Assembly (NCBI RefSeq): GCF_003207825.1
Contig: NZ_NKTY01000005.1
Coordinates: 62,001-126,000 of the forward strand
Origin: Komagataeibacter saccharivorans
Lineage (GTDB): Bacteria; Pseudomonadota; Alphaproteobacteria; Acetobacterales; Acetobacteraceae
Length of the DNA: 64,000 bases
Direction of reading: 5' to 3'
Shown here: piece after piece, positions 1-64,000 of the stretch
How the letters are laid out: the number at the start of each line of letters is the position of its first letter
How positions within the stretch are numbered: the first letter of the stretch is position 1
Position numbers and translations under genes: made by a program
The notes under the pieces: model-generated
Databases searched by the model: none
What the model was told of the DNA's origin: nothing
The model's input: the letters and a program-made list of their open reading frames with translations, nothing else

Positions 1-684
1 ATAAGCCTCATGCGCGGGCGTGTATTTGAAAAGGTCGGGGTCAATGTCTCGACGGTAAGTGGCGAATTCAGCCCCGGCTTTCGCGATTCGATCCCCGGCG
101 CATCGGAAGATCCGCGCTTTTTCGCAACAGGCATAAGCCTTGTTGCCCATATGTGCAGCCCGCTGGTGCCCGCGGCCCATTTCAACACCCGCATGATCGT
201 CACCACACAGGGCTGGTTTGGCGGCGGCGGCGACATTACGCCGATGTTTCCCGAAAGCGCCGAAGCCATCAGCGACGGCGAACGGTTCCATGACGGGTTC
301 AGACAGGCATGCGAAAAGCATGACCCCGAATATTATCCCCGCTTCCGCGACTGGTGTGACAAGTATTTTTACCTGCCCCACCGTAATGAACCGCGCGGGC
401 TGGGCGGCATTTTCTATGACCGGCTCAATACCGGCGACCTCGACGCGGATTTCGCCTTTACGCGCGATGTGGGGCTGGGCTTTCTGGAAACCTACCCCGA
501 TATCGTGCGGAGCCGGATGATGGAACCGTGGACGGAAGAACAGCGCAAGGCGCAGCTTGTCCGGCGCGGACGGTATGTGGAGTTCAATCTCCTGCATGAC
601 CGGGGCACGATTTTCGGCCTGAAAACGGGCGGAAACACCGAAGCCATCCTCATGAGCCTTCCCCCCGAGGTCCACTGGCCATAA
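1..684 (+). CDS. hemF: Oxygen-dependent coproporphyrinogen III oxidase (5' end outside window)
   Basis: HemF oxidatively decarboxylates coproporphyrinogen III to protoporphyrinogen IX in haem synthesis, using O2 in the cytoplasm. The reading frame is already open at base 1, so the N-terminal part lies outside the window. What remains carries the family blocks in order: [16 protein letters not shown]-like [10 protein letters not shown], the [19 protein letters not shown] block, and [20 protein letters not shown] with [14 protein letters not shown] near the end. The protein stops at VHWP, which is a normal C-terminus for alphaproteobacterial HemF and shorter than the E. coli form. hemD and hemC lie 7 kb away in this window, so haem genes are dispersed but near each other. 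Identity is very secure; only the start is unseen. Confidence 0.96.
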
Positions 685-803
685 GAATAGCCCATGCCCG
701 CCCGACACACCTGGCTCTGCCCCGCCCCGACCACCGCCATGCCGCCCGCGCCATGGGGCTGCGGCATGCGGGCGCACGGGACCATGAACAGGCGGGCACA
801 GCC

Positions 804-1892
804 ATGATCGGGCGGCGCAACCTTCTGGCCATGCTTCTGGCCGGTTCGGCGGCGGGCATGCGCGGGGCGATGGCATCGGAACTGCCGCCCGAACGCCTGC
901 CCGTGCCCGCTGGCGCGTCCGGCACGCCCGGCCTGCTGGTTGCAGGCAACCAGAGCGCCATGGCCGATCGCTGGAAGCCGGTCCTGCCCCGCACGCTGGC
1001 GCAGGGTTTTGGCCTGTCCAGCCCGCTGCCCGTGCGCGACACGGTGGGACAGGATGGCGTGACAGGGGCCAACCTGTTTGATTCCCAGTTCGCATCCGAC
1101 GGCATGATGGCGCTGGCCGCACCGGGATCGGCCCTTGTCTCCTCATTATGCGGGGATACGCGCATCCATTTCGATTACAGCCGCTGGCTGCCACTGCTGC
1201 TGTGCATGACCGTGCCGGTGGTGATCGGGCGGGCGCAACTGCATCGCAGCCTTGGCAATTTCATGCGTGACCGGCCCGTGCGCATTGCGGTGTCCACCCT
1301 GACCGGCATTGAACTGCCAACCGTGCTGGCCATGACGCTGTTCGGCCTGCGCCCCATCCCGGTCACGGGTCTTGCAACACCTGAGGCCGCCGCCGCGGCC
1401 CTGCGCGACAATCAGGTGGACGTGATCCAGATAACAGACCCGCTGGGCACGCCCGACACCACCGCCCTGATCGACGGGCTGGCACAGGCGGATTTTCCCG
1501 CCCTGTTTACCCTGAGCACACAGGCCCAGCCCTTCACGGTGCAGGACCAGACGATCATGAGCATGGAGACACGGCTGGGTCAGGATGCTCATTCCGCACT
1601 CGGCTCGCTGCTTTATGCGGCATGGAAACCGCTGGCGGGGGCGGCCGCGGTGGATCTGGCGCTGGTGCTGCCCATGCTGACCCAGCCCACGACACTGGCC
1701 CGCTGGCGGGCCGCGACGGCGCTGGCCATACGGGACAGCGCGGTGCTCTCCCTTACACGTGACGCGGGTCGCACGCTCCTGACCGGTACGGACGCTACCG
1801 CCGCCCTGCAACAGATTTCAGGCGATACGTCCACCATCATGACCCTGCGCCGCTGGCTGGCGGCAAAGCTGCCGACCTGGCGACTGGGCTAA
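804..1892 (+). CDS. TctC/Bug-like periplasmic substrate-binding protein
   Basis: A protein of 362 residues that resembles the Bug/TctC family of extracytoplasmic receptors for carboxylates and similar small molecules. The start chosen is the ATG that opens directly onto a signal peptide with an arginine pair (MIGRRN), a hydrophobic stretch and an Ala-rich cleavage region ending near AMA-SE; a longer in-frame start at 753 would bury this signal. Family-like features are the VRDTVGQDGVTGANLF segment and CGDTRIHFDYSRWLP, matching the receptor pattern of a dT-G-G-dG-tGAN loop followed by a Gd-R-hfD-W motif. No TctA or TctB membrane partner is next to it, so the ligand and partner are unknown. It ends in a 4-base convergent overlap with the next gene on the other strand. 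Confidence 0.7.
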   Translation: MIGRRNLLAMLLAGSAAGMRGAMASELPPERLPVPAGASGTPGLLVAGNQSAMADRWKPVLPRTLAQGFGLSSPLPVRDTVGQDGVTGANLFDSQFASDGMMALAAPGSALVSSLCGDTRIHFDYSRWLPLLLCMTVPVVIGRAQLHRSLGNFMRDRPVRIAVSTLTGIELPTVLAMTLFGLRPIPVTGLATPEAAAAALRDNQVDVIQITDPLGTPDTTALIDGLAQADFPALFTLSTQAQPFTVQDQTIMSMETRLGQDAHSALGSLLYAAWKPLAGAAAVDLALVLPMLTQPTTLARWRAATALAIRDSAVLSLTRDAGRTLLTGTDATAALQQISGDTSTIMTLRRWLAAKLPTWRLG

Positions 1893-2500
1893 CGCCCCGT
1901 GCCGCGTCCGGCACGGCGCAGCAGCACCCGCACCGCACCCTGATTGGCGGCATGTGGATGGACAACCGCCAGAATAAGCCGCCCCAGATCACCGCGCCCC
2001 AGCCAGAACGGCAGCTCGCGCCGCAGAATGCCGCCATTGAGGCCGCTGCCCAGCCCCGTAATGATTTCGACACAACGTACGTTGTCGGCATGTGCCTGTA
2101 TCAGGAAGGTATGCAGGCGATGGAAGGCCGTCTGCGCCACCTGTCCATGCAGGTCGAGCCTGCGCGCGGGCCGTAGCTTGCCGCTGACGAGGCCACGCCA
2201 GCTTGTATCGTCCATTCCCGGCCTGCGCACGCCAATTTCAAACGGGCCGCCCCTGCCCTTCTGCACGGTCACGCTATGGCCGGGGGTTCCGTGCACGCCG
2301 TGCATGTTTCCCGCCGCAAGGCGCTGCAACTGTTCCGGGGTGGTAAGGGGCGCGTGTTTATCCGTTCCCGCCGCCGGAGTGGCCGCAACAGTGGGAGAAA
2401 TGTCGGGCGTCGCCTGCCGGGCCGCGCGCAGGGGGGCGATACCCTGCGCGAAGGCCGTCCACAGGGCCGCCTCCTCCTCATTCAGTCTGCGCTGCCTCAC
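1889..2500 (-). CDS. Smr-domain protein
   Basis: The C-terminal half is an Smr domain, as in MutS2 and many stand-alone bacterial proteins, where it acts as a nicking or RNA-cleaving nuclease. Visible hallmarks are RRLDLHGQV (the LDxH motif) and ITGLGSGLNGGILRRELPFWL-type block with the TGxG and G-x-L-R pattern; the usual TGKG is TGLG here. The N-terminal part is charged and then low-complexity. I chose a GTG start at 2500 because a good AGGAAAGGA-like ribosome site precedes it by about 8 bases and the protein then begins VRQRRLNEEE, as family members do; an ATG 36 bases upstream is the alternative. In alphaproteobacteria Smr genes often sit beside mltA and a Tim44-like gene, as here, though ccp and a methyltransferase intervene. 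Confidence 0.85.
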   Translation of the reverse strand: MRQRRLNEEEAALWTAFAQGIAPLRAARQATPDISPTVAATPAAGTDKHAPLTTPEQLQRLAAGNMHGVHGTPGHSVTVQKGRGGPFEIGVRRPGMDDTSWRGLVSGKLRPARRLDLHGQVAQTAFHRLHTFLIQAHADNVRCVEIITGLGSGLNGGILRRELPFWLGRGDLGRLILAVVHPHAANQGAVRVLLRRAGRGTGR

Positions 2501-2590
2501 CGTCTGATTCCTTTCCCTGGCCAGCGGCCCGTGCATATAGAATCACACCCCGCCGGTCGGGTCCATGTTTTCAGCCATGGGCCACAATGC

Positions 2591-2617
2591 AAAAACCCTG
2601 CCGCATGAACGGCAGGG
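2591..2617 (-). terminator. Rho-independent terminator after the cytochrome c peroxidase gene
   Basis: Read on the minus strand, 8-bp perfect arms (CCCTGCCG / CGGCAGGG) enclose a 6-base loop and are followed by five T. It lies 26 bases past the peroxidase stop codon, between it and the Smr gene, so it should end that transcript. Confidence 0.85.
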
Positions 2618-2642
2618 CCTGCATTTCCCATAGGGAAAAGGA

Positions 2643-4055
2643 TTACGGGACCGTGTTACGCAGGGTCTCGCCCTGATAACGCCCGGTCAGCGTATTGAGG
2701 AAGGCCACGATATCCGCCACGTCCTGATCCGAAATATCGTGATCGGGCGTCTGGTAGCGCGCCATGTCCCGCACGGCCTGATCCAGCGTCTTGACGCTGC
2801 CATCGTGGAAATAGGGGCCGGTCAGCGCGATATTGCGCAGGTTGGGCACCTTGAAGCGTTCCATGTCCGCCGGGTTGTGGGTGACTTCGATACGTCCCTT
2901 GTCCGCATCGGTCAGCGGACCGCCACGGGCTGCGAAGTAGTTACCTTCCAGCCCCATCGGCTCGAATGCCTGCCCACCCATGGACGGACCGGTATGGCAG
3001 CCAGAGCAGCCAACATCCTTGAACAGCGCGTAACCATGTTTTTCCTGCGTGTTCAGGGCGGCGTCATCGCCCTTCAGGTACTGGTCGAAGCGGCTGTCCG
3101 GCGTGATCAGCGTCTTTTCATATTCGGCGATAGCATCCGTGATCGTGGCCTGATTGATCGCATCGGACCCGAAGGCCGCCTGGAAATCCGCGACATAGGA
3201 CGGATCAGCCGCCAGATGGGCCGCGACAACCGACCAGTCATGCGATCCCATCTCGACCGGGTTCATGACCGGACCGGCCGCCTGTTCGGCCAGCGTGCGG
3301 GCACGACCATTCCAGAACTGGCTTTTGTTGAAGGCGGCGTCAAACACGGTGGGGACATTGATCGGGCCTTTCTGCCCGTTGATGCCCGTCGCGGTCACCA
3401 GACCGTCAACCCCGCCATGCTGCAGGCTGTGGCAGCTTGCGCAGCTTAACCCGCCATTGCCCGAAAGCTGCCGGTCAAAGAACAGGCGCTGGCCCAGCGC
3501 GACCTTGTGGCTGTCCACCGGAATGGATTCGGGCACCGGCTGCACGGGTTCGCCTGCAAACCGGTCGGCAACGCCCTGTGTGGCGTAATGCTGGCGCCGT
3601 TCCTGCGCGATCCACGACAGCATGCTGTCACGCTGCGCCGCCGACAGATGGGCATGCCAGTGCATGAGCAGGTACAGCGTGGGCGGCATGCGGTTCTGGT
3701 GGATGACTTCCTCGATCCGGGCCAGAGGTTCCTCATCGGGAACGCCACCGTTCTGCAGGGCCTCGATCACCGGTTCAACGCGGAAATGGCGCAGGCCCTG
3801 ATCGCGGTCGCGGCTCATGAGGGTATTGGCCACCGGCAGGCTGAAATAGAACGGCAGATCAACCTTCGCCGCGTGGCAGTAGTCGCACCGTGCCTCGCGG
3901 ATGACGTTCAGCGCTGCCGTGGATGCCGCATCCACCCCGGCCCCCGCCGGTGCGGGCGCCGTCGCATGATCGAAATGGTCAAGATAGGCGACCGTTGCGC
4001 CATAAACCACGCCGCCGGCGGCGATCGCCCCCAGCACTGCCTTCCTTACCGACAT
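2643..4055 (-). CDS. ccp: Tri-haem cytochrome c peroxidase (YhjA-type)
   Basis: Periplasmic peroxidase of 470 residues that should reduce H2O2 to water with electrons from the respiratory chain. It opens with an uncleaved-looking N-terminal hydrophobic segment (about residues 5-24), suggesting inner-membrane anchoring. Three haem c motifs are visible: CDYCH at 57-61, CASCH at 205-209 and CSGCH at 350-354. Classical di-haem CcpA enzymes have only the last two; the extra N-terminal haem domain and the length match E. coli YhjA (Ccp), which takes electrons from quinol. The C-terminal block NLRNIALTGPYFHDGSVKTL is typical of the family. It has its own terminator and is not obviously in an operon. 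Direct quinol use here is inferred from the domain layout. Confidence 0.92.
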   Translation of the reverse strand: MSVRKAVLGAIAAGGVVYGATVAYLDHFDHATAPAPAGAGVDAASTAALNVIREARCDYCHAAKVDLPFYFSLPVANTLMSRDRDQGLRHFRVEPVIEALQNGGVPDEEPLARIEEVIHQNRMPPTLYLLMHWHAHLSAAQRDSMLSWIAQERRQHYATQGVADRFAGEPVQPVPESIPVDSHKVALGQRLFFDRQLSGNGGLSCASCHSLQHGGVDGLVTATGINGQKGPINVPTVFDAAFNKSQFWNGRARTLAEQAAGPVMNPVEMGSHDWSVVAAHLAADPSYVADFQAAFGSDAINQATITDAIAEYEKTLITPDSRFDQYLKGDDAALNTQEKHGYALFKDVGCSGCHTGPSMGGQAFEPMGLEGNYFAARGGPLTDADKGRIEVTHNPADMERFKVPNLRNIALTGPYFHDGSVKTLDQAVRDMARYQTPDHDISDQDVADIVAFLNTLTGRYQGETLRNTVP

Positions 4056-4138
4056 GCCAACCCCTTCATTCGTTATCTGTGGGGCGTTCTGGCCGATTCA
4101 GGGATTATTTGTCAAAATAATCGTTTCAATAGAAACCA

Positions 4139-5029
4139 TCAAATATTTCGATCAGACGCTGCGGTCGTGCCTTCCGCCTCCACCTGCATAGCCTGCCGTA
4201 CCCGCTGGCGGGCGACATTGACATAAATGGTATCCAGATCGATTCCGATGCCCTGCCCCCCTTCGCGCACGGCGGCAACCAGCGTCGTGCCCGTGCCCAT
4301 GAACGGGTCCAGCACCACTGGCGCGCTCTTGCCATGCAGGCGGATGCACATCTGCGGCAGCAGCACCGGAAACGTGCCGGGATGGTGGAATTTCTGTGCC
4401 TTGCCCTGCACCGTTTCATACGGGATGAACCATGTATCGCCCCGGCAGCGCCGGTCCTGCCGGTGGCCGCGCCGCGCGATATTGGATTTGTCCATGTAGG
4501 GCACGCCAATATCCAGTCGGCTCAGCCCTACATTTCCCGTACGGGTCAGGTGGAAAAGATGTTCATGGTTGCGGTTCAGGTAGCGCGGGCTGTTGACCGG
4601 CTTGAAATGCCCGTGGGTATCCGTCCCTACCGAAATGGATTTGACCCATGAGATATGGTTCTGCAGCACGAACAGTTCACGCAGCCGGACCATAAGCTCG
4701 AACGGCAGCCAAGGCTGCGCGGATGAACCGGCCACATTAAGAAAGAACGACCCGTCGGGCCGCATGACCCGGCGGACTTCCCGCGCCACCTCGACCATCC
4801 AGTCCAGATAGCCTTCTTCCGCCAGCCGGTCGCGGTAGGTACGGTATTTCAGTCCGATATTATAGGGCGGCGAGGTCACGACAACGTCCACGCTGTCGGC
4901 CTCCATCCGGCGCAGGGCGCGTACGCAGTCGCCACGCACCAGCAGGTGCGGCCCTTCGGTATAGCGGGTGGTCCGCGGCAGGCGCGGAGGAGATGCGCAA
5001 GCCTGCCCCGCGCGGGGTCGCCCTGTCAT
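4139..5029 (-). CDS. Solitary DNA methyltransferase (N4-cytosine or N6-adenine)
   Basis: S-adenosylmethionine-dependent DNA amino-methyltransferase of 296 residues. The catalytic motif TSPPYN is at about residues 52-57 and the SAM-binding block DPFMGTGTT is at about 241-249, so the catalytic motif precedes the SAM motif as in beta-class enzymes. A Ser at the first motif position is common among N4-cytosine enzymes but also found in some adenine enzymes. Between them lies a target-recognition region with SPRYLNRNHEHLFHL. The start at 5029 avoids overlap with mltA, whose stop is 14 bases upstream; a start at 5101 would overlap mltA. No restriction endonuclease gene is adjacent, so this is probably an orphan methylase used for regulation or protection. 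Confidence 0.88.
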   Translation of the reverse strand: MTGRPRAGQACASPPRLPRTTRYTEGPHLLVRGDCVRALRRMEADSVDVVVTSPPYNIGLKYRTYRDRLAEEGYLDWMVEVAREVRRVMRPDGSFFLNVAGSSAQPWLPFELMVRLRELFVLQNHISWVKSISVGTDTHGHFKPVNSPRYLNRNHEHLFHLTRTGNVGLSRLDIGVPYMDKSNIARRGHRQDRRCRGDTWFIPYETVQGKAQKFHHPGTFPVLLPQMCIRLHGKSAPVVLDPFMGTGTTLVAAVREGGQGIGIDLDTIYVNVARQRVRQAMQVEAEGTTAASDRNI

Positions 5030-5042
5030 GGTGGTACGCTCT

Positions 5043-6272
5043 TCACTCCGCGGGACGGGCGGATCTGTGGTGTTTATCTTTCCGCCTGACCGGGCTGCCA
5101 CGGGGGACCAGCACGATCATCTGCCCGCCTGAACGCAGGTTTCCTGCCGTCTGGGCCGCTTCGGGTCCCCAACCCATATACAGGTCGGCCCGGTCCGGGC
5201 CCTTGATGTCGGTGCCCAGATCCTGTGCGAAATCAAGGCGGTTCCACTGCGCCTCATGCCCGTCAACCGGAATCTGCGCCTGCACCCATACCGGGCTTCC
5301 AAGCGGAATGAAATCCCGGTCAATCGCCATGGAACGGCCCGGCGTCAGGTCCACGCCCAGCGCGCCCGGCGCACCGGCCAGCGCATTGCCCTGATCCAGT
5401 TGCCGGAAAAAGACGTAATTCGGGTTCTGTTCCATCATCTGCGTCGCCTGGGCCGGATTCGCTTCCAGCCAGCCACGGATGGATGCCATGTTCACATCCT
5501 CGGCCTTCAGCAGTCCCTGTGCGACCATGACGCGGCCCAGCGGCACATAGGGCTGGCCATTCAAGCCATCGAAACCCAGCCGGACCACCCTGTCATCAGG
5601 CAGGCGCACACGTCCCGCCCCCTGAATCTGCAGGAAGAACAGGTCAACCGGATCGGCCAGCCACAGCATTTCAAGCTTTTTATGCGCCAGCGCGCCCTGA
5701 TCGATCTGCGCACGGGTCCAGTACGGCACGATCTGCCTGCCCTGCCGGCGTCCGGTCACGACATGGCCCTGACTGTCATGCTCGCGCACCAGATCGGGGG
5801 GACGACGGTAGACAGGGGTCTGGTAAATGCCGCCACGCCGGAGCGAACCCCGGATTTCGGGTTCATAATAGCCGGTGAACAGCATGCCATCGGCCCTTGT
5901 TCCCGCAGCAAGGCGGTAGGGGACGAACCATGTCTCGAAAAACGTGCGGGCCGCCACGCGATCGCCTGCAGGAACAGTGCGCGCGGCTTCACACGCTGCC
6001 TGCCAGTCCCCTACCCGTCGGCCGGGACGCCTGGCGGTGTCATCTCCGCCAAGGGTGCTGTCGGGGGGCAGGCTCTGGACCTTGTGACAGTCCTGAAGGA
6101 AAACCGGAAGGGCCTGTTCAAGCGCATCATCCTGCCAGCCCGCCAGTGCCGCGAAGGTGGTGGGGCCGGACCGGTTCTTCCTGCCGCCCATATCCGGATT
6201 GATGATCTGGCAGCCGCACAGCGCAATGACAGCGCATAGCGGCGCAATATGTCTGAATGCTTTCATGGACAT
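5043..6272 (-). CDS. mltA: Membrane-bound lytic murein transglycosylase A
   Basis: Cleaves peptidoglycan glycan strands with formation of 1,6-anhydromuramic acid, at the outer membrane. The N-terminus is a lipoprotein signal with a lipobox-like ALCGC, so Cys20 is the likely lipidated residue. The MltA domain is seen in FTGYYEPEIRGSLRRGG and VYRRPPDLV. The C-terminal 3D domain shows DRDFIPLGSPVWV and RLDFAQDLGTDIKGPDRADL, with the Asp residues of the 3D signature, one of which is the catalytic acid in the family. Length (409) is normal. It follows the Tim44-like gene and precedes the methyltransferase on the same strand with short gaps, so the three may be cotranscribed. Confidence 0.96.
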   Translation of the reverse strand: MSMKAFRHIAPLCAVIALCGCQIINPDMGGRKNRSGPTTFAALAGWQDDALEQALPVFLQDCHKVQSLPPDSTLGGDDTARRPGRRVGDWQAACEAARTVPAGDRVAARTFFETWFVPYRLAAGTRADGMLFTGYYEPEIRGSLRRGGIYQTPVYRRPPDLVREHDSQGHVVTGRRQGRQIVPYWTRAQIDQGALAHKKLEMLWLADPVDLFFLQIQGAGRVRLPDDRVVRLGFDGLNGQPYVPLGRVMVAQGLLKAEDVNMASIRGWLEANPAQATQMMEQNPNYVFFRQLDQGNALAGAPGALGVDLTPGRSMAIDRDFIPLGSPVWVQAQIPVDGHEAQWNRLDFAQDLGTDIKGPDRADLYMGWGPEAAQTAGNLRSGGQMIVLVPRGSPVRRKDKHHRSARPAE

Positions 6273-6314
6273 GAATGAATCACGGACTTATCGGTAAATT
6301 ATGGCAGGATGACC

Positions 6315-7001
6315 TTACGCGCTGCGGCTTGCACCCAGCCGCCAGTCCGCGCCATTGCTGCTTACGCCCAGAATGCGTTCGAATGTCCACAGGTCCGAGA
6401 ATTCGGTCACGGCATCGACACCCGCCACCGGCTGGCCATTGCTGTCCAGCGTCAGGCTGATCTGGTCGGACACGATCCGGACCTCGATCCGGGCGACCGG
6501 ATTCGGGGCGGCCGTTTCATCCACTTCCGCATCGACAATGGCAATATCGGTAATATCGCGGATCTCGCTGCGCAGCGTCTCGCCAACCTGCTTGCAGGCC
6601 TGTATCGCGGCATCGAAAGTGGCGTAGGTCGCGACCGTCAGCTTTTCACGCAGCACGGCAAGATCACCGGTGGCATAGGCCCCCACGATCTGGCGGAAGG
6701 CGGGTTCCACCCCTTTGGCGAAGGCGTCCGCCGTGAAACCGGGCTGTAGCGCCCCGATGCGGGCCAGAACGCCACCCACGCGGGTATCGGGCGAAGGAAT
6801 GTCATAGGTTACGGCAGGCGGCGGCGGTTCGGCGGCTTTTTCAGCTACGGGCTGGACCGGGGGCGGCGCCATGACGGGACGCATCGCCGGTTCGGCCCCG
6901 ACCCGGCGCCCAAGGATACCACGCAGGCGAAGAACAAGGAAAACAGCCACCAGCCCCAGAATAACCAGATCCAGAGGAAAATGACCAAAAGAGAAATTCA
7001 T
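6315..7001 (-). CDS. Tim44-like domain protein (TimA type)
   Basis: A 228-residue protein with one N-terminal membrane segment (about residues 7-25, FPLDLVILGLVAVFLVLRL), a Pro-rich linker and a C-terminal Tim44-like domain of about 150 residues (FAKGVEPAFRQIVGAYATGD onward, ending in WTFERIL). Mitochondrial Tim44 tethers import motors to the inner membrane; bacterial TimA proteins are membrane-anchored and of less certain role. I chose the ATG at 7001, which begins right at the membrane segment, over an upstream start at 7091 that adds a basic extension. It is divergent from secB and upstream of mltA, a neighbourhood conserved in many alphaproteobacteria. Confidence 0.88.
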   Translation of the reverse strand: MNFSFGHFPLDLVILGLVAVFLVLRLRGILGRRVGAEPAMRPVMAPPPVQPVAEKAAEPPPPAVTYDIPSPDTRVGGVLARIGALQPGFTADAFAKGVEPAFRQIVGAYATGDLAVLREKLTVATYATFDAAIQACKQVGETLRSEIRDITDIAIVDAEVDETAAPNPVARIEVRIVSDQISLTLDSNGQPVAGVDAVTEFSDLWTFERILGVSSNGADWRLGASRSA

Positions 7002-7205
7002 GCCGCGCGTCCATAACCGCAGGCGGGCAAGCCTGCCAGAAATAAGCCTGCCCACAACATAGGCAACGCCCGGAGCCAGCACAATGCGCAAGAGCCGTTA
7101 AAATTCCCACGGCTGCTATGGCATCGCCTGCTGGCGCATGCTACGGCCAGAGGATACGAGATTCACTTCTGTTTTCCGCGTATCTCTTGGAGAATGTAGA
7201 CAAGC

Positions 7206-7727
7206 ATGTCCGACACGACTCAGCCGACCACCCCCGAAAACGGCCAGAGCGCGCCCCCGGCCCTGCCGCTGGCGATCAACCTTCAATATATCAAGGACCT
7301 CTCGTTCGAAGTGCCCGCGGGTGCGGAAATCTTCGCGACCCTGCGCACCAACCCGCAGATTTCGGTCAATATCGACGTTCAGGCCAACCGCCTGGAACAG
7401 GAACAGCCGGTGTTCGAGGTGATCCTGACCGTCAAGGCCGAAGCCAGCGAACCCCCGCAGAAGGAAGGCGGCCCCGCCGGGCGTCCGGTGTTCATCGCCG
7501 AACTGTCCTATGCCGCGATCGCGACGCTGAACAACCCGCCTGCGGAACTGATCGAACCGATCCTGCTGGTGGAAGTGCCGCGCCTGATCTTCCCCTACGT
7601 GCGCAATATCCTGAGCGAAGTCACCCGTGATGGCGGCTTCCCGCCGGTGGTGCTGCAGCCGATCGACTTCGTCGCGCTGTGGCAGGCCAAGCGCAACTCC
7701 TTCGACCAGACGCCGGGCCACGCCTGA
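7206..7727 (+). CDS. secB: Protein-export chaperone SecB
   Basis: Cytoplasmic tetrameric chaperone that keeps preproteins unfolded and hands them to SecA. The 173-residue length is usual for alphaproteobacteria. Core family segments are visible: INLQYIKDLSFEVP near the N-terminus, VNIDVQ, FIAELSYAAIATL, and PRLIFPYVRNILSEVTRDGGFPPVVLQPIDF, which forms the signature C-terminal half. The gene stands alone, divergent from the Tim44-like gene, and is closed by a strong terminator 29 bases downstream. Confidence 0.98.
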   Translation: MSDTTQPTTPENGQSAPPALPLAINLQYIKDLSFEVPAGAEIFATLRTNPQISVNIDVQANRLEQEQPVFEVILTVKAEASEPPQKEGGPAGRPVFIAELSYAAIATLNNPPAELIEPILLVEVPRLIFPYVRNILSEVTRDGGFPPVVLQPIDFVALWQAKRNSFDQTPGHA

Positions 7728-7755
7728 ACCCATGCGGCGGTAACGCTGCATGACG

Positions 7756-7785
7756 GGCCGGGAGCGCAGGCTTCCGGCCTTTTTT
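7756..7785 (+). terminator. Rho-independent terminator after secB
   Basis: Ten-base-pair stem (7756-7765 with 7770-7779, one G-T pair), a GCAG tetraloop and six T. It ends the secB transcript and lies just before the convergent hemD stop. Confidence 0.93.
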
Positions 7786-7802
7786 AATGGATAAAACCGG
7801 GT

Positions 7803-8543
7803 TCAATCCGCGCCGAGGGCGGCCAGCATGGCGTCCTGATCCGGGCGTGCCGCGACCGTGACCGCCCGCCAGCGCGGGCCGGTTTCAAGGGCGGCAGCTA
7901 CGTTGGTGGACATGGCGATGGCCTGTACCTCCGCCAGCATGGGGCGCAGCGCCGCATCAAGCGCAGTGACAAACGCCTGCGCCGTGCGGGTGGAATAGAA
8001 CATGACCGACCTAACCTGCCCCGCCAGCAGCGCGGCACGCACGGGTGCAGGCAGCCGCCGTTCGGGATGGACCGCATAGACGCAGCGCCGCACCACCCGG
8101 AAACCCGCGCCACGCAGATCCGTGGCCATTTCACGCCCGTAACCCCGCCCGACGGCCAGCAGCAGCCGCGCGCCCTGCGGCGCAGCGGTGTGGATAAGGC
8201 TGGACAGGGCATCCGCCGTGCCCGCCGCCGTCATGACATGATTGAAACCCACGCTGCGCATACGCGCGCCAGTCGCCTGACCCACCACATAGCATGGCAC
8301 ATCGTGCCATTGCGGGTGATTTACGGCTGCAATCGCCTGCCCGCTTGTCAGCACCAGCCCGTCGGGACGTGGGCCATCGGCTGTCAGGGCATGCTGCTCG
8401 ATACGCAGCATGGGGGCTGCAACCGGATGCAGACCCAGCCGTGTCACCGCCGCCATGGTGGGCGCAAGGCCCGGCGGCGGTCGGGTAATGATGACGCCGT
8501 TGCGCGACGCGGCACGGAAAGGCGGGACGCCCCTATTCGGCAA
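7803..8543 (-). CDS. hemD: Uroporphyrinogen-III synthase
   Basis: Cyclises hydroxymethylbilane with inversion of ring D to give uroporphyrinogen III in haem synthesis. The fold is recognised from the N-terminal VIITRPPPGLAPT segment, DGLVLTSGQAIAAV, CYVVGQATGARMRSVGF, LLLAVGRGYGREM and the VMFYSTRTAQAFV stretch, all in the family order. HemD is poorly conserved, but position directly after hemC supports it. No ATG lies close to the family N-terminus: I propose a TTG at 8543 that overlaps the last codons of hemC by 11 bases and gives 246 residues, close to the family norm. The ATG far upstream at 8666 would add about 40 residues translated from inside hemC. The start is the weak point. Confidence 0.85.
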   Translation of the reverse strand: MPNRGVPPFRAASRNGVIITRPPPGLAPTMAAVTRLGLHPVAAPMLRIEQHALTADGPRPDGLVLTSGQAIAAVNHPQWHDVPCYVVGQATGARMRSVGFNHVMTAAGTADALSSLIHTAAPQGARLLLAVGRGYGREMATDLRGAGFRVVRRCVYAVHPERRLPAPVRAALLAGQVRSVMFYSTRTAQAFVTALDAALRPMLAEVQAIAMSTNVAAALETGPRWRAVTVAARPDQDAMLAALGAD

Positions 8544-9609
8544 AGATGTCAGCCGGGCTGTCCGCGCGCAGGCTGCGACCGAGATCCCGGCCCAGACGCG
8601 CCGCATCCCCCGGTGCGCCACTGATGGAGCGTTTGAGCAGGAACGACCCGTCTTCGCGCGCGACAAGGCCGGTCAGGTGCAGTTCCGGCGCGCCCCCGGC
8701 CACGACCGGGATCAGCCGTGCATACCCGCCGATGGGGGTGCGGCACGAACCATCCAGTTCCGCCAGCAGCGCGCGTTCCGCCGTGGCGACGGCACGGGCC
8801 TCATAATCCTCGATTGCGGAAAGCAGTTCGCGCAGTTCCACATCGCTTTCACGCACGGTCACGCCCACAATGCCCTGCCCGGCCGCCGGCACCATGATGG
8901 TGGGATCAAGGATGACATCGGCACGGTCTTCCATGCCAAGGCGGCGCAGCCCGGCATAGGCCAGCAGCGTCGCATCGCACTGACGCGCCGCCAGCTTGTC
9001 CAGACGGGTCTGCACATTGCCGCGCAGCAGCCCGAAGCGCAGGTCGGGCCGGACATGCAGCATCTGCGCCTGACGGCGGACGGAGGCACAGCCCACCAGC
9101 GCGCCCTGCGGAAGGGCGGCATACGGGTCGGCGGGGTCCGGTTCATCACAGTCGGGGCCAAGGATCAGCACATCGCGCGCGTCCTCGCGCTTGAGGGTGC
9201 AGGCCAGCACCAGCCCCGGCGGCAGCGTGGTTTCCAGATCCTTGAGGCTGTGGACGGCGAAATCAATCCGGCCATCGGCAAGGGCTTCATGGATTTCCTT
9301 GGCGAAAAGACCCTTCCCGCCAATTTCCGCCAGCTTGCGGTTGAGCACCTGATCGCCGGTCGTGCTGATCTGGTGTTCCTGAAACGCGCCCATGTCGCGC
9401 AGCACCGGACAGAACCGGGTCAGCACCGTCAGGAAGGCCCGCGTCTGCACCAGCGCAAGCGGAGAGGCGCGCGTCCCGACCTTCAGCGGCAACTGCCGCC
9501 GGTGGGGTTCGGCGCGTGTGGTTTCCTTTCGCTGGCGGGCAGCGGCCTCGGCCGCGACTTTCTGTAGCGCGGACGACGGAAACGGGGCTGATGGCTTTGC
9601 GGACTCCAT
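8533..9609 (-). CDS. hemC: Hydroxymethylbilane synthase (porphobilinogen deaminase)
   Basis: Joins four porphobilinogen units into hydroxymethylbilane in haem synthesis. Clear markers are KVGTRASPLALVQT, the STTGD block, GGKGLFAKEIHEAL, DFAVHSLKDLETTLPPGL, LLRGNVQTRL and PAAGQGIVG. The cofactor-attachment cysteine is in LDGSCRTPIGGYA at about residue 289, where the dipyrromethane primer binds. Compared with other HemC proteins there is an extra basic N-terminal stretch of about 40 residues before KVGTRAS, with no good later start codon. hemD overlaps its 3' end, so the two are coupled; tsaD is divergent 71 bases away. Confidence 0.97.
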   Translation of the reverse strand: MESAKPSAPFPSSALQKVAAEAAARQRKETTRAEPHRRQLPLKVGTRASPLALVQTRAFLTVLTRFCPVLRDMGAFQEHQISTTGDQVLNRKLAEIGGKGLFAKEIHEALADGRIDFAVHSLKDLETTLPPGLVLACTLKREDARDVLILGPDCDEPDPADPYAALPQGALVGCASVRRQAQMLHVRPDLRFGLLRGNVQTRLDKLAARQCDATLLAYAGLRRLGMEDRADVILDPTIMVPAAGQGIVGVTVRESDVELRELLSAIEDYEARAVATAERALLAELDGSCRTPIGGYARLIPVVAGGAPELHLTGLVAREDGSFLLKRSISGAPGDAARLGRDLGRSLRADSPADIFAE

Positions 9610-9680
9610 CTCGCGTGTCTATTACCACATAACGATAAAGGAAAGATGACATTCCGCACCGCCGGATTGTAAATTGCGCC

Positions 9681-10805
9681 ATGCCCGACGCCACACAGAC
9701 ACCCCCCGAAATGCCAACTCCCGTTATGGCCATTGAATCTTCGTGCGATGACACGGCCTGCGCCATCGTTACGACAGACGGTCGGATACTGGCAGAAACG
9801 ACATTATCGCAATCCGGCCATGTGCCATTCGGCGGGGTCGTGCCCGAAATCGCGGCCCGCGCCCATCTTTCCGCGCTGCCCGCGCTGGTGCGCGACACGC
9901 TGGCGGCCGCGAACCTGCAGCCCCGTGATCTGGGGGCGATTGCCGCGAGCTGCGGGCCGGGCCTGATCGGTGGGCTGATCGTGGGGGCCGACATGGGCAA
10001 GGGCATGGCCATCGCGCTGGACCGCCCCTTCATTGCCGTCAACCATATCGAGGCCCACGCCCTGACCGCGCGCCTGCCCGGCATTGCCCCCAACGGCGCG
10101 CCCTTCCCCTACCTGCTGCTGCTGGTGTCGGGTGGGCACTGCCAGTGCATCGCGGTGGAAGGGGTGGGCCATTACCGCAGGCTGGGCGGCACGATCGACG
10201 ATGCGGCGGGGGAAGCGTTCGACAAGGTCGCCAAGATGCTGGGGCTTGGCTGGCCCGGCGGCCCGGCGGTGGAACAGCTTGCGCGCGAAGGCGATCCGCA
10301 TGCGGTAGCCCTGCCCCGTCCCCTCATGGGCCGGGCGGGATGCGACTTTTCATTTTCGGGCCTCAAGACCGCCGTGGCGCAGAAACTCCCGACCGAGGTG
10401 CGCACGGCCCTTTCACGCCAGCAGGCGGCGGACCTTGCCGCCAGTTTCCAGCAGGCGGTGAGTGACATCGTCATCGACCGCCTTGGCCATGCGCTGGAAA
10501 TGATGGAGCGTCCGACCACGCTGGTGGTCGCGGGCGGGGTTGCGGCCAATGGCGTACTGCGCGCCCGGCTGCGGGAATTCGCCAGCGCGCATGACCTGCC
10601 CTTCGCCGCGCCACCGCTGCGCCTGTGCACGGACAATGCGGTCATGGTGGCATGGGCCGCGATCGAAACCATGCACGCGCGGCGCGACCTCGGCCTGCCC
10701 ATCCCTGATGACATCGCCATGCGCCCCCGCCCCCGCTGGCCGCTATCGGAAATGGCTGCGCGCATGACGGTGGACGATACGCCCCGGCCCCCTGCGGGAG
10801 CATGA
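9681..10805 (+). CDS. tsaD: tRNA N6-adenosine threonylcarbamoyltransferase
   Basis: Transfers threonylcarbamoyl to A37 of tRNAs reading ANN codons, working with TsaB and TsaE. The 374-residue protein starts with VMAIESSCDDTACAIV, contains the metal-binding HIEAH motif in VNHIEAHALTARLPG, the nucleotide-binding SCGPGLIGGLIVGADMGKG and LVSGGHCQ, and the late VAGGVAANGVLRARL block. It reads away from hemC and is followed by gpsA, an arrangement common in alphaproteobacteria. The two are separated by about 140 bases, so cotranscription is possible but not shown. Confidence 0.98.
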   Translation: MPDATQTPPEMPTPVMAIESSCDDTACAIVTTDGRILAETTLSQSGHVPFGGVVPEIAARAHLSALPALVRDTLAAANLQPRDLGAIAASCGPGLIGGLIVGADMGKGMAIALDRPFIAVNHIEAHALTARLPGIAPNGAPFPYLLLLVSGGHCQCIAVEGVGHYRRLGGTIDDAAGEAFDKVAKMLGLGWPGGPAVEQLAREGDPHAVALPRPLMGRAGCDFSFSGLKTAVAQKLPTEVRTALSRQQAADLAASFQQAVSDIVIDRLGHALEMMERPTTLVVAGGVAANGVLRARLREFASAHDLPFAAPPLRLCTDNAVMVAWAAIETMHARRDLGLPIPDDIAMRPRPRWPLSEMAARMTVDDTPRPPAGA

Positions 10806-10948
10806 CGTTACCGTTGCTGACCTTCCGTTACACGACATGTCCACACTGCCGCGCCCCGACCCTTGCATGGCAACCCCAACTGGCGCATTGCGATTAAACC
10901 GAAAAAACAGAATGCCGGGTACGGCACACACCTCCGGGGAATGAACGG

Positions 10949-11920
10949 ATGACGCACACCGCACGGATTGCCGTTATCGGCGCAGGCGCATGGGGCACGG
11001 CACTGGCCATGCAGGCCGCGCGCGCCGGTGCCGATGTCAGCCTGTGGGCACGCAATCCCGCCACCATGTCCGCAGGCCGCGTCATGCCCCGCCTGCCCGG
11101 TTTTGCCCTGCCGCCGACCATTACCGTCACCAGTGACCTGCCCCGTCAGGCGGACCTGATCCTGCTGGCCTGTCCCATGCAGCATCTGCGCGCCACGGCG
11201 GCGATGGTCCCGGCCTGCGCGCCGCTGATCGCGTGCTGCAAGGGGATCGAACGCGAAACCGGCCTCATGCCGCTACAGGTGCTGACAGGGCTGTTTCCCC
11301 ACAGCGTGCTGGGCGTTCTGTCCGGTCCCAATTTCGCGCATGAAATCGCAGCCGGACTGCCCGCCGCCGCCGTACTGGCCAGCCCCGACCGCGCACAGGC
11401 GCGCAGGCTGGCCGACCTGCTGACCACGCCCGCCTTCCGCCTGTATGCCAGCGATGACCCGACCGGCGTGCAACTGGGCGGGGCGGCCAAAAATGTCGTC
11501 GCCATCGCCGCCGGGGCCGCCATGGGCGCGAAACTGGGCGAAAACGCGCGCGCAGCACTGATGACACGCGGCATAGCCGAACTGGCCCGCCTGTCACACG
11601 CGCTTGGCGGGCGGCCCGAAACGCTGTCCGGTCTGGCGGGGGTGGGCGACCTGCTGCTGACCTGCACGGGTCAGGCTTCACGCAATTACCGGCTGGGACT
11701 GGCGATCGGGCAGGGCACGCCCGCACCGCAGGCGGCACAGGCGCTGGAAGGCGTGGCCGAAGGCATGGCCACCGCCCCGGCGCTGTACCAGCTTGCGCAG
11801 CGCCACGATGTCAGCACCCCCGTCATCGCCACCGTAACGGGACTGCTTGCGGGAACGATCGACATGGCCGAAGCCAGCCGCCGCCTGCTGGCGCGGCCCG
11901 TCGGGCACGAATTCGCATGA
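10949..11920 (+). CDS. gpsA: NAD(P)-dependent glycerol-3-phosphate dehydrogenase
   Basis: Reduces dihydroxyacetone phosphate to sn-glycerol-3-phosphate, the backbone of membrane phospholipids. Rossmann motif IGAGAWGTALA is at residues 10-20; SGPNFAHEIAAGLPAA and the catalytic-lysine block GGAAKNVVAIAAGAAMG follow, then the C-terminal SGLAGVGDLLLTCTG and EGVAEGMATA. Length 323 is normal. A GGGGAATG-type ribosome site precedes the ATG, about 4 bases off an overlapping earlier ATG in another frame. Confidence 0.98.
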   Translation: MTHTARIAVIGAGAWGTALAMQAARAGADVSLWARNPATMSAGRVMPRLPGFALPPTITVTSDLPRQADLILLACPMQHLRATAAMVPACAPLIACCKGIERETGLMPLQVLTGLFPHSVLGVLSGPNFAHEIAAGLPAAAVLASPDRAQARRLADLLTTPAFRLYASDDPTGVQLGGAAKNVVAIAAGAAMGAKLGENARAALMTRGIAELARLSHALGGRPETLSGLAGVGDLLLTCTGQASRNYRLGLAIGQGTPAPQAAQALEGVAEGMATAPALYQLAQRHDVSTPVIATVTGLLAGTIDMAEASRRLLARPVGHEFA

Positions 11921-12026
11921 AGGTTCCACGCCGCCACATTTCACACACGCGAACTGACCGCTTGACCACCGCCATCACAGCCTGCAATCGGGTCACTCCG
12001 GCGCGCATACAGAACCGAGCTTTTCA

Positions 12027-12512
12027 ATGACCACAATCCATGACTTCGTCCTGCCCAGCCTGAACGGAGGGGAGATCGATCTTTCCACCCTGCGGGGAAA
12101 GCCGATCCTTATCGCCAACACGGCCTCCCGATGCGGTTTCACGCCGCAATATGAAGGATTGCAGAACCTGTGGACGACGTGGCGCAGCCACGACCTGATG
12201 GTCATTGGCGTGCCGTCGAATGATTTTGGCGCACAGGAACCCGGCACCCCCGACGAAATCACCACCTTCTGCCAGCGCAACTACAGCGTCACCTTCCCCC
12301 TGACCGCCAAGAGCCATGTCAAGGGACCGCAGGCGATTCCCCTGTTCCGCTGGCTGGCGCGGGAAGGTGGTTTCCTGTCGCTGCCGCGGTGGAATTTCTA
12401 CAAATACCTGATCGGGCGCGACGGCAATCTGGTGAACTGGTTCACATCCATCACATCCCCCGAATCGCGGCGCGTGCGCATGGCGGTCGAACGCGCCGTG
12501 ATGGACCACTGA
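12027..12512 (+). CDS. Glutathione peroxidase family thiol peroxidase
   Basis: A 161-residue cytoplasmic peroxidase of the GPx fold. The active-site cysteine is Cys36 in NTASRCGFTPQYEGLQNL, where animal enzymes have selenocysteine; VIGVPSNDFGAQEPGT and RWNFYKYLIGRDG carry the remaining active-site Gln/Asn and Trp-Asn regions. Bacterial members usually reduce hydroperoxides with thioredoxin or glutathione; which is used here cannot be told. It lies 107 bases after gpsA and 38 bases before murJ on the same strand. Confidence 0.9.
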   Translation: MTTIHDFVLPSLNGGEIDLSTLRGKPILIANTASRCGFTPQYEGLQNLWTTWRSHDLMVIGVPSNDFGAQEPGTPDEITTFCQRNYSVTFPLTAKSHVKGPQAIPLFRWLAREGGFLSLPRWNFYKYLIGRDGNLVNWFTSITSPESRRVRMAVERAVMDH

Positions 12513-12549
12513 TGACGGATCGAAGCGGCGGGCATTTCCTGCTGGCGCG

Positions 12550-14112
12550 ATGCTGAAGGGCTTTCTGACCGTAAGCGGCTGGACCATGATCAGCCGCGTG
12601 CTGGGGCTGGTGCGCGACCAGCTTCTTGCGGCCTTTCTGGGCACTGGCGTTGCGCAGGACGCCTACCAGATCGCTTTCCGCCTGCCCAACATGTTCCGCC
12701 GCCTGTTTGGCGAAGGGGCGCTGAACGCCGCCTTCGTGCCGCTGTTCTCCTCCCTGCTGGAACGCGAAGGCAAGGACACCGCCCGGCGCTTTGCGTGCGA
12801 GACGATGAGCGTGCTGCTGTCATGGCTGCTGCTGCTGACCGTGCTGGGGGAAGTTTTCATGCCCGGCGTGCTGAGCGTGATCGCGCCGGGCTTCACCCAT
12901 GGCGGCGCGCGCGATTCGCTGGCCATATCGCTCAGCCGCATCACCTTTCCCTACCTGCTGCTGATCTGCGGGGCCGCGCTGGTGTCGGGCGTGCTGAACG
13001 GCATGCATCAGTTTGGCGTGGCGGCGGCGGCCTATGTCAGCTTCAACGTGATCGGCATTGCCGCCATCCTGATCCTGCCACCCTTCACGGGTGATGTCGC
13101 GCATGCTGCCGCATGGGGGGTGAGCGCATCGGGCGTGGTCCAGTTTGGCATCCTGCTTTACGCCGCCCGCCGCGCGGGCATGCGGCTGCGGCTGGTCATG
13201 CCCTGCCTTACGCCCCGCATCCGCACCCTGCTGGCGCGGATGGGCGTGGGACTGGTGGGCAGCGGCATCACGCAGATCAATTTCATGGTGGACACCATCA
13301 TCGCCACCCTGCTGCCGGCGGGTAGCGTTTCGCTCATGTATTTCGCTGACCGGGTGAACCAGCTTCCCCTTGGCGTGCTGGGGGCGGCGGCGGGCACCAC
13401 ATTGCTGCCGGTACTGACCCGTTCGCTTGCGGCGGGAGATATCGCGGGTGCGCACCGCACGCAGGGCCGGGCCATTTCCTATGCGCTGGTCCTGACGCTG
13501 CCAGCGGCGGCGGGGCTGCTGGTCGTTGCGGCCCCGGTGATGATGGCGCTGTTCGGTCATGGCCATTTCTCGGCGCGGGATGCGGTTCTGGCGGCACAGT
13601 CGCTGCGTGCCTACGCTGTGGGCCTGCCCGCCTTCGTGCTGGTCAAGGTGCTCTCACCGGGGTTTTTCGCCCGTGGCGATACCCGCACGCCGGTTCTGGT
13701 GGGACTTGGCACGCTGGTACTGAACTTCATCCTCAACATAAGCTTCATGCACTGGCTGGCGCATATCGGACCGCCACTGGCCAGCAGTCTGGCCGCCATG
13801 GTCAACGCGGGCGTTCTGGCGTTCATCCTGATGCGGCGCGGGGCGCTGATGCCCGATCCGCTGCTTGTCCGCCAGCTTGGTGGCATGGTCATGTGCGCGG
13901 CCCTGATGGCGGCAGGGCTTGTGGCGGCGGGATACACGCCGCTGGGCGGGGCGATGCAGGCCGGTCCCGTGCTGCGCATTGTGGATGTGGGCGTGCTGAT
14001 CGCCATTGGCATAAGCATCTACCTTGCGGCGCTGCACCTGCTGGGGATCACCGATATGCGACAGGTCGCCAGTGCCATCAACCGCCGGTTGCACCGCAAC
14101 AGGCAGGCATAG
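12550..14112 (+). CDS. murJ: Lipid II flippase MurJ
   Basis: Inner-membrane flippase that moves the peptidoglycan precursor lipid II to the periplasm. The 520-residue protein has about 14 hydrophobic segments of the MVF fold. Typical landmarks are the N-terminal SGWTMISRVLGLVRDQLLAA, the LPNMFRRLFGEGALNAAFVP loop, NEE-less but basic loops, and PLGVLGAAAGTTLLPVLTRS, which contains the PxGxxxxA-type family motif. In related genomes mviN/murJ, mutS and glnD form a conserved cluster, as here. Confidence 0.97.
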   Translation: MLKGFLTVSGWTMISRVLGLVRDQLLAAFLGTGVAQDAYQIAFRLPNMFRRLFGEGALNAAFVPLFSSLLEREGKDTARRFACETMSVLLSWLLLLTVLGEVFMPGVLSVIAPGFTHGGARDSLAISLSRITFPYLLLICGAALVSGVLNGMHQFGVAAAAYVSFNVIGIAAILILPPFTGDVAHAAAWGVSASGVVQFGILLYAARRAGMRLRLVMPCLTPRIRTLLARMGVGLVGSGITQINFMVDTIIATLLPAGSVSLMYFADRVNQLPLGVLGAAAGTTLLPVLTRSLAAGDIAGAHRTQGRAISYALVLTLPAAAGLLVVAAPVMMALFGHGHFSARDAVLAAQSLRAYAVGLPAFVLVKVLSPGFFARGDTRTPVLVGLGTLVLNFILNISFMHWLAHIGPPLASSLAAMVNAGVLAFILMRRGALMPDPLLVRQLGGMVMCAALMAAGLVAAGYTPLGGAMQAGPVLRIVDVGVLIAIGISIYLAALHLLGITDMRQVASAINRRLHRNRQA

Positions 14113-14167
14113 GAAAGCCATAAAATCCGGACTGGCGAATCCGCCATCCCGCCGCTAGACACCGGGC

Positions 14168-16786
14168 ATGACATTCCCATCCCCCGAAGGTGCTTCGCCC
14201 GCCATGGCGCAGTGGTTCGCGCTTAAAGCCGAACATCCCGATGCGCTCCTGTTCTTCCGGATGGGAGATTTCTACGAACTGTTTTTCAACGATGCGGAAG
14301 CAGCGGCCTCCGCGCTGGATATCTCACTGACCGCACGCGGCACGCATGGGGGGGAGCCCATTCCCATGTGCGGCGTGCCGGTGCATGCGGCGCAGGCCTA
14401 TCTGGCCCGGCTGATCCGCCGGGGTTTTCGCGTATCGGTGGCGGAACAGACGGAACAGCCACGCAAGGGACGCCCCGCATCCAAGGGACCGCTGCGGCGC
14501 GCGGTCGTGCGGCTGATCACGCCGGGCACCCTGACGGAAGATGAACTGCTGGAAGCGGGACGGCAGAACCTGCTGGCCTGCATCGTCTGCCCCACCGGCC
14601 GCGACAGCGCCGATCCGGGTCTGGCATGGATCGATATTTCCACCGGCCTGTTTGAAACCGCGTGCGTCCCGGCGCGCGACATGCACGACCTGCTGGGCCG
14701 TCTGGACCCGGCGGAAATCCTGTGCACGGACAATGTCGAACTGGGTGATTTCGCCGACCGCCGCACCCCTGTCCTGCTGCCCGCAGGCCCGGAGGCCGCC
14801 CGCCAGCGCATGGCGGAAGCCTTCGGCGTGGCCAGTCTGGACGCGTTCGGCACCTTCAGCGATGCGGAAGCGCTGGCCGCCGGGGCCGCCATCGATTACA
14901 TCCGCCGCAGTCAGGCGGGGCAGTTGCCGCGCCTGTCGCATCCCCGGCCCAGCTACAGCGGGGATGTCCTGGGCCTCGACCCCGCCACGCGGGCAAGCCT
15001 TGACCTGCTGCGCACACGCGATGGCACGACCGAGCATACCCTGTTCGCAGCCGTGGCCCGCACGGTTACCGCAGCGGGCAGCCGCCTGCTGGCGGACTGG
15101 ATCGCAGCCCCCCTGACCGATCCCGAGCGCATCGCCCGCCGTCAGGCAGGATGGACGTGGCTGCTGGACAAGCACGGCATACGCGATGACCTGCGCGCCT
15201 GCCTGCGCACCGCGCCCGACATGGCGCGCGCGCTTGGCCGTCTTTCACTGGGGCGGGGGCAGCCACGCGATGCGGTCGCGATCCGCATCGCCCTTGGGGT
15301 CGCGCGCGAGGTCGGACAGATCCTGAACCGGCAGGAAGAACTGCCCCCCATACTGGCGCAGGCCGTGGGCCATCTGGACCGCGCGCATGAACTGCAGGAC
15401 CTGCTGGCGCGCGCACTGGCCGAAAACCCGCCCGCCCGCCTTGATGACGGCGGCATCATCGCCACGGGTTATGATGAGGAACTGGATGCGCAGCGCGAAC
15501 TGCGCGACGGCAGCCGCCGCGTTATCGCCGCCCTGCAGAAGGAATATGCCGAACAGTTCGACATCGCCAACCTCAAGATCCGTCACCATGCGCAGCTTGG
15601 CTATGTGATCGAGGTTCCGGCAGCCGCCAGTGCGCGCCTGCGCGGGCATGAGGACCTCATCATGCGGCAGGGCACGGCCAGCGCCAGCCGCTTTTCAACC
15701 GAACGGCTGGTCAGCCTTGACCAGCAGATCGCACAGGCGGCTGAAAACGCCGGCCTGCGCGAACGCCACCTGTTCACGCAGGTCGTGCGCCACATTCTGG
15801 ATGAAGCCGCCCTGCCGGACATGGCCGCCGCCCTGTCCTGCATCGACATCGCGCAGTCCTGCGCCATGCTGGCGGGCGGGGGTACATGGTGCTGCCCCGT
15901 GGTGGGAGATGACACGGGTTTCGTCATCGAAGGCTGCCGCCATCCGGTGGTGGAAGCAGCCCTGCCCAGGAACGCACGCTTCACCCCCAATGACTGCGAC
16001 CTTGAACCCGACCGCCGCATCATGCTGCTGACCGGCCCCAACATGGCGGGCAAATCGACCTTCCTGCGGCAGACGGCGCTGGCGGTCATTCTGGCGCAGG
16101 CCGGGCTGCCGGTGGCGGCGCAGGCCATGCGCATCGGGGTGGTGGACCGCCTGTTCTCCCGCGTGGGTGCTGCCGATGACCTTGCGCGCGGTCGCTCCAC
16201 CTTCATGGTGGAAATGACCGAGACCGCAGCCATCCTCAATCAGGCGGGACCGAAATCGCTAGTGGTGGTGGACGAGATCGGGCGCGGCACCTCCACGCTC
16301 GATGGTCTGGCCATTGCATGGGCCGTGCTGGAAACGCTGCATTCCACCCTGCGCTCGCGTGCCATCTTCGCCACCCATTTCCATGAACTGGCCGAACTGG
16401 CCAACAGCATGCCGCGCCTTTCCCCCCACACCATGAGCGTGCGGGAATGGAAGGGGCAGGTCATTTTCCAGCACGAGGTCATTCCCGGCTGCGCGCGGCG
16501 GAGCTGGGGCGTGCATGTCGCCCGTCTGGCGGGCGTGCCCGAACCGGTGGTGCGCCGCGCGGGCAGGCTGCTGGGCATGCTGGAAAAGGAACGCGGCAGG
16601 CAGGCGCCGCCACTGCCCCTGTTTGAACAGCACATGGCGGAAAAGCCCGAAGAGGACATCGCGCCCCCATCCCCCGCCGTTCCGCCCGCCGTGGTGGACA
16701 TGCTGGAAGAACTGGACCCGGATGCGCTCAGCCCTCGCACGGCGCTGGAAATGCTTTATAAACTCAAAAAACTGTTGAAAGCCTGA
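14168..16786 (+). CDS. mutS: DNA mismatch repair protein MutS
   Basis: Recognises base mismatches and small loops and starts mismatch repair with MutL. The mismatch-wedge motif F-Y-E lies in GDFYELF at residues 35-37 of the 872-residue protein. The connector, lever and clamp regions follow, then the C-terminal ATPase with Walker A TGPNMAGKST at about 622, the SRVGAADDLARGRSTFMVEM block, Walker B in LVVVDEIGRGTSTLDG, and the FATHFHEL signature. The C-terminus ends in a helix-turn-helix region. Sits between murJ and glnD on the same strand. Confidence 0.98.
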   Translation: MTFPSPEGASPAMAQWFALKAEHPDALLFFRMGDFYELFFNDAEAAASALDISLTARGTHGGEPIPMCGVPVHAAQAYLARLIRRGFRVSVAEQTEQPRKGRPASKGPLRRAVVRLITPGTLTEDELLEAGRQNLLACIVCPTGRDSADPGLAWIDISTGLFETACVPARDMHDLLGRLDPAEILCTDNVELGDFADRRTPVLLPAGPEAARQRMAEAFGVASLDAFGTFSDAEALAAGAAIDYIRRSQAGQLPRLSHPRPSYSGDVLGLDPATRASLDLLRTRDGTTEHTLFAAVARTVTAAGSRLLADWIAAPLTDPERIARRQAGWTWLLDKHGIRDDLRACLRTAPDMARALGRLSLGRGQPRDAVAIRIALGVAREVGQILNRQEELPPILAQAVGHLDRAHELQDLLARALAENPPARLDDGGIIATGYDEELDAQRELRDGSRRVIAALQKEYAEQFDIANLKIRHHAQLGYVIEVPAAASARLRGHEDLIMRQGTASASRFSTERLVSLDQQIAQAAENAGLRERHLFTQVVRHILDEAALPDMAAALSCIDIAQSCAMLAGGGTWCCPVVGDDTGFVIEGCRHPVVEAALPRNARFTPNDCDLEPDRRIMLLTGPNMAGKSTFLRQTALAVILAQAGLPVAAQAMRIGVVDRLFSRVGAADDLARGRSTFMVEMTETAAILNQAGPKSLVVVDEIGRGTSTLDGLAIAWAVLETLHSTLRSRAIFATHFHELAELANSMPRLSPHTMSVREWKGQVIFQHEVIPGCARRSWGVHVARLAGVPEPVVRRAGRLLGMLEKERGRQAPPLPLFEQHMAEKPEEDIAPPSPAVPPAVVDMLEELDPDALSPRTALEMLYKLKKLLKA

Positions 16787-16800
16787 TACAGCACTGGACC

Positions 16801-16820
16801 TGCCGCCATTAAGGGCGGCA
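16801..16820 (+). terminator. Short stem-loop between mutS and glnD
   Basis: Seven-base perfect arms TGCCGCC / GGCGGCA with a 6-base loop, 15 bases after the mutS stop. It lacks a T-run, so it may be a weak terminator or an mRNA-stabilising hairpin. Confidence 0.4.
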
Positions 16821-16870
16821 CACTCCAACCCTTATCCCTATCGTCATTCACAGGACGCCATCTGGCCACG

Positions 16871-19768
16871 ATGTCGAACGCCGCCCCCCTTAACGCCTCC
16901 TCCGTCGAGGCGATGACAGACGCCCTCCATGCCGCCCTTTTCCCGCCGGGGGGCACCGACGATACGCGCGCCCTGCCGCGTGAGGAGGCGATCGGGCTGT
17001 TCCGCCGCCACCTGTCGCGCTATCAGGCCCATGTGCGCGAGGCGTTCGAGCACCACCACCTGGGCGGGGCGGAAGCGGGCAAGCTGCTTGCCGCCTATAC
17101 CGATGGCATGATCCGGGTACTGGGCGAGTTCGCCATGCGGGAAGCCGGGATCGACTCGCAGCCCGAAGCCCCGTTCGCCGTTGCCGCGACTGGCGGATAC
17201 GGGCGCGGCCTTCTGGCCCCGTTCAGTGATATCGACCTTCTGTTCCTGACAGCGGACACGCAGGCGGAAGATGTGCGGGCCTGCGTGGAATACATCCTGT
17301 ATTTCCTGTGGGATCTGGGGCTGAAGGTCGGGCATGCCACCCGCACCATCAACGAATGCATTGCGGAGGCGGAAGCCGACACCACGGTCCGCACCACCCT
17401 GCTCGACGCGCGCGTGCTGACGGGTAGCGAGACCCTGTTTTCCATGTTCCAGGCCCGCTATATCGTGGCCTGCGTGCGGGCGGGGGCCGACCGTTTCATT
17501 ACCGACAAGCGCAAGGAACGCGCGGCGCGCCACCAGCGCTTTGGCGACAGCCCCTACCTTGTCGAACCCAACATCAAGGAAGGCCGGGGTGGCCTGCGCG
17601 ACCTGCAGACGCTGTACTGGATGTGCCGCTATACCTTCGGCACCCGGCATGTATCCGACCTGCTTGCGCCCGGGTTCAGTGAACTCGGCCTGCTGACCGA
17701 ACAGGAAGCCAAGCGCGCGCGGCGGGCATGGGACTTCCTGTGGCGTGTGCGCTTTCACCTGCATTACGTATCGGGCCGGGCGGAAGAGCGCCTGACATTC
17801 GATGTACAGCCGGTTGTGGGCGGGCGCATGGGTTACACCCGCCATGGTCGGCAGGTGGGCGTGGAGCGGTTCATGCGCCACTACTTTCTGACCGTGCGCG
17901 AGGTCATGCGCCTGACGCTGGTGCTGGAACCCGCCGTGCTGCGACAGGCCCTTGGCCCCGTGGCCAATGCGCCCGAAGCCGACAGCCAGATGCGCGATGC
18001 GGGCTTTACCGTGCTGGATGGCCGCATCCTGCCACAGCGCGGCACGTCGTTTGAAAACGAACCCATCCAGATGATGCGCCTGCTGGACTGGGCCAAGAAG
18101 CGCAAGCTGCCCATCCATCCCATGGCCATGCACCAGTTGATCCGCTGGGAACGCAAGGCCGCCAGCCTGCGCGGCGATCCGGAAACCGCGCGTATCTTCC
18201 TTGACCTCATGTGTGGCGATCCGCCCGAACGTCAGGCCCGCACGCCACGCGCGGGCGAGACACCGGATGCGCCGGATGCCTCCCCCAGTTTCCACCTGAT
18301 GGATGAGGGACGGCGCAAGGGCAACGCCTACTGGCTGCATATCCTTAACGAGACCGGCCTCATGGGTCGCCTGCTGCCCGACTGGTCGCGTGTCGTGGGG
18401 CAGATGCAGTTCGACACCTACCATGTGTTCACGGTTGATGAGCACATCATCGACGCGCTGCGCATTATGGGCCGGGTGGAACATGGCCAGATGGCCGATG
18501 AAATCCCCATCGCCTACGATCTTGCGCATAACCTGCATTCGCGCCGCGCGCTGTATGTTGCGGTGATGCTGCATGACATCGCCAAGGGCCGGGGCGGCGA
18601 CCATTCGGAAATCGGTTCGCAGATCGCGCTGTATGTCTGCCCCGAACTGGGCATGGACAGCGAGGAGACGGAAACCGTTTCATGGCTGGTGCTGCATCAC
18701 CTGCTGCTCAGCCACACCGCGTTCCAGCGTGATATCGACGACCCCAAGACCATCCTTGACCTTGCCGACATCATCCAGTCGCCCGAGCGCCTGCGCCTGC
18801 TGCTTTTGCTGACCATCGTGGACATGCGCGCCGTGGGTCCGCGCGTATGGAACGCATGGAAGGCGACGCTGCTGAACGAACTGTACATGCGCGTGGCCGA
18901 AGTGCTGGAAGGCAGCCTTGCCACCACCGAACGCGACGTGCGCGTGGAACGCGCCAAGGCCGCCACCGCACAGTGGCTGGTGGAAGAAGGCATGAACGCC
19001 ACCGATGTCGGCCACTTCATGGATCTGGGCTATGGCAGTTACTGGCTGTCGTTCGATCACGATACCCATGCCCGCCATGCCCGGCTGATTGGCGATTCCG
19101 AACGCCTGCATTCCCCCCTTACGGTAGAAACCCAGCCGCTTCCCGCCCGGGGCGTGACCGAGGTTACGATCTATGCCGCCGACCATCCCGGCCTGTTTTC
19201 CAAGATCGCGGGGGCGGTGGCCATTTCCGGGGCCTCGATCGTGGATGCGCGTATCCATACCATGACCAATGGCATGGCGCTGGATACGCTTTGGATTCAG
19301 GATGCGGGCGGCGCCGCGTTCGAGGAACCGCAGCAGCTTGGCCGCCTGTCGCTGCTGATCGAACAGGCGTTGACGGGCCGCATCAATATCGACCGCGAGA
19401 TTGCCCAGTGTGGCCGCCGTCTGAGCGGGCGGCGCATGCGGGCCATCCATGTGCCGCCGCGCGTGGTGATCGACAACCGGGCGTCGAACACCTGCACCGT
19501 AGTCGAAATCAATGGTCGGGACCGCCCCGGCCTGCTGCATGATGTCACCGCCGCACTGAGCGAACAGAAACTGCAGATCGCGTCGGCCCATATCACCACC
19601 TACGGCGTGCGGGCAGTGGACGTGTTCTACGTCAAGGACCTGTTCGGCCTGAAGATAACGGACAAGGAACGCCTGAACCGCATCCGCACTGCCCTGCTGT
19701 CCGGCCTGCAGGAAGCGGAGGCAGCGGCACAGCGCCGTTCCTCCGAACTGGAAAGCATCACGATCTGA
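16871..19768 (+). CDS. glnD: [Protein-PII] uridylyltransferase/uridylyl-removing enzyme
   Basis: Bifunctional nitrogen sensor that adds UMP to PII under low glutamine and removes it under high glutamine. Domain order over 965 residues: nucleotidyltransferase core with GGYGRGLLAPFSDIDLLFL from about residue 108, an HD hydrolase domain with VMLHDIAKGRGGDHS (His568-Asp569), and two ACT domains at about 763-840 (TIYAADHPGLFSKIAG) and 877-950 (INGRDRPGLLHDVTAAL), which bind glutamine. All key motifs are present, so both activities should be intact. Its 3' end overlaps the convergent TPR gene by 11 bases. gltBD, the glutamate synthase that PII signalling relates to, is in the same window. Confidence 0.98.
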   Translation: MSNAAPLNASSVEAMTDALHAALFPPGGTDDTRALPREEAIGLFRRHLSRYQAHVREAFEHHHLGGAEAGKLLAAYTDGMIRVLGEFAMREAGIDSQPEAPFAVAATGGYGRGLLAPFSDIDLLFLTADTQAEDVRACVEYILYFLWDLGLKVGHATRTINECIAEAEADTTVRTTLLDARVLTGSETLFSMFQARYIVACVRAGADRFITDKRKERAARHQRFGDSPYLVEPNIKEGRGGLRDLQTLYWMCRYTFGTRHVSDLLAPGFSELGLLTEQEAKRARRAWDFLWRVRFHLHYVSGRAEERLTFDVQPVVGGRMGYTRHGRQVGVERFMRHYFLTVREVMRLTLVLEPAVLRQALGPVANAPEADSQMRDAGFTVLDGRILPQRGTSFENEPIQMMRLLDWAKKRKLPIHPMAMHQLIRWERKAASLRGDPETARIFLDLMCGDPPERQARTPRAGETPDAPDASPSFHLMDEGRRKGNAYWLHILNETGLMGRLLPDWSRVVGQMQFDTYHVFTVDEHIIDALRIMGRVEHGQMADEIPIAYDLAHNLHSRRALYVAVMLHDIAKGRGGDHSEIGSQIALYVCPELGMDSEETETVSWLVLHHLLLSHTAFQRDIDDPKTILDLADIIQSPERLRLLLLLTIVDMRAVGPRVWNAWKATLLNELYMRVAEVLEGSLATTERDVRVERAKAATAQWLVEEGMNATDVGHFMDLGYGSYWLSFDHDTHARHARLIGDSERLHSPLTVETQPLPARGVTEVTIYAADHPGLFSKIAGAVAISGASIVDARIHTMTNGMALDTLWIQDAGGAAFEEPQQLGRLSLLIEQALTGRINIDREIAQCGRRLSGRRMRAIHVPPRVVIDNRASNTCTVVEINGRDRPGLLHDVTAALSEQKLQIASAHITTYGVRAVDVFYVKDLFGLKITDKERLNRIRTALLSGLQEAEAAAQRRSSELESITI

Positions 19769-21719
19769 CAGTCTCCCGCCCTGCAATCCATGCCTGCAGG
19801 GCGCTGCTGACAGCCGTCATGACCGCCCCCCACGCCTGATCGGGGGGCTGAAGGCCGCCCTGCCGGAACTGCCACAGGGACGGATACCACCGGCTGCGCG
19901 GGCAGCCGTCCGGCACAGGTGGATAACCCGGGGGCACACCCTCCGGCCCGTCCAGATCAAAGGCGGGATACCAGCGCCAGTCCCCCCCGAAACGATTGAG
20001 CAGCCAGACCGGGCACCCCATGGCCCCGGCCAGATGGGCCGCGAGCGTATCCACGCTGATGACCAGATCCAGCGTCGTGATCAGGTGCGCCGTATCGAGC
20101 AGATCGGCATCAGGCGCAAGGCTGTGCCGCACGAAGCCTGCCTGCACACCTTCAGCGACCCGTGGCTGCACGGATATGAACTCCACTCCCGTCACCTGTG
20201 TCAGCGGCGCCAGCGCCGCAACAGGCACGGAACGCCGTGCGTCAAAGCGATAGGCCGGATTGCCGGCATGGCACAGGCCGATGCGTAGCGGCCCCTTTGT
20301 CCTTTTGTGCGTCCGCCACGGTTTTTCCCCCAGATAAGGTTTGAACTCAGGCACCTGCGCGCCACCCAACACATGCGGCAGGCTGAACAGGTCGCACTGA
20401 CTGGTGATGCCCATATTTACATATTCATCAGGAGCGATAATTTTTATCGGGTAATCCACCCCATTCGCCGTTGCGCACCCCAATGTATGCACAAGCCTGC
20501 GCAGTGCCTGCGGCACCGCCAGCACGATGGGCGCACGCTGCGCCGCAAGCGGCACGTAACGCAGGAAATGAATGGCATCGCCCAGTCCCTGCGCCAGATG
20601 CACCAGCACCTTCCCGCCCCCGGCGGACACCCGACCGTCCCATCGTGGCAGATGGCTGGCCGATGGATGGGGCGGCAGAAAGGCAAGCCGGGATTCCCAC
20701 AACGTCCATCCCTGCTCCATCTCGCCACAGGCCAGCAGGGCGACACCCATATTGAAGCGGGCGCGTGCCTGTGTGTCCTCATCAACTGGCGGGGTCGTGG
20801 CCAGTATGGCGTCATAAGCCAGGCGGGCTGCGACGGGCTGACCGCCTTCAAACAGTCCGGTGGCATGGTTCAGGGCGATGCGGGCATCGGATGGCTGCAT
20901 GTGCATCGCCTGTCGCAGGGCGGCATCCGCGCCCGCCATATCCCCCAACGCCATGCGGGCGAGACCAAGGTTGTTACAGGCTTCCACCGAAGGTGCATGA
21001 TCCATGGCCCGCTGAAGCCTGTCCACGGCATCCCGCATATGCCCACCCGCGAACAGCAGTGCCCCAAGTTGCGACAGCGCCACCCCATCGTGCGGATCAT
21101 GTTCCAGATGCGCGCGTAAAAGCGTCTCCGCCTCCTTCCGCGCGCCGAGGGCCAGCAGCATTTCCACCAGTTCATGCAGATATTCCGCCCGGCCGGGGGC
21201 AAGGCGCACGGCCTGCCGCATCTGCGCGCACGCCGCTGTCCGCCTTCCGCGTCGCCACAGGAAACGGGCATGCAGGGCGCGACTGTCACCATCATGCGGA
21301 CTAGCCAGACTGACCACGCGCGCATAGGCACGGGCGGCGGCCAGCGTATCACCCGTGCTTTCCATCATGTCGGCTGCGCACAGCATGATGGCGACGTCAT
21401 CGGGATGCGACAGGCAGGCAATGTTCATAGCTGCCCGCGCAGCATCATGATGCCCCTGCACCAGCAGCGCACGCGCCAGCACGACATGATACTGCCCCCG
21501 TGGCGCGATACGCAGCGCGCGACCGGCCAGACCGATGGCAACATCCGCCCGGCCAATGGCCAGCGCCACGCAGGCCAGACCGTGAAGCGCATCGGGATCG
21601 TCCCCCTGCACGTCCTGCAGTTGGGCGAAACAGGCCCGCGCGGTTACGATGTCATCCGCCAGCAGGGCGGCATGCCCCTGCGCCAGCCTGCCTTCGCGGT
21701 CATGGCTACCCTGCATCAT
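19758..21719 (-). CDS. TPR protein with C-terminal glycosyltransferase-like domain
   Basis: A 653-residue protein. The N-terminal ~320 residues are tandem tetratricopeptide-like repeats (for example HGLACVALAIGRADVAIGLA, ACNNLGLARMALGDMAGADA). The C-terminal half carries KVLVHLAQGLGDAIHFLRYV, a nucleotide-binding-like loop, then GLCHAGNPAYRFDARRSVP, ISVDTLAAHLAGAMGCPVWLL and RFGGDWRWY, which is the heptosyltransferase-like GT-B pattern found in bacterial TPR-glycosyltransferase fusions. Substrate is unknown. I chose an ATG at 21719 because AAGGGGAGG stands 5 bases before it; an ATG at 21776 lacks a ribosome site. It is divergent from the carboxypeptidase gene and overlaps glnD at the 3' end. 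Confidence 0.82.
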   Translation of the reverse strand: MMQGSHDREGRLAQGHAALLADDIVTARACFAQLQDVQGDDPDALHGLACVALAIGRADVAIGLAGRALRIAPRGQYHVVLARALLVQGHHDAARAAMNIACLSHPDDVAIMLCAADMMESTGDTLAAARAYARVVSLASPHDGDSRALHARFLWRRGRRTAACAQMRQAVRLAPGRAEYLHELVEMLLALGARKEAETLLRAHLEHDPHDGVALSQLGALLFAGGHMRDAVDRLQRAMDHAPSVEACNNLGLARMALGDMAGADAALRQAMHMQPSDARIALNHATGLFEGGQPVAARLAYDAILATTPPVDEDTQARARFNMGVALLACGEMEQGWTLWESRLAFLPPHPSASHLPRWDGRVSAGGGKVLVHLAQGLGDAIHFLRYVPLAAQRAPIVLAVPQALRRLVHTLGCATANGVDYPIKIIAPDEYVNMGITSQCDLFSLPHVLGGAQVPEFKPYLGEKPWRTHKRTKGPLRIGLCHAGNPAYRFDARRSVPVAALAPLTQVTGVEFISVQPRVAEGVQAGFVRHSLAPDADLLDTAHLITTLDLVISVDTLAAHLAGAMGCPVWLLNRFGGDWRWYPAFDLDGPEGVPPGYPPVPDGCPRSRWYPSLWQFRQGGLQPPDQAWGAVMTAVSSALQAWIAGRETVRS

Positions 21720-21812
21720 CCGGCCCTCCCCTTGCATGGCGCGGCACGCTCCCGCACAGTTCACGCACCAGTCCATACGGGACAGACCATTAAGATTCAG
21801 TCAGGACCCCAC

Positions 21813-23327
21813 ATGAATATCCAGTCCAGCCATGCCGGTCAGCAGGCCTATGACACATTGCGACAGCGCTTCGCCCGTATGGGACAGATCCGCAATGCGC
21901 TGGGCATTCTGGGCTGGGACAAGGATACGATGATGCCGGTGGGCGCGAGCGACAGCCGCGCCGAAAGCATCGCAACCCTTGCCGTCCTGTCGCACGAACT
22001 CATGACCGCGCCGGACATGGCCGAACTGCTGGATCGCGCGCAGCCCCCGGCCGACGCCATGGCACAGGCCAACCTGCATGAAATGCGCCGCCAGCACGCC
22101 CATGCGGCCGCCGTGCCCGGTGAACTGGTGGAAGCCGCGTCCCGCGCCGCGTCACGCTGCGAGATGGCATGGCGCACCGCCCGCCAGAACAGCGATTTCG
22201 CCTCCCTGCTGCCGCAACTGCAGGCGGTGCTGTCCTGCACGCGCGAAATCGCGGCGGCAAAGGCCGAAGCCCTTGGCCTCAGCCCCTATGATGCGCTGCT
22301 GGACCAGTATGACGCGGGCACACGGCAGGCTGATATCGACCCGGTCTTTGCCGAACTGGCGCGCGAACTGCCGGACCTTATTGCATCCGCGCTCGCACAT
22401 CAGGACAGCCTGCCGCCGCCGCGCGCGCCCTCCGGTCCGTTCGGGGTGGGGGCACAGGAAAAGCTGGGAACGGAAACCATGGCGGCCATGGGATTCGATA
22501 TGCAGCGCGGGCGGCTTGATGTCAGCCTGCACCCCTTCTGTGGCGGGGCGGAGGACGATGTGCGCATCACCACCCGTTACGTGGAAGATGACTGCCTGAA
22601 CGCCCTGATGGGTATCGTGCATGAAACCGGCCACGCCCTGTATGAACAGGGACTGCCGCGGGCATGGCGCGCGCAGCCGGTCGGCGAGGCACGGGGCATG
22701 AGCCTGCATGAAAGCCAGTCCCTGCTGATGGAAATGCAGATATGCCGCTCGCGCCCCTTCATGGACTGGATGGCCCCGCGCCTGCGCGCGGCGTTTGATG
22801 GCACGGCGGATGACGGGGCGTGGGACGCCGCCAACCTGCACCGCCTCATGACCCGCGTACGCCCCGGGTTCATCCGGGTGGATGCCGATGAAATCACATA
22901 TCCGGCCCATATCCTCGTCCGGTACGAGATGGAAACCGCGCTGATCGCTGGCACGATGAAGCTGTCCGACCTGCCGGACGCCTTCAATGCCCGCATCCAT
23001 GACCTGCTTGGCCTGACCGTGACCGAAGACCGGCTGGGCTGCCTACAGGACATTCACTGGCCATCGGGTTCATGGGGGTATTTCCCCACCTACACGCTGG
23101 GCGCGATCATCGCGGCCCAGTTGCGTGAAGCCGCCGAGCGGGACACACCCGACATGATGGCCGCCATCGGCAGGGGCGATTTCTCCCCCCTGCTTGGCTG
23201 GCTGCGGCCACGCATCCATGCCCGTGGCAGCGGGGCCTCGACCATTGATATCGTACGCGACGCGACGGGGGCCGCCCCCAATACCGGGCCTTACCTGCGT
23301 CACCTGCGCCAGCGTTACTGCGCGTAA
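21813..23327 (+). CDS. M32 carboxypeptidase (Taq family)
   Basis: Cytoplasmic zinc metallocarboxypeptidase of 504 residues that removes C-terminal amino acids. The zinc motif HETGH is at residues 270-274 in MGIVHETGHALYEQGLP. Other family blocks are LGILGWDKDTMMPVGASDSR near the N-terminus, DVRITTRYVEDD, MSLHESQSLLMEMQI, RVDADEITYPAHILVRYEME and the ending DIHWPSGSWGYFPTYTLGA. The start at 21813 has AGGA 7 bases upstream and fits the usual family N-terminus; the same frame is open far upstream but that part is the antisense of the TPR gene. Confidence 0.96.
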   Translation: MNIQSSHAGQQAYDTLRQRFARMGQIRNALGILGWDKDTMMPVGASDSRAESIATLAVLSHELMTAPDMAELLDRAQPPADAMAQANLHEMRRQHAHAAAVPGELVEAASRAASRCEMAWRTARQNSDFASLLPQLQAVLSCTREIAAAKAEALGLSPYDALLDQYDAGTRQADIDPVFAELARELPDLIASALAHQDSLPPPRAPSGPFGVGAQEKLGTETMAAMGFDMQRGRLDVSLHPFCGGAEDDVRITTRYVEDDCLNALMGIVHETGHALYEQGLPRAWRAQPVGEARGMSLHESQSLLMEMQICRSRPFMDWMAPRLRAAFDGTADDGAWDAANLHRLMTRVRPGFIRVDADEITYPAHILVRYEMETALIAGTMKLSDLPDAFNARIHDLLGLTVTEDRLGCLQDIHWPSGSWGYFPTYTLGAIIAAQLREAAERDTPDMMAAIGRGDFSPLLGWLRPRIHARGSGASTIDIVRDATGAAPNTGPYLRHLRQRYCA

Positions 23328-23341
23328 GCCTGAAAAAGCCG

Positions 23342-23373
23342 CCGCCCTTTGCCACCGCATCGGTGAAGGGCGG
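23342..23373 (+). terminator. Imperfect stem-loop after the M32 carboxypeptidase
   Basis: Arms CCGCCCTT and AAGGGCGG with an inner CACCG/CGGTG extension and a small bulge, 14 bases after the stop. No T-run follows, so termination strength is uncertain. Confidence 0.4.
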
Positions 23374-23428
23374 ACATGCTGCATCATGCCCTTGCCATTC
23401 ACGGCGGTTCGTGACGAGATACCGCGCG

Positions 23429-24580
23429 ATGTACGCGAACTCCTCCCCCATCATCCGCCGCCTGCGCCATGCGGGCTTCCTTCTGGCCTGCGGCACCGCC
23501 ATGCTGGGCACCGTGCAGGCCGCCCATGCCGCCAAGCCCGCGCCGCCGCTCAACCCGCCCGCGGCGCTGGAAGAGGTGGCGTCCTCCACCACCAGCGCGT
23601 GGGACCGCGTGGCCGTGCTGCCCGATGGCCGGTTGCTGGTGGAACTGCCCCGCTGGGCAGGAAATACCGGACCGGGCCTCGCGGTGCTGGACGCCAGCGG
23701 CACGCCCCATCCCTACCCTGACGACGCATGGAACGACTCCGCCACACCGGCGGCCAGACGTCTGGTGGCACCTACGGACATCCAGATGGAGGCAGACGGC
23801 ACGCTATGGGTGCTGGATAGCGGACAGCCCGACCCCACCCGACCGCCTGTGGCGGATGGCCCCAAGATCGTAAAGATCGACGCCCATACCGGCCAGGTCG
23901 CGCAGACATGGGCCATCGACCCGTCCATGCTGCATGATGGCAGCCATCCCGCCACCATGCGTGTGGGGCGCGGGCATGCCTTCATCGGGGATTCGGGCGT
24001 TCCGGCCATGATCGTGATCCGGCTGGACACCAACCGGCAGCGGCGGCTTATGCAGCACACCTCATCCCTCACGGCGGGCCAGCCCATTACCGTCAATGGT
24101 CGCGTACTGACCAATGCGACGGGCCATACCGCCATTGTCAACATAAGCCAGATGGCCATAAGCCCCGACGGGCAGTGGCTGTATTTCGAACCGCTATGCG
24201 GTCCGGTCTACAAGCTGGATACCGACCTGCTGATCGATCCGACCGTAACCCCCATCGAACTGGAAGAAGGGCCTACGCTGTGGTACAAGACCCCGGCGCT
24301 GGGCGGAATCACGCTGGCGCCCGACGGTACGCTGTATTTCAATGATGTATCGACCAACAGCATCTTCCGGCTGATGCCCGACCGGGTTTACCAGAAAATC
24401 GTAACAGACAGCCGCCTGCACTGGCCCGGTGGCTCCTTCGCCACGCGCGACGGGCAGCTTTACATCCCCACGGGCCAGATCGACCTTACCGCCCCGTTCA
24501 ATGGCGGGCATAACGCCATCCAGTGGCCCGTTCATATCTACCGCATCAATATCGGCGCGCTGCCCCCGCCCAAATTCTGA
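23429..24580 (+). CDS. Secreted Yellow/MRJP-family beta-propeller protein
   Basis: A 383-residue exported protein. Start chosen at 23429 because it opens a good signal peptide (MYANSS, basic RRLRH, hydrophobic GFLLACGTAMLGTV, cleavage after AAHA). The mature part resembles the major royal jelly protein/Yellow family: LPDGRLLVELPRW, LVAPTDIQMEADGTLWVLDSG, NISQMAISPDGQWLYFEPL, GGITLAPDGTLYFNDVSTNSIFRL and QWPVHIYRINI. These form a six-blade beta-propeller in known structures. Bacterial members are common but mostly of unknown function. It is followed 77 bases later by thrC with no obvious functional link. Confidence 0.83.
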   Translation: MYANSSPIIRRLRHAGFLLACGTAMLGTVQAAHAAKPAPPLNPPAALEEVASSTTSAWDRVAVLPDGRLLVELPRWAGNTGPGLAVLDASGTPHPYPDDAWNDSATPAARRLVAPTDIQMEADGTLWVLDSGQPDPTRPPVADGPKIVKIDAHTGQVAQTWAIDPSMLHDGSHPATMRVGRGHAFIGDSGVPAMIVIRLDTNRQRRLMQHTSSLTAGQPITVNGRVLTNATGHTAIVNISQMAISPDGQWLYFEPLCGPVYKLDTDLLIDPTVTPIELEEGPTLWYKTPALGGITLAPDGTLYFNDVSTNSIFRLMPDRVYQKIVTDSRLHWPGGSFATRDGQLYIPTGQIDLTAPFNGGHNAIQWPVHIYRINIGALPPPKF

Positions 24581-24657
24581 CACACCACGCGCGGAATTGC
24601 GCGGGGGGCCGCATGCGCCCCCTTCGCGCGGGGGACGGTTGGGATTATGATAGGGGG

Positions 24658-26058
24658 ATGCGCTATATTTCTACCCGGGGGACTGCCCCCGTCCGCGATT
24701 TTTCGTCCGTTCTGCTGGCGGGGCTGGCAGAGGACGGTGGCCTGTACCTGCCGGAAAGCTGGCCCGAACTTTCGGTAGCCCAGTGGCGCGAACTGCGCGC
24801 CCTGCCCTATCCCGAACTGGCGGCCCGCATCATCGCCCCCTTTGCCGAAGGGTCGATCACGCATGATGTGCTGCTGAAGCTGTGCCGCGAGGCCTACACC
24901 CGATTCGACCATCCGGCGATCGTGCCGCTGACGCAGGTGGAAGACGGGCTGTTCGTGCAGGAACTGTTCCACGGCCCGACGCTCGCGTTCAAGGACATGG
25001 CCATGCAGTTGCTTGGCCGCCTGTTCGACCATGTACTGACCGAGCGGAATGAAACCGTCACCATCGTCGGCGCGACATCGGGCGATACCGGGTCGGCGGC
25101 GATCGAAGCCTGTCGTGGGCGTGAACGGCTGCGCGTGGTGATCCTGCACCCCGAAGGCCGCACGTCGGAAGTGCAGCGCCGGCAGATGACCACCGTGCGG
25201 GAACCCAACGTGACCAACCTTGCGGTACAGGGCACGTTCGATGACTGTCAGGACATGGTCAAGGCCATGTTCGCCGATCTGCCCTTCCGCACCGACATGC
25301 GCCTGTCGGCGGTCAATTCCATCAACTGGGCGCGCATTGCGGCGCAGGTGCCCTATTACGTCTATGCGGCCCTGGCGATGGGCGCGCCGGACCGGGAAGT
25401 CTCGTTCGCGGTGCCCACCGGCAATTTCGGCAACGTGCTGGCCGCATGGGTCGCGCGCCGCATGGGGCTGCCCATCCGCGCGCTGTGTGTGGGATCGAAC
25501 CGCAACGACATCCTGTCGCGCTTCCTGAATGAAAACGACATGAGCATCCACGGCGTGGTGCCCAGCCTGTCGCCTTCCATGGATATTCAGGTATCTTCCA
25601 ATTTCGAGCGCCTGCTGTTCGAACTGCTCGACCGGGATGCGACGGCCTGCGCAAGGATCATGACCGAGTTCCGCAAGACCGGCGTGATGAAGGTGGCAGA
25701 CCCCGTATGGGACCGCGCCCATGCGCTGTTCCACGGGGTATCGCTGGATGACGCCGCGACGCTGGCGGAAATCCGCACGCTGAACAATCGCAGCCATTAT
25801 CTGGCCGACCCGCATACCGCCATCGGCATCGCCGCGGGCCGCGCCTTCCGCGAACCGGGCATTCCCATGGTGGCCATGGCGACCGCGCATCCCGCCAAGT
25901 TCCCCGATGCGATGGCGCAGGCAACCGGCATCCGCCCCGCCCTGCCCGCCGCACTGGCCGATCTGTATGACCGCCCCGAGCGCTACAGCGTGGTTCCGGC
26001 GGATCTGAACATGATCGAGGACAGGGTGCGCGCCGCCGTGATGACCAACGCGGGCTGA
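24658..26058 (+). CDS. thrC: Threonine synthase
   Basis: PLP enzyme that converts O-phosphohomoserine to threonine. The N-terminal MRYISTRGTAPVRDFSSVLL is the standard family start, which decides the ATG at 24658. The PLP lysine is Lys112 in GPTLAFKDMAMQLLG; TIVGATSGDTGSAAIEACRG binds the cofactor phosphate region, and VPTGNFGNVLAAW and SSNFERLLFELL are later family blocks. Length 466 matches the long form of the enzyme found in proteobacteria. A run of G sits immediately before the ATG, closer than a usual ribosome site. Confidence 0.97.
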   Translation: MRYISTRGTAPVRDFSSVLLAGLAEDGGLYLPESWPELSVAQWRELRALPYPELAARIIAPFAEGSITHDVLLKLCREAYTRFDHPAIVPLTQVEDGLFVQELFHGPTLAFKDMAMQLLGRLFDHVLTERNETVTIVGATSGDTGSAAIEACRGRERLRVVILHPEGRTSEVQRRQMTTVREPNVTNLAVQGTFDDCQDMVKAMFADLPFRTDMRLSAVNSINWARIAAQVPYYVYAALAMGAPDREVSFAVPTGNFGNVLAAWVARRMGLPIRALCVGSNRNDILSRFLNENDMSIHGVVPSLSPSMDIQVSSNFERLLFELLDRDATACARIMTEFRKTGVMKVADPVWDRAHALFHGVSLDDAATLAEIRTLNNRSHYLADPHTAIGIAAGRAFREPGIPMVAMATAHPAKFPDAMAQATGIRPALPAALADLYDRPERYSVVPADLNMIEDRVRAAVMTNAG

Positions 26059-26137
26059 CGCTTCCTTCCTCCATTCCCTTACGCCAACAAGGGGCGGCAC
26101 GGGCGCGAACATGCGCCATGCGGCCCGCAGGACCAGC

Positions 26138-27403
26138 ATGACCGACCTGATCAATGTGACCCGACTGGACTCCGGCCTGACCATCGTGACCGAACGGATG
26201 GAACGGGTGGAGACCGTGTCCCTCGGGGCGTATGTCGCCGCGGGCACCTGCAATGAAACCGCGCAGGAAAACGGCGTTTCCCACTTTCTCGAACATATGG
26301 CCTTCAAGGGAACCGGCACCCGCACCGCCGCCGGAATCGCGGAGGAAATCGAGAATGTGGGCGGCCACATCAACGCCTACACCGCGCGCGAGCACACCGC
26401 CTATTACGTCAAGCTGCTGAAGGAAAACCTTGATCTGGGCGCGGATATCATCGGCGATATCCTGACCCACAGCAGCCTCGCCCCCGAGGAGCTGGAGCGC
26501 GAACGCGGCGTGATCCTGCAGGAAATCGGACAGGCGAACGACACGCCCGACGATATCGTGTTTGACCATTTTCAGGAAACCGCCTTCCCCGACCAGCCGA
26601 TGGGCCGCCCCACGCTGGGCACGGAAGCGGGTATCCAGACCATGTCGCGCGCAACGCTGGTCAACTACATGAACACCCATTACACGGCGGGCAACACCAT
26701 CATCGCGGCGGCGGGCAACCTTGAACATGCCCGCGTGGTCGATCTGGTGCAGCAGCATTTCCATGACCTGCCGACCGGCATCGTGCCGCCCCAGCCGCCC
26801 GTGCGTTACGTGGGCGGAGAGTTCACGCAGGAACGCGAACTGGATCAGGCCCATATCGTGCTGGGCTTTCCGTCCATGCCCTATGGCGACCCGGATTATT
26901 ACCCGGCCCTGCTGCTGTCCACGCTGCTGGGTGGGGGCATGTCGTCGCGCCTGTTTCAGGAAATCCGCGAAAAGCGCGGACTGGTCTATTCCGTCTATTC
27001 CTTCAACGCGCCGTTCCGTCAGGGCGGGCTGTTCGGCATTTATGCCGGAACGGGGGAAACGCAGGTCGCCGACCTCATCCCCGTCACGCTGGATGAACTG
27101 ACCAAGGTGCGCCACACCGTTACCATGGCGGAACTGGCGCGCGCGCGGGCGCAGCTCAAGTCATCGCTGCTGATGTCGCTGGAAAGCACGGGCAGCCGGT
27201 GTGAACAGCTTGCCCGCCAGCTCCAGATCTTCGACCGGCTGATCCCGACCGCCGAAACCGTGCGCCGGGTGGACGCCGTCACCATCGAGGACGTGCAGCG
27301 CGTCGCCACCCGCATCTTCAGCGGCAGGCCCACGCTTACATCGCTGGGGCCGGTCAGGCACCTGCCCTCGCTCGACAGCATTACGGGGGCACTGGCGGCA
27401 TGA
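26138..27403 (+). CDS. M16 zinc peptidase (mitochondrial processing peptidase-like)
   Basis: A 421-residue peptidase of the M16B group, related to the mitochondrial processing peptidase beta subunit and bacterial PqqL/YmxG types. The inverted zinc motif HFLEH is at residues 49-53 (NGVSHFLEHMAFKGT), and the downstream Glu-containing helix ERERGVILQEIGQANDTPDD completes the site. The C-terminal Gly-rich LLGGGMSSRLFQEIREKRGLVYSVYSF is the usual substrate-binding signature. The start at 26138 has AGGA 7 bases upstream. Its last codon overlaps the pmbA start by 4 bases, so the two are coupled; pmbA also acts in peptide processing. Confidence 0.95.
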   Translation: MTDLINVTRLDSGLTIVTERMERVETVSLGAYVAAGTCNETAQENGVSHFLEHMAFKGTGTRTAAGIAEEIENVGGHINAYTAREHTAYYVKLLKENLDLGADIIGDILTHSSLAPEELERERGVILQEIGQANDTPDDIVFDHFQETAFPDQPMGRPTLGTEAGIQTMSRATLVNYMNTHYTAGNTIIAAAGNLEHARVVDLVQQHFHDLPTGIVPPQPPVRYVGGEFTQERELDQAHIVLGFPSMPYGDPDYYPALLLSTLLGGGMSSRLFQEIREKRGLVYSVYSFNAPFRQGGLFGIYAGTGETQVADLIPVTLDELTKVRHTVTMAELARARAQLKSSLLMSLESTGSRCEQLARQLQIFDRLIPTAETVRRVDAVTIEDVQRVATRIFSGRPTLTSLGPVRHLPSLDSITGALAA

Positions 27404-28740
27404 GTTCCAATCCCATCGACCAGATCGCAACCCTCATCACCCGTGCAAAGGGCGCGGGCGCCGATGCGGCGGATGCGATTTACGTCAGCCGCACCGCCCA
27501 TGGCGCACAGGTGCGCAATGGCCGCACCGAAGACCTTGAACGTTCCGAAACGTGTGATCTGGGCCTGCGGGTTTTCGTGGGCCAGCGCGCGGCCATCGTC
27601 TCGGCCACAGCACTTGATCCCGCGCGGTTCGACGCACTGGCCGAACGTGCGGTGGCCATGGCCCGCGTCGTGCCGGAAGACCGTTTTGCCGGTCTGTGCG
27701 CCGAAGCCGAGCATCGCTTTGTCGATGCGGCGGGGCTGGATCTGTTCGACCCCACCGAACCCGCGACCGGCGATCTGATCGCCCGCGCCCGCGTGGCGGA
27801 GGAATCGGCCCTGGCGGTGGAAGGCGTTTCCAACAGCAACGGTGCATCCGCAAGTTTCGGCCTGTCGGACATCATCCTCATGACATCGGCCGGTTTTTCG
27901 GGTCGCTATGCCCGCACCAGCCATTCCGTCTCCGTCAGCACCGTGGCGGGCAGCGGCACGAAGATGGAGCGCGATTACGATTATCACGCAGCCGTCCATC
28001 TGTCCGACCTTGAGGATGCCGCCCTTGTCGGTCGCCGCGCGGGTGAGCGGACGGTCGCACGCCTGAACCCGGTCCGGCCACGTACGGGCCGCATGCCCAT
28101 CGTGCTGGACCCGCGCGTTTCCACCAGCATGCTCGGACACCTGTCGGGCGCGATCAACGGCATTTCCATTGCGCGTGGCACTTCCTTCCTGAAGGAAAAG
28201 ATGGACAGCCGGATCATGCCCGCTGGCATCACCATCATCGACGATCCCCGTCGCGTACGTGGCCCCGGCGCCCGTCCCTTCGATGGGGAAGGCATGCTGA
28301 CTGCAACGCGGACACTGGTGGAAGATGGCGTGCTGAAGACATGGGCGCTGGATTCACGATCCGCCCGCCAGCTCGGGCTGAATCCCAATGGCTGCGCCAG
28401 CCGGGGCACATCGGGACCGCCTGCGCCCAGCCTTGGCAACATGTACATGCAGCCGGGCAGCATGACACCCACCGAACTGATGGCCGACATCACCGAAGGC
28501 ATTTACATAACCGAGATGATGGGGTCCGCCATCAACGGCATTACCGGCGATTACAGCCGTGGCGCCGCAGGGTTCATGATCCGTAACGGCGTGCTGGCCG
28601 AACCGGTGGCCGAACTGACGGTCGCGGGGAACCTCAATGACATGTTCATGCGGCTGGTTCCGGCCAATGACCTGACATTCCGCCAGTCCACCAATGCCCC
28701 CACCATCCGTATCGACGACATGATGATTGCCGGGGCGTAA
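27400..28740 (+). CDS. pmbA: TldD/PmbA-family metalloprotease PmbA
   Basis: PmbA (TldE) pairs with TldD in a cytoplasmic metalloprotease that degrades or matures small peptides, including modified peptides. The 446-residue length is normal. Recognisable segments are HGAQVRNGRTEDLERSET, GLRVFVGQRAAIVSA, LDPRVSTSMLGHLSGAINGISIARGTSFL, SSTLD-like IIDDPRRVRGPGARPFDGEG and the end GDYSRGAAGFMIRNG. PmbA lacks the zinc site that TldD supplies. No tldD is seen in this window. Closed by a strong stem-loop. Confidence 0.95.
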   Translation: MSSNPIDQIATLITRAKGAGADAADAIYVSRTAHGAQVRNGRTEDLERSETCDLGLRVFVGQRAAIVSATALDPARFDALAERAVAMARVVPEDRFAGLCAEAEHRFVDAAGLDLFDPTEPATGDLIARARVAEESALAVEGVSNSNGASASFGLSDIILMTSAGFSGRYARTSHSVSVSTVAGSGTKMERDYDYHAAVHLSDLEDAALVGRRAGERTVARLNPVRPRTGRMPIVLDPRVSTSMLGHLSGAINGISIARGTSFLKEKMDSRIMPAGITIIDDPRRVRGPGARPFDGEGMLTATRTLVEDGVLKTWALDSRSARQLGLNPNGCASRGTSGPPAPSLGNMYMQPGSMTPTELMADITEGIYITEMMGSAINGITGDYSRGAAGFMIRNGVLAEPVAELTVAGNLNDMFMRLVPANDLTFRQSTNAPTIRIDDMMIAGA

Positions 28741-28772
28741 TCGTTTCCTTTCCATGATTTCATGTTGCTGCG

Positions 28773-28804
28773 AGCCCGCGCCCCCTGTTACCGGGGCGCG
28801 GGCT
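28773..28804 (+). terminator. Strong stem-loop after pmbA
   Basis: Twelve-base perfect arms (28773-28784 with 28793-28804) and an 8-base loop, 32 bases after the stop. The tail is TACTTATAT, only modestly T-rich, but the stem is very stable. Confidence 0.75.
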
Positions 28805-28891
28805 TACTTATATCTGTAACATGTGGTCCGTTTCACGAGACCGCACGGATAAAGATGGTTCCGACACAGGATTGCAGATACCCTGACCCAG

Positions 28892-29860
28892 ATGAAGACA
28901 ATTTCCCCGCGCATGATGCCGCGTAAAAGCATCGCTCTCGCCGCCGTGACGGCCCTGACCGTGCTGCCGCTGCTGGCTCATCCCCACGCGGCGGAAGCGC
29001 GTGCGGGTGGTGGTTTCTCTATGGGTAGCCGTGGATCGCGCACCTACAGCGCGCCCGCGCCGTCGCAGACCGCGCCCTATGGCGCAACACCCTTCCAGCA
29101 GACGATGACCCCGCGCCAGCAGATGCCCGGCTTTGGTGCACGCGCTCCCTTCGGCGCAGGTGCTGGCATGGCCATGGCACGTCCCCGCCATCCGTTCATG
29201 AACGGGTTTATGGGTGGTCTGGTCGGTGCTGGCCTGTTTGGCATGCTGTTCGGCCATGGCATGTTCGGTTCGGGCATGGGGGGCAGCGGCTTCCTTGGCC
29301 TGCTGATCCAGCTGGCGCTGGTCTTCTTCATCGTGCGCTGGGCCATCCGGCGCTTTGGTGGCGGCATGGGTGCCAGCACCGGTGCGGGAGCGATGGGCAC
29401 GCCCTCCCCCGCCGGTATGGCGCCGCAGGGGGCACGACAGCCGGTTGGCGTGGCCATTACGGCGGCTGACTATCAGGCGTTCCAGCAGGCCCTTATCAAC
29501 ATCCAGACGGCATGGAGCCAGCAGGATGTGCGGGCCATGCAGCACATGGCGACACCGGAAATGGTGTCCTACTTCAACAACCAGTTGAGCAATCTGGCCA
29601 GCCGTGGCGCGCGCAACGTGGTGTCCGACATACGTTTCGACCGGGGTGATCTGGTGGAAAGCTGGCGTGAAAACGGCTTCGATTACGCCACGGTCGCCAT
29701 GCAGTATTCGATGATCGACATCACCACTGACATGACTGGCCGTGTGATCGAAGGCGACCCGACCAACCGGGTCAGCGTTACCGAACTGTGGACGTTCGTG
29801 CGCTCGGCCGGAACGGGAAGCTGGCTTCTGTCCGCCATCCAGCAGACACCGGGCCGCTGA
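28892..29860 (+). CDS. Tim44-like domain membrane protein
   Basis: A 322-residue protein with an N-terminal signal or anchor (about residues 14-36), a Gly/Met/Pro-rich linker, a second membrane stretch around GLLIQLALVFFIVRWAIRRFGG (about 130-153), and a C-terminal Tim44-like domain from about 190 (YQAFQQALINIQTAWSQQD to VTELWTFVRSAGTGSWLLSAI). Such proteins occur widely in proteobacteria near envelope genes; their role is not established. This is the second Tim44-domain protein of the window, clearly different from the one beside mltA. It has a perfect terminator downstream. Confidence 0.86.
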   Translation: MKTISPRMMPRKSIALAAVTALTVLPLLAHPHAAEARAGGGFSMGSRGSRTYSAPAPSQTAPYGATPFQQTMTPRQQMPGFGARAPFGAGAGMAMARPRHPFMNGFMGGLVGAGLFGMLFGHGMFGSGMGGSGFLGLLIQLALVFFIVRWAIRRFGGGMGASTGAGAMGTPSPAGMAPQGARQPVGVAITAADYQAFQQALINIQTAWSQQDVRAMQHMATPEMVSYFNNQLSNLASRGARNVVSDIRFDRGDLVESWRENGFDYATVAMQYSMIDITTDMTGRVIEGDPTNRVSVTELWTFVRSAGTGSWLLSAIQQTPGR

Positions 29861-29883
29861 TCCCCACATTTCATGCTTGACGG

Positions 29884-29919
29884 AAAAAGGCCTGCATCCC
29901 CCCGATGCAGGCCTTTTTT
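29884..29919 (+). terminator. Bidirectional rho-independent terminator
   Basis: Arms AAAAAGGCCTGCATC and GATGCAGGCCTTTTT with a CCCCC loop give a 15-base stem with A-run before and T-run after. It can end transcription from both the Tim44-like gene (plus) and the convergent hypothetical gene (minus). Confidence 0.95.
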
Positions 29920-29967
29920 ATTATCCGCGCCCCAGACCGCCCATGGCGGCATAACCGGCGTATCACG

Positions 29968-30702
29968 TCAGTTCGCCCTGGTGCCCAGCCTGGCGTCACA
30001 CTCCCAGCTTGATGTTCCTATGGCGGCTGCCTGCATGATGGATGGCGTGCGCCATTGCCGGGGCAGCAGGCAGGTTTTATGGATGACAGGCGGCGGTGGT
30101 TCTACCGCATCGTCATTGAACGGCGTTCCATCCTCACGCACGGTGCCCGTCAGGGCATTTACGCTTACATGCAACCCGTCATTACCGCTGCCAGCATGCC
30201 AGTACTCCTCGTCCCACCCGGCAATGATCCATTGGCCCTGCCGTATGGTCAGGCGCCAAGTTTCATTCCAGCGCCACGCACTGCCACCATAATTCTTCAC
30301 CACGACAGAACCATGACTGAGGGTAACCCCCTGAAACGGGTCGCCCATAATGCCGCCATCGGATGGCCCTCTGGCAATATCATCGCTGGAGATAACCTGC
30401 CTGCCCGCAACGAAAATGCGCAGGCGACGTGGCCCGCCATCCCACCCGCGCAGGACATCAATGCAGGCCATCACCGGCGCAGTGGCCCCAACCGGACCTT
30501 TTACGCTGGTCTCCGTTCTGTACCCGGCCTCAACCCTGCCACATGCAGTATTTACGCCGTCCGTCGCCGCTGCCTTATGGAACGGAAAAGACAGCACCGC
30601 GCATCCGCAAAAAAGAACGGGGACGCATCGGCTCAGATGACGGTAAAGCCGAAACCGTGATCGAGGAGCACTCATGGCCATAAAATATCGGGCCGGGATC
30701 AT
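29968..30702 (-). CDS. Hypothetical secreted protein
   Basis: A protein of 244 residues with no function I can assign. The N-terminus is basic (RSRFRLYRHLSRC) followed by a hydrophobic stretch VPVLFCGCAVLSF and an AAA cleavage site before TDG, so export to the periplasm is likely. The mature part has Trp/Gly-rich strands (VVVKNYGGSAWRWNETWRLTI, WIIAGWDEEYWHAG) resembling periplasmic proteins that report or bind something by a beta-sandwich; two cysteines (CGR near residue 54 and MAC near 79) could form a disulfide. It is convergent with the Tim44-like gene and sits after the ctaB group on the same strand. Alternative starts exist at 30681 and 30675. Confidence 0.65.
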   Translation of the reverse strand: MIPARYFMAMSAPRSRFRLYRHLSRCVPVLFCGCAVLSFPFHKAAATDGVNTACGRVEAGYRTETSVKGPVGATAPVMACIDVLRGWDGGPRRLRIFVAGRQVISSDDIARGPSDGGIMGDPFQGVTLSHGSVVVKNYGGSAWRWNETWRLTIRQGQWIIAGWDEEYWHAGSGNDGLHVSVNALTGTVREDGTPFNDDAVEPPPPVIHKTCLLPRQWRTPSIMQAAAIGTSSWECDARLGTRAN

Positions 30703-30723
30703 GCCCCTCTGGTTCAGCCCCGC

Positions 30724-30870
30724 CTAGATATGCGCAAGGCTGAGCGCATACAGGATCGCAGCCAGCGCCGAAAGCGTAACTGCTACGGCCCGGATGCGCC
30801 CCTTGTGCCGCCGCGCCGCCTCCTGCGCTTCCATCTGCGGTGTAACCTGAACCGTTGTTGCCTGATCCAT
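30724..30870 (-). CDS. Small single-membrane-span protein
   Basis: A 48-residue protein with an acidic-polar N-terminus (MDQATTVQVTPQMEAQE), a basic patch AARRHKGRIR and one membrane span AVAVTLSALAAILYALSLA ending in HI. A ribosome site GGGAG lies 9 bases before the ATG, and the gene starts 34 bases after ctaB on the same strand. The position behind ctaB suggests a small assembly or oxidase-associated peptide similar in layout to CoxF-like proteins; that role is an inference from location and topology, not from sequence identity. Confidence 0.7.
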   Translation of the reverse strand: MDQATTVQVTPQMEAQEAARRHKGRIRAVAVTLSALAAILYALSLAHI

Positions 30871-30904
30871 CTGCCCGAACTCCCGCATGAATAAAACTGC
30901 CCGA

Positions 30905-31864
30905 TCAGTGGGCGATGAAGGCATGGTCGGCCAGCAGGCCCAGAAACAGAAAAAACAGGTAAGCCAGCGAATAACGGAAGGAACGGCGCGCCGGGCCATC
31001 ACCCGTCAGGCTCACGCCATTGGCGTCCTGCCGGTCACGCAGCACCCCGATGGCGCACAGGATGAATCCCAACCCCAGCACACTGGCGACAACCGTGTAC
31101 AGCCAGCCCGCCTGATGCGTGAATGAAGGCACCAGCGATACCGCCATGAGGATGAAGGTATACCACAGGATCTGCCACCGTGTATGCCGCGCACCACGCA
31201 CCACCGGCAGCATGGGAATACCTGCCCGCCCGTAATCCTTGCAGGCATAAAGCGAAAGCGACCAGAAATGCGGCGGTGTCCACAGGAAGATGATGCCGAA
31301 CATCACCACCGGCATGACCGCCATGGACCCCGTGGCCGCAGCCCAGCCGATCATGGGCGGGAATGCTCCTGCCGCCCCGCCGATCACGATATTCTGCGGC
31401 GTCGAACGCTTGAGCCACATCGTATAGATCACGGCGTAGAAAAAGATGGAAAACGCAAGGATACCCGCAGCCAGCGCGTTGGTCGCAAACCACATCAGGA
31501 TGACGGACGCAACCGACAGCCCGACACCATAACCCAGCGCGGCTTCCGCCCCCACGCGGCCATCGGGTATGGGACGGGTAACGGTACGCTTCATGACCGC
31601 ATCGATATCGCGGTCGTACCACATGTTGATGGCCCCGGCGGCACCGGAAGCCATGCAGATGCACAGGATGCTGACAGCCGCCACCAGCGGGTTGAGCGGC
31701 CCCGGCGCCATGGCCAGACCGGCCGCCCCGGTAAAGACCACCAGCGAGATGACACGAGGCTTGAGCAGCACGAACCAGTCCCGTGCTTCCGTGCCCACAC
31801 GTGAGGCATCAAATGTAACGGCGGCGCTATCCGCCGCGCCGGGCGTCGTGATGGTGCCGCTCAT
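30905..31864 (-). CDS. ctaB: Haem O synthase (protohaem IX farnesyltransferase)
   Basis: Inner-membrane UbiA-type prenyltransferase that adds farnesyl to haem B to make haem O for bo3- or aa3-type oxidases. The 319-residue protein has the first Asp-rich motif in INMWYDRDIDAVMKRTVTRP and the second in the LYACKDYGRAGIPMLPV block, with PRVISLVVFTGAAGL at the start and FLWTPPHFWSLSL between. Nine or so membrane segments are evident. The ATG at 31864 sits directly after the stop of the upstream oxidase-subunit-like gene, so the pair is cotranscribed and likely coupled. Confidence 0.97.
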   Translation of the reverse strand: MSGTITTPGAADSAAVTFDASRVGTEARDWFVLLKPRVISLVVFTGAAGLAMAPGPLNPLVAAVSILCICMASGAAGAINMWYDRDIDAVMKRTVTRPIPDGRVGAEAALGYGVGLSVASVILMWFATNALAAGILAFSIFFYAVIYTMWLKRSTPQNIVIGGAAGAFPPMIGWAAATGSMAVMPVVMFGIIFLWTPPHFWSLSLYACKDYGRAGIPMLPVVRGARHTRWQILWYTFILMAVSLVPSFTHQAGWLYTVVASVLGLGFILCAIGVLRDRQDANGVSLTGDGPARRSFRYSLAYLFFLFLGLLADHAFIAH

Positions 31865-31866
31865 GT

Positions 31867-33231
31867 TCAGGCATCCCCATGTGCGGGGGACGGTGCCTGC
31901 CATTCCGGCGTGCGGGCACCCGGCCCCCAGTAATTGGCAGGCAGCGACCGGGCGGGGCTAAGGGCCACCTGCACCACGATCCCGGCGAAAACCAGAACGG
32001 ACAGCCCCATCAGCACGGCACCGACCATACCGACCACCCCATGAAACGCCATCAGCGACAGCACGGTGCCAGCCGTCGTCAGGCCGAAGTGCAGCCTGCT
32101 GGCCCCGCGGGGGGCGACATGCCCCACCATCTTGCCAATCCAGTAATAAAAACCCGCGAACACCGCGAACATGGCGGCATACAGCGTAGCCGCATGCACA
32201 TCGGCCATGCCGCCGGGCAACAGGGACATGGCGGAACCGACCAGCAGCAGGGCAACGAAGCCTGCAGCCCATTCCATCGGCACGGCGGCGCGCATGTGGC
32301 CCAGACGTGCCGTCTGCACCCATGCGGCCAGAACGGCCAGCACCGGCAGCACGATCAGCCCCAGTTGCACCACGGGCGCGGAAGTCGCCATATGATCCAG
32401 CCCACCATGCAGCAGGTCATGAACCCAGACCGAACTGCCGCCCACGGACAGCACGACCAGCGCCCCCAGCACGACACGGGGCATCTGCAGCGGCTTCGCA
32501 CAGAATGTCTCGATCACCTGCGACACGATCCCCAGCGAGGGCAGCAGCAGCAATGCGATTTCCGGCCCGGCGAAGACATGCAGCAGCCCGTCGATCCGCG
32601 CGGACATATCGCCGCCATCAAGCCATACCCGCGTCAGGCCGCCAGCAAGAACCGGCATGACCATGACCGTCATCAGCGCCGTAAGCCCCTGTGCCCATAC
32701 GAAAATGGGCATGTCCCGCAGGCGCTGTCCCATCGGCCCCATGTTCAGCACCGTTGCCACCATGTTGATGGCCTGAAACAGCATGGCCAGACACCAGACC
32801 ATAAGGGCGATAACCGAAACCTGCGCGGGCACGGCAGGGGAAAGACCGGCCAGAACAGCCACGAAGCTGCCCGCCGTAAGCCCCCACCCGGCCAGCGCCA
32901 GACGGGGAAAGGCAAGAGCGCGTGCGCGCAGCAGCAGGGGCACCAGCCAGTTGCCGAACCCGCCGAACAGGGCAGGCAGGGCACAGAAGAACACCATCAT
33001 CATGCCATGGCGACGACCGATGCGCTCAACGGCGGCGGTTGCATCCCCACCGGCCCATGCGGCCAGCACGGAATGCGGCAGCAGGCCCGCCTGCAGGCCG
33101 ACAGCCATCAGCCCACCGGCCACGCCCGCCACAATCGCCATGACGAGATAAAGCATGCCGACGGTCCGGTAATCCCCGGCCCGGCTGGAATCATGCCTGC
33201 CATCCGCCCCGAACTGTGTGCCTGTGGGCAT
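31867..33231 (-). CDS. Degenerate haem-copper oxidase subunit I homologue
   Basis: A 454-residue, twelve-helix-like membrane protein that aligns along cytochrome c oxidase subunit I: RRHGMMMVFFCALPALFGGFG (helix II), INMVATVLNM and MPIFVWAQGLTALM, PEIALLLLPSLGIVSQVIETF (helix VI), VWVHDLLHGG (helix VII) and FAGFYYWIGKMVG (helix X). The low-spin-haem ligands are kept: His75 and His346. In contrast the CuB His of helix VI is Gly222, the cross-linked Tyr is Ala226, the second His of the HH pair is Asp272 (His271 kept), and the high-spin-haem His is Asp344. It should therefore not reduce O2. Start at 33231 chosen for AGGGAG 8 bases upstream. Encoded just before ctaB. Confidence 0.88.
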   Translation of the reverse strand: MPTGTQFGADGRHDSSRAGDYRTVGMLYLVMAIVAGVAGGLMAVGLQAGLLPHSVLAAWAGGDATAAVERIGRRHGMMMVFFCALPALFGGFGNWLVPLLLRARALAFPRLALAGWGLTAGSFVAVLAGLSPAVPAQVSVIALMVWCLAMLFQAINMVATVLNMGPMGQRLRDMPIFVWAQGLTALMTVMVMPVLAGGLTRVWLDGGDMSARIDGLLHVFAGPEIALLLLPSLGIVSQVIETFCAKPLQMPRVVLGALVVLSVGGSSVWVHDLLHGGLDHMATSAPVVQLGLIVLPVLAVLAAWVQTARLGHMRAAVPMEWAAGFVALLLVGSAMSLLPGGMADVHAATLYAAMFAVFAGFYYWIGKMVGHVAPRGASRLHFGLTTAGTVLSLMAFHGVVGMVGAVLMGLSVLVFAGIVVQVALSPARSLPANYWGPGARTPEWQAPSPAHGDA

Positions 33232-33406
33232 CAGATCACTCCCTGCTGCCATGCGCCGGTGTCTGGGCATGGCCAATCGTTACCATGATTTCATCATATA
33301 GCCCGACTTATACACGAAAACGATACTGTGGATCGTTCCCGTGGTCGCGCAGATGTCATTTCAGCCCTGCTACAGGAACAGGGCTGTGGATGAGTTCAGC
33401 GGGAAA

Positions 33407-34120
33407 TCAGGCCACCAGCGGACTGGCGCATGACCCGGCTTCGCGCTCCAGCGTGACCAGCGTGAACAGGCCCGCGGGCGGTACCGGCTGCAGGACCGCT
33501 CGGCGCAGGTCGGCGGGCGGCAATAGCGATTCAATGGCGAAATCCGGGTGCCAGCCCAGCGAGTGCGAAGCACGCGCCATGCCGCGTTCCACCGCAAGGC
33601 GGACCCCGCCCTGCGCAAGGAAGTGATTGACGAACAGGATATGCCCGCCCGGCTTGACCACACGCTTGAGTTCAGCCAGCAGCGCGCGCGGATGCGGCAC
33701 GACGGAGGCCACGAACATCGCAACCGCAACATCGAACGTGCCATCGGCGAACTGGGTCGCCTCGGCATCCATTTCCAGCAGGTTTTCCACGTTGGAAAGC
33801 TTCATGCGGCGCACGCGCTGACGCGCACGCTCAAGCATGTCACCCGACAGGTCGATACCGGTGATCCGCTTGTTCGCGCGATAATATGGCAGGGCCAGGC
33901 CGGTACCCACGCCCACTTCCAGCACCTGCGTGCCGGGCAGCGCGTTGACCGCCTCCACCGCGCGCTTGCGCCCGAAGGCGGAAACGCTGCCGAACAGCGC
34001 ATCGTACACACTGGCCCAGCGGCGGTACGCAGCCTTGACCGCCGCGGCATCCAGCGCGGATTTGGGAGAGGGGATTTCCACAACCTTCTCGGCTGCTTCG
34101 TCGTGCAGAACGTCACTCAT
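33407..34120 (-). CDS. pmtA: Phosphatidylethanolamine N-methyltransferase (PmtA)
   Basis: SAM-dependent methyltransferase of 237 residues of the Rhodobacter-type Pmt family, which methylates phosphatidylethanolamine three times to phosphatidylcholine. SAM motif I is VLEVGVGTGLALPYY, then GIDLSGDMLERAR, DVAVAMFVASVVPHPRALL and ELKRVVKPGGHILFVNHF. The N-terminal YRRWASVYDALFGSVSAFGR matches that family. A pmt gene has been studied in Acetobacter aceti, where it supports phosphatidylcholine content and acetic acid tolerance. Start at 34120 chosen because the upstream frame is unlike the family and the protein then begins at a normal position. Confidence 0.9.
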   Translation of the reverse strand: MSDVLHDEAAEKVVEIPSPKSALDAAAVKAAYRRWASVYDALFGSVSAFGRKRAVEAVNALPGTQVLEVGVGTGLALPYYRANKRITGIDLSGDMLERARQRVRRMKLSNVENLLEMDAEATQFADGTFDVAVAMFVASVVPHPRALLAELKRVVKPGGHILFVNHFLAQGGVRLAVERGMARASHSLGWHPDFAIESLLPPADLRRAVLQPVPPAGLFTLVTLEREAGSCASPLVA

Positions 34121-34344
34121 CAGGCTGTTCCCATGCCCTTGCCATGAAAGAAGGCATCGCCCGCCCCCTTCCGCACCGCATCCGCCATGATCAAATCCGT
34201 TCCGTTCTGCTGCATTACACTTCCACCTGACCTGCCCGCGCGCCCATCCGGCCCGCGTAGCCGCCTGTAATCCATACACGATGCCATGCCACATGGCACG
34301 GCAGTCACGATCACCGCGCCTGCCATGGACACCGTTTCCAATCC

Positions 34345-35352
34345 TTACGCGCCCACGTCAACCGTAGCCAGACGCGATACGATCGCATCCCAGATCAGGC
34401 CCGCCGTATTGGTGCCGTCAAAGCGGTCGATTTCCTGCAGTCCGGTCGGGGATGTGACATTGATCTCGGTCAACCATTCCCCAATCACGTCGATCCCCAC
34501 GAAAATCAGGCCCTGATCGCGCAGGAACGGCCCGATGGTGTCGCATATCTCACGGTCGCGCGCGGTCAGTTCCGCGCGCACCGGGCGACCGCCCACATGC
34601 ATGTTGGACCGCGTCTCCCCTTCCGCCGGGATACGGTCGATCGCGCCGACCGGCCTGCCATCGACCAGAATGATGCGCTTGTCCCCCTTGCGCACCGCCG
34701 GTTCGTAACGCTGGATCATCAGCGGCTCGCGTGAGCGGGCGAAATGCATTTCCAGCAGGGCGTTCAGGTTCGGATCATCCTGACGGATGCGGAACACGCC
34801 CGCGCCACCATTGCCGAAAAGCGGCTTGACGATGATGTCGCCCCACTTCGCACGGAAATCCCTTATCGCCGCCACATCCCACGTCACCAGCGTAGGGGGC
34901 ATGAGATCGGGATAATGCGTGACCAGCAGCTTTTCGGGCGCGTTACGAACCGCCGCGGGGTTGTTGACCACCAGCGCGCGGCCCGGACCAACACCATGGA
35001 TATGCTCAAGGATATGGGTGGCGGTGATATAGGCCATGTCGAAAGGCGGGTCCTGACGCATCAGCACCACATCCATGGCGGACAGGTCGATCACCTGTTC
35101 ATCACCAAAGGTCGCATGTGCGCCTGCCTTGCGCTGCACCGTTACCGGGCGGGCACGGGCGGTCACCCGTGCCGCGCGCGGGGCGTCTGGCGTGCGACGT
35201 CCCTCGCTCAGGCTCAGGGCCTCGACCTGATAGACGCACAGTTCATATCCCCGCGCCTGTGCTTCCAGCATCAGGGCAAAGGTTGAATCGCCATTGATGT
35301 CAATGCCGCCAAGCGGGTCCATCTGGACGGCGACCTTCAGGGGGCGTGGCAT
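34345..35352 (-). CDS. gshB: Glutathione synthetase
   Basis: ATP-grasp ligase that adds glycine to gamma-glutamylcysteine to form glutathione. The 335-residue protein begins [26 protein letters not shown], a standard GshB N-terminus, then [36 protein letters not shown], the ATP-binding [41 protein letters not shown] and ends with the metal-binding [16 protein letters not shown]. gshA is not in the window. With the glutathione peroxidase and CcP genes it supports peroxide and acid-stress defence, as an inference. Confidence 0.97.
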
Positions 35353-35458
35353 CTAATCAGTATCTCCGCACAGGACCGGTTCGCGCCGGACGTCACAAAC
35401 TGAAACGGCCCGCACCCAAATGTCATAATATGCCTTCAGCCACACGGCCAGCCCCCCA

Positions 35459-35995
35459 TTACGGCAAAGGGGGATAGGAAATGCCCAGTACCTCGATCAT
35501 TTCATCCCCCCGTGGCGTTGTCAGCCTGACTTCATCGCCCACCGCCGCACGCATGAGCGCGCGCGCCACCGGCGAGACGAGGCTGATCTGCCCCGCCGTC
35601 ATGTCCGCCTCATCCACACCAAGGATTGTAACGGTGCGTTCCGCATCGCGTTCATCAACATATGTGACCGTAGCGCCAAAAAACACCCGATCGCGTTGCT
35701 GCTGGGCGGCCGGATCGACAATAATGGCGTTATCGATCCGCTTGGTCAGGAAGCGGATGCGGCGGTCGATCTCACGCAGCCGGCGCTTGCCATACTGGTA
35801 ATCGCCGTTTTCAGAACGGTCGCCATTGCCTGCGGCCCACGATACGATTTCCACGATCCGGGGGCGCTCATCGCGCAGCAGGGCATTAAGCTCGGTGCGC
35901 ATGGCCGCGATTCCGGCGGGTGTGATATAACATGACAGCCCGCCCGTGGCCGGTTTTTCCCCCTTGGCCGTGGATGACCTGCCCGCTGTCAGCAC
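35459..35995 (-). CDS. greB: Transcription elongation factor GreB
   Basis: Rescues backtracked RNA polymerase by stimulating transcript cleavage. The 178-residue protein has the Gre coiled-coil with two acidic tip residues in NGDRSENGDYQYGKRRLREIDR, where D and E fit the catalytic tip, and the C-terminal globular domain with VTILGVDEADMTAGQISLVSPVARAL. The GKRRLREIDRRIRFL run is closer to GreB than GreA. The only usable start is a GTG at 35995 that overlaps the epimerase stop by 7 bases; no clear ribosome site is seen, which suggests translational coupling. Confidence 0.9.
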   Translation of the reverse strand: MLTAGRSSTAKGEKPATGGLSCYITPAGIAAMRTELNALLRDERPRIVEIVSWAAGNGDRSENGDYQYGKRRLREIDRRIRFLTKRIDNAIIVDPAAQQQRDRVFFGATVTYVDERDAERTVTILGVDEADMTAGQISLVSPVARALMRAAVGDEVRLTTPRGDEMIEVLGISYPPLP

Positions 35996-36882
35996 CGTGT
36001 CACCGTCATGCGGATATGCCCTTCCATCTTCTGGCCCGGCGCCAGTACGCGCACGCCGCTATCGGCAATGATCGGGCGATTGAAGCCATCGGTCATGTTG
36101 CTGACCGGTTCAAGCCCGATATAGGGCTGGCCGGGTGGGGTAAAAAGTACCAGATGCCGCAGTTCGGGGCTGCCTTCCACCGTCAGCGCATAGCCTTCGC
36201 GCGGCCAGCGCAGGAAGGCACTGCCGGACCACCCCGCATAGCAGTTGTCGATTGGCTCCTGCCCCGCATCGCGCATATGGGCGAAGGACCATTCCCCTTC
36301 CACCGGCACACGCAGGGCAGGCAGGTGGTCCGGTCCGTTTGTCCATACGCTGCTGGCGGCAAAACCCAGCTTCAGCCCGGCATGACGGGGAAAATAAGGA
36401 TGAAAGCCCATGCCCACCGGCTGGTCGCGGGTATCGGTATTTTCAAGCAATATGCCGATGGAAAGCCCGTTTTCACGCAGGTCATAACGCAACTGCGCGC
36501 GGTAGCTGAACGGCCACTGCCCCATCAGGTCGCGCGTGGGCGCGTGATCGAGGGTAAGCGTGGCGCTGCTGTTGGCCAGCCTGTCCAGCCCCCAGCGCCG
36601 CTGCCACCCGTTGCCGTGAATGGCGCAGTTCTCCCCGCCGAAGCTGGGAGCGAGGTGATAGTCCACCCCTTCAAAACGGAAATGGTCACCCGCCACCCGG
36701 TTGGAAAACGGCACCAGCGGATAACCTGCCACGGCACGACCGTGCTGGGCGATCAGATGGGGGTCACTGACCGGGCGCAGCAGGTCCATCTCTCCACACC
36801 GCCAGAACGCGATGCTGCCGCCCACATCGGGCATGAGCCCCAGCTTCGCGCCACCGGCCTCAAGTTCGACAACCGCCGTCAT
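35989..36882 (-). CDS. Aldose 1-epimerase-like protein
   Basis: A 297-residue member of the galactose mutarotase-like superfamily, which interconverts alpha- and beta-anomers of aldoses. Family features include VVELEAGGAKLGLMPDVGGSI at the N-terminus, YPLVPFSNRVAGDHF (the N-R of the sugar site), NCAIHGNGWQRRW, the catalytic-region MGFHPYFPR His, and LVLFTPPGQPYIGLEPVSN with the general-base Glu. Start at 36882 is chosen for fit to the family N-terminus; an ATG ten codons upstream is possible and neither has a strong ribosome site. It sits immediately after uvrB and overlaps greB. Confidence 0.88.
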   Translation of the reverse strand: MTAVVELEAGGAKLGLMPDVGGSIAFWRCGEMDLLRPVSDPHLIAQHGRAVAGYPLVPFSNRVAGDHFRFEGVDYHLAPSFGGENCAIHGNGWQRRWGLDRLANSSATLTLDHAPTRDLMGQWPFSYRAQLRYDLRENGLSIGILLENTDTRDQPVGMGFHPYFPRHAGLKLGFAASSVWTNGPDHLPALRVPVEGEWSFAHMRDAGQEPIDNCYAGWSGSAFLRWPREGYALTVEGSPELRHLVLFTPPGQPYIGLEPVSNMTDGFNRPIIADSGVRVLAPGQKMEGHIRMTVTRC

Positions 36883-36928
36883 TTCGCGTTCGCGCTGGCC
36901 CGTGCAGGGCATGTTGAGGGAGGTGGTC

Positions 36929-39172
36929 CTATCGTCCACGTCGCTTTCCCCTTCCCTTCGCCTGTTCCGGGTCGTAGCCCCCGCCCCCCGGCCCCAGTGG
37001 CACGGGGCCACGGTTGCGCCGGGCGATGGCCTTGGGGCTGGTGCCCGGACGCCCCGCACTGGACTGGGGCAGCGGGGGCGGAACCATGCCCAGTTCCAGG
37101 GCTTCCAGCCTGCGGATTTCATCACGCAGGCGGGCGGCCGTCTCGAATTCCAGTTCCGCCGAGGCCGCGCGCATCTGTTTTTCCAGTTCGGCAATGGCGG
37201 CCTTGTAATCCTTGCCGACCATTTCCTGCACGCTGCCATCCGCCGTGGGGGTGACGGTCACGTAATCCTGCTCGAACACGGACGAAATGACATCGCCGAT
37301 ATGCTTGCGCACGGATTGGGGGGTGATGCCGTGCTCCTCGTTCCACAGGCTCTGCTTTTCGCGCCTGCGGGCGGTTTCCTCGATGGCGTAGGCAAGGCTG
37401 TCAGTCATCCTGTCCGCATAAAGCAGCACGCGCCCTTCCACATTGCGCGCGGCGCGGCCAATGGTCTGGATCAGGGACGTGCGCGAACGCAGGAAGCCTT
37501 CCTTGTCAGCATCCAGAATGGCGACAAGGGAACATTCGGGAATATCCAGCCCTTCGCGCAGCAGGTTGATGCCGATCAGCACGTCGAACGCGCCAAGCCG
37601 CAGGTCGCGGATGATCTCGATACGCTCCAGCGTATCCACATCCGAATGCAGGTACCGCACGCGGATACCGGCTTCGTTCATGTATTCGGTCAGGTCTTCA
37701 GCCATGCGCTTGGTCAGCGTCGTGACCAGCACGCGGCCACCATCGGCAATGGTCAGACGACATTCGGCCAGCAGGTCATCGACCTGATGTTCAACCGGCC
37801 GGACGATGGTGACCGGGTCGATCAGGCCGGTGGGGCGGATGACCTGTTCGGCAAACACGCCCTCCGTGCGGCGCATTTCCCACGGGCCGGGAGTCGCGCT
37901 GACAAAGACCGTCTGTGGCCGGTAGGAATCCCATTCGGCAAAGGTAAGCGGGCGGTTGTCGAGGCAGGAAGGCAGGCGGAAGCCGAATTCGGCCAGCACG
38001 GATTTGCGTGCATGATCCCCGCGTTCCATCCCACCGATCTGCGGCACGGTCACATGGCTTTCATCCACGATCAGCAGCGCGTCCTCGGGCAGGTATTCAA
38101 ACAGGGTTGGCGGCGGTTCACCCGGCGCGCGACCGGACAGGTAGCGGGAATAATTCTCGATTCCCTTACAGACGCCCGTGGTCTCGATCATTTCCAGATC
38201 GAAGGTGGTGCGCTGCTGCAGGCGCTCGGCCTCCAGCAGTTTGCCATCCGCATTGAAGCGGGCCAGCGTTTCACGCAGTTCCTGCTTGATGCCCGTCATC
38301 GCCTGCGTAAGCGTGGGGCGCGGCGTCACGTAATGGCTGTTGGCGTAGATGCTGATGGCTTCCAGATCACCGGTCTTTTCACCGGTCAGCGGATCGAATT
38401 CGATAATTTCGTCAATCTCGTCGCCAAACAGGCTGACGCGCCATGCCCGATCCTCGTTCTGGACGGGAAAGACATCGATCGTCTCGCCACGCACGCGAAA
38501 GGTGCCGCGCTGGAAGGCGGCATCGTTACGGCGGTACTGAAGTTCGACCAGCCCCTTTATCAGGCGGTCGCGGTCGATCTCGCCACCGACCTCCAGCTTG
38601 ACCACCATGCGCGAATAGGTCTCGACCGAGCCGATACCGTAAATGCACGAAACCGAGGCCACGATGATCACATCGTTACGCTCCAGCAGCGCCTGCGTGG
38701 CGGCATGGCGCATACGGTCGATCTGTTCGTTTATCTGGCTGTCTTTTTCGATATACGTGTCCGACCGGGGCACATAGGCTTCCGGCTGGTAGTAATCGTA
38801 ATAGCTGACGAAATATTCCACCGCGTTGTCGGGGAAGAACTGTTTCATCTCGGCATAGAGCTGGGCGGCCAGCGTCTTGTTGGGCGCGAGGATCAGGGTG
38901 GGCTTCTGCGTGGCCTCTATGATCTTGGCCATCGTGAAGGTCTTGCCCGAACCGGTCACGCCCAGCAGCACCTGATCGCGTTCGCCCTTTTCCACGCCGC
39001 TGACCAGTTCGGCAATGGCGGTGGGCTGGTCGCCTGCCGGTTCATAGGGGGAACTGACGCGAAAGGTATGGGTGCGTGGTTTCGCGGGCTGACGTTCCGG
39101 CTGGAACAGGACGGGCCTGTCAGCCGGATCGATATCGGTAGTCTTCTTTTTCCTGCGGGATGCTGTCGCCAT
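36929..39172 (-). CDS. uvrB: Excinuclease ABC subunit B
   Basis: Damage-verification helicase of nucleotide excision repair, which loads from UvrA and recruits UvrC. The 747-residue protein shows Walker [15 protein letters not shown], the beta-hairpin region in [26 protein letters not shown]-type VDESH, the helicase motif [13 protein letters not shown], and [11 protein letters not shown]-terminal UVR domain that contacts UvrC is seen in [19 protein letters not shown]. An extra basic tail ends in GRGKRRGR. Normal and complete. Confidence 0.98.
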
Positions 39173-39182
39173 GGTTAAGGAA

Positions 39183-39235
39183 AGTGGGGATAAAACCGCC
39201 GCAGCACAAGGGCTGTATGCGGCTTCATCCCCACT
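39183..39235 (-). terminator. Inverted repeat after the ABC1-family gene
   Basis: Outer arms AGTGGGGAT / ATCCCCACT and an inner GCCGCA / TGCGGC pair form a two-part hairpin 8 bases after the ABC1-family stop. On the minus strand it is followed by TTTCCTT, so it may terminate or attenuate reading into uvrB. Confidence 0.5.
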
Positions 39236-39243
39236 CCCGCCGT

Positions 39244-40638
39244 TCAGCCATGCGTGCCAAGCGGCGGCGGCACGCGGGCTTCGCGCATGGCTTCGGCCTG
39301 ACGGCGCGCCAGCGCGGCCTCATCGAAGTCGGCGGCCATTTCCTGAAACAGTTGATACCAGTTGACCTTTGCCCTGAGGCGCAGGAACACGCTGCCCAGC
39401 CCCACGGCGGAACGGTCAACCAGCACGAATTCACGCGGCGGCTGCACGCCCCCCGTACGCTTGAGACCGGCATAGACCCGTTCAGCCACCGCGCGGCCAT
39501 ATTGCGGGTCGTTATCTTCCTGAATGAAGCGTTCACGGTCCTCCATCAACGGACCATAGATGAAGCGCGCCCATTCATTGAGCACCCGCATCGTATCGCG
39601 CGACATGTTGGTAAAGCCCCATGCCTGATAGGCATGATAGGCCAGATCCTCGTCATCCGTCTCGATCGCCCTGTGCAGGTCGATGATTCCCTGCACGAAG
39701 CGCGCGGGGAAGATGCGGATGGCCCCGAAGTCGAGCAGGTTGATGCCGTAATCATCGCGCACGGTAAAATTGCCCATGTGCGGGTCGCCATGGATCACGC
39801 CATAGCGGTACAGCGGCGCATACCATGCCCGGAACAGGGCGCGGGCCATGCTGTTACGCTCTTCCTGCGTGGGATTGGTATCCAGCACCTTCTGGATGCC
39901 ACGGCCATTGACCCAGTCCATGGTCAGCAGGCGCTGGGTACACAGGCTGTCGATGGGGGCCGGGATGGTCACGTCCGACCACTGCGCCAGCATGAGGCGA
40001 TACAGCCGCATGTTCGCCGCTTCACGCTGGTAATCCAGTTCCTCGTACAGCCGGTCCTGCAGTTCTTCCAGCACGTCATCCTGACAGATCGTGCTGTCCA
40101 GACGGTAAAACAGCCCCACCGCCATGCGAAACTGCTTGAGGTCGGATTCCACGGTCGAGCGCATGTCGGGATATTGCAGCTTGCACGCGACAGGCCGCCC
40201 GTCGGGCAGCACCGCGCGATGGACCTGCCCCAGACTGGCCGCGGCAGACGCTTCCCGGTTGAAGGAGCGGAAATTACGCTCCCAGTTCGGCCCCAGTTCG
40301 GTAGCCATGCGACGACGGACGAAATTCCAGCCCATGGCGGGCGCATTGGCCTGAAGCTGGGCCAGTTCCTTGGCATATTCCTCCGGCAGGGCGCCGGGGA
40401 TCGTGGACAGAAGCTGCGCGCCCTTCATAAGCGGCCCCTTCAGGCCGCCCAGCACGCTTTTCAGGTCCTCGGCATGGATGGTCTGGTTGGACCTGAACCC
40501 CATCTTGTGCCCGGCGATACGCGCCGCGATGCCGCCTACCGTGCCCGACGTACGCACCATGCGGCGGAATTCGCCAAACAGGCCGGTATTATCGAGATTC
40601 CGTTCATCCGCCACGTCAGACACGCTCCAGTTCATCAA
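39244..40638 (-). CDS. ABC1/AarF/UbiB-family atypical kinase
   Basis: A 464-residue atypical kinase-like protein of the ABC1/COQ8/UbiB family, which supports ubiquinone synthesis or lipid handling in other organisms. The family's KxGQ motif appears as KGAQ in [20 protein letters not shown], as in an alphaproteobacterial subgroup. Then come [11 protein letters not shown] with the nucleotide loop, [10 protein letters not shown] with the Lys, [13 protein letters not shown], and [12 protein letters not shown] with the metal Asp, followed by LLDFGAIR. The start is uncertain: the ATG at 40638 overlaps pepF by 23 bases, while a GTG at 40614 begins one base after the pepF stop and follows a GGAG. Confidence 0.9.
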
Positions 40639-42469
40639 TAAATCCGGCGATCACATCCAGCCCCTTCTGCCAGAATCCGGGGTCTGCCGCATCCAGTCCG
40701 AACGGGGCCAGCAGTTCCTTATGCCGCCTGGTGCCGCCTGCGCGCAGCATGTCGATATACTTGTCCTGGAAACCCGGATGACCGGACCGGAAAACCCCGT
40801 ATAGCGCGTTTACCAGACAATCACCAAAGGCGTAGGCATACACATAGAACGGCGAATGGATGAAATGCGGGATGTAGGTCCAGTACGCATCGTAATCCGG
40901 GGTAAAGCTGAAGGCCGGGCCCAGGCTTTCAACCTGCGTCTGCCGCCAGATCTCCCCAATACGCGCGGGCAGCAGTTCGCCCTTGCGGCGTTCGTCATGC
41001 ACCAGTGTCTCGAACCGGTAAAAGGCGATCTGGCGCACCACGGTATTGAGCATGTCCTCCACCTTGGCGGCCAGCATCAGCCTGCGCCGGGCGGGGTCGG
41101 TCTGCGCATCCAGCAGGGCGCGAAAGGTCAGCATCTCGCCAAACACGCTGGCGGTTTCGGCCAGTGTCAGCGGCGTGTTGGACATGAGATAGCCCTGCTC
41201 GCCCGCCAGAACCTGATGCACGCCATGCCCCAGTTCATGCGCCAGCGTCATCACATCGCGCGTGCGCCCACGGTAATTGAGCAGAAGATAGGGATGGGCG
41301 GACGGCACGGTCGGATGGGCGAAGGCACCGGACGCCTTGCCCGGAACAGGCGGGGCGTCGATCCATGCGTTATCGAAAAACTGCCGGGCGACCTTACCCA
41401 TGCGCGGGTCAAAGCCCTCATACGCCGCCATGACCTGCCGGGTGGCGTCGGGCCATGTGATCAGCGGTTCGTCCTGCGTGGTAAGCGGGGCGTTACGGTC
41501 CCAGTATTCCAGCTTTTCCAGCCCCAGCCATTTGGCCTTGAGCGCGTAATAGCGATGCGACAGGCGGGGATAGGCTTCGGTCACGGCCTGAACCAGCGCG
41601 TCCACCACTTCGTCCTCGACCATGTTGGCGCAGTTGCGCGCGGAAGTCGGACGCGGGTAATGGCGCAGCCCGTCCATGATGGCCTTGTCCTTCGCCAGCG
41701 TGTTCGTCACCAGCGAGAACAGTTTCACATTCCCCCCCAGCACATCGCCAATGGCGCGGGCCGCACGTTCACGCGTGGCGCGGTCGGGGCTGGACATGGT
41801 GTCGAGCGCGCTGCCCAGCGTGACTTCCTCCCCGCCCAGACGCACGCGCAGGCCGGCCATCGTCTCATCGAACAGGCGGTTCCAGGCGGCGGCACCCGTG
41901 ACCGATTTTTCATGCAGGACAGCTTCGACTTCGTCCGAAAGCTGGTAGGGCCGGAAAACCCGCAGGTCGCGCAGGAACGGACCCCAGTGCGCCAGCGCCG
42001 GGTCCGCAAGCTGCGTGGCCAGCACATCATCGGGGATACGGTTGATTTCCAGCGTGAAGAACAGGAGATGCGTTGAAATGCCGGTCAGCCGTTCATTGAT
42101 CGACTGCGCGAAACGGCCCACGCCCGAATCCGATGTATTGGCCGCGAACAGAAGCTGGGCATAGGAACCGGCACGGCCCAGCACCTCATCAATGCGCTGG
42201 TATTCGGCTAGAGCCTGCGCCAGTTCGCTGCCGGGCAGGCTGTCCAGACGGCCCTGCCACACACGGGCGAAAGCCTGCGCGTCCTCATCGGCCTGATCGA
42301 GGTCGGTGGCGAGCTTCGGGCTTTCCGGCCCGTCATACAGATCCGACAGATCCCATCGCGGCAGCCCCGCAAGCGCCGGTGCGCCACCGGATTCCCCGGC
42401 AACGTCGCGCCGCACGCGGGATGTGGTGGTGGCACCGGCCACGGGGGCGGAAAAATACGCTTTGGACAT
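40616..42469 (-). CDS. pepF: Oligoendopeptidase F
   Basis: Cytoplasmic M3B zinc endopeptidase that cuts oligopeptides. The zinc motif HELGH is at residues 411-415 in RDVMTLAHELGHGVHQVLAG, and the downstream ligand Glu is in LTLAETASVFGEML. N-terminal family segments include LPRWDLSDLYDGPESP and SYAQLLFAANTSD; SIINYRG-like SAHPYLLLNYRGRTR precedes the zinc site. The C-terminal IPHFIHSPFYVYAYAFGDCLV is typical. Length 617 is normal. Its 3' end overlaps or abuts the ABC1-family gene, so they form a transcription unit. Confidence 0.96.
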   Translation of the reverse strand: MSKAYFSAPVAGATTTSRVRRDVAGESGGAPALAGLPRWDLSDLYDGPESPKLATDLDQADEDAQAFARVWQGRLDSLPGSELAQALAEYQRIDEVLGRAGSYAQLLFAANTSDSGVGRFAQSINERLTGISTHLLFFTLEINRIPDDVLATQLADPALAHWGPFLRDLRVFRPYQLSDEVEAVLHEKSVTGAAAWNRLFDETMAGLRVRLGGEEVTLGSALDTMSSPDRATRERAARAIGDVLGGNVKLFSLVTNTLAKDKAIMDGLRHYPRPTSARNCANMVEDEVVDALVQAVTEAYPRLSHRYYALKAKWLGLEKLEYWDRNAPLTTQDEPLITWPDATRQVMAAYEGFDPRMGKVARQFFDNAWIDAPPVPGKASGAFAHPTVPSAHPYLLLNYRGRTRDVMTLAHELGHGVHQVLAGEQGYLMSNTPLTLAETASVFGEMLTFRALLDAQTDPARRRLMLAAKVEDMLNTVVRQIAFYRFETLVHDERRKGELLPARIGEIWRQTQVESLGPAFSFTPDYDAYWTYIPHFIHSPFYVYAYAFGDCLVNALYGVFRSGHPGFQDKYIDMLRAGGTRRHKELLAPFGLDAADPGFWQKGLDVIAGFIDELERV

Positions 42470-42593
42470 AGATCAGGCACACCCATCAGATCGGGCGAAG
42501 CCAGCGCATGCGCACCGGCCCCGCGATTCCCTTTATCCTGAATCTAGTGCGTCATGGTCGCATGTGCGACCCCGCAGGCCGATATTCCGCCTT

Positions 42594-42628
42594 AAAAACA
42601 GACAGGGCCGGACATTGCTGCCCGGCCC
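42594..42628 (-). terminator. Rho-independent terminator after gltB
   Basis: On the minus strand, arms GGGCCGG / CCGGCCC enclose a loop and are followed by TGTCTG and a run of five T. It lies 36 bases beyond the gltB stop. Confidence 0.8.
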
Positions 42629-42663
42629 CGCCGCCTTATCCCGTCATCAGGTCAGCCCTGATT

Positions 42664-45600
42664 TCACGCACCACGTGCCAGTGCGGGTGCTTCGAAACCG
42701 ATCACGCGCGCATATTCCGTGGGCACGACCTGCCAGAAGCGCGGCAGCGTCTTGTCCCAGTTATGCAGCAGCAGTTCGGCATACCGGCTGCCGGTTTCGC
42801 GTGCATGGATCTCGACCTGCTCACGCAGCACGGCTTCCCATTTCGGGTCCTGCACGCGGCACCACATGACGGTATCGGCGTTTACACGCTCGGCAAACGT
42901 GCCGCTTGCGTCATACACAAACGCCATGCCGCCGGTGAAGCCCGCACCAAAATTGTCGCCAATCTCGCCAAGGATGACCACGGTGCCGCCGGTCATGTAT
43001 TCGCAACCGTTCGATCCACACCCTTCGATCACCGCCGTAGCGCCCGAGTTACGCACGGCAAAACGTTCACCCGCCTGCCCCGCCGCATACAGCGCACCCG
43101 CAGTCGCGCCATACAGGACGGTATTGCCGACAATCGCGTTCTCGTTCGACACAAGGCTGGAGGACGGGGAGGCACGGACCACGATGGTCGCACCCGAAAG
43201 CCCCTTGCCCACATAGTCGTTCGCATCGCCCAGCACCTCAAGCTTGAGGCCCTGCACCGCAAACGCGCCCAGCGACTGCCCCGCCGACCCACGCAGACGC
43301 ACCGTAAGGTGCCCCGGCGCCAGCTTGGTCATGCCGAACTGCCGCACGATCAGCGAGGAAATGCGCGTGCCGATCGCGCGATGCGTGTTCTGCACGTTGT
43401 ACTGCAACTGCATCTTCTCGCCATGGTCGAACAGCGGCCGCGCATCCGCGATCATCTGCGCATCCAGCGTCTCCGGCACCTCGTTACGGCCTTCGCGGGT
43501 GCAGTAGCGGCCATAGGGGCCGGGGTCCGCCTGCGCCAGAAGCGAGTTGAGGTCCAGATCGTCCAGATAATCAGCCCCACGCAGCACCTGATGCAGCAGG
43601 TCGGTGCGGCCGATGATCTCGTTGAGCGAGGTGAAGCCCAGCGAGGCAAGGATGTTGCGCACGTCCTCGGCAATGAAGGAGAACAGGTTGATCACCTTCT
43701 CCGGCGTGCCCTCGAACTTGCGGCGCAGTTCATCATCCTGCGTACATACGCCCACCGGGCAGGTGTTGGAGTGGCACTGACGCACCATGATGCAGCCCAT
43801 GGCGACGAGGCTGGCGGTGCCGATGCCGAATTCTTCCGCGCCCAGCATGGCGGCGATCACCACGTCGCGCCCGGTTTTCAGCCCGCCATCGGTACGCAGC
43901 TTCACCCGGTGGCGCAGGCGGTTGAGCATCAGTACCTGATGCGCTTCCGCCAGCCCCAGTTCCCACGGCATGCCCGCATATTTGACCGAGGACTGCGGGC
44001 TTGCACCCGTGCCGCCGGAATGGCCCGAGATCAGGATTGCATCCGCCTTCGCCTTCGCGACACCGGCTGCAATCGTGCCGATGCCCGAACGCGCGACCAG
44101 CTTCACCGTAACCGTGGCTTCGGGATTGATCTGCTTGAGGTCGTAGATGAGCTGGGCCAGATCCTCGATCGAATAGATGTCGTGATGCGGCGGGGGCGAG
44201 ATCAGGGTCACACCTTCGGTCGCATGACGCAGCCGGGCGATCAGGCCCGTCACCTTGAAGCCGGGAAGCTGTCCGCCCTCGCCCGGCTTCGCACCCTGCG
44301 CCATCTTGATCTCGATCTCGCGGCAGTCATTGAGGTACTGCGCGGTCACGCCAAAACGGCCCGATGCGATCTGCTTGATGGCCGACGATGCGTTATCACC
44401 ATTGGCGCGCGGCTTCGCGCGGGCCGGATCTTCACCGCCCTCACCCGAATCGGACTTCGCACCGATGCGGTTCATGGCGATCGACAGCGTCTCATGCGCT
44501 TCGGGGCTGAGCGCACCCAGCGAGATGCCCGGCGCGATCAGGCGCTTGCGCAGTTCCGTGATGCTTTCGACCGATTCCACGGGGATGGGCGTGCGCCCGC
44601 CACGGAAGTCCAGCAGGTCGCGCAGCGCCACCGGCGGCTGGCGGCGCACTGCATCCGCGTAACGCTGGTAGACCGAGAAGCTGCCCGTCGCCACGGCGGT
44701 CTGGAGCATGTGGATCAGGTTGCCGTCAAAGGCATGGACTTCACCGCTGCGGCGCAGCTTGTAACGCCCACCGACGGACAGCGTCTCAACCTGCCTGTTC
44801 CATGCCTTGTGATGGAAGCTCAGCACATTGCGCGCGATGCCGGTCAGGCCGATGCCGGAAATGCGCGAGGGCATGCCGGGGAAGAATTCCGCCGTCAGCG
44901 CGCGCGACAGGCCGATGGCCTCGAAATTATAGCCGCCGCGATAGGATGCCACGATGGAAATGCCCATCTTGGACATGATCTTGAGCAGGCCCTTGTTGAC
45001 CGCCTTGCGATACCGCTCGACCGAATCCGACAGTGACAGGTTGCCGAACAGCCCGCGCCGGTGCCGGTCCGCGATGCTTTCCTGCGCCAGATACGGATTG
45101 ACCGTGGTGGCACCCACGCCGATCGTCACCGCAATGGCATGCACATCGAGCGCACCGGCGGAACGCACGTTCAGCGAGGTGAAGGTCCGCAGCGACTGCC
45201 GCACCAGATGCGTATGCACCGCAGCCGTGGCGAGGATCATCGGGATATAGGCCCGGTCCCCGGACTGGTGTTCATCGGTCAGGAATACATGGGTGCAGCC
45301 CTGACGCACGCGGTCCTCGGCTTCCGCGCGGATGCGTGCAATGGCGCTGCGCAGTCCGGCTTCGCCCTCCGCCGCAGGGAAGGTGCAGTCGATGATGCAG
45401 GCATCCTTGCCACAAAATTCGACCAGCGCCTGGAATTCACCCGTGGTCAGCACCGGGGAAGGAAGCTGGAGCAGGTCGCACTGCGTCTCGCTTTCCTCAA
45501 GGATGTTGCCAAGGTTGCCCAGTCGCGTCACCAGGCTCATCACCCGCGTTTCACGCAGGCTGTCGATGGGCGGGTTGGTGACCTGGCTGAAAGCCTGACG

Positions 45601-47196
45601 GAAGTAATGCGCAAGCCCGCGATAACGGGTGGACAGCACCGCAAGCGGCGTGTCGTCGCCCATAGACCCGATGGCTTCGGAAGCACTTTCCACCATCGGC
45701 TGGAGAATGGTTTCGAGGTCTTCCAGCGTCATGCCTACGGCAAGCTGGCGGCGGCGCAGGGTTTCGGCGTCATACAGCACCGGCTCGCTGCCATCGGGGC
45801 GCACGATGCTGGAGATTTCATGCGTGCGCTGGACCCAGCTACCGAAATCCTGACGGCCGGCCAGTTCGTCCAGCAGTTCGTCATTGCTGTACAGTTTCGC
45901 CGTTTTCAGGTCGAGGGCCAGCGACTGCCCCGGCCCGAGCCGCCCGCGGCTTACGATCTTGGCTTCGGGCACCTTGACCATGCCGGTTTCGGAACCGACG
46001 ATCAGCAGCCCGTCACTGGTCACGGTATAACGCAGCGGACGCAGGCCGCTACGGTCCAGACCCGCCACCAGCCAGCGGCCATCCGTGGCGCACAGCGCGG
46101 CAGGGCCGTCCCACGGCTCCATCACGGCATTGCAGTAGGAATACATGTCCTTGTGCCGCTTCGGCATGGCGGAATTGCCACCGATGCTGGCCGGGATCAT
46201 GAGGCAACGCGCCATGGGGGCGTCGCGCCCGGCGAAGGTCAGCAGTTCGAACACATTGTCGAAACACGCCGTATCGGACCCCTGCGCCTGCACGACGGGC
46301 TTGAGGTCTTCCATATACGGGTCCAGCACGGGATCGGCCAGCCGCGTCTCGTGGCTTTTCATCCAGTTCACATTGCCCGAAATGGTGTTGATTTCACCAT
46401 TATGGGCAAGGCGACGGAAAGGCTGGGCCAGCTTCCATGTGGGGAAGGTGTTGGTCGAATAACGCTGGTGATAGATCGCGAAACGGCTGACGAAACGCGG
46501 GTCGAGCAGGTCGGGATAGAACACCGTCAGATGTTCGGCCAGGAACATGCCCTTGTAGATCAGCGACCGGCACGACAGCGAACACACATACAGGTCCACC
46601 TGATTGGCGATCGCGCTTTTTTCAATCCGGCGGCGGATGATGTACAGGTCGCGCTCGAACTCGTCTTCCGCGCTGCCGGGCAGGTTGCGGATCAGGATCT
46701 GCTCGATTTCCGGGCGGGTGGCGTTGGCCTTTTCACCGATACAGTCGGTGTTGATCGGCACCTGCCGCCAGCCATAGATGCTGTAGCCGAAAGCAAGGAT
46801 TTCGCTTTCGATGATCTGGCGGCAGCGTTCCTGCGCCGCGATATCGGTCTTGGGCAGAAAGACCATGCCAACGGCGATCTGGCTGTCCACGCCGCCTTCG
46901 GCGCCGCCTGCGTGGATCGCATCGGCAAAGAAGTCCTGCGGGATCTCGACATGGATGCCTGCGCCATCGCCGGTCTTGCCGTCTGCATCGACCGCGCCAC
47001 GGTGCCACACGGCCTTCAGTGCCGCGATACCGGCTTCCACCACGTCGCGGCGCGGCTTGCCATCCAGTGCCGCAACCATGCCCACGCCACAGGCGTCATG
47101 CTCATCCGCCGGGCTGTACAGGCCGGAGATGGCTTTGGCGTTCGCTTCCCATTCCTGCACGAAATCGGTCGGCTGCTGTTCAAACTGGTCCATCAT
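42664..47196 (-). CDS. gltB: Glutamate synthase large subunit
   Basis: NADPH-dependent GOGAT alpha subunit: splits glutamine and makes two glutamates from glutamine plus 2-oxoglutarate. The 1510-residue protein carries an N-terminal propeptide of 35 residues ahead of Cys36 (DEHDACGVGMVAALDG), which becomes the catalytic N-terminal cysteine. The FMN synthase region follows, with the 3Fe-4S binding CIMVRQCHSNTCPVGVCTQ, and the C-terminal beta-helix with GCGSNGCEYMTGG. gltD lies upstream with a 2-base gap, and GGAG stands 5 bases before the ATG. Order gltD-gltB is the reverse of E. coli. Ammonium assimilation with glnD signalling is expected. Confidence 0.98.
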   Translation of the reverse strand: MMDQFEQQPTDFVQEWEANAKAISGLYSPADEHDACGVGMVAALDGKPRRDVVEAGIAALKAVWHRGAVDADGKTGDGAGIHVEIPQDFFADAIHAGGAEGGVDSQIAVGMVFLPKTDIAAQERCRQIIESEILAFGYSIYGWRQVPINTDCIGEKANATRPEIEQILIRNLPGSAEDEFERDLYIIRRRIEKSAIANQVDLYVCSLSCRSLIYKGMFLAEHLTVFYPDLLDPRFVSRFAIYHQRYSTNTFPTWKLAQPFRRLAHNGEINTISGNVNWMKSHETRLADPVLDPYMEDLKPVVQAQGSDTACFDNVFELLTFAGRDAPMARCLMIPASIGGNSAMPKRHKDMYSYCNAVMEPWDGPAALCATDGRWLVAGLDRSGLRPLRYTVTSDGLLIVGSETGMVKVPEAKIVSRGRLGPGQSLALDLKTAKLYSNDELLDELAGRQDFGSWVQRTHEISSIVRPDGSEPVLYDAETLRRRQLAVGMTLEDLETILQPMVESASEAIGSMGDDTPLAVLSTRYRGLAHYFRQAFSQVTNPPIDSLRETRVMSLVTRLGNLGNILEESETQCDLLQLPSPVLTTGEFQALVEFCGKDACIIDCTFPAAEGEAGLRSAIARIRAEAEDRVRQGCTHVFLTDEHQSGDRAYIPMILATAAVHTHLVRQSLRTFTSLNVRSAGALDVHAIAVTIGVGATTVNPYLAQESIADRHRRGLFGNLSLSDSVERYRKAVNKGLLKIMSKMGISIVASYRGGYNFEAIGLSRALTAEFFPGMPSRISGIGLTGIARNVLSFHHKAWNRQVETLSVGGRYKLRRSGEVHAFDGNLIHMLQTAVATGSFSVYQRYADAVRRQPPVALRDLLDFRGGRTPIPVESVESITELRKRLIAPGISLGALSPEAHETLSIAMNRIGAKSDSGEGGEDPARAKPRANGDNASSAIKQIASGRFGVTAQYLNDCREIEIKMAQGAKPGEGGQLPGFKVTGLIARLRHATEGVTLISPPPHHDIYSIEDLAQLIYDLKQINPEATVTVKLVARSGIGTIAAGVAKAKADAILISGHSGGTGASPQSSVKYAGMPWELGLAEAHQVLMLNRLRHRVKLRTDGGLKTGRDVVIAAMLGAEEFGIGTASLVAMGCIMVRQCHSNTCPVGVCTQDDELRRKFEGTPEKVINLFSFIAEDVRNILASLGFTSLNEIIGRTDLLHQVLRGADYLDDLDLNSLLAQADPGPYGRYCTREGRNEVPETLDAQMIADARPLFDHGEKMQLQYNVQNTHRAIGTRISSLIVRQFGMTKLAPGHLTVRLRGSAGQSLGAFAVQGLKLEVLGDANDYVGKGLSGATIVVRASPSSSLVSNENAIVGNTVLYGATAGALYAAGQAGERFAVRNSGATAVIEGCGSNGCEYMTGGTVVILGEIGDNFGAGFTGGMAFVYDASGTFAERVNADTVMWCRVQDPKWEAVLREQVEIHARETGSRYAELLLHNWDKTLPRFWQVVPTEYARVIGFEAPALARGA

Positions 47197-47198
47197 GC

Positions 47199-48653
47199 TT
47201 ACTCCGCCACCTCGGCCTGCGCCGCCGTCATTTCCTCAAGCCATTCGTGCATCCGGGCTGCCGCGTCACGACCGTCGCGGATGGCCCACACAACCAGACT
47301 GGCCCCGCGCACGATATCGCCTGCCGCAAACACGCCGGGCAGGCTGGTCATGAATGTCTTGCGATCGACCATGAGCGTGCCCCAGCGTGAAACCTCCAGT
47401 TCCGGCTGCCCCCACAGGGTGGGCAGCGGTTCGGGATCGAAGCCCAGCGCCTTGACCACAAGGTCCGCTTCCAGCGTAAACGCACTGTTTTCAACCGGTT
47501 CGACCGACTGGCGACCGCTCGCGTCGGGCAGGCCCAGCTTCATGCGGCTGGCGCGCACACCCGTTACGCTGCTGTCGCCTTCAAACGCCTGCGGGGCTGC
47601 GAGCCATACGAACTCGACACCTTCTTCCTCGGCGTTTTTCACTTCACGCACCGAACCGGGCATGTTGGCGCGGTCGCGGCGGTACAGGCATTTGACCGAT
47701 TTCGCGCCCTGCCGGATGGCCGTGCGCACGCAGTCCATGGCCGTATCGCCACCGCCGATCACCACAACCGACTTGCCTGCCGCATTCAGTTCGCCACTGT
47801 CATATTCCGCGACCGTATCCCCAAGCGAGACACGGTTGGACGCGGTCAGGTAATCCAGCGCGCGCACGATGCCGCCCAGCCCCGCGCCGGGACCGCCGAT
47901 ATCGCGCGACTTGTACACACCCGTCGCGATCAGCACGCTGTCATGGCGCGCACGCAGGGTGGAGAACGCGATGCTGTCCGCCCCGTCAGTATCACCAACC
48001 CCCTTGCCGAGATGGAAGGTAATGCCCGATTCCACCAGCAGCTTGTGGCGGCGCGTGACAATGTCCTTCTCCAGCTTGAAGCCGGGGATGCCATACATCA
48101 GCAGGCCGCCAATGCGGTCGTAACGGTCGTAGACGTGGACCTGATAGCCCTGTTCGCGCAACTGCACGGCAGCCGCCAGACCACCGGGACCGGCCCCGAT
48201 GATGGCCACGCTTTCATTGCGTTCGGCTACCGGCACGACTGGCCTGACCCAGCCGTTATCGAAGGCGGTATCCGTGATGTAGCGTTCCACCGCGCCGATG
48301 GTGACGCTTTCGAACCCTTCCTCGATCACGCAGTTCCCTTCGCACAGGCGGTCCTGCGGGCAGATGCGGCCACAGATCTCGGGGAAGGTGTTGGTTGCGG
48401 AGGAGAGTTCATACGCCTCCTGCATCCGGCCTGCCGCCGTCATCATCAGCCAGTCGGGAATGTTGTTGCCCAGCGGACAGTGCACCGAGCAGAAGGGCAC
48501 GCCGCACTGCGAACAGCGCGAGGCCTGCGTTTCGGCCTTCGCGGGTACGAATTCGGCGTAAATCTCGTTAAAATCCTTGCGGCGCGCCTCGGCAGGCCGT
48601 TTGTCCGGCTGCTCCTGCGCCACAGAGACGAATTTCAGCATGCGCTCGGCCAT
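47199..48653 (-). CDS. gltD: Glutamate synthase small subunit
   Basis: NADPH-oxidising beta subunit of GOGAT, 484 residues, passing electrons through FAD and iron-sulfur clusters to GltB. Cys motifs for the [4Fe-4S] clusters are in SRCSQCGVPFCSVHCPLG and CGRICPQDRLCEGNCV. The FAD fold is in AIIGAGPGGLAAAVQL and the NADPH fold in VVIGGGDTAMDCVRTA; the last block GVFAAGDIVRGASLVVWAI is standard. Start at 48653 fits the family N-terminus; an ATG at 48698 would add residues translated from the leader. It is first in the operon; paired repeats lie about 120 bases upstream. Confidence 0.97.
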   Translation of the reverse strand: MAERMLKFVSVAQEQPDKRPAEARRKDFNEIYAEFVPAKAETQASRCSQCGVPFCSVHCPLGNNIPDWLMMTAAGRMQEAYELSSATNTFPEICGRICPQDRLCEGNCVIEEGFESVTIGAVERYITDTAFDNGWVRPVVPVAERNESVAIIGAGPGGLAAAVQLREQGYQVHVYDRYDRIGGLLMYGIPGFKLEKDIVTRRHKLLVESGITFHLGKGVGDTDGADSIAFSTLRARHDSVLIATGVYKSRDIGGPGAGLGGIVRALDYLTASNRVSLGDTVAEYDSGELNAAGKSVVVIGGGDTAMDCVRTAIRQGAKSVKCLYRRDRANMPGSVREVKNAEEEGVEFVWLAAPQAFEGDSSVTGVRASRMKLGLPDASGRQSVEPVENSAFTLEADLVVKALGFDPEPLPTLWGQPELEVSRWGTLMVDRKTFMTSLPGVFAAGDIVRGASLVVWAIRDGRDAAARMHEWLEEMTAAQAEVAE

Positions 48654-48772
48654 CGGTCTGCCCCCGGTGTGCGTGAAGGTAAGGAACGCGGCAGGCACGA
48701 CAGGCGTGCCCGCGACGTGGCACAGGTCTTACGCAACACCCCGCGCCAATAAAAGACAGTAGTACTGACCTT

Positions 48773-48802
48773 AATACCGAAATATGCTGAAAAATACCGA
48801 AA
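48773..48802 (-). promoter_or_regulatory. Paired 10-bp direct repeats upstream of gltD
   Basis: The 10-mer TTTCGGTATT (minus strand) occurs at 48773-48782 and at 48793-48802, spaced by exactly 20 bases or two DNA turns, with a related TTCGGTTT next to it. It lies in the AT-rich leader between gltD and the next gene. A regulator-binding site for the gltDB operon is an inference. Confidence 0.5.
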
Positions 48803-48819
48803 AACCGAAGTTTTCTGTC

Positions 48820-49725
48820 TTACGGCATCCCGGTCAGGATCAGATCCATCGGAGATGGGGCAATGCCCAGCATGGCAATCGTGCGCGCGCCGGGGGCCAC
48901 GACATTATCGACATATAGCAGCCTCACCTGATCGCGCGTCAGCACCCGGCCCGGCAGGTGTTCGAGTATGCCGCCCTGCAGCAGCGCCAGCCATCGCGGC
49001 ACGGCCACAAGCGGGCGTGGATGTCCGGCCCATCGCGCCGCCCATGCCACGATCTGGCGCATGGTCAGGATACGGGGGCCACCGAATTCGAAAATAGCGC
49101 CCGCCATGTCCTCCCCTCCGGCTGCGATACGGACAATCCCCTCCGCCACGTCCCCGACCCATACCGGCTGGAAACGCGTCGTCCCCGCATAGACCGGCAT
49201 GACAGGCAGCATCCGGGCCATGCGGGCGAACATGTTGGGAAACGACCCTTCCTGACCGAATATGAGCGACGGCCGCACGATCACCGCTTCGGGCATGCAC
49301 TGGCTGACCGCCGCTTCTCCCGCCGCCTTGCTGCGCGCGTAAGCCGATGGGCTGTCCATCGTCGCCCCCAGCGCGGAAACATGGACAAGCCGCCCCGCCC
49401 CCGCTGCGGCGCACAGCCGGGCCACGCGTCCCGCACCCTGCACATGGATGGCATCGAACGTCGCAGCCCCGTGGGGCGAGAGAATGCCTACCAGGTTTAC
49501 GACCAGTTCACTCCCCTCGATGGCGGCGACACAGGCTGCCTCCTCGGTAATGGAGGCGACAATCGGCACGATCTGCCCCACGTCACCCAGCATGCGCAGG
49601 CCCGCTGCGCTGGTGGCGGCGCGTGCGGCCACGCGCACCACATATCCAGCCTGCGCCAGCCGCTGCACAACGTGGCGGCCCACAAAGCCGCTACCACCAA
49701 AAACCGTCGCCACCCTGCGTGTCAT
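48820..49725 (-). CDS. NDUFA9-like atypical SDR protein
   Basis: A 301-residue NAD(P)-binding protein of the atypical short-chain dehydrogenase group that includes mitochondrial complex I subunit NDUFA9. The dinucleotide loop is VFGGSGFVGRHVVQRLAQAG at the N-terminus, followed by LVVNLVGILSPHG, VHVSALGATMDSPSAYARSKAAGE with a Tyr and Lys, and VIVRPSLIFGQEGSFPNMFARMA. Alphaproteobacterial homologues may assist complex I or ubiquinone handling; function is not proven. The start at 49725 has AGGGA directly before it; a longer open frame to 49869 covers the leader and is unlikely to be coding. Confidence 0.86.
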   Translation of the reverse strand: MTRRVATVFGGSGFVGRHVVQRLAQAGYVVRVAARAATSAAGLRMLGDVGQIVPIVASITEEAACVAAIEGSELVVNLVGILSPHGAATFDAIHVQGAGRVARLCAAAGAGRLVHVSALGATMDSPSAYARSKAAGEAAVSQCMPEAVIVRPSLIFGQEGSFPNMFARMARMLPVMPVYAGTTRFQPVWVGDVAEGIVRIAAGGEDMAGAIFEFGGPRILTMRQIVAWAARWAGHPRPLVAVPRWLALLQGGILEHLPGRVLTRDQVRLLYVDNVVAPGARTIAMLGIAPSPMDLILTGMP

Positions 49726-49877
49726 TCCCTGCTCCCGTTCCGGGGTTGGTAATCGTGGGCGTATCCTGCGCCTTTGAGGACGGATGAAGGCATTCGCTTT
49801 TTCCACCCCTCCTTCCACCGCACGGACAGGCCCGAAAGAAAAAATGCGCCTGTTTTCAAAAAAATGCATTTACCCTG

Positions 49878-49906
49878 TTGACCGCCCCGGCGTGCCGGAC
49901 TAAACA
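49878..49906 (+). promoter_or_regulatory. Sigma-70-type promoter for tRNA-Leu
   Basis: A -35 box TTGACC at 49878-49883 and a -10-like TAAACA at 49901-49906 are separated by 17 bases. The predicted start is about 35 bases upstream of the tRNA. Confidence 0.65.
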
Positions 49907-49948
49907 GCGCTCACACCACCCCGGCGGCCTCCGCTGGGGAGCCTCTGA

Positions 49949-50035
49949 GCCCAGATGGCGGAATTGGTAGACGCGCAGGTTTCAGGTACCTGTGGCCGCA
50001 AGGTCGTGGAAGTTCGAGTCTTCTTCTGGGCACCA
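49949..50035 (+). tRNA. tRNA-Leu (anticodon CAG)
   Basis: 87 nucleotides folding as a class II tRNA with acceptor arms GCCCAGA / TCTGGGC, encoded CCA end, a D-arm with GGTAGA, a long variable arm and TTCGAGTC in the T-arm. The anticodon stem CAGGT/ACCTG holds the loop TTCAGGT, so the anticodon is CAG, reading CUG leucine codons, a very frequent codon in this high-GC genome. Confidence 0.97.
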
Positions 50036-50043
50036 TCTCTCCT

Positions 50044-50110
50044 AAAAAGATAATAAACCCCTCCGGGGGCGGTCAGGACAGCCCCTCGGGGACTGTCCCG
50101 TTATCTTTTT
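50044..50110 (+). terminator. Long inverted repeat after tRNA-Leu
   Basis: Outer arms AAAAAGATAA and TTATCTTTTT (50044-50053, 50101-50110) enclose two GC-rich inner hairpins (around CCCCTCCGGGGG and GGACAGCCCC/GGGGACTGTCC). The T-rich end suits transcription termination after the tRNA. Confidence 0.75.
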
Positions 50111-50285
50111 GCCTGTTCGCCCGTTCAAATTGGTGTAAACCGCCCACGAACACACAATTTACGTACAGGCCCACAGTCCGCGCCCCACATCCGGGACCCG
50201 GCGAACAGAGAACGGATTGCCTTCCTTGCGGTTGCGTTCCAGACCTGCCACCGTGAACTGACCATCGTGACGGAGCAATTTCCAC

Positions 50286-50933
50286 ATGGCTGTAAGCCCA
50301 GCACCCGAGAGCATCCATTTCCATCGCGGCGACCTGCCGGCGGACGTTACGTTTCCCGCCGCCGTTGCCGTCGATACGGAAACGATGGGGCTGAACCCGC
50401 ATCGTGACCGGCTCTGTCTCGTGCAGCTTTCAGGTGGTGACGGACATGCCCATCTGGTGCAGATGCCCGCTGGCGTCACAGCGGCGGACTGCCCCAACCT
50501 CGTACGCGTGCTGACCGACCCGGACCGGCCCAAGATCATGCATTTCGCCCGCTTTGACGTGGCGATCCTCCAGCACACGCTCGACATCACGGTAGCGCCG
50601 TGCATCTGCACCAAGATCGCATCCAAGCTGGTACGCACCTATACCGACCGCCACGGGCTGGCCAATCTGTGCCGGGACATGCTCGGGGTGGATCTGAGCA
50701 AGCAGCAGCAGTCCTCGGACTGGGGGGCGCCGCAGCTTACGCCCGAACAGCTTGCCTATGCCGCCTCCGACGTGCTGTACCTACATGCATTGTGGGAAAA
50801 ACTCGAAGCCCTGCTGCTCCGCGAGGGGCGGCGCGAACTGGCGCAGGCATGCTACGATTTCATGCCCACCCGCGCCCGGCTGGATATTCTGGGCTATGGG
50901 GAACCGGATATTTTCGCACACCGGGCCGCCTGA
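50286..50933 (+). CDS. rnd: Ribonuclease D-like 3'-5' exonuclease
   Basis: A 215-residue DEDDy exonuclease, the short alphaproteobacterial form without the C-terminal HRDC domains of E. coli RNase D. The four acidic residues and Tyr are visible: Asp30 and Glu32 in VAVDTETMGLNPHRDRLCLV, Asp91 in HFARFDVAIL, and Tyr158/Asp162 in AYAASDVLYL. It probably trims 3' ends of tRNA precursors or other RNA. It begins the row of genes rnd-kdsD-lptC-lptA-lptB found in many alphaproteobacteria; kdsD follows 52 bases later. Confidence 0.93.
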   Translation: MAVSPAPESIHFHRGDLPADVTFPAAVAVDTETMGLNPHRDRLCLVQLSGGDGHAHLVQMPAGVTAADCPNLVRVLTDPDRPKIMHFARFDVAILQHTLDITVAPCICTKIASKLVRTYTDRHGLANLCRDMLGVDLSKQQQSSDWGAPQLTPEQLAYAASDVLYLHALWEKLEALLLREGRRELAQACYDFMPTRARLDILGYGEPDIFAHRAA

Positions 50934-50985
50934 TAGAGCGCCCCCGGTCTGACCGGAGCCATTCCATGATGATAGCAGGTCGGGC

Positions 50986-52041
50986 ATGAACAGCAGCCTT
51001 TCACCTTCCCTTACCGCCAATATCGGCGAAAGCGCCACGCCGCAGCATCTCCATATGCTGGCGGAGGCATGCAACGTGCTGCGCACGGAATCCGCTGGCC
51101 TGCACGCCATGATCAGCGCACTGGAAGCCCCGTCCACGCCCGATCAGGAGGGACTTGGCGCCGCCTTCATCGAGGTTGTCGAGCGCATCCTGTCGGGCAA
51201 TATGCGCGTGGTCGTGACCGGCATTGGCAAGTCGGGGCATATCGGGCGCAAGATACAGGCGACGCTGGCTTCCACCGGCACGCCCGCGATTTTCGTGCAT
51301 CCGGCAGAAGCCTCGCACGGGGATCTGGGCATGCTGCAGAAGGGTGATGCGGTCCTTGCCATTTCCAATTCGGGTGAAACGGCGGAAATGGCGGACATCA
51401 TTTCCCACACCCGCCGGTTCGGCCTGCTGCTGATCGCCATGACATCGCGCGCGCATTCCACGCTGGCCCGCACGGCGGATATCGGGCTGCTGCTTCCCTA
51501 CGCGCCCGAAGCCTGCCCCATCGGCCTGGCCCCCACCACCAGTTCCACCATGCAGCTTGCGCTGGGCGATGCGCTGGCCATCGTGCTGCTGCAGCGCCGG
51601 GGGTTCAGCGCCAATGATTTCGGCATTTTCCATCCCGGTGGCCGGCTGGGGACGCAGTTGCGCCGTGTGCAGGAACTGATGCACGGCGGCGACCGCATGC
51701 CGCTGGGCCATCCCACCATGCCGCTGCGGCAGGTCATCATGGAAATGACCCGCAAGACCTTCGGCTGCATGGGCGTTGTGGATGAGGGCAACCGGCTGAT
51801 CGGCCTGATTACCGACCGCGACCTGCGCCTTGCGCTGGAACAGGATCTGGACCACACCTGCGCCGCCGACATCATGAACGCCCATCCCCAGACCATCGGC
51901 CCCGATGTGCTGGCGGCGGAGGCCCTGCGCATCATGAACGACCGCCCGCGCCCGATCTCCAGCATCTTCGCGCTGGATGAAGGCGGGCACCCGGTTGGCA
52001 TCGTGCATCTACATGACCTGCTGCGTGCCGGCGTTGCATGA
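50986..52041 (+). CDS. kdsD: Arabinose-5-phosphate isomerase
   Basis: Converts ribulose-5-phosphate to arabinose-5-phosphate for Kdo, the inner-core sugar of lipopolysaccharide. The 351-residue protein has an N-terminal SIS domain with VVVTGIGKSGHIGRKIQATL and AISNSGETAEMADI, then SSTMQLALGDALAIVLLQ, and two C-terminal CBS domains (from about residue 225) with ITDRDLRLAL. Its stop overlaps the lptC start (ATGA), so Kdo synthesis is coupled to LPS transport. Confidence 0.96.
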   Translation: MNSSLSPSLTANIGESATPQHLHMLAEACNVLRTESAGLHAMISALEAPSTPDQEGLGAAFIEVVERILSGNMRVVVTGIGKSGHIGRKIQATLASTGTPAIFVHPAEASHGDLGMLQKGDAVLAISNSGETAEMADIISHTRRFGLLLIAMTSRAHSTLARTADIGLLLPYAPEACPIGLAPTTSSTMQLALGDALAIVLLQRRGFSANDFGIFHPGGRLGTQLRRVQELMHGGDRMPLGHPTMPLRQVIMEMTRKTFGCMGVVDEGNRLIGLITDRDLRLALEQDLDHTCAADIMNAHPQTIGPDVLAAEALRIMNDRPRPISSIFALDEGGHPVGIVHLHDLLRAGVA

Positions 52042-52775
52042 CCGAGCCGACCGACGACAGGGATACCGGCACCGATCCCGGCGGCATCCAACGCGAGGAT
52101 TACGCCCGCAGCGCCGCCGACATCGAACGCCAGCGCAGCATATTCGACCAGTCCACCCGCACGCGCCTGCTGCCCAATGCGGAATCCCTTGCGCGCCGCC
52201 AGACGATCCTGCGTTCGGCCAAATGGGTTCTGCCGCTGCTTGCCCTTGTCCTGCTTGGCTCCATCGCTGCGTGGCCTGCGGTTGAACGCGCGGTGATCAT
52301 GCATACCGGCACCATGGCGCAGATGAGCCGGGTGCGCGTGAAAAGCGGCAGCATGCTCAACCCGACCTATCGCGGTCTGGACGATCACGACCACCCCTAC
52401 ATGGTCACCGCCGATGAAGCCCGCCAGATATCGAACGAGCGGATCGACCTTACGAATGCAGCCGCCGACATATTGCTGGATGACCGGAACTGGCTGTATG
52501 TCACCGCGCGCGATGGCGTGTATATCCAGCACAGCCAGTTGCTGAACCTTACGCACGACGTCACCCTCTATCGCAATGACGGGACCATCATGCTTACCCC
52601 CAGCGCGGATATCGACATGCGCCACAACATCATCGTATCCGATAGCTGGATTCATGGTGAAGGCCCGATCGGGACCATCGACGCAGGCGGCAGCATGCTG
52701 GACACGCGGGGCGGCATCATGCTGTTTCGTGGCCCCGGTCGCATGATCCTCAACGCAGCGGAAAGATCGAACTGA
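52038..52775 (+). CDS. lptC: LPS export protein LptC
   Basis: Single-span inner-membrane protein linking LptBFG to the periplasmic bridge LptA. A hydrophobic segment VLPLLALVLLGSIAAWPAV lies at about residues 57-77 after a polar cytoplasmic N-terminus; the rest is periplasmic beta-jellyroll with typical strands such as YMVTADEARQIS and WLYVTARDGVYI. Length 245 is longer than E. coli LptC (191), mostly from the N-terminal tail. Overlaps kdsD by 4 bases and lptA by 1 base. Confidence 0.9.
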   Translation: MTEPTDDRDTGTDPGGIQREDYARSAADIERQRSIFDQSTRTRLLPNAESLARRQTILRSAKWVLPLLALVLLGSIAAWPAVERAVIMHTGTMAQMSRVRVKSGSMLNPTYRGLDDHDHPYMVTADEARQISNERIDLTNAAADILLDDRNWLYVTARDGVYIQHSQLLNLTHDVTLYRNDGTIMLTPSADIDMRHNIIVSDSWIHGEGPIGTIDAGGSMLDTRGGIMLFRGPGRMILNAAERSN

Positions 52776-54088
52776 TGGCGCGCGTATCCTCCCACCTGTC
52801 GTTTGGCGGGGTTCTGCTCGGGCTGGTCGTGGCAGGCCCCGCCATGGCGCAGGGGCTGGACATGTCCCATGGGCAGCAGGTCAACGTCACCGCGCTGGGT
52901 GGCTTCGACTGGGACCAGAACGCGCAGACCGTCACCGCCTATGATCAGGCGCAGGCCATCCGTGGGGATGTGACCGTGCGGGCGGACCGGCTGATCGCCT
53001 ATTACCGCAAGAAAACGCCCACGACCGCCACTGTGGCGACAGGACAGGCCGCCACGCCCCGGCCCGGCCCACCGGGAGCGGACGCCCCCCTATCCGCCCA
53101 TCTGGGCATTGCCCCACCGGTCGAAACCCGTCGCCCGCATATTGTCGATGACCCGACCCAGCCCGCGAATACGCAGGCTTCCCCAGCCCCCACGGCAGCA
53201 GGAACGCAACCGGCCGTCCCGGCAGCCGCAACAGCCGGGGGCGCAGGGGATGTGGATACCAGCCTTGCGACCGCGACCGATGTGCTGCCGCAGGATCTGC
53301 CCACACCCGATGGACCTGCGCCCGCCGGTGCGCCCGGTGGCGACAAAGGTGCTGCAAGCGCAGGCGGCCCACCGTCCGATGGCGGCGATGGCGGCGGCGC
53401 GAGCGAGGTCTATCGCCTGGAAGCCATCGGTCATGTCCATGCCTTCAACACCAATGACCAGGCATGGGGCGACCATGCGGTCTATGACATGGACCAGGCC
53501 GTTCTGGTCATGACGGGCGCGCACCTGAAAATGACATCCCCGCAGGATATCCTGACGGCGCGGGACGTGCTGGAATACCATTCGCGCGAACATATGTCCG
53601 TCGCCCGCGGCAACGCGACCATGACCACGAATGATGGCCGCCAGATGCGCGCCGACGTACTGGTGGGCTATGACAAGCCAAAGGACCAGCGCACCCATCC
53701 GGGCCGTGATCACACCGGTAGCCAGCCGGGGAATGCAAATGGCGCGCCCGATGCGTCCCAGCCCGCCGGAACAGCCGCCACCGCCAATGACAGACCGGCC
53801 CCCGGCGCGGGCACGATGGACCATATGAACGCTTTCGGTCACATCGTGATCCGGACCCGCACGGAAACCGTGACAGGCGACCGGGGCGTATACGTGCCCG
53901 ATACGGGCATTGCCCGGCTGGTGGGTGACGTGCATATCACCCGTGGGGAAAATCAGGTCAGTGGTACGGCGGCCATCGTGAACATGCACACCGATATCGC
54001 CACCCTGACCGACAGCCCCGGCTCACGCGTCAGTGGCCTGATCATACCCAATCAGGCCGGAAAAGGTGACAAGGGATCAGCAAGATGA
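52775..54088 (+). CDS. lptA: LPS transport protein LptA with two disordered insertions
   Basis: Periplasmic bridge protein of the LPS transport machine. A signal peptide ends AMA-QG at about residue 26. OstA-type beta-jellyroll segments are visible at 50-78 (TVTAYDQAQAIRGDVTVRAD), 211-300 (RLEAIGHVHAFNTNDQAWGD, VLEYHSREHMSVARGNATM, MRADVLVGYD) and 349-425 (HIVIRTRTETVTGDRGVYV, IARLVGDVHITRGENQVSG). They are broken by Pro/Ala/Gly-rich insertions at about 79-210 and 301-348, making it 437 residues against about 180-200 in many bacteria. Coupled to lptC and lptB by start/stop overlaps. Confidence 0.9.
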   Translation: MARVSSHLSFGGVLLGLVVAGPAMAQGLDMSHGQQVNVTALGGFDWDQNAQTVTAYDQAQAIRGDVTVRADRLIAYYRKKTPTTATVATGQAATPRPGPPGADAPLSAHLGIAPPVETRRPHIVDDPTQPANTQASPAPTAAGTQPAVPAAATAGGAGDVDTSLATATDVLPQDLPTPDGPAPAGAPGGDKGAASAGGPPSDGGDGGGASEVYRLEAIGHVHAFNTNDQAWGDHAVYDMDQAVLVMTGAHLKMTSPQDILTARDVLEYHSREHMSVARGNATMTTNDGRQMRADVLVGYDKPKDQRTHPGRDHTGSQPGNANGAPDASQPAGTAATANDRPAPGAGTMDHMNAFGHIVIRTRTETVTGDRGVYVPDTGIARLVGDVHITRGENQVSGTAAIVNMHTDIATLTDSPGSRVSGLIIPNQAGKGDKGSAR

Positions 54089-54861
54089 ACATGACACAGC
54101 CATCCGATGGTCCCCAGACCGCCGAACCGCCTGCCCCCTCCGCCGGGCTGATCGCCAGCGGCATCGGCAAAAGCTACAAGAAACGGCAGGTCGTGCGTGA
54201 TGTGTCGCTACAGGTCCAGCGTGGGGAGGCCGTGGCCCTGCTTGGCCCGAACGGCGCGGGCAAGACCACCAGCTTCTACATGATCGTGGGGCTGGTGCGT
54301 CCCGACATGGGCACCATCACGCTGGATGGCGCGGACATCACGCAGTTGCCCATGTATCGCCGCGCGCGGATGGGCATTGGCTACCTGCCGCAGGAATCGA
54401 GCATTTTCCGTGGCCTTAATGTCGAACAGAACATCATGGCCGCCCTTGAGATCGTCGAACCCGACCCCGACCGGCGCCAGACGATGCTTGATGGCCTGCT
54501 GGGGGAGTTCGGCATCACACGGCTGCGTCATTCCCCCTCCCTCGCCCTGTCGGGGGGGGAGCGGCGACGGCTGGAAATCGCCCGCGCGCTGGCCAGCCAG
54601 CCGCATTATATCCTGCTTGACGAACCGCTGGCCGGTATCGACCCCATCGCGGTGGGGGAAATCCGTGATCTGGTGGCCCACCTGAAGGACCGTGGCATCG
54701 GCGTGCTGATTACCGACCATAACGTGCGTGAGACGCTGGAAGTGATCGACCGGGCCTATATCATGCATAGCGGGCAGGTCCTGACCGAAGGGCGGCCAGA
54801 GGAGATCGTGGCGAACGAAGATGTGCGCCGTGTCTATCTGGGTGAAAAATTCACGCTGTAA
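54085..54861 (+). CDS. lptB: LPS export ABC transporter ATPase LptB
   Basis: Cytoplasmic ATPase that drives LPS extraction with LptF and LptG, 258 residues. Walker A is GPNGAGKTTSFYMI, then PLMYRRARMGIGYLPQ-type LPMYRRARMGIGYLPQESS, the signature LALSGGERRRLEIARAL, Walker B YILLDEPLAGIDP and the H-loop ITDHNVRETL. An N-terminal Pro/Thr-rich tail of about 25 residues precedes the ABC domain. Start overlaps lptA by 4 bases. In many alphaproteobacteria rpoN follows; here hpf follows directly. Confidence 0.97.
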   Translation: MNMTQPSDGPQTAEPPAPSAGLIASGIGKSYKKRQVVRDVSLQVQRGEAVALLGPNGAGKTTSFYMIVGLVRPDMGTITLDGADITQLPMYRRARMGIGYLPQESSIFRGLNVEQNIMAALEIVEPDPDRRQTMLDGLLGEFGITRLRHSPSLALSGGERRRLEIARALASQPHYILLDEPLAGIDPIAVGEIRDLVAHLKDRGIGVLITDHNVRETLEVIDRAYIMHSGQVLTEGRPEEIVANEDVRRVYLGEKFTL

Positions 54862-54888
54862 GCCTGCGGTCCCCACCCTGTATTTCTG

Positions 54889-54908
54889 CGCCCCCGCGCA
54901 AGGGGGCG
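54889..54908 (+). terminator. GC-rich stem-loop between lptB and hpf
   Basis: Arms CGCCCCC / GGGGGCG with a 6-base loop, 28 bases after the lptB stop. Followed by GGCTG and A-run rather than T-run, so it is only a possible terminator. Confidence 0.4.
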
Positions 54909-55138
54909 GGCTGTAAAAAAACTGTAGTCTTTCATGCAGGGAAAGCATGGACAGCAGGCGGGGAACCGTGCCCAAATGTACCCGTTCGGGATCATGTGCC
55001 CGACAGGTACAACGCAACCACCCCTATCATGCACGCCTACGGGAGCAGGATCGTCACCCTGACTGAAACAATAGCTGACTGAACGTATTCCGTCTCCCGC
55101 ATGCGACTGCGCTGTGATTTTATAAGGAGTTGCCCCTT

Positions 55139-55765
55139 ATGCACATCAGTGTTGCCGGAAAACAGATCGACCTGTCCGATGCCCTGAAATACCGGGTAAG
55201 CGCCCATCTGGACCGTATTTCGGAAAAGTATTTCGGACAGGCCATGGAAGCACGCGTGACCTTCAGCCGTGCGCGTTCGTTTTTTACCTGTGACATCAAT
55301 CTTCATGCCACGCGCGGCCTGACCCTGCGCGGTGAAGGCGAAGCCGCCGATGCCAATTCCGCCTTCGATGACGCGGCGGAACACATTGCGCGCCGCCTGC
55401 GCCGCTACCACCGCAAGGCCACCAACCACAGTCACCTCAAAACCCGCCAGCAGATGCCGGAAATCGGTCGTGACTATGTCCTGCGCCCCGGCATGACCGA
55501 AGCAGCCGCCACGGATGAGGAAACCCCCGCCGAGGAGGAAGACGCGTCCCTGCCCGCGACCGGCCCCTACGCCACCATTATTGCCGAACACCCGGCCGAG
55601 ATCGTGACGCTGAGCGTCAGCGAAGCCGTCATGCGCTTCGATCTTGCCGACAGCCAGATCCAGCTTTTCCGCAACAGCGCGACCGATACGGTCAATGTGC
55701 TCTACCGTCGGCCGGACGGGAACATCGGCTGGCTTGATCCTTCGGCCAGCCCGCAGGACGGCTGA
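55139..55765 (+). CDS. hpf: Ribosome hibernation promoting factor, long form
   Basis: Binds the 30S decoding centre in stationary phase and dimerises ribosomes into 100S particles. The 208-residue protein has the N-terminal S30AE domain (MHISVAGKQIDLSDALKYRV through AEHIARRLRRYHRKA) and, after an acidic linker, the C-terminal dimerisation domain (VTLSVSEAVMRFDLADSQIQLFRN, VLYRRPDGNIGWL), so it is the long form. ATG at 55139 with AAGGAG 9 bases upstream is clear; a TTG three codons earlier is less likely. Confidence 0.96.
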   Translation: MHISVAGKQIDLSDALKYRVSAHLDRISEKYFGQAMEARVTFSRARSFFTCDINLHATRGLTLRGEGEAADANSAFDDAAEHIARRLRRYHRKATNHSHLKTRQQMPEIGRDYVLRPGMTEAAATDEETPAEEEDASLPATGPYATIIAEHPAEIVTLSVSEAVMRFDLADSQIQLFRNSATDTVNVLYRRPDGNIGWLDPSASPQDG

Positions 55766-55828
55766 CCCGCCCTGCCCGCGCCGCGCGCCAGTGCGGGCGG
55801 GCAGCATCGTGACCCTTCCATACAAACC

Positions 55829-55857
55829 GGCCCTGTCCCGACATGCGGGACAGGGCC
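55829..55857. terminator. Inverted repeat between hpf and the DUF1150 gene
   Basis: Perfect 12-base arms GGCCCTGTCCCG / CGGGACAGGGCC with loop ACATG between convergent genes. No T-run on either side, so a factor-independent role is uncertain, but it may separate the two transcripts. Confidence 0.5.
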
Positions 55858-55895
55858 ATAAAAATGTAAGGCTGCTGACGGTTACCGTCAGTCCA

Positions 55896-56159
55896 TCAGT
55901 GCAGCGGGACCGGCATCATCTCGTGCTGGAGGATGGCGTTGACCGCCGTTTCCCGGTCATCCGTCACCGCCATTGGCGTGCCATCAGCGGCATGGATGGC
56001 AAAGGCATCTTCTCCATCCACCTGAATTGCCCGGATATAGGCAACCGATTCCACGCCCAGTCCACGCAGTTCACCCGTGCTGATCGTGTGGGGATCGCAT
56101 ACCGGCGTCTCCGCCTCGTTATGCAGCAGGACCCGGCCATTCTGTGTTGTGACTCTCAT
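55896..56159 (-). CDS. DUF1150-family protein
   Basis: An 87-residue protein of the DUF1150 family, of unknown function, found next to small heat-shock genes in alphaproteobacteria. Visible features are LGVESVAYIRAIQVDGEDAF and AIHAADGTPMAVTDDRETA. AGGAGAG stands 7 bases before the ATG at 56159, which decides this start over an ATG 96 bases upstream. It follows hsp20 on the same strand by 82 bases, so it is probably part of a heat-shock unit. Confidence 0.87.
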   Translation of the reverse strand: MRVTTQNGRVLLHNEAETPVCDPHTISTGELRGLGVESVAYIRAIQVDGEDAFAIHAADGTPMAVTDDRETAVNAILQHEMMPVPLH

Positions 56160-56241
56160 CACGTTCTCTCCTGCATCATGAAGGGATGTCACCCTTCTTC
56201 CTCGCATCGCAACATGGGCCGTTCCATTACGGCGCAGGCTG

Positions 56242-56742
56242 TCATTCCTCGTCAATCACCCTCACGACACGTTGTTTGCGCGCGGGCGGCACATCCACCA
56301 CGGGCGGAACACGTTCATGCGACGGCGCCACCGGCGCACGCGAGATCTCGATCTTGCGTATCCGGGCTTCGGGCTGGGGACGGGTCAGTTCGATATGCAG
56401 CAGGCCATTATCCATCCACGCGCCGCCGACCTCGATTCCTTCGGCCAGTACGAAAGCCTTCTGGAACTGGCGCGCCGCGATGCCACGGTGCAGGAAGATG
56501 CGGCCCTGACCGTCATCACTCTGCCGCCCGCGAATGACAAGCTGGTTGTCTTCCTGTGTTATGTGCAGGTCTTCCATCACGAACCCGGCGACAGCCAGTG
56601 TGATGCGCAGGGTCGTTGGGCTGACCTGTTCTATATTATAGGGCGGATACCCGTCCGACGCATTCTTGGATGCGCGTTCGAGCATCTGCTCCAGATGGTC
56701 AAACCCCAGAAACATGGGCGACCCGAAAACTCTTCCCGACAA
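56242..56742 (-). CDS. Small heat-shock protein Hsp20
   Basis: A 166-residue alpha-crystallin-type chaperone that holds unfolding proteins under heat or acid stress. The N-terminal MFLGFDHLEQMLERASKNASDGYPPYNIEQ and the crystallin core with ITLAVAGFVMEDLHITQEDN, GRIFLHRGIAARQFQKAFVL, and MDNGLLHIELTRP are clear, and the C-terminal tail ends VRVIDEE. The best start is a TTG at 56742 (SGRVFGSP then MFLGF), since AGAGGAGG stands 5-6 bases before it. The ATG at 56871 would add 43 residues. A possible thermosensor covers the ribosome site. Confidence 0.93.
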   Translation of the reverse strand: MSGRVFGSPMFLGFDHLEQMLERASKNASDGYPPYNIEQVSPTTLRITLAVAGFVMEDLHITQEDNQLVIRGRQSDDGQGRIFLHRGIAARQFQKAFVLAEGIEVGGAWMDNGLLHIELTRPQPEARIRKIEISRAPVAPSHERVPPVVDVPPARKQRVVRVIDEE

Positions 56743-56747
56743 ATCGG

Positions 56748-56771
56748 CCTCCTCTGCTTGAGCGAGACAGG
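56748..56771 (-). promoter_or_regulatory. Possible ROSE-like RNA thermometer of hsp20
   Basis: On the minus strand the ribosome site AGAGGAGG (56748-56755) is preceded at 56761-56765 by TCGCT, matching the U(U/C)GCU anti-Shine-Dalgarno motif of ROSE elements, with a 5-base gap before AGAGG. CTCGC and GCAGAG may form a small hairpin with TCAA loop. ROSE elements control hsp20 in rhizobia; its presence here is a prediction. Confidence 0.45.
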
Positions 56772-56944
56772 AAACGGAAAAAACGGACCCGGAACGGCGC
56801 CCGCCTTCCATCCCTTCACGATATGGTAGAATAATAGCCATACGCAAGGGTACGCCCCCATAACCGTACATATGCCCCGTTTACGGGCATTTTGGCTGCA
56901 TCACCCACTGGCATCCCGTGTGTGGAAACGCTAAATGGCGAACT

Positions 56945-57487
56945 ATGATTGATCATGATGTCATCGCTCAGGCGACCCCCATGCCGATCCTGGTCGCACC
57001 CCAGGCGGTCCTGCGCCAGAAAACCCGCCTTGTCCGGCCCGAGGACATGAGCGAACTGCGCACCACCATTCCCCGCATGTTCTCCGCCATGTACCAGGCC
57101 CCCGGTATCGGGCTTGCGGCCCCGCAGGTGGGGCTGGGCATGCGCTTCGCCATCGTGGACGTGGCGGACAAGGACGAGAAGCGCAACCCGATCGTGCTGA
57201 TAAACCCCGAAGTCATTGCCGAAACGGACGGCATGGCCGCACGGGAAGAAGGATGCCTGTCGCTGCCCAACCAGTATGCCGAGGTTGTCCGCCCCGAAGC
57301 CGTGCGCGTGCGTTATCAGGACATGGACGGCAGGCAGCAGGAACTGGAGGCCGACGGCCTGCTGGCGACCTGCCTGCAGCATGAAATCGACCATCTCGAA
57401 GGCATCCTGTTCGTTGATCATCTGTCCACGCTCAAGCGCAACATGATCATGCGTCGGCTGGCCAAGGAACAGCGCCAGAAGAACTGA
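56945..57487 (+). CDS. def: Peptide deformylase
   Basis: Removes the formyl group from nascent proteins. The 180-residue enzyme has the three family motifs: GIGLAAPQVG at 54-63, EGCLSLP with metal Cys104, and the zinc motif HEIDH at 146-150 with catalytic Glu147. Start at 56945 is chosen because the first in-frame codon, GTG at 56918, gives an atypical N-terminus. It forms a rightward row with fmt (formylates initiator tRNA) and truA, a common arrangement. Confidence 0.97.
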   Translation: MIDHDVIAQATPMPILVAPQAVLRQKTRLVRPEDMSELRTTIPRMFSAMYQAPGIGLAAPQVGLGMRFAIVDVADKDEKRNPIVLINPEVIAETDGMAAREEGCLSLPNQYAEVVRPEAVRVRYQDMDGRQQELEADGLLATCLQHEIDHLEGILFVDHLSTLKRNMIMRRLAKEQRQKN

Positions 57488-57518
57488 TCAGCCCCGCTGA
57501 ACGCCCCTGCGGACCACC

Positions 57519-57552
57519 GCCGGAACCACGGCCTGCCGCCCATGGTTCCGGC
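57519..57552 (+). repeat. Inverted repeat between def and fmt
   Basis: Perfect 10-base arms GCCGGAACCA / TGGTTCCGGC around a 14-base loop, 32 bases after the def stop and 23 before the fmt start. It may stabilise the mRNA or act as a weak attenuator; no T-run. Confidence 0.55.
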
Positions 57553-57575
57553 CAGCCTGAACGGACCCAAACGAC

Positions 57576-58511
57576 ATGCGACTGGCCTTCATGGGCACGC
57601 CCGACTTCGCGGTGCCGGCGCTCCGCGCCCTGCATCAGGCCGGACATGAAATCGTAGCCGTATACAGCCAGCCCCCGCGCCCGGCGGGACGGGGGAAGAA
57701 ACTGCGCCCCTCACCCGTGCAGTGCGCGGCGGAAGAACTGGGCATTGCGGTACGCACGCCGCTGCGCCTGCGCAATAATACGGACGAACTGGCCCATTTC
57801 CGTGACCTGCGTCTGGATGCCGCGATTGTCGCCGCATACGGGCTGATCCTGCCGCAGGACATGCTTGACGCACCCCGGCATGGCTGCCTGAACATCCATG
57901 CCAGCCTGCTGCCACGCTGGCGGGGGGCTGCCCCCATTCAGGCCGCGATCCTGGCGGGTGACAGCGAAAGTGGCGTGACCATCATGCAGATGGATGCCGG
58001 ACTGGATACCGGGGCCATGCTGCTGCGCGACCGCGTGGCCCTGACCCCGCACACCACCGCAACCAGCCTGCATGACGATCTGGCCGCAATGGGGGGGCGC
58101 CTGATTGTCGAAACCCTGCGCCAGATGCCCCAGGCAGGTACGCCGCAGCCCGATACGGGCGTTACCTATGTGCAGCGCCTGAGCCGGGAAGACGGACGCA
58201 TAGACTGGACCGCCCCCGCGTCCCATATCGACCGTCAGGTCCGCGCCCTGACCCCATGGCCCGGCACCTTCACCACGCTGGACGGTCAGGTATTCAAGAT
58301 CGGGGCCACGGCGATCACAACCGATACGACGCAGGCCGTCCCCGGCACGGTCATTGACGATAGCCTGCTTGTTGCCTGTGGTTCGGGCACGACTCTGCGC
58401 ATCACCCGCCTGCAGCGCCCCGGACGCGGCATGATGGAAGCCGCGGACTTCCTGCGTGGGCAGGCCATCCGCCGCGGGACGCGCTTTGGCATGGAACCGT
58501 CCGATGCCTGA
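57576..58511 (+). CDS. fmt: Methionyl-tRNA formyltransferase
   Basis: Formylates methionyl-initiator-tRNA using 10-formyltetrahydrofolate. 311 residues, with N-terminal LAFMGTPDFAVPALRALHQAG, the basic loop RPAGRGKKLRPSPV, the catalytic-site ASLLPRWRGAAPIQAAILAGD (the SLLP motif), MQMDAGLDTGAMLL, and a C-terminal OB-like domain. Overlaps truA by 8 bases, so they are translationally coupled. Confidence 0.98.
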   Translation: MRLAFMGTPDFAVPALRALHQAGHEIVAVYSQPPRPAGRGKKLRPSPVQCAAEELGIAVRTPLRLRNNTDELAHFRDLRLDAAIVAAYGLILPQDMLDAPRHGCLNIHASLLPRWRGAAPIQAAILAGDSESGVTIMQMDAGLDTGAMLLRDRVALTPHTTATSLHDDLAAMGGRLIVETLRQMPQAGTPQPDTGVTYVQRLSREDGRIDWTAPASHIDRQVRALTPWPGTFTTLDGQVFKIGATAITTDTTQAVPGTVIDDSLLVACGSGTTLRITRLQRPGRGMMEAADFLRGQAIRRGTRFGMEPSDA

Positions 58512-59325
58512 TACGCCTGTTTCCCGCCCGGATGATGCAGCCCCCCCTTCGGTCTGCCGGTGGGCGGTATTGATCGAATATGACGGGCGGGGCTTCGTGG
58601 GATGGCAGCGACAGCCATCGGAAACCCTGCTGTCCATACAGGGATTGCTGGAAGGAGCGGCCAACAGGCTGACCGCAGGCCGTACCGTGCCCAGCATTAC
58701 CGCAGGCCGCACTGATGCAGGCGTGCATGCCAGCGGTCAGGTCGCGCATCTGGATTTCCCCGCCGATGTGACATTATCCAGCGCCACGGTGCGCGACGGG
58801 CTGAATTTTTACATGAAGCCCCATCCGGTGGTGGTCCTGATGGCCCGCCCCGTGCTGCCACAGTGGAACGCCCGTTTTTCGGCGCGGATGCGCTCCTACC
58901 GCTACCGTATCCTCAACCGCGCGGCCCGACCGGCACTGGATGAAGGACGGGTCTGGCACGTCAAGTCACCGCTGGATGTTGAAGCCATGCAACAGGCAGC
59001 CCGGGTACTGGTGGGCCGCCATGATTTCACATCATTCCGCGCCACCGCCTGCCAGGCCAGAAGCCCCATCCGCACGCTGGATCAGCTTGAGGTCCGGCGC
59101 GAGGGAGAGGCCGTCATAATCGAAACCCATGCGCGCTCCTTCCTGCATCATCAGGTACGGAACATGGCCGGGACACTGAAGTTGGTGGGTGAAGGCCGGT
59201 GGGACGTGGAACGTGTCGAACAGGCCCTCGCCGCCCGTGACCGCCGCGCCGCCGGCCCCACGGCCCCACCCGATGGCCTGTGCCTGACCGGGGTGGGCTA
59301 TGAAGACGATCCCTTCATCCGCTAA
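58504..59325 (+). CDS. truA: tRNA pseudouridine(38-40) synthase
   Basis: Makes pseudouridine at positions 38-40 in the anticodon stem of many tRNAs. The 273-residue protein has LIEYDGRGFVGWQRQP, the catalytic Asp71 in GRTDAGVHASGQV, RSYRYRILNRAA, DFTSFRATACQA, and FLHHQVRNMAGTL. Its ATG at 58504 is inside the last codons of fmt; an earlier in-frame start at 58456 would be deeper in fmt. Confidence 0.97.
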   Translation: MPDTPVSRPDDAAPPSVCRWAVLIEYDGRGFVGWQRQPSETLLSIQGLLEGAANRLTAGRTVPSITAGRTDAGVHASGQVAHLDFPADVTLSSATVRDGLNFYMKPHPVVVLMARPVLPQWNARFSARMRSYRYRILNRAARPALDEGRVWHVKSPLDVEAMQQAARVLVGRHDFTSFRATACQARSPIRTLDQLEVRREGEAVIIETHARSFLHHQVRNMAGTLKLVGEGRWDVERVEQALAARDRRAAGPTAPPDGLCLTGVGYEDDPFIR

Positions 59326-59859
59326 GCCCGGCAGACCTTTCCCGCCGTTGCCGTTACACAGCAGACAGAAGCATGCCTTGACTGGTGGCCTTCTGAGCGG
59401 GTGCCTGTGCGGAGTTTCGTGTTTCATCCAATGCCCGAAAGCATTCGACACGCATCGTCCTGATCTGTTTCTGATGGGATAAGGTCTGTCATCATTCGAC
59501 CAAAGGATGGCGGATTACCGGCAACTGCGTGCGCCAGATCCGGCTGAAGCAGAACTGTAACAGGCTGCTCGTTTCCGTCCTGCTCCCAGGACATGTTGCG
59601 CGTGGAAGTATTCAGCACGCTTTCCGACGCATCATAGAAGCTGTTTGAAACGGCCCGTCCAGAGATCATAAGAAAGCTTCAGGTGAAGCTTTTTGAAAAA
59701 AAGCGACATCAGAAAACTGTTCCTGTTTTTTATCAGGAATTTCTTTTCAAACAATCTCTCCGGTCTATCTGCCCGACCGAACGTGCCTTAACGGGCATGA
59801 TTTACGCAGCGACACGAGACCTCGGACTTCGCGCGGGGCCACCCCATCGCGGCACATGT
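59326..59859. other. AT-richer intergenic region with no confident gene
   Basis: A 534-base gap between convergent genes, visibly less GC-rich than its neighbours. It contains an open frame on the minus strand (59424-59669, 81 codons) with no ribosome site, and an 81-codon plus-strand frame (59683-59928) whose start reads MKLFEKKRHQK and runs into the next gene's 3' end. Neither looks like a family I know. A perfect palindromic stem-loop and poly-A/T tracts occur near 59673-59760. It may be a worn-down repeat or the remains of a lost gene. Confidence 0.6.
59673..59694 (+). terminator. Small stem-loop with T-run in the truA-downstream gap
   Basis: AAGCTTCA (59674-59681) and TGAAGCTT (59684-59691) are perfect arms around GG, followed by TTT, then GAAAAAAAGC. 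Distance from truA (about 350 bases) is long for its terminator, so it may be a separate repeat element. Confidence 0.4.
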
Positions 59860-60501
59860 TCAGTGCGCGCCGCCCTGTTGCATGAGCAGGGGATAGAGGA
59901 ATTCATGCCACGCCCGCTGGTCGGGTGAAAACAGCGCCGTCACGCCACCCAGCGCGACAAGGCTGCCCAGAATGGCCAGAACCATCAGGACCGCCTGCCC
60001 GCGCCGCAGCAGCAGGCCCACGCGGGCAACATACCATGTCAGCCACAGACTGTAGACGAACTCCGTCCCGTTCAGGACCAGTTCACCGGTCTGGGTTTCC
60101 AGCAGTCTGGGCGAGGCCAGCGCCATGATCAGGGCAACAACAAGCCCCACGAACAGCGTGACCCAGTCCGTCCACCATGCAGCCGTGATGTAGCGCAGCC
60201 ACAGCCCTTCGCGTTTCCAGTGCCGCGCCAGCGCATGTGTCACCACGGCGGGCATCAGGATCAGGCACAGGGCGAACAGCACCTTGACCCCACTAAGCGG
60301 CTGCGGGGCGTAGGCAACGGTCAGGCCACCACCCACCAGCCACAGCGCCAGACGGGGGGCAAGGGCCGACAGAACGGAATCGCGCGTATTGCCAAAATAG
60401 GCAATGCCTTCCGCACGGCCACGCCCCAGCAGCAGCATACCCTTAAGGATACCGCCTAACCCGGATGCGGTCGGGTCGGGAGAGGAACCGCGATCGGCCA
60501 T
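59860..60501 (-). CDS. Multi-span membrane protein of unknown function
   Basis: A 213-residue protein with five to six likely membrane segments (for example LALWLVGGGLTVAYA, VLFALCLILMPAVVTHALA, WVTLFVGLVVALIMALA, VLMVLAILGSLVALGGVTAL). The N-terminal part with GRGRAEGIAYFGNTRDSVLSAL is polar. No function assigned. Its ATG overlaps the dapE stop by one base (TAATG), so it is translationally coupled to dapE and probably in the same operon. Confidence 0.72.
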   Translation of the reverse strand: MADRGSSPDPTASGLGGILKGMLLLGRGRAEGIAYFGNTRDSVLSALAPRLALWLVGGGLTVAYAPQPLSGVKVLFALCLILMPAVVTHALARHWKREGLWLRYITAAWWTDWVTLFVGLVVALIMALASPRLLETQTGELVLNGTEFVYSLWLTWYVARVGLLLRRGQAVLMVLAILGSLVALGGVTALFSPDQRAWHEFLYPLLMQQGGAH

Positions 60502-61670
60502 TAGTGCATTACCTTTTCAAGAAACCCGGCATAGATCGCCGTCAACTGCTTCAGGTCAGCCAGACTGACATGCTCGTCCACCTTGTGCATGCTCGCCCCC
60601 ACCAGCCCGAATTCCGCAACGGGGCAGTAACGGCTGATAAAACGCGCATCGGATGTGCCGCCACCCGTATCAAGGCGGGGTACCTGACCGGTCTCGGCGC
60701 GGATTGCGGCACGCAGGGCCTCGACCGGCGCATCGGGCTGCGTCAGGAACGATTCCCCACTGATGGAAATACTGACCCCGGCGCCGGGAGCATGCCGGGC
60801 CGTAACCGTACGCAGCCAGCCGGACAGGTCCGCACCCGTATGCAGGTCGTTAAAGCGGATGTTCAGCCGGGCATGCGCCTGCGCCGGAATGACATTTGTG
60901 GCCGTATTGCCCACATCCACGCTGGTCACCTGCAGGCTGGAGGGTTCAAACCACTCGCTACCCGTATCCAGCGGTGCCGCAGTCAGTTCCCCCAGCAGCG
61001 CCAGAAGGCGGTGCACGGGATTATCCGCGCGGTGCGGGTAGGCCACATGGCCCTGCGTGCCGTTGACGGTAATGCGGGCATTCAGGCTGCCACGGCGACC
61101 GATCTTGATGACCTCTCCCATCCCGGCGGGATTGGTCGGTTCGCCCACAAGACAGAAATCCGGTACCTGCCCCTGCTTTTCCATCCATTCCAGCACGCGC
61201 ACGGTACCGTTGGTGGCGGGGCCTTCCTCGTCTCCGGTAATCAGCAGGCTGATGGAACCACGCTGATCCGGGGTCTGGTCCAGATACAGCCGTACGGCTG
61301 CGACAAAGGCGGCGATGCCCCCCTTCATGTCGCATGCACCCCGACCGAACAGGATGCCGTCATGAATTTCCCCGCCGAAGGGATCATGCTGCCACCGGGC
61401 GCTGCCTACCGGCACCACATCGGTATGCCCGGCAAAACACAGATGGGGATGGCCCGTGCCCAGACGGGCAAACAGGTTGGGCGTGCGGGCCTCTCCCTCC
61501 CCGAACGGGAGGAGGGTCACGCTGAAACCGATCTGCTCCAGCACACCGGCCAGCGTGTTGATGCAACACCCATCATCAGGGGTGACGGAAGGACAGCGGA
61601 TCAGATCCCGCGCAAGGGTGACAACACCACCGGGGTCGTGTTCCATACCGGCCATTCCGTCATCCGCCAT
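60501..61670 (-). CDS. dapE: Succinyl-diaminopimelate desuccinylase
   Basis: Zinc peptidase-family enzyme that removes succinate from N-succinyl-diaminopimelate in lysine and peptidoglycan precursor synthesis. The 389-residue protein shows the M20 pattern: CFAGHTDVVPVGSARW (first metal His-Asp), GRGACDMKGGIAAF (bridging Asp), and ITGDEEGPATNGTVR (catalytic Glu pair), with GGTSDARFISRYCPVAEFGL near the end. Starts 5 bases after dapD; both steps of the succinylase branch are adjacent. Confidence 0.97.
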   Translation of the reverse strand: MADDGMAGMEHDPGGVVTLARDLIRCPSVTPDDGCCINTLAGVLEQIGFSVTLLPFGEGEARTPNLFARLGTGHPHLCFAGHTDVVPVGSARWQHDPFGGEIHDGILFGRGACDMKGGIAAFVAAVRLYLDQTPDQRGSISLLITGDEEGPATNGTVRVLEWMEKQGQVPDFCLVGEPTNPAGMGEVIKIGRRGSLNARITVNGTQGHVAYPHRADNPVHRLLALLGELTAAPLDTGSEWFEPSSLQVTSVDVGNTATNVIPAQAHARLNIRFNDLHTGADLSGWLRTVTARHAPGAGVSISISGESFLTQPDAPVEALRAAIRAETGQVPRLDTGGGTSDARFISRYCPVAEFGLVGASMHKVDEHVSLADLKQLTAIYAGFLEKVMH

Positions 61671-61675
61671 CGCGA

Positions 61676-62524
61676 TCAGCCGCGCAGCAGGTCGTTGATC
61701 GAGGTCTTGGAGCGTGTGCGTTCGTCCACGCGCTTGACGATCACGGCGCAGTCCAGCGACGGCAGCGGCTTGCCATCAGCCGATGTGGCCTGACGCGGCG
61801 GCAACGTGCCGGGCACGACGACCGAGTAAGCCGGAACGCGGCCCATGAACACTTCGCCCGTGGTGCGGTCGACGATCTTGGTGGATGCGCCAAGGAACAC
61901 GCCCATGGACAGCACGCTGCCGCGTTCGACCACCACGCCTTCGGCCACTTCCGAACGCGCACCGATGAAGCAGCCGTCCTCGATGATGACCGGGGCGGCC
62001 TGCAGCGGCTCAAGCACGCCACCAATACCGACGCCGCCGCTGATGTGGCAGTTCTTGCCAATCTGCGCGCAGCTTCCGATCGTAACCCAGGTATCGACCA
62101 TCGTCCCGCTATCGACATACGCACCGGCGTTGACGAAGCTGGGCATAAGCACGACGCCTGGGGCAATGAAGGCGGAACGACGCACGATCGAACCCGGCAC
62201 GGCACGGAAACCGGCCGCGGCGAAAGCCGCCTGATCCCAGCCTGCGAATTTCAGCGGCACCTTGTCATAGCTGGGCGCACCCGCACCGCCACCTTCAACC
62301 AGACGGTTGTCATTCAGGCGGAAGGACAGGAGCACGGCCTTCTTCAGCCATTCATTGACAGTCCAGCCATCCGCGCCCGGCGTGGCGACGCGCAGCTTGC
62401 CGGAATCCAGCGCCAGCAGGGCGGCCTCCACCGCGTCGCGGTCGGCCCCGGTTGTGGCGGTGGACAGCGTCTCGCGACGCTCCCACAGGGCCTCGATCTG
62501 GCTCTGAAGGGATGTATCGGTCAT
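61676..62524 (-). CDS. dapD: Tetrahydrodipicolinate N-succinyltransferase
   Basis: Catalyses the succinyl-CoA step before DapC and DapE in lysine synthesis. 282 residues with the left-handed beta-helix region: [52 protein letters not shown]-type hexapeptide repeats, then [25 protein letters not shown]. Start at 62524 fits, with AGGA about 9 bases upstream. Confidence 0.98.
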
Positions 62525-62656
62525 ATTTGCAAAATCCTGTCTGGGGCTGGTTTCCCCGGCGGGACATGCCGGGGGCCTGTGTTAATTTGCCTGCGGACCA
62601 TGCGGAGGATCGGGGGCAATGTCAACGCACCGCCCCGGATTACCCCGCACGCCCGG

Positions 62657-63562
62657 TCATGCGCCGCGGATCAGGGTTCCGGGGCCAGCTTCGGTGAACA
62701 GTTCGAGCAGGCAGGAATGCTGCACGCGGCCATCGAGAATGACCGCCGCCTTCGCACCCGCGCGCACGGCTTCAAGGCAGGTCTCGACCTTGGGGATCAT
62801 GCCACCCGAAATCATGCCGCTGGCAATGCCCTTACGCGCGTCTTCCGCCGTCAGTTCCGGGATAAGCCTGCCTTCGCCATCAAGCACGCCGGGCACGTCC
62901 GTCAGCATGATCAGGCGGCTGGCATTGATCGCGCCTGCAATCGCACCGGCAGCCGTGTCGGCATTGATGTTATACGTCTCGCCATTCTCGCCGCCACCGA
63001 TGGGGGCGATAACGGGGATCAGCCCCGAACCGGACAGTGCATAGATCACGCGCGGGTCGATGCGGGTAGGTTCCCCCACGAAACCCAGATCAAGCAGGCG
63101 GTCGGTTTCCACCCCGCCCACGCGCGCGCGGCGCTGGAGCCTGCGGGCCGAAATCAGGCCACCATCCAGCCCGGAAATACCCACGGCCAGCGCGCCCGCG
63201 CGGTTGATGAGACCGGCGACCTGCTTGTTCACCTTGCCGCCCAGCACCATTTCGATCACGTCGATCATGGCCGCATCGGTTACGCGCAGTCCATCGATGA
63301 AGGTCGATTCAATCTGCAGCCGCTTGAGCATGGCGCTGATCTGCGGACCACCACCATGCACCACGACGGGATTGATGCCGACCTGCTTGAGCAGCGCGAT
63401 GTCATGGCCAAACGCGCTGGACAGCGAGGTATCGACCATCGCGCTGCCACCATATTTCACCACGATCGTGTCACCGGCATAGCGGCGCAGATAGGGCAGC
63501 GCCCTGGCCAGAACCTCGGCCCGTACCTGTGCTTCCCGGTCGCCCGGTTCTGTTCCTGTCAT
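62657..63562 (-). CDS. argB: Acetylglutamate kinase
   Basis: Phosphorylates N-acetylglutamate in arginine synthesis. 301 residues, with VVKYGGSAMVD binding ATP, VVVHGGGPQISAML, the GLRVTDAAMIDVIEMVLGGKVNKQVAG block and VIAPIGGGENGETYNINADTAAGAIAGA. No arginine-feedback N-terminal extension of note. It is next to engB, as in many alphaproteobacteria, and 132 bases upstream of dapD. Confidence 0.98.
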   Translation of the reverse strand: MTGTEPGDREAQVRAEVLARALPYLRRYAGDTIVVKYGGSAMVDTSLSSAFGHDIALLKQVGINPVVVHGGGPQISAMLKRLQIESTFIDGLRVTDAAMIDVIEMVLGGKVNKQVAGLINRAGALAVGISGLDGGLISARRLQRRARVGGVETDRLLDLGFVGEPTRIDPRVIYALSGSGLIPVIAPIGGGENGETYNINADTAAGAIAGAINASRLIMLTDVPGVLDGEGRLIPELTAEDARKGIASGMISGGMIPKVETCLEAVRAGAKAAVILDGRVQHSCLLELFTEAGPGTLIRGA

Positions 63563-63631
63563 CCGAACGGTCCCTTCGCTCCTGACTGCTGAATATCCCT
63601 GCCCCCGCCCGTTAACATGGGCGGATGGACC

Positions 63632-64000
63632 CTATCTGGCGGCCTGCACCGGATTGGCCAGTCGGGCCAGTTCCGCGCGCAGCATCTCGATCCCTTCCCC
63701 GCTTTCGCTGCTGGTGGCCAGCACATCGGGGAAAGCCGCGGCATGCGCCCTTACGATTTCACCCACATCGCGCAGCTTGGCCGCCAGCGCATTGGGTTTG
63801 GGCACGTCGCATTTGGTCAGCACCACCTGAAAGGTTACGGCGGCGCGATCCAGCATCTTCATGATTTCCTGATCACTGGCCTTGACCTCCACCCGGCTGT
63901 CCAGCAGCAGCACGACACGGCGCAGCGTCGGCCTGCCGCGCAGGTAGGAAAACATCATGCCCTGCCAGTCTTCCTTCACCGCTTTCGCCGCCTTGGCAAA
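63632..64000 (-). CDS. engB: Ribosome-biogenesis GTPase EngB/YsxC (5' part outside window)
   Basis: C-terminal portion of a small GTPase needed for 50S ribosome assembly; the start lies beyond base 64000. Visible are VVLLLDSRVEVKASDQEIM, the guanine-specificity motif VVLTKCDVPKP (TKxD) and the later ATSSESGEGIEML (the SAxxG motif). The frame is open to the window end. It ends 69 bases upstream of argB on the same strand. Confidence 0.93.
   Translation of the reverse strand, partial: FAKAAKAVKEDWQGMMFSYLRGRPTLRRVVLLLDSRVEVKASDQEIMKMLDRAAVTFQVVLTKCDVPKPNALAAKLRDVGEIVRAHAAAFPDVLATSSESGEGIEMLRAELARLANPVQAAR

Follow-up and report, generated by a model that had tools for sequence, protein, structure and literature searches.

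A descendant of cytochrome oxidase subunit I that keeps the low-spin haem ligand positions beside the haem O synthase gene of acetic acid bacteria

A stretch of 64,000 nucleotides of Komagataeibacter saccharivorans DNA (here called the window) contains a gene, pCtaD, whose product descends from CtaD, the subunit I of A1-type cytochrome oxidase. The two axial ligand positions of the low-spin haem are occupied by histidine in every copy that we read, the O2-reducing centre has been lost, and the gene adjoins the sole haem O synthase gene. The retention of the low-spin pair next to this synthase points to a lasting haem-handling job rather than to decay. Judged from its sequence, the case is evenly balanced for pCtaD being a bis-histidine haem protein that partners CtaB in the supply of haem O to the bo3/ba3 quinol oxidase. 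From this evidence we infer haem binding, the identity of the haem, a physical partnership with CtaB and the direction of haem transfer; pCtaD would then be a membrane b- or o-type cytochrome, as the original prediction had suggested.

The locus and the ancestral operon

The genes on the minus strand run in the order PmtA-like gene, pCtaD, ctaB and a 54-residue ORF (Table 1). The pCtaD frame opens with an ATG at 33231, which is preceded by an AGGGAG-like stretch, and stops at 31867; an in-frame TTG at 33276 offers a longer alternative. The start of ctaB lies 2 bases from the pCtaD stop, and the real start of the PmtA-like gene may lie further in.

Table 1. Features of the pCtaD locus, in window coordinates
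Feature	Position	Strand	Basis
pCtaD, CtaD/COX1 descendant, 454 aa, twelve predicted membrane helices	31867..33231	-	ORF, family matches, profile alignment, model
His75 codon (P. denitrificans H94 equivalent)	33007..33009	-	position from ATG 33231 and alignment
His346 codon (P. denitrificans H413 equivalent)	32194..32196	-	position from ATG 33231 and alignment
ctaB, haem O synthase, start possibly 31903	30905..31864	-	TIGR01473, 320 bits (cut-off 210.3)
54-aa ORF with one hydrophobic stretch, downstream of ctaB	30724..30888	-	resemblance to short protein 3' of ctaB in intact cox operons
PmtA-like phospholipid N-methyltransferase, upstream neighbour	33407..34294	-	NF045882, 158.1 bits (cut-off 390, not reached)

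pCtaD matches the COX1 family PF00115 with an E value of 4e-39 (135.2 bits, cut-off 34.8), and its A1 profile matches 1qle_A with 298 bits. Its score with the CtaD model TIGR02891 is 161.5 bits, below the cut-off of 670.75, and its score with the CyoB model is lower, at 93.2 bits. An antisense ORF of 469 aa (31879-33288, plus strand) overlaps the gene; it is probably just a shadow frame, of the sort that GC-rich coding DNA produces. The possibility that pCtaD is itself a chance ORF was rejected, because homology, dN/dS and relatives all favour the minus-strand frame.

Three COX1-family genes are present in the genome (G000; 3.35 Mb, 107 contigs), which has a single match to TIGR01473 above the cut-off, namely ctaB. 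The two other COX1-family genes were considered as further copies of pCtaD and rejected: the one at G000:C82:38151, of which a 449-aa part was scanned, has CyoB (TIGR02843) as its best match, and the one on G000:C25 is an intact CtaD in which the CuB and haem histidine motifs are readable. This intact CtaD scores 662.7 bits with TIGR02891, slightly below the cut-off, and is flanked by a subunit II gene (TIGR02866, above cut-off) and a subunit III-like gene (under the cut-offs), the three forming a separate set (L002, G000:C25:25456-29784). In 6 of the 19 Komagataeibacter genomes, pCtaD also matched similar proteins of 548-577 aa. CyoB of the bo3/ba3 quinol oxidases belongs to the same superfamily as pCtaD and occurs in the same genomes; in the window genome it is a separate, longer gene. 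A search of plasmids with pCtaD gave 690 records, all below 60% identity, and the named ones among the 20 listed were ordinary cytochrome c oxidase subunit I.

The origin of the locus is evident from intact operons. One such operon of the same family (L077) has the order PmtA-ctaC-ctaD-ctaB-ctaG-ctaE-DUF983-SURF1, and another (L220) has the same genes, so that pCtaD occupies the old place of ctaD, and the PmtA-like neighbour marks the position of the ancestral cox operon. No match to CtaC, CtaG, CtaE, DUF983 or SURF1 of the intact operon was found, at E 1e-3, in 49 pCtaD loci (10-18 kb) or in the window; as a control, the intact operon L220 matched all five and L219, which lies at a contig edge, matched four. 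A maximum-likelihood tree of 39 pCtaD and 19 other CtaD, in which several long branches and unlike composition were flagged, places the pCtaD together to one side of a branch supported at 100/100. The gene is what is left, in its original place, of an ancestral A1-type ctaD.

The 54-aa ORF is probably another relic of this operon. It also occurs 3' of ctaB in loci of Komagataeibacter, Novacetimonas-type genomes and Gluconacetobacter and in L208, and has weak matches 3' of ctaB in the intact operons L219 and L220 (E 0.019 and 0.011); we take it to be CoxF-like. Pfam gave no family for the neighbours at 30724-31002 and 29968-30702, and the second of these, a 244-aa ORF on the minus strand downstream of the ctaB cluster, had no match in Pfam or NCBIfam.

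Ligand positions and predicted fold

Ligands were mapped on P. denitrificans CtaD (1ar1_A / 1qle_A) through alignment of a profile built from seven relatives, with residues counted by hand; the roles of H94, H413, H276, H325, H326, Y280 and H411 are those that we take from the oxidase literature. H75 falls on H94 and H346 on H413, which places both at the axial ligand positions of the low-spin haem, as originally predicted. At the CuB site G222 falls on H276 and D272 on H326, A226 stands at the position of the cross-linked tyrosine Y280, and D344 stands at that of the high-spin haem ligand H411; the predicted loss of the O2-reducing centre is therefore seen in the alignment. One of the three CuB histidines, H271 (equivalent to H325), is retained, and the earlier description of the HH pair, in which D272 replaces the second histidine, was correct. 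Misalignment of the ligands was considered and rejected, since a gapped MAFFT alignment gives the same assignments as the profile alignment to 1ar1/1qle, and neither brings the missing ligands back.

The CtaD of A1-type aa3 oxidases (P. denitrificans 1ar1, R. sphaeroides 2gsm) is homologous to pCtaD and has in common with it the twelve helices, the low-spin pair, the gene position and, in Komagataeibacter and close genera, a C-terminal NYWGxGAxTxEW-like motif. In contrast to aa3 CtaD, the window copy lacks two of the three CuB histidines, Tyr280, the high-spin ligand, the K-channel lysine and the propionate arginine pair, and CtaC, CtaG, CtaE and SURF1 are absent at its place.

We then compared the window protein and 54 other pCtaD, from 17 genera in all, with 15 intact CtaD. 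The 55 pCtaD were picked non-randomly from search matches and include 7 of the 19 Komagataeibacter genomes (the window counted); away from the motifs, the alignment of several of the more distant ones is weak. Across the 366 well-filled columns, only four are invariant in all 55: H75, W179, W269 and H346. Both low-spin columns would fall among four by chance about once in 11,000 (6 of 66,795 pairs), a figure to be read in the knowledge that real columns vary unequally. The 236 columns that are invariant in intact CtaD have a median retention of 0.20 in pCtaD, and of the 13 histidines among them the low-spin pair is fully kept, with the next best at 0.49. Retention is 0.00 for H276, 27/55 for H325, 0.04 for H326, 0.00 for Y280, 0.04 for the high-spin ligand H411 and 0.00 for the K-channel lysine position (300).

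The old catalytic positions vary among the 55 (position 222 is G, Y, V, L, T or I, and position 344 is D, A, G, Q, P or L), so that no common new chemistry is visible there. This freedom speaks against pCtaD still working as an enzyme or sensor through a new site in the old catalytic cavity, whether haem-modifying, quinone-modifying or gas-sensing, and we consider such a function very improbable. Two tryptophans speak for it: W146 (window codon 32794-32796, minus strand) has been gained in 49 of the 55 against none of the 15 intact CtaD, where the residue is Ala, Thr or Ser, which suggests a derived constraint, and W269 lies in sequence two residues from the old CuB histidine pair. W146 may mark a new contact, for example with CtaB.

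The MPRRY arginine pair of intact CtaD, which we take to anchor the haem propionates, is missing from all 55 pCtaD, and the position of Arg54, which presumably hydrogen-bonds the formyl group of haem a, is arginine in just 7, which leaves a canonical haem pocket uncertain. At the level of sequence, the chief argument against such a site is that the propionate arginines have been lost. Moreover, two tryptophans that are not ligands are as invariant as the two histidines, and invariance by itself therefore need not mean haem. Both observations would fit a haem-free scaffold, in which pCtaD persists as a subunit-I-like stabiliser of CtaB and the histidine pair serves in packing or hydrogen bonding; so would the strict neighbourhood with CtaB described below. 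We regard this as rather unlikely, because of the 13 histidines fixed in intact CtaD only the low-spin ligands are kept in 55/55.

A structural model was calculated with AlphaFold2 from 42 sequences, comprising 20 pCtaD (window included) and 22 other CtaD relatives, 7 of them checked as intact. It has a mean pLDDT of 84.8 and a pTM of 0.88, and the modelling proposed in the original prediction gives the COX1 fold, with twelve predicted membrane helices by our own count of DSSP elements. The best matches of the model are subunit I of aa3 oxidases (1ar1_A: Z 43.9, rmsd 3.0, 422 residues), and the best Foldseek row has an E value of 7.1e-19. With 22 CtaD relatives other than pCtaD in the alignment, the model is pulled toward the known fold, and it speaks for the fold and not for the cofactor.

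Distribution and selection

pCtaD is present without internal stop in all 19 Komagataeibacter genomes, at 77-100% identity. When 299 genomes sampled across the family were searched with the window protein, 284 had a match, in many cases an intact oxidase; of 48 chosen genomes searched with a profile, 43 had matches, here too a mixture of pCtaD and intact oxidases. Both histidines are kept in 23/23 further readings, from the other 12 Komagataeibacter genomes and 11 named loci (several of the latter being contigs among the 55). Searched against Pfam, four distant relatives gave one match above the cut-off, two below and none for L200, which despite this matches the NCBIfam CtaD model at E 4.7e-10. 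Copies in G064 and G143 that the A1 profile search had missed were found by reading upstream of ctaB, and both keep the two histidines.

As a held-out test, a profile (A3) made from 20 members, 3 of them from each of the two genera searched, was run against g31 (49 genomes) and g55 (26 genomes), 6 genomes of each having been used already. g31 is Acetobacter (including A. ascendens, G185, and A. vaccinii, G352), and g55 is probably Gluconobacter in a broad sense, including Swingsia samuiensis (G264) and Neokomagataea tanensis (G370). Matches were found in 47 of the 49 and in all 26 respectively; two small Acetobacter genomes (1.5 and 1.7 Mb) gave no match with the A3 profile. H75, H346, W179 and W269 are kept in all 44 held-out copies (24 from g31, 20 from g55), these being the new loci among the best 30 g31 loci and all 26 of g55, with 17 of the 47 g31 matches, lower in score, left out; positions 222, 226, 271, 272 and 344 vary. 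No substitution of His75 or His346 is therefore present among the 101 copies read (55 + 2 + 44). In the homologues collected, the pair is conserved, and most of the CuB positions are lost, which is what the original prediction had asked; H325 is the one that is often still histidine.

The original prediction held that the gene is not a decaying pseudogene, and counted frameshifts in relatives against itself. Nearly all relatives are intact: there is a single open frame of 404-488 aa in 46/47 Acetobacter matches and in 26/26 of the Gluconobacter-type genus. One copy among the 47 is in three frames (G335:C146:20902-22057), the sole split pCtaD seen, in a genome that is 86% complete; it reflects either sequencing error or true decay. 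Matches in G197, G216 and G368 cross one stop, and in each of them both histidines lie within an open frame of 406-454 aa.

dN/dS was calculated by the Nei-Gojobori method, excluding pairs with dS outside 0.1-1.5 (none for pCtaD in Komagataeibacter or Gluconacetobacter) and dropping genes that had no stop-free match. The genes used were pCtaD 19/19, CtaB 18 and PmtA 16 in Komagataeibacter, and pCtaD 8/8, CtaB 7 and PmtA 8 in Gluconacetobacter. In Komagataeibacter the median for pCtaD is 0.17 (171 pairs, range 0.04-0.25); CtaB has 0.088 (153 pairs) and PmtA 0.13 (119 pairs). In Gluconacetobacter the values are 0.295 (28 pairs), 0.096 (20 pairs) and 0.099 (27 pairs), so that pCtaD stands at approximately twice the value of CtaB in the first genus and three times in the second. 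The pCtaD of g41 is too saturated for an estimate.

Values of about 0.17 and 0.30 argue against neutral decay. A decaying pseudogene held in place by its position ahead of ctaB, through translation coupling, is what work on A. pasteurianus implies, and it would account for the freely varying old active site and the fast evolution, for the pCtaD stop 2 bases from the ctaB start, and for the one split copy, but it is scarcely tenable: the frames are intact, dN/dS is far under 1, and four columns have stayed fixed while the branches on the pCtaD side of the tree total approximately 44 changes per column (summed by hand). In its pure form this explanation is contradicted by dN/dS and the fixed residues, and the prediction that the gene is no decaying pseudogene stands.

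Association with CtaB and a possible role in haem supply

The order PmtA-pCtaD-CtaB is unbroken in 47/47 loci and in 2/2 further ones (49/49). The coupling to ctaB that was first noticed in the window is thus general, with ctaB directly after pCtaD; this is the clustering with ctaB reported for a deranged COX1-like protein in acetous Acetobacteraceae.

Co-occurrence was analysed by three family searches in 59 genomes, 51 of which have pCtaD. Every one of these 51 has exactly one haem O synthase above the curated cut-off and also a longer COX1 protein, of CyoB type by length (in the window genome by family); no second haem O synthase above the cut-off was found in any of the 59. CtaA is matched in 27 of the 51. 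Dependence of pCtaD on haem A was consequently rejected, given the 24 genomes that have pCtaD and no CtaA match; the occurrence of pCtaD goes with that of CtaB and the quinol oxidase rather than with haem A.

The remaining eight genomes have no pCtaD. Inspection by eye shows an intact set of oxidase genes in G094; the ctaB of G049 is at the edge of a contig, with ctaG, ctaE, DUF983 and SURF1 after it. In the other six (G225, G083, G087, G047, G133 and G052) neither CtaB above the cut-off nor pCtaD was found, G133 and G052 having been searched for pCtaD by the window protein and PF00115 only, by which divergent copies can be missed. Three of these six have no COX1 match, and three have only a match of 785-833 aa (E ~1e-41) that is probably nitric oxide reductase. 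The genomes of G083, G087, G047, G133 and G225 are small (1.7-2.1 Mb) and gave no pCtaD, no CtaB above the cut-off and no CyoB-type gene.

These patterns bear on a role as an electron-transfer membrane cytochrome, in which the low-spin haem would relay electrons from quinol or a cytochrome to a partner (a redox step of CtaA or CtaB, ferric iron, or another). In the parent enzyme the bis-histidine low-spin site serves as a redox centre, and the fold is predicted to be intact. However, matches to CtaC, CtaG and CtaE are absent at the place in 49/49 pCtaD loci, and pCtaD occurs both with and without CtaA, so that it is not simply an electron donor to CtaA. We consider this role decidedly improbable.

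The reading that we prefer, haem handling together with CtaB, would run as follows. In the acetic acid bacteria, whose main haem-copper oxidase is a cyo (bo3/ba3) quinol oxidase, ctaC, ctaG, ctaE, DUF983 and surf1 have been lost from the place, and ctaD and ctaB have remained. pCtaD has dropped the O2-reducing centre and the K-channel lysine while retaining, by prediction, the 12-helix fold and the bis-histidine low-spin haem site. It may carry one haem (O or B) at that site and act in the membrane with CtaB, as the first acceptor, holder or relay through which newly farnesylated haem O could pass to CyoB (and to CtaA where present); in addition or instead, haem-loaded pCtaD might keep CtaB stable. 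It would look like a subunit I able to take the low-spin haem, and never the high-spin haem or CuB, akin to a 'low-spin haem first' assembly intermediate made permanent.

The presence of one full-scoring haem O synthase per genome implies a cyo-type enzyme without its own CyoE, and the haem O that CtaB makes probably goes to CyoB. The simplest explanation would be that CtaB, having evolved for the A1-type oxidase, still needs or uses a subunit-I partner and now provides haem O to a cyo-type oxidase that lacks CyoE. The fixed bis-histidine pair appears to favour haem over a mere steadying of CtaB, and the neighbourhood and co-occurrence lend support to a putative role as haem chaperone or COX assembly factor; against a partnership, the linkage of pCtaD with ctaB may be inherited rather than functional, and the higher dN/dS of pCtaD than of CtaB also weighs against the preferred reading. 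It is possible, and we put it forward tentatively, that a single early conversion in the acetic acid bacteria turned a catalytic subunit into a dedicated haem O acceptor or carrier of CtaB, handing haem to a CyoE-less cyo oxidase.

We know of no bacterium in which the route of haem O from synthase to oxidase is known. If the proposal is true, haem O would have in pCtaD its first dedicated carrier, a frozen assembly intermediate turned chaperone. It is of interest in any case that, throughout a group of industrial importance, a catalytically stripped oxidase homologue with one putative haem site kept lies next to the only haem O synthase. Against the proposal, the available text of PMC9145763 states for the bo3 oxidase of E. 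coli that no specific assembly protein is known except the haem O synthase. The same text describes SURF1, which spans the membrane twice and has a large outer domain, as a suggested transient store of haem A and insertion chaperone; the job proposed for pCtaD would be similar in kind, an analogy of function only, drawn from that description.

The original prediction took the system to be not well described, which holds in part. The available text of PMC10715153 describes in Acetobacter a deranged COX1-like protein beside CtaB, proposes a structural role for it on behalf of CtaB, and states, citing Matsutani et al. 2014, that all its metal ligands are lost. This appears to be the same gene, in the same neighbourhood and bacterial family, with the same proposal that it serves CtaB. 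In the accessible part of PMC5158111, ctaB and ctaD have consecutive locus tags (APT_01774, APT_01775) and are conserved in three A. pasteurianus strains. From these two sources, so far as available, the gene and its link to CtaB were already known. The accessible parts of PMC4013037, PMC8239418 and PMC6431628 do not mention the gene, and no knock-out of it appears by title or abstract in the literature searched. The open-access literature, within which the primary paper of Matsutani et al. 2014 does not fall, yielded no report that the low-spin pair is retained. As far as the literature was searched, the new results are this retention across genera, the co-occurrence pattern and the evidence of selection. 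In A. pasteurianus, Matsutani et al. in 2014 reportedly found a working ctaB and ctaA, with ctaD lost through accumulated mutations.

The haem-free scaffold has thus been proposed in print (PMC10715153, available text), but it was accompanied there by the statement that no metal ligand survives, which is untrue for the copies that we read. Both low-spin ligands are kept in 30/30 Acetobacter loci (6 + 24), as they are in the copies from all other genera, and the published statement is qualified by this retention.
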